Shown in pieces: positions 1 to 24,618 of a stretch of 24,618 nt of DNA. Numbering within the stretch: position 1 is the first letter of the stretch; each line of letters begins with the position of its first letter. The translations under genes and the position numbers were made by a program. The stretch is from contig MU619259.1 in the NCBI GenBank assembly GCA_025201805.1, positions 197,204 through 221,821 of the forward strand. Reading direction: 5' to 3'. Under the pieces are notes generated by a model that worked only from the letters and a program-made list of their open reading frames with translations, was not told the DNA's origin and searched no databases. This DNA is from Parasitella parasitica. Lineage: Eukaryota > Mucoromycota > Mucoromycetes > Mucorales > Mucoraceae.

Positions 1-113
1 GTATTGGTGACCCATTTTTGTAATCGTGTCCCAACTCAATTTGGAAATGACCAAAATTTATTTTCATTGGCCCAACCTAGTTTCGTCAACTGTACATGGA
101 GTAATACTAGTAG

Positions 114-146
114 TTTCTTTTTTTTTTTTTTTTCTTTTTTCTTTTT

Positions 147-198
<52 letters not shown>
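114..198 (+). repeat. Poly-T tract with a 50-base pure T run
   Basis: From 114 to 198 the + strand is T interrupted by only four C; 149-198 is an uninterrupted run of 50 T. This is a mononucleotide microsatellite, and its exact length in an assembly should be treated as uncertain. Any reading frame through it (a phenylalanine run) is an artefact. Confidence 0.95.
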
Positions 199-199
<1 letters not shown>

Positions 200-1040
200 T
201 AGAGAGAATTGAGTACTGGATGTTTGGTTCTCTACATGAAAAACGTATGGGCGTCTCCTTTTTTTATAAGTTGTTTAACGACAAACTAAAATAGGGTTAT
301 GCGGGATTTGATTAAACAATAAGCATTTGGATCAGGATTTAGTACAAAAAGTGTATATCAAAATAGGTTAAGCCATCGAAAATACTTTCAAGCAATTCTT
401 TCAGTAGACAAAATGCTTTTGTTGATTTAGCTTTTCTATGAAATAACGACTAGATAAACATTTTCGACATCAAATGCACTTTTTGTAATTCTGCTCTAGA
501 ACAACATCATTCACTGTTATCTCGAACCTAAGCCTCATTGTCAAGCAATTTGTAGGTAACAATGGACATCTGAATTTCACATTTATATAAATTTCCAATG
601 AAATGTAACGCTTGTACAATTGCCCATCGCAAGATTCGGCTCATCAAATTATCCTCTAACTACAGTAAATCCGTGATTAATACATGTATTCATGACAACC
701 GAAGTCAATCAGACAAACGGAAATGCCATCTTTGTACACTAATAGATTTGTCAGACTCCTCAGATAAAACTATATTATACAAATATATGAGCTGCTTTGT
801 TTGTAATCGCTACTGAATAGCAAACAACTTGGTGCGGTTAGTTAGACCAAACCCATATCAAGCGACATTGTACATGGTATGACAGCACATATTTGGTAAA
901 CGGAGTAGCACATAGCACAATCCTTACATATCCACAACTCTCATTTTTGTCGCAGCTTGACAGATGTTGTGCAAAGGAGAGCGAGCCAACAAAAGCAAAA
1001 GGAAAAAGTTTTTCAGGCACATATTTTTTCCCATTCCTTC

Positions 1041-1202
1041 TTACCCTCTCTCTCTCTCTCTGTTTCCCTCTCTTTTAGCCCAAACAAAACAGGGTTACAT
1101 TAATAGATCGACCCTCCTCCTCCTCCTCTCCTCTCCTCTTCTTTCTTTCTCCTACTCCCCTTGCGTGCATTACTCTTTTATTCTTCTCTCAATCTTTACA
1201 AA
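1041..1202 (+). promoter_or_regulatory. Pyrimidine-rich leader upstream of the 1203 gene
   Basis: The + strand is almost all C and T over 1041-1078 (CT dinucleotides, then TTTCCCTC) and again over 1110-1200 (CTC and CCT triplets), directly before the ATG at 1203. CT-rich tracts before the start are common in filamentous fungal core promoters and 5' UTRs. No clear TATA box lies in the preceding 150 bases. The transcription start is not identifiable by eye. Confidence 0.45.
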
Positions 1203-2018
1203 ATGGAGTCGGTCAAATCTAAACGATTTTCGTTTGCTGGGTTTAGCAGTAGTCTTTCTAGAAGCTTGTCTTTTGGTGGCGTTTCCAGGACAGAAATAAC
1301 AACAGACGATGAGCCTGCTGCCCCACACCAATCAGCTGATGCAAAAGCTACTAAAAGAGCACAAAAATCCAAGAGTTTGTATATGAAATCATTCAAGAAA
1401 GTTGACACCAAGGAGCCTCCCATCAAAGCTACCTACGATGCCTCCGAAGCTGTGCAGTCCAACAGTAAAGACGTGAGAAACTCCATCCGGCGTTCCTTAT
1501 CAGCCGTCATATACGCTTCACCACATAAAGGTGAAGGAGACAACAAGCTTGTTCCCGTCTTGGTTACACCAGATTTATCCGAGTCTGTAGGCGGCATCTT
1601 GGTGAATGATAAACCCGCCCAAGAAGAGAACAAAACGACAGCAAGCAAAGCAGATTCTACAGAATACGACAACACACTGGAAGTATTCTATTCGCAAAAG
1701 CAGGAGGAGAACGACAAGAGCGTTACAATTCTATGGCAAGGCTATGGATACATGTATGATAATAAGGGAGATTCAACATTGGAGGAACTGCAGCAACGCT
1801 TCGAAAAAGATGTATGGACAACTTATTGCGGGCTGATCCACCCTCTGCACCTGGTGGCGGATGATAATGAGCGCAATTGGGAGGATCTATCCGTCAATGA
1901 GTTGCGGCAGTACTATGATAATTACGGCTCAATGATGCTAAAAATACGAGAATCTAGAATGCTCAAGCAGCAGAAGCAATACTATGTACAACAAACGCAA
2001 ACCGACCATATCCTCTAA
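1203..2018 (+). CDS. Unrecognised 271-residue protein
   Basis: Single-exon gene. The start chosen is the ATG at 1203 (context AAAATGG, a good eukaryotic start); an in-frame ATG at 1161 would add a leader-derived hydrophobic stretch encoded by the pyrimidine tract and is less likely. The N-terminal ~110 residues are basic and serine-rich (SSLSRSLSFGG near residues 16-26; RRSLSAVIYA near 101-110), resembling kinase-target, disordered sequence. The C-terminal third (about 185-260) looks folded: ILWQGYGYMYD, RFEKDVWTTYCGLIHPLHL and WEDLSVNELRQYYDNYGSMM are rich in aromatic and hydrophobic residues and predicted helical. There is no signal peptide or membrane segment. I do not recognise the family; it may be a lineage-specific cytoplasmic protein. 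It ends tail-to-tail with the sugar transporter, 295 bases away. Confidence 0.8.
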   Translation: MESVKSKRFSFAGFSSSLSRSLSFGGVSRTEITTDDEPAAPHQSADAKATKRAQKSKSLYMKSFKKVDTKEPPIKATYDASEAVQSNSKDVRNSIRRSLSAVIYASPHKGEGDNKLVPVLVTPDLSESVGGILVNDKPAQEENKTTASKADSTEYDNTLEVFYSQKQEENDKSVTILWQGYGYMYDNKGDSTLEELQQRFEKDVWTTYCGLIHPLHLVADDNERNWEDLSVNELRQYYDNYGSMMLKIRESRMLKQQKQYYVQQTQTDHIL

Positions 2019-2070
2019 CATTTCCCACAATCAATATATTCCCTAGCGCAACTACTATTGGTACGATCGT

Positions 2071-2076
2071 AATAAA
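2071..2076 (+). terminator. Polyadenylation signal AATAAA for the 1203 gene
   Basis: An exact AATAAA lies 53 bases after the stop codon at 2018 and is followed by a 14-base T run (2087-2100), a typical layout for 3' end formation. It sits in the 295-base gap between two converging genes. Confidence 0.55.
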
Positions 2077-2313
2077 GTGATTCCAATTTTTTTTTTTTTT
2101 GGCAAGCAAAGACAGCACACAAGGCTTGTAAGATTCAACAATACATGTGGTATTTAATAATAAAAAATGGAAAACAGACAGATAAAATGTTGATACAGTG
2201 AAGGGGAAAACACACAGAAAAAAATAATAATATATATATATATATACACGATGGAAACAATGAGTAAATGCAAAGTAAAATAAAAGAATGAGTAATATGC
2301 GACGACGTATTTC

Positions 2314-3884
2314 TTATCTCTTGTACTTGTCATAACCAGCAACAATGCTTTCAAGAGAGCGGCCCTTCGTTTCGGGTAAAGCAAAGAAAGTGAAGACAAA
2401 GGCCATGGCGCAAATGACAGCGAAAATCAGGAAAGACCAGCCTTCAATGGCAGCGAAAATGACAGGGAAAACTTGACCAATCAAGAAATTCATGCACCAG
2501 TTGATACAAGTAGAGGCAGCACCAACAGAGGAAGCAGCATAGGTAGGAGTCATTTCAGAGGTAATCAGCCAAGGGATGGGTCCAATACCTACGGCAAAGG
2601 AAGCAACGTACAAAAATACCGAGGCAATCAAAAGACCTGGAGTATTGGTCTTGTAACCAATGACCAAAAGCACGGAAAAGATACAGGTACCAGCCTCGGC
2701 TACAAGCAACAAGGGACGACGGCCGAAACGATCAATCACGCACACTGCGAAAATAGTGGCTACAAAGTTGACAATGGTGGTAACAATGGCCATAATCTGC
2801 GACATTTGTTCAGAACCATTAAAGGCGAGCAAGAAAATATTACTAGAGTAGTACATGACAGCATTCATACCAGACAATTGCTGAATGATGTGGTGCACGA
2901 AAACTGTGAAGCCGATACGACGCATGACAGGGTCCCTCATGACATCCAGCATGGACATAATTTCGTGAGACTCTTCGTTGGCGCCACCTATTTCTTCTTG
3001 ATCGTTGTCAAAAGAACCAGAAGTCTTGTCGTCAGTAACTTTGATGCCTTCATCATTACCGTGAAGCATAGCATTAGCAGCAGTCATGCCTTGGACACCT
3101 TGCACCATTTCGTAAAATTCTTGGTCAATTCGAGCATCACCACGAAGCTTTTGAAGAGCAGCACGGGCATCGTCAATACGGTTGACAGAGACTAACCAAC
3201 GAGGAGATTCAGCACAGGTTGGCATCATAAAGACTTGGAAGATGGCAGGGAAAGCAGTGATGGCATAGTTAATACGCCAGAGTGGAACCTTGGCAAGAGG
3301 AAGACCAATGCAAGAAGCCAAAAGAATACCGATGACGACCAAGAATTGGTTACAACTACCCATAGTGCCTCTACCCTTGATAGTAGAGACTTCGCCGATG
3401 TAGGTAGGCACAACCAATGAACCAAGGCCACAGGAAAGACCGCAAAGAATACGGCCGATGATGAACATGGCCTGATGGACAGCAACAGAGCATAAAAGAG
3501 ACCCAATAATGAACCCTGTGTTGTTGATAATGATGGTAAAACGACGACCGTATTTTTCTTGAATTCCACCACCAAAGAGAGAGGCAATGAGACCACCAAC
3601 ACAGAAAGAAGAAACGGCGAAACCCCTAGAATTAAATGTGGAGATGTACGTTAGACTTCTGGAATATATGCTAAGAATTAAACTTACCAGAGGGCGGTAT
3701 TCATAGGTAAACAATCGGGAAGGCCCTTTGCAGCGACTTGTTCCATTCCGTTTTCACAGATGTGAGTGACAGTTCCAGGAACATTGGAAGAACCAATGAC
3801 CCAGCCATTACAGAAGGCCTCAACACAGGCCATCACGACACAATAAACCATGTATTTTGGGAATTTAACGTCCTTTGAATCCAT
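2314..3884 (-). CDS. MFS sugar (hexose-type) transporter
   Basis: Two exons on the minus strand: 3884-3688 and 3625-2314, 502 residues. The intron 3687-3626 (62 nt) runs GTAAGT...CTAG and joins CTCTG to GGGTTTC, giving NTALWGFAVSS. Family signatures are clear: GRR after TM2 (residues 92-94), GRILCGLSCG in TM4 (about 123), ESPRWL at the end of TM6 (205-210), QQLSGMN in TM7 (314-320), DRFGRRP (364-370), GPIPW in TM10 (414-418) and PETKGRSLE at the C terminus (483-491). Twelve membrane segments fit. The QQLSG and GPIPW motifs place it with GLUT/STP-type hexose facilitators or proton symporters of the plasma membrane; the substrate cannot be read from sequence. The TM6-TM7 loop (about 211-296) is long and acidic. 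The start ATG at 3884 has a TATA box 74 bases upstream. The AT-rich intron also reads as an open frame, which should not be taken as an alternative N terminus. Confidence 0.93.
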
Positions 3885-3957
3885 GGTGAGAAAGAGATTT
3901 AATGATATAAGGATAGATTTATTGATATATGTGCCATCCTGCGATTTGGGTTGCTCC

Positions 3958-3965
3958 TATATATA
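3958..3965 (-). promoter_or_regulatory. TATA box of the sugar transporter
   Basis: TATATATA on the minus strand, 74 bases before the ATG at 3884, followed by a 5' leader rich in AT. The position fits a fungal core promoter with a short 5' UTR. Confidence 0.5.
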
Positions 3966-5338
3966 CTTTGTAGAGCGCGAATTATCCCATCTTTTCCCAG
4001 GTTTCACACATTCCCTACAATTTGCCTCTTTTTGTACAAAACGATGTGGGTGAGGATTTCATCCGAGACATTTAGACCTAGTTGGGTGATTTCAGGGAAC
4101 TCAAGATGTTTATTCGTCTTTATTTTCACGCCATATCCGTAAACAGGAGCTTTTTGTTGCCGCAAGCACTTTTAACCGGATCTTGATCATGATTAACATG
4201 CATTTGAAAAAGTTCATGCTGTTTCAATGCAGACGAGGATTAATGTATAATCCGTAAACGTTGTGTCGACTGATGATTATTGTCGTGTGGTTAAAAACAA
4301 CCATCTACACCCGTGTGTCTTTTTTTCATTAGTACTATAAATCAGGTATCTAATGTTATATTGACAATGCACTGATGTTTAAAAGCGCACTACTCTCAAA
4401 GTCGTGGTAAGCTTAATGTTTTGTTTTTTTTTTCGTTCCTTTGTCATGCTACATCAACACTCAATATAATATTTAGATTCTCTTGGACCACGTATACATA
4501 ACAAAGCTACCCTCTTTTAAAAATAAACTCTGCTCTTCCATCTATATTTCGTAGCAGCTTTTGTTGTTGTGAAACTATCCATTCATTTGGTTAAAACATC
4601 AATATTCCATTTATGGTGAATTTCTTTACAATCTTATTCGCTTTGAGCAAAAGTAGCCAGTCAAAAAGGTCTTGTCATTATTAAGAAACCCTCACAACTT
4701 AACCACATAGTCCATGGGTTTCTTTATATATATTTTATGGACCTGGGTATGCGTTATTTATATGTGTGAAAGGCCCTTCTGATAAGAAACTATACTTGTA
4801 TATTAACCATTCTTTGCTTTCTGGCTTCCAGTTTTTTTCTGCTTGTGGCATATACCAAATGTCTTACATTCATATATTTTTTTTTTAATATAACGAAACC
4901 ATGGAGCCTTCCCGGTCTCCCAATCTTTCCAGTACGCACATCATTGTTTCAGTAAAGCAGCTATAAAATGCGATGCTAAAGTGTGCTTCAGTTACAAATT
5001 TTGTTCCTTGATTCTTTTGAAATGAAAACAATGAAAAGATAACTTCAATACAGAAAAAATAAATTGCTTTGACAGCAAGAATAGCAAGAGTTTATCATGC
5101 CTAAAAATGTGAAAGAACATGAGCTCAAGTATTTTACCAATAAAAGGTCGGGAAATAGGATGACAAATACAATACTTGATTTCGCCTTTTCTACTAACAA
5201 AGAGACACCGAGATAATGCTAATAAATTCGAGTAGCTACAAAAGTCTTTTTTGTTTATAAACAGTAACTTTAACCATTTGTAATAAGAATACTGATATTA
5301 TATGCGCACATTATTTACGCTACAAGTAGTTCATTTAT
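3966..5338. other. Intergenic, transporter promoter side and ALG8 3' flank
   Basis: About 1.37 kb of AT-rich DNA between the transporter start and the ALG8 stop. It includes T runs of 10 at 4424-4433 and 4877-4886. No open frame of credible composition, no tRNA-like fold and no clear repeat was seen. Upstream regulatory sites of the sugar transporter would lie at the left end, but I cannot name any with confidence. Confidence 0.5.
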
Positions 5339-6925
5339 TTATTCAGAAAGATAATCTACCATAAATATAGTCCATCCATATACTATACCTACGCTGCAGT
5401 ATAAGCTAGTTACCATCAAGGGTAGAAACTGAAGTTTATCTTGTCCAAACAGCAGGTCGTGCGCGAACCCTGTGTATAACTGAAGAAATAGTAAACCTAT
5501 GAGATAGTTTTTCTCCATTGCAGTTAAAAGGGTTTTCAAAGGCCTTCGGAAATGGTTAATACAAGTGATTATACTTTTCTCAACAATTTAAAAAGAAATA
5601 AAAGCTAACTTACGTTTTAACGCTGTATGCCAAGCCAGGAATAATTGCACAAAACCATAATAAAGTAATTGTGATTTTGATAGGCGTTTCTATTGTATAT
5701 TTTGTCAATTGACCTATTTATCATTCCACGTGTGTGGTTTTGCATATAGTTACCTGCACTTGTGAATAGCAGCGGATAGAGTGAGAAAATGCCAGCCGCA
5801 CTCAAAATTACAAAAACTCTCAAGTTGAGTCGACTATTGGAAGCCATTAATCTACAAACATTATGAGTAAAATACTCGCTTGATTCTCGGATAAAATTGT
5901 CGCTGAATTACCCGTATGGAATTAGCACAATCATAATAGCTTTTTCATGAACATGCCAACCAAAGAGATAAGAAGCAAATGTACATAATGTGATTGATGA
6001 CAAGAAGTTTTCAAATGTCGGTTGCCTCCATAATTTTTGTAATACGACCTACATGCCAATTGTTAGACGACAGACGCAAGTTTAAATACCAAAAGGCGGA
6101 AAGGGCTAAAAGGGGTCCCTCGGTTGTTGCCGTATTGTATCACTTACCAGCTGTATAATAAGCGTTATGATCATCGTATGTATAGCTTCAATCCCGGGCA
6201 ATACTGCAAATTGTGTATCCCCAACATAGCCTCTTGTCATAGAAGTAATTGCTAGCTCGTTTAAGCTCCATCCAAATTTTTTTCCCACTAATCAACCCAT
6301 TGTTGTAATTATTATTATAATCTTCAGAGTTGAGCGCACTACTTACAGATGATCAGCACTCTATCAGCGCCAGCATAAAGAGCCCAGAAATTCGGCGCCC
6401 AGTATGCATGACAAAGGCCGCGGGTAAATGGAAAGAGACGTTGGAAAACAGCGGGCAGCTGGTTCAAATACAAAAATGGGCCGAAAGAAATGCCAAATAC
6501 AGCCATGACGGATCCTCCCAATGTAATTAACCTTGAAAAAGAAAATCGGTTTCCTGTAAAAACAAAGTTTAGCTGGGTCAGGTTGATATTTCAAAGTTCT
6601 AGCATACCGTTTTCTTGCGTGGTAAAGCAATAAGCTTTCAACAAATATACAAAATAGGCGGGCGCCATGTACAAGTAGATGTGTTTAAAATTGAGTAGAA
6701 TGGCAAAAAGGATACCTGACGCTAAAAGGTTGTTCTGTAGAAATACAATGAGCAGTTGAGCAGAAGTTACATGCAGGATTGGGTTACTCTTTTAGCTTCT
6801 ACAATGGATAAAATCAAAATACCATACAATAGCCCATTGTATTGAAAGTGAATATGTAATTACCCATGTAACGTGTTAAGGACAATGGCATATCAAATTG
6901 CAAGTGTTAGTTTATAGTGTTCATA

Positions 6926-6962
<37 letters not shown>

Positions 6963-7557
6963 ATGATCCACGATAATCAGGCCGGGATGAAGAAACAGAG
7001 AGCCAACCAGCACCCAATTGACATACTTGTGCCCAAAATATTTGGCATATCTATAACTTTCATAGGTAAGCGAATACACAACTATACAAAATGTCTGTGT
7101 TGTTCTTTTACCTAACCAATGCAAAGTACATTACTAATTCACTCACAATTACAGTTAACCTTTGAAATATAACTGTGTCTACACTTGCATAACCAAGATT
7201 ATCTACTTTAAGCATCTCAGGATCCACTAATGATGCGAAAAAACTCAGGAATTTTTCGAACCAGGCGAAAAATGGAGGGTAATCTAATGTCCATTCTGAA
7301 GTATTCTAATACATTGTTGGTATCCAGTTCACCCTTCAGATAGCGCTGCTTACTTCAATATACCATTGATCAATGGGCAAACTATGTGTGATAGCCAGCC
7401 AATTTCGGTGTACCTCAAAATCTGTAGATCGACTATAGTGTAATTAGTTTGCTATGCAACTTCAGATTTTTCTTTAGTCAAGTGATGGCAACAGTACATA
7501 CTATGCGGGTATCAACAGTAATTTGATGAATGTACTAACGATAAATAAATCTCGCAT
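5339..7557 (-). CDS. ALG8: ALG8, dolichyl-P-Glc: Glc1Man9GlcNAc2-PP-dolichol alpha-1,3-glucosyltransferase
   Basis: Twelve exons (minus): 7557-7502, 7432-7354, 7305-7112, 7050-6965, 6855-6788, 6734-6608, 6553-6347, 6287-6148, 6048-5912, 5851-5754, 5689-5614, 5543-5339; 490 residues, in phase throughout. It adds the second glucose to the lipid-linked N-glycan precursor in the ER lumen (family knowledge, GT57). Diagnostic motifs: [11 protein letters not shown] (20-30, with the conserved luminal Asp23), [11 protein letters not shown] (48-58), DHIHFQYNG across the exon 4/5 joint, [26 protein letters not shown] (243-260) and GWHVHEKA (349-356). The [15 protein letters not shown] block separates Alg8 from Alg6. 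Human ALG8 is about 526 residues, so this is full length. An in-frame stop directly before the leader (TAA at 7615-7617) fixes the ATG at 7557. Ten introns are GT-AG (48-99 nt); intron 4 is AT-AC, described separately. The intron 3 acceptor could be 7051 or 7057; 7051 (TATAG) is preferred. Confidence 0.96.
6856..6964 (-). other. U12-type (minor spliceosome) AT-AC intron in ALG8
   Basis: The 109-nt intron 4 begins ATATCCTTT at 6964, the full consensus of U12-type AT-AC donors. It carries TCCTTAAC at 6882-6875, the U12 branch-site consensus, and ends TTAC at 6856, 20 nt after the branch A. The joint gives GAT C|AT ATT CAC, that is D-H-I-H, reading straight into FQYNG as in other Alg8 proteins. 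The minus strand has no AG between 6926 and 6855, so no ordinary acceptor is available after the T tract. The intron sits in phase 1 within the codon for His139. Confidence 0.93.
6927..6958 (-). repeat. 32-base poly-T (sense) inside the ALG8 U12-type intron
   Basis: On the + strand 32 consecutive A; in the ALG8 transcript 32 U, starting at the T positions of the ATATCCTTT donor. Length in the assembly is approximate, as for any long homopolymer. Confidence 0.95.
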
Positions 7558-8300
7558 AAAATTCTCTTTTCTTCCTTTGTATTCTTTGTTGGTTTTGCTG
7601 TCTTTTTGACTTGTTAAACGTTATTTCCAAAGGGTCAACTGTAATAATGATAGTAAAGAAGGCACCGTTTACTCATTCTATTCCAACGCGAAAGTCGACA
7701 AGTTTGATATCTTTCAATAAGCGATTGTATCACGTCACATAAGCTTACTTTCGTTATGAATATGAGCCAAGTGCTATTAGCTGATTATGAAGGTTTACTT
7801 TAGCTAGAAGAAGTACTATGCATTCTACAACTTGTCATTATTACGCAAACAACCAACGCAGATATAATGATACGGGCAATACAATTTCTTGGCCAACAAA
7901 TGTGTCGATTAACACTTAGCTTATCGGATAGACTTTAACACGCATTAGAGTGCTGATCTACTTTTCGTAATAGCAATACAAATAGATATTTCAGGGTTTA
8001 ATTTTGAGATGGAAATGAGTCTTTATCTTTAATATATATATATGGGCTTGTGCAAATGAGAAACATATTAGGGGTTGCTCCGCATTTACCTCAATTATAA
8101 ACATTTGAAACGTATGATTTTCTTGAATTCGTGTACCCCAAGCCTGCATCATTACCACGATAAACTAATTATAGCATATATTAATGGGCGTTTTATAAAC
8201 ATAATATTCATTGAGAGAAAATTACTGTAGACATTTATTAATTTACAAATCATGAGTTGGGTTGTTTCTAATATGACATTACACAGCATAAAACAACATG
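7558..8300. other. Intergenic between PKA 3' end and ALG8 5' end
   Basis: 743 bases with no supported gene. The pyrimidine-poor, A-rich sense leader directly upstream of the ALG8 ATG contains no TATA box that I can recognise. A short AT dinucleotide tract lies near 8031-8042. The right end would contain the 3' UTR of the kinase gene. Confidence 0.5.
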
Positions 8301-9956
8301 CTAAAAATCAGGAAACTGGTCCCTGTAAGGATCATCTTGTGGAATGCCATACGGATGGAAATCTTCCGGATACCTGTCAAAGTTACTGGCATCCCCATCA
8401 CTCTTCAAATGCGGGATATGGGGCGGCTTGATCTTTCGCTGGATTAATTTATTGAAATCTAGAGACGCAAACCATTTATGCTCGCAGATATCATGATAGC
8501 CTCTCTTTAGATTACCATATCTTTGAGTCAGATCTGTAGTCAAGAGGTGGTTCAATAAATCTTTTGCAGTAGAGTCGATGGATGATGGATATTTGGGCTG
8601 AGTAGTCAGAATCTTTTCGTACAATTTGAATTGATTGTCATCATAGAAAGGAGGGAAGCTATACATTTAGAGCATTAGATAAAGTAGCATTCATTAAATT
8701 CAACATCAATTTTACCCAGCAAGCATTTCAAACACGAGCACACCAAACGCCCAATAATCTGCGGCTTTCCCATAGCCTTTGGTTTGGATAACTTCTGGTG
8801 CAAGATAGTCAGGTGTGCCACACAGAGTCCAAGTAATATCGGGAACTACTTTGGCAAAACCAAAATCGCAGATCTTGATGTGTCCATGTACATCTAACAG
8901 CAAATTCTCTGGCTTGAGATCACGATAGATGATATTTTTGCTATGCAAATAAGCCAACGCCAGCAAGACTTCGCCTGCGTAAAACCGAGCAACATCATTG
9001 CTAAATTTTTTTGACTTTCTCAAGAACGAAAAGAGTTCGCCTCCGGGAACAAAGTCCATTACCAGAAATAGACTTGTGCAATCTTGAAAACTGCCCCATA
9101 AATTGATGATAAAAGGATGCTGCACTTTGGTGAGAATAGACCGTTCGTTATTGGTATGCTCCACCTGCTTCAATTTGACAATTTCAGCCTTTTTTAATAC
9201 TTTTAAGGCATAGTGCCGCTTGTTGATTTTAGATTGAATCAAGTGAACACGCCCAAATGACCCTGTGCCCAGTGTTCTCTGCAGAATGAAATTGTCCAGT
9301 TTTAATTGGCAATGCGGGCGTGTAACGTCAGAATCATCCACTTGCTCCGTGCTGGCTGATGCATGGTTGTGGCTCTCTTGGCTTTTGGCTGAACTATGAC
9401 CACTGGAATTGCTACGAGCTAGAAATGATCCTCCAGGTGTTCTTGGTGGTGTTGAAGGCAACTGCTCGGGAAAGAATGGTGCTACAAAATTAAGACTATG
9501 AGTCTTTTACAAGTCAAAGTTGACACAAAAAAAAAAAAAAGAATTCATTACAATAATTAACTTTGGTTGCATCCGTTTTTGTTGTCTCTGCTAAAGATGC
9601 TGTGTTTCTAACAGCAGATTTCGGTGGTGTGCCAACTGGCGGTACAGATGCATTTTCTTTGATGGGTTCTGTGCGGGTAGGTGGAACTAGACGCCATTTG
9701 TCAGTATAGATAGGTGGCAACCACCCACAAGAAGAAACTTACTAGGTGGTGGTTCAACATAATTATCTTTTAAATCGTCTCTGTATCCAAATATATGCGC
9801 TGAAATTGCGGCTGTTGGTAGATTGTTTGCCAAGTGGAATTTATTATGTGATTGACTTTCGCTGCTACTTGTACTACCGGATTTATTGTTGCCATTGTGA
9901 TGGAATGAAAACCTAGGCTTTGCCTTGTCTATAATTTTACTAAGCATTGTAGGCAT
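8301..9956 (-). CDS. pkaC: cAMP-dependent protein kinase (PKA) catalytic subunit
   Basis: Four exons (minus): 9956-9743, 9686-9552, 9481-8716, 8658-8301; 490 residues, in phase. Introns of 56, 70 and 57 nt are all GT-AG; the first has a perfect CTGAC branch site, the second a 14-T tract. An AGC serine/threonine kinase domain starts near residue 180: glycine loop GTGSFGRV (188-195), ATP-binding Lys210 in YALKV, Glu229 in helix C, catalytic YRDLKPEN with Asp304, DFG (322-324), activation loop [14 protein letters not shown] with the phospho-threonine equivalent at 335, and a C-terminal tail ending FPDF, the PKA-type hydrophobic motif. It phosphorylates targets when cAMP releases the regulatory subunit. 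The first ~180 residues are low-complexity (Ser, Pro, Asn), as usual in fungal PKA. The start is uncertain: in-frame ATGs at 10043 and 10034 would add a Phe-rich stretch that looks like a pyrimidine-rich leader, so 9956 is preferred. The symbol is generic; paralogues are likely elsewhere. Confidence 0.93.
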
Positions 9957-11623
9957 TTGAGTTGGATTTCTTGTTATTGGGAAATTGAAGGAAGAAAAGC
10001 GAAAGAAAAAAAGAAGAAAATATTTTCTTGCCATGATTCTCATATCGAAAAAAAAAATGTTTCATTGGTAACATGGCAATATCAGTTGCAGACATAATGC
10101 AATGTGCTTGTGCGATATAGGCTCGATACAGCATGATCCGATTATGATGGAATTCAAAAGTGCATCTCACATTCATAATTTATTGATTATGCGTTTTCAG
10201 TGTAAACGTTTTCGCTTTTGTTTTCCCGTCTTGCTGGTTATCGCACAACAATCAATACTCATCATGATATCATGAACCAATAATCTTATCCAACGGAATA
10301 ATCCGTTCCCGATCTTCGGTATTCAGATATTTTCTTTTGCTCACCACATAATATAAGCATTACAACGCAATGGTTAGATAATTGTCAGCGAGTAACTGGG
10401 TACATTAAGAGCCACTCTCTACATATCCAATCATCAAGTTCAATTTTTATGTAAAGCACAGGCCCAACATTCTTTTAGCGAAAAAATGTAAAACAAAAAA
10501 TCTCCTTGTAGAATTACAAAACCAAAAAAACATTTTAATTACTGAATGAAATCGAAAAATTGTTTAATCTCTATTGAAAACATCAAATGAGTGAATGTGT
10601 TCGTAGTTATGATCTAATGCGAACAGCTGGGGCTAATGTGAACAGTAAGAAATGTACTCTTTCTTCAACAAGAAACCATGTTTAATAGCTTCCCGAATGT
10701 ACAATAATCGATTACTGCTTAATTGCTTGTGCCAAACACGTCAACGTTTAAGTTAATGTATTTTCATAACTGATTCAAGTGTTTATAACGACATCAAATA
10801 ATTTCCCGGGGCTCCTAATTGCCAATTATCATTTTTCGTCGATTCTCTATCAGGGTATATAAGTCTCAAATTTGACCTTATTTTGCCTCGATCTTGATGC
10901 ATCATTACTATTTTAGGTATTTTATATACAGAAATATATGCTTATAGTCGAAAATTATACCTCCCGTCCGTTACAGATTACTTGAAATATTGGGTTTGGT
11001 ATATGCTATCAGACGTAAAATTCAGTGTTCTGCAAAAGCAATTATATTGATTTTGTATGGTGTTCCAGTATTGTTTTCTGAAGATACTGTTGAAAAAGTA
11101 AAAAAAAAAAAATCCAAATATGCTGCTTTTGTTTAGCTGGTGACGAGCTTCGTTTTCTTGTTGATCAATGAATCATTTGCAAGAGAGAACATTTCAGGCA
11201 TCAAAGACGCACTCAATGCAGATGTTTAAAAGAAAGTTTTTCAGATACTTGCTAAGGGTTGGAATGAGTCAAGGTCAACACGTATTCACCCCGATAAATG
11301 TATAATGATCCCTATATAACTGCTCTAATCGCATACTCAATGCAGCGATGCTTAGCACTTTATACAAAAACACACCATTAAAATGTGATTCAGCATAGAA
11401 AAGAAGTCTTTGCGGATTTTGCCTCCATGCTCATAACAAACAAAGGCATAAGAAAATCTGCCAGTCAAAGCCGACTGGTTCTTTTAATCAAGTGCATCGG
11501 TATTTGCAGTGCTCCACGACTAGTTTGTATTTCACAACATTTTATATAATTAAAAAGGAAAGGAAGTAAATGGTAATAGGAACGTTTAACGAACGAAAAT
11601 TTACATGCAAACTAAAATCGACA
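9957..11623. other. Intergenic, PKA promoter side and glycosyltransferase 3' flank
   Basis: About 1.67 kb without a supported gene. The first 120 bases are the probable PKA 5' leader, pyrimidine-rich in the sense strand. A perfect 14-bp palindrome TCATGATATCATGA lies at 10262-10275. A TATA-like GGTATATAAG at 10855-10864 (+) is not followed by a credible reading frame or recognisable RNA gene. A 13-A run is at 11100-11112. Open frames here are short and of poor composition. Confidence 0.5.
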
Positions 11624-12823
11624 TTACCAGCCAGTAATGTTTTTATGTCTACTTTCCAAGAATTTAAACAAAGATCCAGGTTCCTTCTTCCATTGATTAT
11701 GCCAATGGTAAGCAAATGTCTGTAATAATCGCTCCTCGTCAAATTCTGCTTCAATAAATGCATTAGGCATCGAGTTTTTAGGAGAGCAAACCATTGAATC
11801 AGTAAAACACCACGGTAACACAGCCCAAGGACGGATTCCGTGATGCAGTAAACGGCGATAGATTCTATAGTACATGTACCCTCCCCAATCAATGGTATCT
11901 GGTCGTGGCAAAGGGCCTGACGCTAATTCAGAGAGCATTTCACACAAATAAGGCGATTTCTTGTAGAAACGCATAAAGGCGCCATTGAAAGGGAATCCAT
12001 TTGGCAAAAAACAATCCCATTGAGACAACCACTCATGCTCGAGGAGAGGAGTCATATCTCTGATAAACAGACTATCCATATCAAACCACATGCCACCGTA
12101 GCGATAAATAGCCAGCAAGCGGATCAAATCACCATCTAAATAACCGCTGTCGTCTTTAAAATCCAAATGAGCTGAGCCTTCCATAGGAGAACCCTTGGCT
12201 AATTCATGAGAATTGTAGATCTTTGTTACCAGACGATCACCAACATGTTCTTTGATTTGCTGAATAACTGGAGAAAGCGACAAATCACCGTTTGACCATA
12301 GGTAAAGTACAGCATTCTCAGGATCCTGTGTAGCAAAAAAGGAACGGAGGGTGGCAAGCTGTTTGGGACCAACAGGAGCAATGTCAGAACGCCAATAAGC
12401 ATGGTAAACCGTCTTTTCCTTCGAGATGGGGTGCTTTAACGGCTCAGATTTGATTGTGGCAGCGAAATCATAGCAATCATAATCTTCCATTAAACTGATA
12501 CCAGGAGCAACGTCGTATGCATACTGATTTACACCATTCAAGTAGGGACTATTCTCAGGTAAGCTATCGAAACAACCAGCCAACGGCTTGTAATACTCTT
12601 CATCAGCATGCGAAATCCAATCACGGAGGTACACACGCACATTCACTTGTAGCTGGCAAATAGCAAAGAAAGAGATAACAACTGTAGCAATAACCAGAAT
12701 TGTATACTTGATTATTGTGATGATTCTCCAGCGTTTTGGTCTGATAAATGTGGAAGGACTTCCAAGCCTTGTGTATGTTTTGTTTGTGTTATTCCTTCCA
12801 AGTAAATTTGAAAAGAATCCCAT
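11624..12823 (-). CDS. Type II membrane glycosyltransferase with DxD motif (Gly_transf_sug / GT32-like)
   Basis: Single exon, 399 residues, from ATG at 12823. A short basic cytoplasmic tail (to KRW near 31-33) is followed by one membrane anchor at about 35-58 (IITIIKYTILVIATVVISFF), then a large lumenal domain: the topology of Golgi glycosyltransferases. The catalytic signature is GDLIRLLAIYRYGGMWFDMD (231-250), with the metal and nucleotide-sugar binding DMD at 248-250; this matches the DxD sugar-binding family that includes Och1-like and alpha-1,4-glycosyltransferases. YHAYWR (141-146) corresponds to the start of the catalytic core, and the C-terminal FAYHWHNQW is a further family-like motif. 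It probably adds a sugar to glycoproteins or glycolipids using a nucleotide sugar; donor and acceptor cannot be told from sequence. It shares a general pathway with ALG8 but lies 4 kb away behind its own promoter. Confidence 0.9.
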   Translation of the reverse strand: MGFFSNLLGRNNTNKTYTRLGSPSTFIRPKRWRIITIIKYTILVIATVVISFFAICQLQVNVRVYLRDWISHADEEYYKPLAGCFDSLPENSPYLNGVNQYAYDVAPGISLMEDYDCYDFAATIKSEPLKHPISKEKTVYHAYWRSDIAPVGPKQLATLRSFFATQDPENAVLYLWSNGDLSLSPVIQQIKEHVGDRLVTKIYNSHELAKGSPMEGSAHLDFKDDSGYLDGDLIRLLAIYRYGGMWFDMDSLFIRDMTPLLEHEWLSQWDCFLPNGFPFNGAFMRFYKKSPYLCEMLSELASGPLPRPDTIDWGGYMYYRIYRRLLHHGIRPWAVLPWCFTDSMVCSPKNSMPNAFIEAEFDEERLLQTFAYHWHNQWKKEPGSLFKFLESRHKNITGW

Positions 12824-12899
12824 ATTCAAGTATTGGTATTACGACTGGTAGGGAAAAAGTGGAAAGAAGGAAAAGACTTGCTTTAATTTGTAGTGTATG

Positions 12900-12905
12900 T
12901 ATATA
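12900..12905 (-). promoter_or_regulatory. TATA box of the DxD glycosyltransferase gene
   Basis: TATATA on the minus strand, 77 bases before the ATG at 12823, followed by a pyrimidine-rich leader (TCTTTTCCTTCTTTCC). A CCAAT pentamer lies at 12914-12910 on the same strand, but it is too close to the TATA box to be a normal CCAAT element. Confidence 0.45.
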
Positions 12906-12914
12906 ATTGATTGG

Positions 12915-13373
12915 TCTTATTTATGGTGAATGGCAGGGCAGCTCCAATCATATTAGAACTACGAATGTCTATGTAATCTTGGAGGATTGCAAGGTTTAAT
13001 ATGTGCCATGTAACCAAATACATATGGGCACGCCGAGTTTATTATTACGGGGTTTGCTTTACACAGGACAAGCAGTATTTTGTTATGAGATTAATGCCTC
13101 GTTCTTCTTGCGATCTCCAAGCTGCTTTTCCTGAAAAAGAATAATTTGGCCACAAGGATGCTTGTCAACATGATTTGGTTTGAGGCGCTACTCTTGAGGA
13201 TCCTTAACTGACTGTATACACTTTTGCACCTGATATATATTGGTAGACTCAGTCGAAATAACCAGCCCTTGTGGAGACACTAGCCCTGATAAAAACAAAA
13301 GAGAGCTAGACCCCGTTCCGCCGAGCAGTTCCCAGAGTTAGAATGATTTAAGGAGTAAAAAGTTGCCTTCATG
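12915..13373. other. Divergent intergenic region
   Basis: Upstream DNA shared by the minus-strand glycosyltransferase and the plus-strand gene at 13482. It includes a GC-richer patch near 13309-13335. No gene, tRNA or repeat was seen. Confidence 0.45.
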
Positions 13374-13382
13374 TATATATAA
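13374..13382 (+). promoter_or_regulatory. TATA box of the 13482 gene
   Basis: TATATATAA, 100 bases before the chosen ATG at 13482. The leader between them is rich in T and C and includes a 13-T run at 13465-13477, the usual layout in this window. Confidence 0.5.
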
Positions 13383-13481
13383 TGAAAAATAACAAAAAAC
13401 AAAACAAACTTGCTTTATCTTTTTTCTTTCCTCTTACGAAATACAATCCTTTTACACTCTTTTCTTTTTTTTTTTTTCATA

Positions 13482-14147
13482 ATGGTCAATACTCGACAAT
13501 TACAATTTGACAAAGGGATCATGAGGCTTTCTGCTTATGACCCTGTATCCAATCAATACGAAACTCGTACTCTTACCTTGCCCGAATTACCATTGATGGA
13601 ATCACTGGAGCACTTATTCAATAGCAATATCGCTACTGTCAATTCACCACATGTTGAAAACAACGGCAAATTATTACGCTTAACCAAGTCTTGCAACAAC
13701 AAGAAATCGACGAAAAGAAATTCGATTAGACACGATGTTGTCTTGACACCCCGTCGTTGTCAATCGAACCCTAATTTATCCAAACAACAGCAAAAGTCGT
13801 TCAAAGGTGAGTGTTGCTACGCAACGTCAGGAGGAATGTCACCAACAAAATTCTCTTTAGCTGTTGCTACGGGTGGTGGTGGTCCTATCAGATCCAAACG
13901 CTCCTTGTCAAGTGCATTTCAGGCTTTTGCAGGCTTCATTCAAAAGGCCAACAAAAAGATTCGCTCCACGTATGTAGTCGAAAAAGAATGGCCTGCAGAA
14001 ACTTGGCTAGATGAAATTCGGTTGTCATCTGAAAGCAGCATTTCAACTCTCGATCTTGTGCCTGTGTCTTCTTGGTCCTCCTCTCGCCCAGTGATGCCAG
14101 CTTGTGAAAATTGGTGGACAGGAAGCCCACCAATAAGTTCTTTTTAG
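13482..14147 (+). CDS. Unrecognised 221-residue basic protein, possibly with a 54-nt optional intron
   Basis: Start ATG at 13482 (ATAATGGTC), just after the T-rich leader; the frame stays open upstream only through that leader and has no other ATG. The protein is basic and Ser-rich: SNQYETRTLTLPELP near residues 25-39, a run of Lys/Arg near 72-80, KRSLSSAFQAFAGFIQKANKKIR near the middle (a possible amphipathic helix), then an acidic/Ser segment with EWPAETWLDEIRLSSESSIS and a Trp-rich end (ENWWTGSPPISSF). No signal peptide or membrane segment. I do not recognise it. A GTGAGT donor at 13807 and a TTCTCTTTAG acceptor ending at 13860 bracket 54 nt, in frame; if spliced, the protein has 203 residues and loses its only Cys-Cys pair. 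Both forms are readable, so the intron is not certain. Confidence 0.7.
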   Translation: MVNTRQLQFDKGIMRLSAYDPVSNQYETRTLTLPELPLMESLEHLFNSNIATVNSPHVENNGKLLRLTKSCNNKKSTKRNSIRHDVVLTPRRCQSNPNLSKQQQKSFKGECCYATSGGMSPTKFSLAVATGGGGPIRSKRSLSSAFQAFAGFIQKANKKIRSTYVVEKEWPAETWLDEIRLSSESSISTLDLVPVSSWSSSRPVMPACENWWTGSPPISSF

Positions 14148-14903
14148 TTGCGATGTTTTCAAAACATTCAACTAATAGCTCCTTTATTGTTTGCTTGATA
14201 TGTATAAATATATCAACAAACAAAAATCAACCACCCCCTTCCAGTCTTTTTACTAGTTATTCCTCCTGCCCTGCCACTCATTAATCACCTTATTTATAGA
14301 TATATACCTATAGCTTTTCATGAGAATCAATAACTCCCGTCTCCTCATACGCATTCATTTCCATCACTGACATTCCTTTTTTTTTTTATTCAACATATAC
14401 CAGTTTATTCACACAAGAACATCCGTTTGTTAACATTTATACAATATTTTGAGCTCCTGTTAGTCACTCAATAAACGCAAATTAGTCATTTTAAATTTGC
14501 CTGTCGATACTGCTGTAAACTGCGCGTGTTATTTTCAAGCAAAGGGCACCACAAGCATATACGACGACGAATTCTACATTAGTGCTGGACCTCTCATTAA
14601 TTCCAGAGTATTAAGTTTAAATAAATAGTGTAGTACAAATGTGCTTGTCGCTAGCAAACATTATACCGGTTTCTGCGATCGCTAGATACGCAAATGCACC
14701 CGATATTTTTAATCTGATCCAAAATGCCTTGATCCGCCACATCAAATAATAGCCCTTCTTTATTAAAAATAAGCTCCTCATCAGTTCAGCATCTCCTTTA
14801 TTCAGCTCAGGAGAAATGTTTTTAATTTAAACAAGTTTCATGCTAAATCACATATGTTTTTTATTATTATTATTATTTCTGAAAGCCATCGCTATATAGA
14901 TTA
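14148..14903. other. Intergenic between two converging genes
   Basis: 756 bases of AT-rich DNA holding the 3' flanks of the 13482 gene and of the minus-strand gene that ends at 14904. It has an 11-T run at 14377-14387 and an ATT trinucleotide tract near 14862-14877. No gene seen. Confidence 0.5.
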
Positions 14904-16166
14904 CTACAGCACATTTCTCAAGCAAGATAATTTCCTCTGCTGACCCCGTACAAATGCATCTGTTCTTCTGGGCAAGAAGCCTCTTGGTTTCAATGGGCTC
15001 GATAGTTTTCGATGCCTCATCATGTTTAATTCAGCAGAGATCATTCGCAAATGATCCGGGTTTGATCGGGTATCTCGTGTATACGTATTAGTTTCTGGAT
15101 TAAATCTAGGTTGTGTAGTAGCTTCTGATCGTCTCTTTTTGCGAATATTGCGTTTTGGAGGAAGTGGCATCGGGATAAAATTGGATTTTTTAGTTTTTGT
15201 AGATGTTAGTGGTAGAGTAGCTGCGTCAGCGTTTTCTTGCGGTTGTTGAGGGCTAGTAGATAACGTCAGTGATCGACGTAGTTGAGCAATGGTCTCTAGC
15301 CATCGATTTTTAGATGGCTCCTGTTCAGTAGATGACGTCGAAGACGCCGATGTTGACAATATGGAGGAAGAAGATGGCAGCGGTGGCGATGTTGACATGG
15401 CGTAAGATTTGGTCATGGATGTAGATGGCAGTTGCGACTTGGAAAATGAAGGAATTGATTTCTTTCTAGTCAGCATTGTTTCGACATGATCGTCCTCGTC
15501 TTCCTCATCTTCATCTTCATCCTCTTCCTCATCCTCTTCCTCTCCTTCCTCCTCCTCCTCCTCCTCTTCTTCGTCTACGTCTTCGTCTTCATCTTCGTCT
15601 TCGTCAATGAGTCGGTTGTCTGTTATGGGTATCACTTGAATAGGTGGTTGTTTAATTGGAAAGAGTACAGGCCTCAAATCTTTTCTGCCCTTGTCTGGTT
15701 TCCTAATATCTTCGTCTGGCGTGGTTGCACTAAGTGATGGTGGTGGCATATGCAAAGGTAACACCAAAAAATCCGTTGACAGGAAGTTGCGAAAAGGGGA
15801 CGAATGCACCTGCATTTTTTGTTATTTCAATGCTTGGCAAATTTTGCCCTCTTTTTTTCTTCTAAAAAGCAAAAAAAGACTACTTACCAAATCCTCTTCA
15901 TCAGGTATACTTTCTTTACTGTCAACAGCAATCCAATTCTCTACATGCGACATGCGTTTTATCGATGTCTTTTTGTCCTTGTTCCGCTTCTTCTTTTTCC
16001 TCTTTTTATCCTTACGCTTGGATAATGGAGGAATAGCTCCATAAGGTTCTGGTGCTTGCGCTGCTAATTGCTTAATCATATCTTTATACGCCTGCTCCTC
16101 ATCGTCATTATTTTTACTGGGTATCGAAACAGGGTCTGTTTGGGAAAAAGATAAAGCTGTTGACAT
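14904..16166 (-). CDS. Low-complexity basic/acidic, probably nuclear protein of unknown function
   Basis: Two exons (minus): 16166-15888 and 15809-14904; 394 residues. The intron 15887-15810 (78 nt) is GTAAGT...GCAG and joins DEEDL to VHSSPF in phase 0; a nearer TTTTTAG acceptor would shift the frame. Exon 1 has a lysine-rich block KRKDKKRKKKKRNKDKK (about 52-68), a strong candidate nuclear localisation signal. Exon 2 has an unbroken Asp/Glu-rich stretch of about 40 residues (around 160-200), then a Ser/Thr/Pro-rich linker, a second basic patch KRNIRKKRRSE, and a conserved-looking tail with NPDHLRMISAELNMMRHRKL and PLKPRGFLPRRTDAF. The tail looks like a motif that recurs in uncharacterised fungal proteins, which is recollection and not a search result. 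Alternating acidic and basic tracts suit chromatin or ribosome-biogenesis factors, but no function is assigned. Exon 2 is antisense to an open frame that is a shadow. Confidence 0.8.
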
Positions 16167-17439
16167 TTGTATCAAGTGTGTGGTTGAAAAAAAAAAGGGG
16201 GAAAAAGAGGAAAAAAGAAATCAGCATCTTGTTTTGTTTTGAGTTGCCGTTACATGTTCTACAATGGTTGTTTTCATTTCTTCTTTCAATACGTGACTTT
16301 TGAAGTCTTCAGTTTGTGTGATCTACAGTTTGATAATGCTACAGAATATTCCATGGCAACCGGGAACTAACATTCACCATCGCAGTCAAGGCATATCCAT
16401 ACGCAGACAATCCGAAAAAAGGGCTGCCATGTTTTGCAATGTTACATTTATATACCTACTACCGTTTTATGTAGATCAAAATATCCAATCAAATTGATAC
16501 CAGCTATCATTTGTTTATCATAGTATCCAATGCATTGTTATTGAAACTATCTTGCTTTCGATATAAAACAAACATAACACAATGATGTAACGGTATTGGT
16601 ACATTGTGGAAAATTTTTTCAACAAATAAAAGAGCCCTTTTCAGTAAGCTAATTTGTAGTCAAGTCCCTGTTTGAAGATATAGTGCGAATAGGTAGTCAA
16701 TGATGTTTGTTTCATGAGTAGACCAACAGGGTGTGTGAGAATAAATCGTTTGTTTTATCTCTCTCTTTTTTACTTTGCGCTAGATAAACACGTTTGATAA
16801 TATTTGCAGTAGGAATGCTGATTCAGATACGAGTTATAGTATTTGAGATATATTATTATGATTTTTGATATGATGGTCAACATGAAAAAACAATGGCAAA
16901 GCTTGTCCAAAGAAATTCATGCGAAAAGAAAATCCCCCTTTTTTTTTAGGATTGTTACATATTAAATTACGATTATCGTGTAAAAGTATTGAGCATTGCT
17001 GGTCAGACCTAGTATCCCTCGATGAATCAACATTTATGAAATAATGTAAGCCCATCTCATATCCATAAAATTCACTTCATGAGCGACTGTTTCCCCATTG
17101 TTTTGAATATTCTTTACAAACAGAGAAGTATATACGAATGATGCAGCAAAAATGGCCATTACATTGGTTTTGCAATGTTATCAACAGAGACTACTACTCA
17201 TATCGATATCTGTAGCGGAAACGGCACGGGTGTGGGTTCGCATTTTTTCTCTTTAGGGGGTGGTAACATAGTACACTAGTAGTTGTGTCTCGTACATCTT
17301 TTCAGAATGATAGTAAAAGCCCTGGTTTAAGAACATTGGTGCAGGCACCAGAGATTCTTGGATGAGCTTTTCTTTTGTAGAGTTTACTTTTTACAACTAA
17401 CTAAAATTGTTTTGATTCAAGAGAATAGGGGAGGGAGAC
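16167..17439. other. Intergenic region upstream of the acidic/basic protein gene
   Basis: 1.27 kb. The first ~100 bases are the probable leader of the minus-strand gene (10 A then G-rich and A-rich on +, that is pyrimidine-rich in sense). The remainder is AT-rich with no gene, repeat or RNA that I can support. Confidence 0.5.
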
Positions 17440-18045
17440 GTACAAACTATTCAATCAACTCTAATGTTGAGCACCTCAAACATTCCTTCATCGGTCCCAA
17501 CTTACCCGACTATATTGAAGATATTTATGCTCGATTTGATCGCCACTGATTTCCTAATCGCGGAAATACAGGCTCTAGCTAATGAGAACACTACCTACCA
17601 AGGACAGGTGCAACCTTTTTCAACAACAACAACTCCTGCCTCTCTTCTGCTCTTTCTGTTGAAGATTGCCTCCCATCTCCTCTAGTGACCCCTCTGCCAA
17701 ACAAGCATATCAGTTACAAACTGCTCTCCGTCGTGATCCAAGCTTGTCAAGTCTCCTCTGTCTCTGAGCAGCAAGGATTCCAGTTTACCATCTTTATTTA
17801 AAATCGAAGCCGTGAAATAGTTAGTAAGGTACGAGAGAATCTGCGAGACAAGGGTATCGAAAATAGCCGTAGCTTATATGTCCACCACCTTTATCATTAT
17901 GTCCATGCCACTCTTATCCGCAATGACTAACACTCTACTCTACTGCTTCCCCAATTCGAGAGATACAAGATGGAGCCATTATCTTTTATAATCCATGCGC
18001 TACCCCCAGAAAGGCAAGAGATAAAGCAATTATTAGATTGGTAAT
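17440..18045 (+). pseudogene. Decayed coding relic, possibly from a transposable element
   Basis: The + strand has protein-like composition in several frames, broken by stops and frame changes. Readable pieces in order are VEHLKHSFIGPNLPDYIED (about 17467), ALANENTTYQGQVQPF (about 17572), DPSAKQAYQLQTALRRDPSL (about 17686), VRENLRDKGIENSRSLYVHH (about 17830) and IREIQDGAIIFYNPCATP (about 17957). The base composition is richer in C than the flanks, as in real exons here. The pieces do not match a domain that I can name; a gag-like or ORF1-like relic of a retroelement is one possibility because diverged repeats follow directly. It could also be a dead single-copy gene. Confidence 0.4.
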
Positions 18046-18469
18046 TCTTTTTATGTTTTACGATGACAAGGAATAAGCTATATTGATTAACTTATCAGGA
18101 TGCGAAATTATTTAATTAAAACGGTTATGAATTAATCAGGTAAAGATCTCTTTTATTAAATGGAAAATATGATGGTATATATATACGAGTGAATAGAAGT
18201 GGGCTGATAGGGGGGGGGGATAAGGTGTGAGTGTGAGACATGGTGTGATTTAGAGAATGGGACAATAGATTGTATCTATTATCCATGAACATGTCAGTTA
18301 TAAATGTGGGATATGTTCTTGAATTGTGTTCAGGATTGAAGAGTTTGACTTCCGGTTGGGGAATTGACACATCAAGCGCTAATCACGGAGGATCGATACC
18401 TTATGAGATTACCAAAATAGCCAATCCTATTGAAATAAGAAGGATCAACCGTCAGTACTGATCTTTCGC

Positions 18470-19390
18470 TATATTTTCCAGGATTGATCTCGGTTCTTTG
18501 GTATAATAATCAGCAGCAAAATCTATGACAAAATGTCCGTCATAATAACTGAAATCTAAATTGTCTTTCCTCATAACTTTTGATAGAAACATCACTCGGT
18601 AAAAATCAAGTTATGCGCGGATAGCGATGATTTTGCCAGATTTATGGCGCATAAGACAAGCTATTATTGGCTCTTCACCGAAGTCTACCTGCGATTATAT
18701 ACAATTTGATATATAAAAATTTGTGGTATCATCTGATAGCTTTATAGATATCAATGTTTTCATGGATACCAATGTTGTTTCCAGGTAGCGCCAAGTCAAT
18801 GCTAAGTTTTCCAAGTTAGATCTCGGTTCTACGGTTATTTTAGCCCAAGTTATGAGCAAATATCTGATATTCATGATAAATATTGAAAAATAAAACTGTT
18901 TTTGCAGATAACTTTTGATAGAGACATCACTCAGTGGAAATCAAGTTATGCTCAGATAGCGATGATTACGCCTGTTCTTATGGCGCATAATAAGACAGTG
19001 TTTATTTTGCTCTTTATCGGAGCCTATCATCGATTATATGCAATTCTGATATGAGAATTTGTGATGTCATCTGATAACTTTATGGTTAGCAATATAAACA
19101 TGGAAGCCAACGTTGTTGCCAGATAGAGGTGAGTCAACGCTAAGTTTTCCAAGTTAGATCTCGGTTCTACAATCAATTTAGCAGAACTTATGAGCAAAAA
19201 ATATCTGATATTTATGATTATTTATTACAAATTTATTTTTACAGACGCATCGCCCAGCAGGGGAAACCAAGTTATGCTCAAATAGCGATGATTATGCCGG
19301 TTTTAATGAAGCATAATAAAACAGGCTTTAATTGGCTCTTTGTCTTTGCCTATCAGCGTTTATGTGCAATTCTCATATTGCGGAATCGGC
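18470..19390 (+). repeat. About 2.7 diverged tandem copies of a ~335-bp unit
   Basis: GATCTCGGTTCT recurs at 18486, 18819 and 19157 (spacing 333 and 338). ATAGCGATGAT recurs at 18621, 18956 and 19282. CTAAGTTTTCCAAGTTAGAT is shared at about 18802 and 19140, and ATAACTTTTGATAGA at about 18573 and 18908. One full unit runs about 18573-18907 and the second 18908-19243; a third is partial, and half a unit precedes. Between copies about a quarter of bases differ, with small insertions and deletions, so the array is old. No terminal repeats or target-site duplication was recognised. Confidence 0.85.
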
Positions 19391-19989
19391 ATAGAATGTT
19401 ATATAGCTTCTCTGAAAAAAGATTAAATAAAAAAAACAATAATAAATGTCAATGTGATAAAGTTATAGGTTTTATTATCAAATTGATAGGTGTATATAGC
19501 TCTAGTTTATCTACTGGCCATGTAGATGAACCTTCACATACTAAATCTAGTAAATGTCTAAGGCTCATGTCGAGGTATAAGTTCAAGTCTATAGCGTTAT
19601 CCATCTTAATGGTGCCATCTCTAGCCTATATCTTGTATATAGTATTAATCTGTATTGTACATCTTATTAAATGTGCACATATGCATGTAGCCTATCTCAA
19701 TTTAAGATAACTGGATGAATATAGAAGTGAAATGCAGATCATTCAGGCCACGACATGGTCTAAAAAGAATAAATAGAGAATACCGATACAGAATGATCAT
19801 TAAAAACACGCGAATATCATACTCCTTCGTTGTGTATTTACCAGCCGAAACAATGCAGCAATTGAAAATGAACAACTGATTTTTATTTTTCTATAATACA
19901 CTTTTACCCAAGGGAGGGATGAAAAGAAAAGAAAAAAAGAAAAAGAAAAAAAAGAACGCTGTGCAAATGTCCATGATAATAGCAAATAC
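19391..19989. other. Region after the tandem repeats; one unsupported open frame
   Basis: A 140-codon + frame from ATG 19288 to 19710 begins inside the third repeat copy and runs through AT-rich DNA. Its translation ends with a hydrophobic stretch (IALSILMVPSLAYILYIVL), but it has no family that I recognise and its first 40 codons are repeat sequence, so I do not call it a gene. From 19711 to 19989 lies the 3' flank of the U1A/U2B'' gene with purine-rich sequence at 19919-19955. Confidence 0.45.
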
Positions 19990-21068
19990 CTACTTTCTAG
20001 CAAAGGTAACCTTCATTTCTTGATCTGGGCCAAATGAATGGCCAGAGAGCTCAGATTTGGCAGCGGCAGACTGGAGCTCGTTATCGTACTCAACAAATGC
20101 AATCGATCTCTTTGTAGGGATCATACGAACTTCTCTGAAACCAGGAAAACGCTGGAATAGATCCACAAGTTGCTGCTGAGTGATTGTTTCTGGTAATTTC
20201 TGCAGGAAAAGAATGTTGTTGGGTGGTAGATACTCGTCTGGAATATTGGCTGTGGGATTGAAGTGTGTAGATTCTAATAAAGCTTATTAGCAAACTTGAA
20301 GAATAAATGACGCACACGACATACTCTGCTGAGGTCTACTAGCCTTGAACGTTGGTTTATGAGATCCAGGAAGAGGCAGCTTGGATGTCTCCTCCTTTTT
20401 AGCCATACGCTGTTTGTAGTGTGTCTCATAATCACCATCGGATTTAGCATGCACATCTGATCTATTGCGAGCGAATTGAAGCACCATTGGCTTATCATAC
20501 AGGCTGAAATGCTGCAATTCCTTGATGGCCTTTTCTGCACTGTCTTCGTTAGGGAACGCGACAAATGCTTGTCCACGCATGCGGATATTTTGGTGGGCTA
20601 CAACATCGAGCACATCGCCAAACTGCTTGAACAATGTGCGCAAAGAGTTTTTCAGCACTAAATAGTCGCAACTGTTAGTAACCTGTGCTTGCCACATCCT
20701 AAACACTGCGTTTTCTCACCGTCCAATTTCACCTTTTCGTTGAGATTGCTAACATAAACTGTTCGGCTAGGCGTTGTGTTGGGAGGCTGTTTGGCTATAG
20801 GGATGCCATTAACTGTACCAGTTGGTGCGGTAGGAGCAGCAGCAACTGGAACACCAGGCGTAAATGGCATGCCACCGGGAGGGAACTGTCCTTGAGCTGG
20901 TGGAGGTCCACCAGGAAAACCTCCATGTGATGGAGGCATGTTGCCCGGAGGAAATCCAGCAGGTGGCATGCCGCCACCAGGAAATGGAGGAGGGCCATTG
21001 CTTCCGTTGAAAGCTGTGGGCGGTGGTGCGCTTCCAGGCGCCATTTGCGGTTGTGGAGGCTGAGACAT
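19990..21068 (-). CDS. U1A/U2B''-type spliceosomal snRNP protein (two RRMs)
   Basis: Three exons (minus): 21068-20720, 20657-20325, 20273-19990; 321 residues, in phase. Introns 20719-20658 (62 nt, branch TACTAAC) and 20324-20274 (51 nt) are GT-AG. RRM1 spans about 102-183, with RNP2 VYVSNL and RNP1 RGQAFVAF, plus NLNEKVKLD and YDKPM, all hallmarks of the U1A/U2B''/SNF family that binds U1 hairpin II or U2 hairpin IV RNA. RRM2 spans about 247-319 (ILFLQKLPE, RSIAFVEY) and ends at FARK. A Gly/Pro/Met-rich segment of ~100 residues precedes RRM1, whereas animal U1A begins almost directly with RRM1. The start ATG at 21068 (AACATGTCT) is the first in the frame. It acts in the nucleus in 5' splice site or branch-site recognition. 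Whether it serves U1, U2 or both cannot be decided from sequence alone. Confidence 0.93.
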
Positions 21069-22325
21069 GTTGCTCTAGTTAAACACGAATGATAAAAGGT
21101 GTTTACTCTTGGAAAAAAAATCTTGCTTTCAAACAACATAGATGAGTCACACACAACTGGCAACCGCACAAATGCAACACTTTATCTTGCATCTGCTGGG
21201 ATAGTGTCAAAGTTAAGGAGTAGGAACTAATGGCTGTCTTGCTGCCAAGACGCAAGGATTCATTAACCAATCGTCGTATCAAATAACTGTTATTCTACTC
21301 ATTCAGTAAGCTTACCAAGGTATTATATCAATGCGGTAAAATATTGAATGAAATCAAGGCAACTGATTCGTACACTTCATCTCATGGTGGAAGTCAAGTC
21401 GGTTTGATACAAAATTTATCCTCACTTTAGAATGCTTCTTTGTAGAATTTGTTATAATTAAATACAAGCATTAGAGGGGCTAATTAGGATATTTTATCGA
21501 CCTGCAGATTTGCATGCACCAGAGATTTTGGTGTCATTATTGCGGACAAACAAGCTGATCGTTTTCCCAGAAATAGTTTGTATTTACTGACGCTTTGTAA
21601 CTTGACAAGGTGTCTGTTTTTTTCTGAATAGTTTAAAGCAAAAATTTGTAACGGCAGCGAGCATTCATTATGTATCACTAACTGAGGACATGAGCAGCCA
21701 CGTTTCGGCAAATGTTGAGCGTATAGCTATATGGCACATTTCAATTATATCAATAAACTAGGATAATGAGTTTGTCTCGCATCGCTGAAAGCATGAAGCA
21801 AAATAACATATAGACACGACCAAATGTAGCGCTACTTGCTCATGCGGCAATAAAAATGGTGCCCCTGCTTTTGATTTGAAAGAGCTGATACTATCTTATC
21901 GTTGTTGACAAAGTAGCACATTGTTGTCATTAGCTCCCCCCCCCTCACCTTTCGTGGCTAATGGTCAATGTTGCTTGATCTGTCATAAGGACCCTGAGTA
22001 CAAAGAAAACAAAGTTTTATGCATATATCATTGTTGGTGGTTCATAAACACTGATCATTAAGCATATAGTATCAATCACACAAGATTCAATGGCTATCTG
22101 TCATAAAATCAGTTGAGCAATGCAGAATTTCAAACCTGTCTGCACTCTTTATCCTTCGCCCTTGATGTGGCCATGAGCGATTTCCAAGAGTCCAATACTA
22201 TTGGTAGTTTCGAATGTACCTTTGTTTGCAAAGAAATCATAAACAATGAATTCATGTCAGAAAACGGCCATGATTACATGATAGTATACTCTGTATGCTA
22301 CAAGGGAACAAATTCAAAATTTCAG
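21069..22325. other. Divergent intergenic region
   Basis: 1.26 kb between the U1A/U2B'' gene (minus) and the small gene at 22389 (plus). It has an 8-A run at 21112-21119 and a C run at 21935-21943. A 73-codon open frame ending at 22334 starts only at a TTG and is not credible. No RNA gene was recognised. Confidence 0.5.
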
Positions 22326-22333
22326 TATAAATA
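22326..22333 (+). promoter_or_regulatory. TATA box of the 22389 gene
   Basis: TATAAATA, 63 bases before the ATG, followed by a T-rich and then TC-rich leader (TCATCACTCTCC) likely to contain the transcription start. Confidence 0.6.
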
Positions 22334-22388
22334 AGCCTTGAATCAAGCAGCTTCTATTTTTTTTCCTCATCACTCTCCTTACACTATT

Positions 22389-22953
22389 ATGAACTTCAAC
22401 AAATCCATCTCCACTCTTTTCACTGACCGTTCCAAGTCAACACTTTCCTTAAAGAAAACCAACAAAACCAACACCCCTAAGCCCAAAGAAAACCACAAGT
22501 CTTCCAAGATGTCTGCCTTCAAAAGCTTGCTTCGACCAAAGAAATGGTTTTCGCATGATCAACGTCTCTCAACCCCAGTCCAACAAGACGAAATGTGCAA
22601 CGACTCAGAAATAACAATGGTTGATGCACATTCCGAATTTGAAGGATTGCTTGAATACGCTTACGAAGAGGTAAATTCTTGTATTTTTTTAACATTAAGC
22701 ATCCAAACTAATTACGGATATACGATCCATCTAGATCAAGTATGCTCTTGACTCTTATGAATCCTGTTACTATGAAGGAGATCTGGTCTCTACTCAAGAG
22801 GCTTTAGACAAATGTCTTGTCTACCATGCTCAAATGAAGCTCAGCCTTGTTGCCAATCCCGAGTCTAAATACTTTTTAGACATCTGGAATGGAAAGATCA
22901 AGGACCTTCAGTCAGAAATCAACGAGTTGCCCGCAGCTACTGCTTCTGATTAA
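22389..22953 (+). CDS. Unrecognised 166-residue protein with helical C-terminal half
   Basis: Two exons: 22389-22670 and 22735-22953. The intron 22671-22734 (64 nt) is GTAAAT...CTAG with a CTAAT branch-like site, phase 0, joining EYAYEE to IKYALDSYES. Without splicing the frame ends soon after in low-quality sequence, while exon 2 has clean coding composition to TAA, which supports the intron. Residues 1-50 are basic and Ser/Thr/Lys-rich (KKTNKTNTPKPKENHKSSK), probably disordered; MSAFKSLLRPKKWFSHD follows. From about 80 on it looks like two or three amphipathic helices (FEGLLEYAYEEIKYALDSYE, STQEALDKCLVYHAQMKLSL, FLDIWNGKIKDLQSEINELP), somewhat like small helical-bundle modules such as MIT domains, but I cannot assign one. 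A TATA box and a downstream AATAAA frame the gene. Confidence 0.8.
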
Positions 22954-23061
22954 AGGTGATAAATTCGCAATAAGGTCTCCTTCTTTTATGACCCAAACAC
23001 TTTCCTTAACCAACTGTCGTTCAATTACACTCATTTTTGATAAGCTTTTATCCATTCTTTG

Positions 23062-23067
23062 AATAAA
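23062..23067 (+). terminator. Polyadenylation signal AATAAA for the 22389 gene
   Basis: An exact AATAAA 109 bases after the stop codon at 22953, in T-rich surroundings. Plausible 3' end signal. Confidence 0.45.
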
Positions 23068-24618
23068 TATCTACAGTTCACTATGCCCAGAATTAATTCA
23101 GCCTTATGCCATTTTCTAGCTGTATGATTTATATCCGATGGTACTACAGCAATTGATTCTGTACTACTAAAAATGACTTGTAGTTGTCATGTACACGAAC
23201 CATTAAAGCCAATAACGTTTTTGAAAGGAGTTTTTTAGGTCCAAGTGTTCGAGCATCTCAACTTTTATTCACGTCAAGATCATCCAAATAACTCGCGAGG
23301 GTCATGTCTTGTTCTAAAATGAAATTAGGTGCTTTTTAGCGAAGTATATGCAAAACTGTATGCTATGGAAACTCAAATACAGACAAACGGTTTTATTTGG
23401 TTCTAATTCAACCCTGAAGCCTTCATTTCTTAATATCTCGACAAATTAATTAACGAATTGAATATGCGTTATGAGTGGGAAGGGGGGGAAGGGTTTGTTA
23501 TAGTAGATTATACCTCGAACTATATTTTTTTTGCTAGAAGTTTTAGGCATATTCAAACTTATGAATTTAATCAAGAAAATAAGCGCATCAGAGACTACGC
23601 ATCTATATTTTGTCTATTGTTGTAGTTCTATTAATACAGTTCTAATAACTCGCTAATTTCAGTGTTTGCAGGAATCTCTTGTTAAATGAAAATATGTTAT
23701 ATAAACAATTATGAACGACTTGAACAAATACTTGGTGTTATTGTTTAGATAATGCAAAGCTTTATTACTTGTTATTGATAGATATATTTTGTCATAGTTC
23801 AGGTGCATGGTATGTGTTTGTACTGTAAAGCACTGTTTAAACAACACCTCATGGAGTTCTAAAGACAATGATCAGATCGACCATTATACCGGCTTTGTGC
23901 TATATAGTATTTCATTTTATTTGAAAAGTAAAGGCTCGCATTATTATAAACTCATGCTGCCATTGTGAAGATGAGGCAGTATAAGTGCTGTATAGCTCAT
24001 TGATTGTACGCAGTTCTTTGACATGTAAATACATGTAGTCAATGAAAGCAGCTAATCTCACTAGGACTATTTATTTTTCTCCTGGAAGAATAACACCTAA
24101 TCTATATGAGAATCTTATATCAATGGCACCAAATGCCTAGCCCAGTCAACTATGCTGAGCTCAACCTTTTATTATTGGAATGAGTGTGTTCCCAAAGAAG
24201 TGCTTCTTATATAAAAATGAATCAGTAGTGTATTTTATATATTATGTAAACAATACCTACCATAAGATAAAGTGCATGTATATGAATCATGGGGCTGATT
24301 TTATTAAGGCGCATACATTTATATTCTTCATGAATCAAGCAAAAAAAAAACTCGATCAGCATTTTTTGAAAGATTCTCTATGTCGAACTTTTTATTGCTA
24401 AGAGGGGATGGTAAGAATACTTGAGTACGATAGAGTGTATTCTATGTATTGCCACAGCAGCCATTTTAAAATGTACTTTATATACATGGAGCATTGTATA
24501 CAATAATATCTCGTATAATGAACTTTGCATTCCTGAATGTATACACTATAAAGCACGATAAAATCCGCATGAAAAATAGCAGCATTAAATTCCCTTGTTG
24601 TACGATGTTCCTTCATTA
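23068..24618. other. Intergenic region to the window end, no gene seen
   Basis: 1.55 kb of AT-rich DNA. The open frames here (for example 23659-23868 minus, 24180-24401 plus and 24398-24616 minus) are short, AT-driven and share no recognisable motif. A G-rich patch is at 23479-23491. No repeat, tRNA or promoter is supported. Confidence 0.5.

Follow-up and report, generated by a model that had tools for sequence, protein, structure and literature searches.

A probable U12-type AT-AC intron in the ALG8 gene of Parasitella parasitica, a fungus of the Mucorales

Minor introns in Mucorales and the ALG8 gene of Parasitella

U12-type introns, some of them with AT-AC ends, are described in the main text of PMC2846911 for the Mucorales Rhizopus oryzae and Phycomyces blakesleeanus, together with a donor rule, RTATCCTT, and Table 2 of that paper marks U12-spliceosomal RNAs as present for these fungi. 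Citing this work, the text of PMC10639083 gives about four minor introns for R. oryzae and about 20 for Phycomyces, and reports 205 for Rhizophagus irregularis and 249 for Basidiobolus meristosporus, with standard motifs. Its figure legends also mention Mucor lusitanicus and Rhizopus microsporus. The main text of PMC2846911, whose intron sequences are in its additional file 2, does not contain the word ALG8. A literature search combining ALG8 with U12-type intron, minor intron or minor spliceosome found no report of an ALG8 minor intron, the one match being an RNA-seq study of wound infection. Judged against main texts, ALG8 may be a new entry among minor-intron genes.

The fourth intron of the ALG8 gene of P. 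parasitica is almost certainly, judging from its sequence, a minor spliceosomal intron of the AT-AC subclass. It shares the order Mucorales, the AT-AC ends and the donor rule with the introns of R. oryzae and P. blakesleeanus described in the text of PMC2846911, so that it appears as a new example of a kind of intron already known in Mucorales from that paper and PMC10639083. The statement in the first-pass annotation that U12-type introns have been reported in Mucoromycota agrees with what both texts state. In contrast, the minor introns given for Rhizophagus irregularis and Basidiobolus meristosporus in PMC10639083 are far denser than the single convincing one in 224,618 bases of Parasitella DNA. 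This scarcity agrees with the low numbers quoted there for R. oryzae and Phycomyces, as against 205 in Rhizophagus.

In the window, the whole stretch of 24,618 nucleotides that was analysed, the ALG8 gene is read on the minus strand (Table 1). Its spliced product equals P0001, the annotated P. parasitica protein and the best homologue, in 490 of 490 residues. In the corrected gene model 10 of the 11 introns are GT-AG and intron 4 is AT-AC, which bears out the earlier description of the other ten as ordinary. A 40-nt intron 3 was dropped from the model after comparison with P0001, which places this intron at 7111-7051 (61 nt). The queries for homologues, PF03155 and solved structures were made with the earlier model carrying the wrong intron 3. 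PF03155 (Alg6_Alg8) covers the full length of the protein with 563 bits, the query differing from the final model only at that intron. The identity as ALG8 and not ALG6 is taken from the source names of homologues such as P0023 and P0042 (Glc1Man9GlcNAc2 glucosyltransferase), and a sequence search among solved structures yielded one relative, the ALG6-type enzyme 6snh (E 2.7e-31). The full-length match and the DHIHFQYNG motif are common to the protein and the ALG6/ALG8 glucosyltransferase family PF03155, against which nothing unusual was noted in it; the rarity is confined to the intron.

Table 1. Coordinates of the ALG8 gene and of the elements of intron 4, in window positions
Feature	Position	Strand	Remarks
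ALG8 gene, start to stop codon	5339..7557	-	12 exons; spliced 490 aa identical to P0001
ALG8 exons 1-4	7557-7502, 7432-7354, 7305-7112, 7050-6965	-	
ALG8 exons 5-8	6855-6788, 6734-6608, 6553-6347, 6287-6148	-	
ALG8 exons 9-12	6048-5912, 5851-5754, 5689-5614, 5543-5339	-	
Exon 4	6965..7050	-	...IIVD, then base 1 of H codon
Intron 4, probable U12-type AT-AC	6856..6964	-	109 nt, phase 1, ATATCCTTT start, ATTAC end
5' splice site ATATCCTTT	6956..6964	-	motif search and U6atac duplex prediction
Run of 32 T	6927..6958	-	shares last three letters of donor
Branch site TCCTTAAC	6875..6882	-	probable branch A 6876, 20 nt ahead of intron end
3' splice site AC	6856..6857	-	sequence
Exon 5	6788..6855	-	opens with bases 2-3 of H codon, then IHFQYNG

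Several other genes are apparent in the window, all on the minus strand. Upstream of ALG8 lies a protein kinase frame (8712-9461; PF00069, 215 bits), with an apparent continuation at 8301-8666 that has no Pfam match. The Mucor velutinosus ALG8 record P0005 carries a serine/threonine kinase name, perhaps through a mix-up with such a neighbour. An MFS-class sugar transporter (2314-3714; PF00083, 343 bits) and a putative glycosyltransferase with a DXD sugar-binding region (11624-12829; PF04488, 26.3 bits) are also found. An open frame at 20287-20706 with an RRM domain (PF00076, 46.6 bits) looks like one gene with the frame at 20658-21068. Together they appear to resemble the U1A/U2B'' spliceosomal proteins, and a major-spliceosome protein may be encoded at 20287-21068.

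Splice sites, reading frame and rival readings of intron 4

In the minor spliceosome the donor is read by U11 and then by U6atac, and U12 pairs at the branch site with the branch A bulged. The donor of intron 4, ATATCCTT at 6964-6957, conforms to the RTATCCTT rule of U12-type introns. The branch site TCCTTAAC at 6882-6875 approximates the consensus TTCCTTAAC, the preceding letter being G and not T. The 20 nt from the branch A to the end of the intron fall near the upper limit of what is usual for U12-type introns. In duplex predictions, made without a shuffle control, TTGTCCTTA of the branch region pairs with UAAGGAUAA of U12 at -9.6 kcal/mol and TCCTTT of the donor pairs with AAAGGA of U6atac at -5.9 kcal/mol. 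The donor would be read by U11 and then U6atac, U12 would pair with TCCTTAAC so as to bulge the branch A, and excision would join GATC to ATATTC. The resulting in-frame junction, GAT C/AT ATT CAC TTT CAA TAC AAT GGG (slash at the splice), encodes DHIHFQYNG. If it were retained, the reading frame would be off by one base (109 = 3 x 36 + 1). The coordinates, donor, branch site and terminal AC given by the first-pass annotation are exact on the minus strand, and the restoration of DHIHFQYNG that it described is borne out by the identity of the product with P0001.

The motifs differ in how readily they arise by chance. The donor RTATCCTTT alone is not special: it occurs twice in the window against 0.75 expected, the second copy lying at 6715-6707 within exon 6 of ALG8, and at least two copies appear in 16 shuffles. 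In a larger sample of 224,618 bases, made up of the first 200 kb of contig C1 and the window, the two strands together hold a single perfect combination of donor, branch and end, that of ALG8 intron 4. Order-3 Markov shuffles of this sample gave a mean of 0.13 perfect sets, and 7 of the 60 contained one or more, so the motifs by themselves would not be overwhelming evidence over 224,618 bases.

A different splice, with GT-AG ends, could be used instead, or the intron could be retained, the AT-AC reading then arising by chance or through an assembly fault in the run of T. The 32-T run may indeed be mis-sized, and a GTATGA stands behind it. Against this, AG is absent from the whole of intron 4, as had been claimed for the part between the T tract and exon 5. 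The first AG past the donor is at 6800, 55 nt into exon 5 and beyond the HIHFQYNG codons, and P0001 keeps the motif. When all single excisions of at least 20 bases were tried across exon 4, intron 4 and exon 5, eight yielded the same protein, one junction being slid along a repeat. None of the eight is GT-AG, so that no single GT-AG excision here can yield P0001; one is AT-AC, and only that version has the U12 donor at the intron start. Chance is further opposed by the pair itself, since ATATCCTT followed after 60-90 nt by TCCTTAAC has one match in the window and none in 100 dinucleotide shuffles. A GT-AG splice or retention is therefore considered very improbable. Because the excisions include no GT-AG form, the annotation of P0001 would have used a non-canonical intron, if its DNA resembles that of the window, and such an intron usually implies transcript evidence.

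Removal of intron 4 by the major (U2) spliceosome is given equally little credence. AT-AC introns of the major spliceosome do exist, and a CTAAC is present in the middle of the intron, though distant from the 3' end. However, donor and branch fit the U12 motifs at every base, and three minor snRNAs are matched in the genome. The U12-type AT-AC reading put forward by the first-pass annotation remains the best one; it draws on the observed sites, frame, snRNA matches and identity with P0001. From the splice sites we infer that the splicing reaction at intron 4 would take place on the minor spliceosome and that ALG8 would depend on it.

Runs of A or T up to 72 bases long are frequent in this DNA, for example at 149-198 and 6927-6958 of the window and at the loci L034, L028 and L032; the 224,618-base sample holds 18 runs of at least 20 bases.

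Minor-spliceosome components and other candidate introns

The genome searched comprised 30.7 Mb in 232 contigs. With the Rfam models, one match each was obtained for U12 (49.1 bits, E 1.5e-7) and U4atac (47.9 bits, E 5.2e-6), both under the cut-off of 53, and for U6atac (64.5 bits, E 3.1e-14), above its cut-off. A cmscan against all of Rfam assigned the three matches to the same families. The U12 match contains GUAAGGA, the U6atac match contains AAGGAGA and a terminal U run, and Sm-like sites, AAUUUUUGG, are present in both the U12 and the U4atac matches. The duplex of U4atac with U6atac has a predicted energy of -30.0 kcal/mol, which none of 500 mononucleotide shuffles reached (lowest, -22.3). 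By eye in the alignments, both bases of one U4atac-U6atac pair differ from those of the Rfam consensus (C-G to G-U) and can still pair. The Rfam model of U11 had no match at E<=10 in a weak search that scored 39 out of 2584 candidates; at this loose threshold three bacterial control genomes matched, none above the cut-off. The expectation that minor snRNAs would be found in the same genome thus holds for U12, U4atac and U6atac and is not confirmed for U11 by this search, and a genome devoid of U12 and U6atac, which had been named as evidence against the intron, is not what was found.

Among minor-spliceosome proteins, a PDCD7/U11-59K relative was found at 49.4 bits, above the Pfam cut-off; its match to the solved PDCD7 chain 8r7n_D is weak (E 0.011). 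Weak searches, run without a known-positive control genome, gave no genome match for PF05253 (zf-U11-48K, a model of 25 positions; the 48K protein had been proposed by the first-pass annotation), PF18036, PF15803 and PF14968, which presumably stand for minor-spliceosome protein families. In the controls three of these four matched nothing and PF05253 matched one prokaryote only, so the failure to find them is no proof of absence.

Further U12-type introns were also sought. The strong branch motif TTTTCCTTRACT shows no excess in the genome, where it has 19 places and its reversed control 31, so that few further introns of this kind are visible. One of the 19 loci (L019) has an RTATC[CT]TT donor within 400 bases upstream, at a distance of 167 bases. 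It was taken as chance, since the strand facing its downstream part carries an open frame. The 224,618-base sample holds seven donor/branch pairs with at most one branch mismatch, the ALG8 pair included; the corresponding order-3 Markov shuffles had a mean of 2.2 and reached seven in 0 of 60. When the flanks of these seven and of four pairs with one donor mismatch were translated and judged by eye, none except ALG8 linked two clear coding stretches. A weak GT-AG candidate of U12 type is present at 5152-5274 on the plus strand of L032, with GTATCCTTGA, TCCTTATC and an AG end. It follows an open hydrolase-like frame near the end of the gene. Once joined, the frame continues for 13 codons before a stop, against closure after nine codons without the splice. 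Apart from this weak candidate, ALG8 intron 4 is the only convincing U12-type intron in the 224,618 bases sampled.

The intron 4 site in relatives and its possible meaning

Broken models were counted by script at each ALG8 junction in the best 120 of 4211 homologues, at the protein level. Grouped from their names, these comprised 57 Mucoromycota-like rows, P0001 excluded, and 62 others; three unnamed rows (P0003, P0022 and P0029) were put in the Mucoromycota-like set by similarity. Among these best 120, the intron-4 junction is broken in 7 of 57 Mucoromycota-like models versus 0 of 62 others, and the intact models (50 of 57 and 62 of 62) are uninformative on introns either way. Eight other junctions are broken in 1 to 12 of the 57, and two variable stretches in 25 and 49. 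The crude count does not single out the intron-4 site, and because of this the argument for a shared intron relies on how the models P0005, P0023, P0025, P0027, P0028 and perhaps P0096 are broken.

Three of the seven were set aside. P0040 merely starts later and P0020 is without several exons, while the reading of P0043 (Absidia cylindrospora) is shifted in frame but continuous. In P0043, 34 consecutive residues are compatible, in the other frame, with the Absidia repens protein, the best of 100 shuffled references reaching 7. Because this reading passes the site without a break, A. cylindrospora seems to have no intron here. P0005 and P0028, which are broken up to this codon and fall below the script threshold, were added by eye.

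In the protein alignment, the ALG8 models of five named relatives are broken here, within a near-invariant motif. In the Zychaea and Fennellomyces models VDH-HFQ alone is missing, as would result if an intron had been forced between the GT of the Val codon and the AG of a CAG Gln codon. In the Spinellus model nine foreign residues replace VD, and in those of Mucor velutinosus and Circinella a longer upstream stretch is lost or foreign, up to this codon. The last three (P0005, P0025 and P0028) retain the H of HIHFQ or HMHFQ, so that the last intron base would be C, as in AC, and not G, if the intron lies at the same phase-1 place. The Gigaspora model lacks a longer piece that begins at this site. 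As public records, P0023, P0027, P0025, P0028, P0005 and P0096 look wrong at DHIHFQYNG.

These breaks hint that intron 4 is common to the relatives by ancestry, a likely interpretation more than a result. A wider proposal, to which an even chance may be given, is that an old minor intron has kept the same codon position across Mucoromycota (Mucor, Parasitella, Spinellus, Zychaea, Fennellomyces, Circinella and perhaps Gigaspora) and was lost in Absidia cylindrospora. In Mucorales with only a handful of minor introns left, it would be among the few that keep the second spliceosome necessary, and it would have broken public gene models.

The apparent failure of relatives' models at this site suggests that annotation pipelines should permit AT-AC introns in early-diverging fungi. 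P. parasitica has a small genome with minor-spliceosome RNAs and, it seems, few minor introns, which makes it handy for asking what minimum of such introns keeps a second spliceosome. A further question is whether one gene such as ALG8 could be the reason for keeping it.
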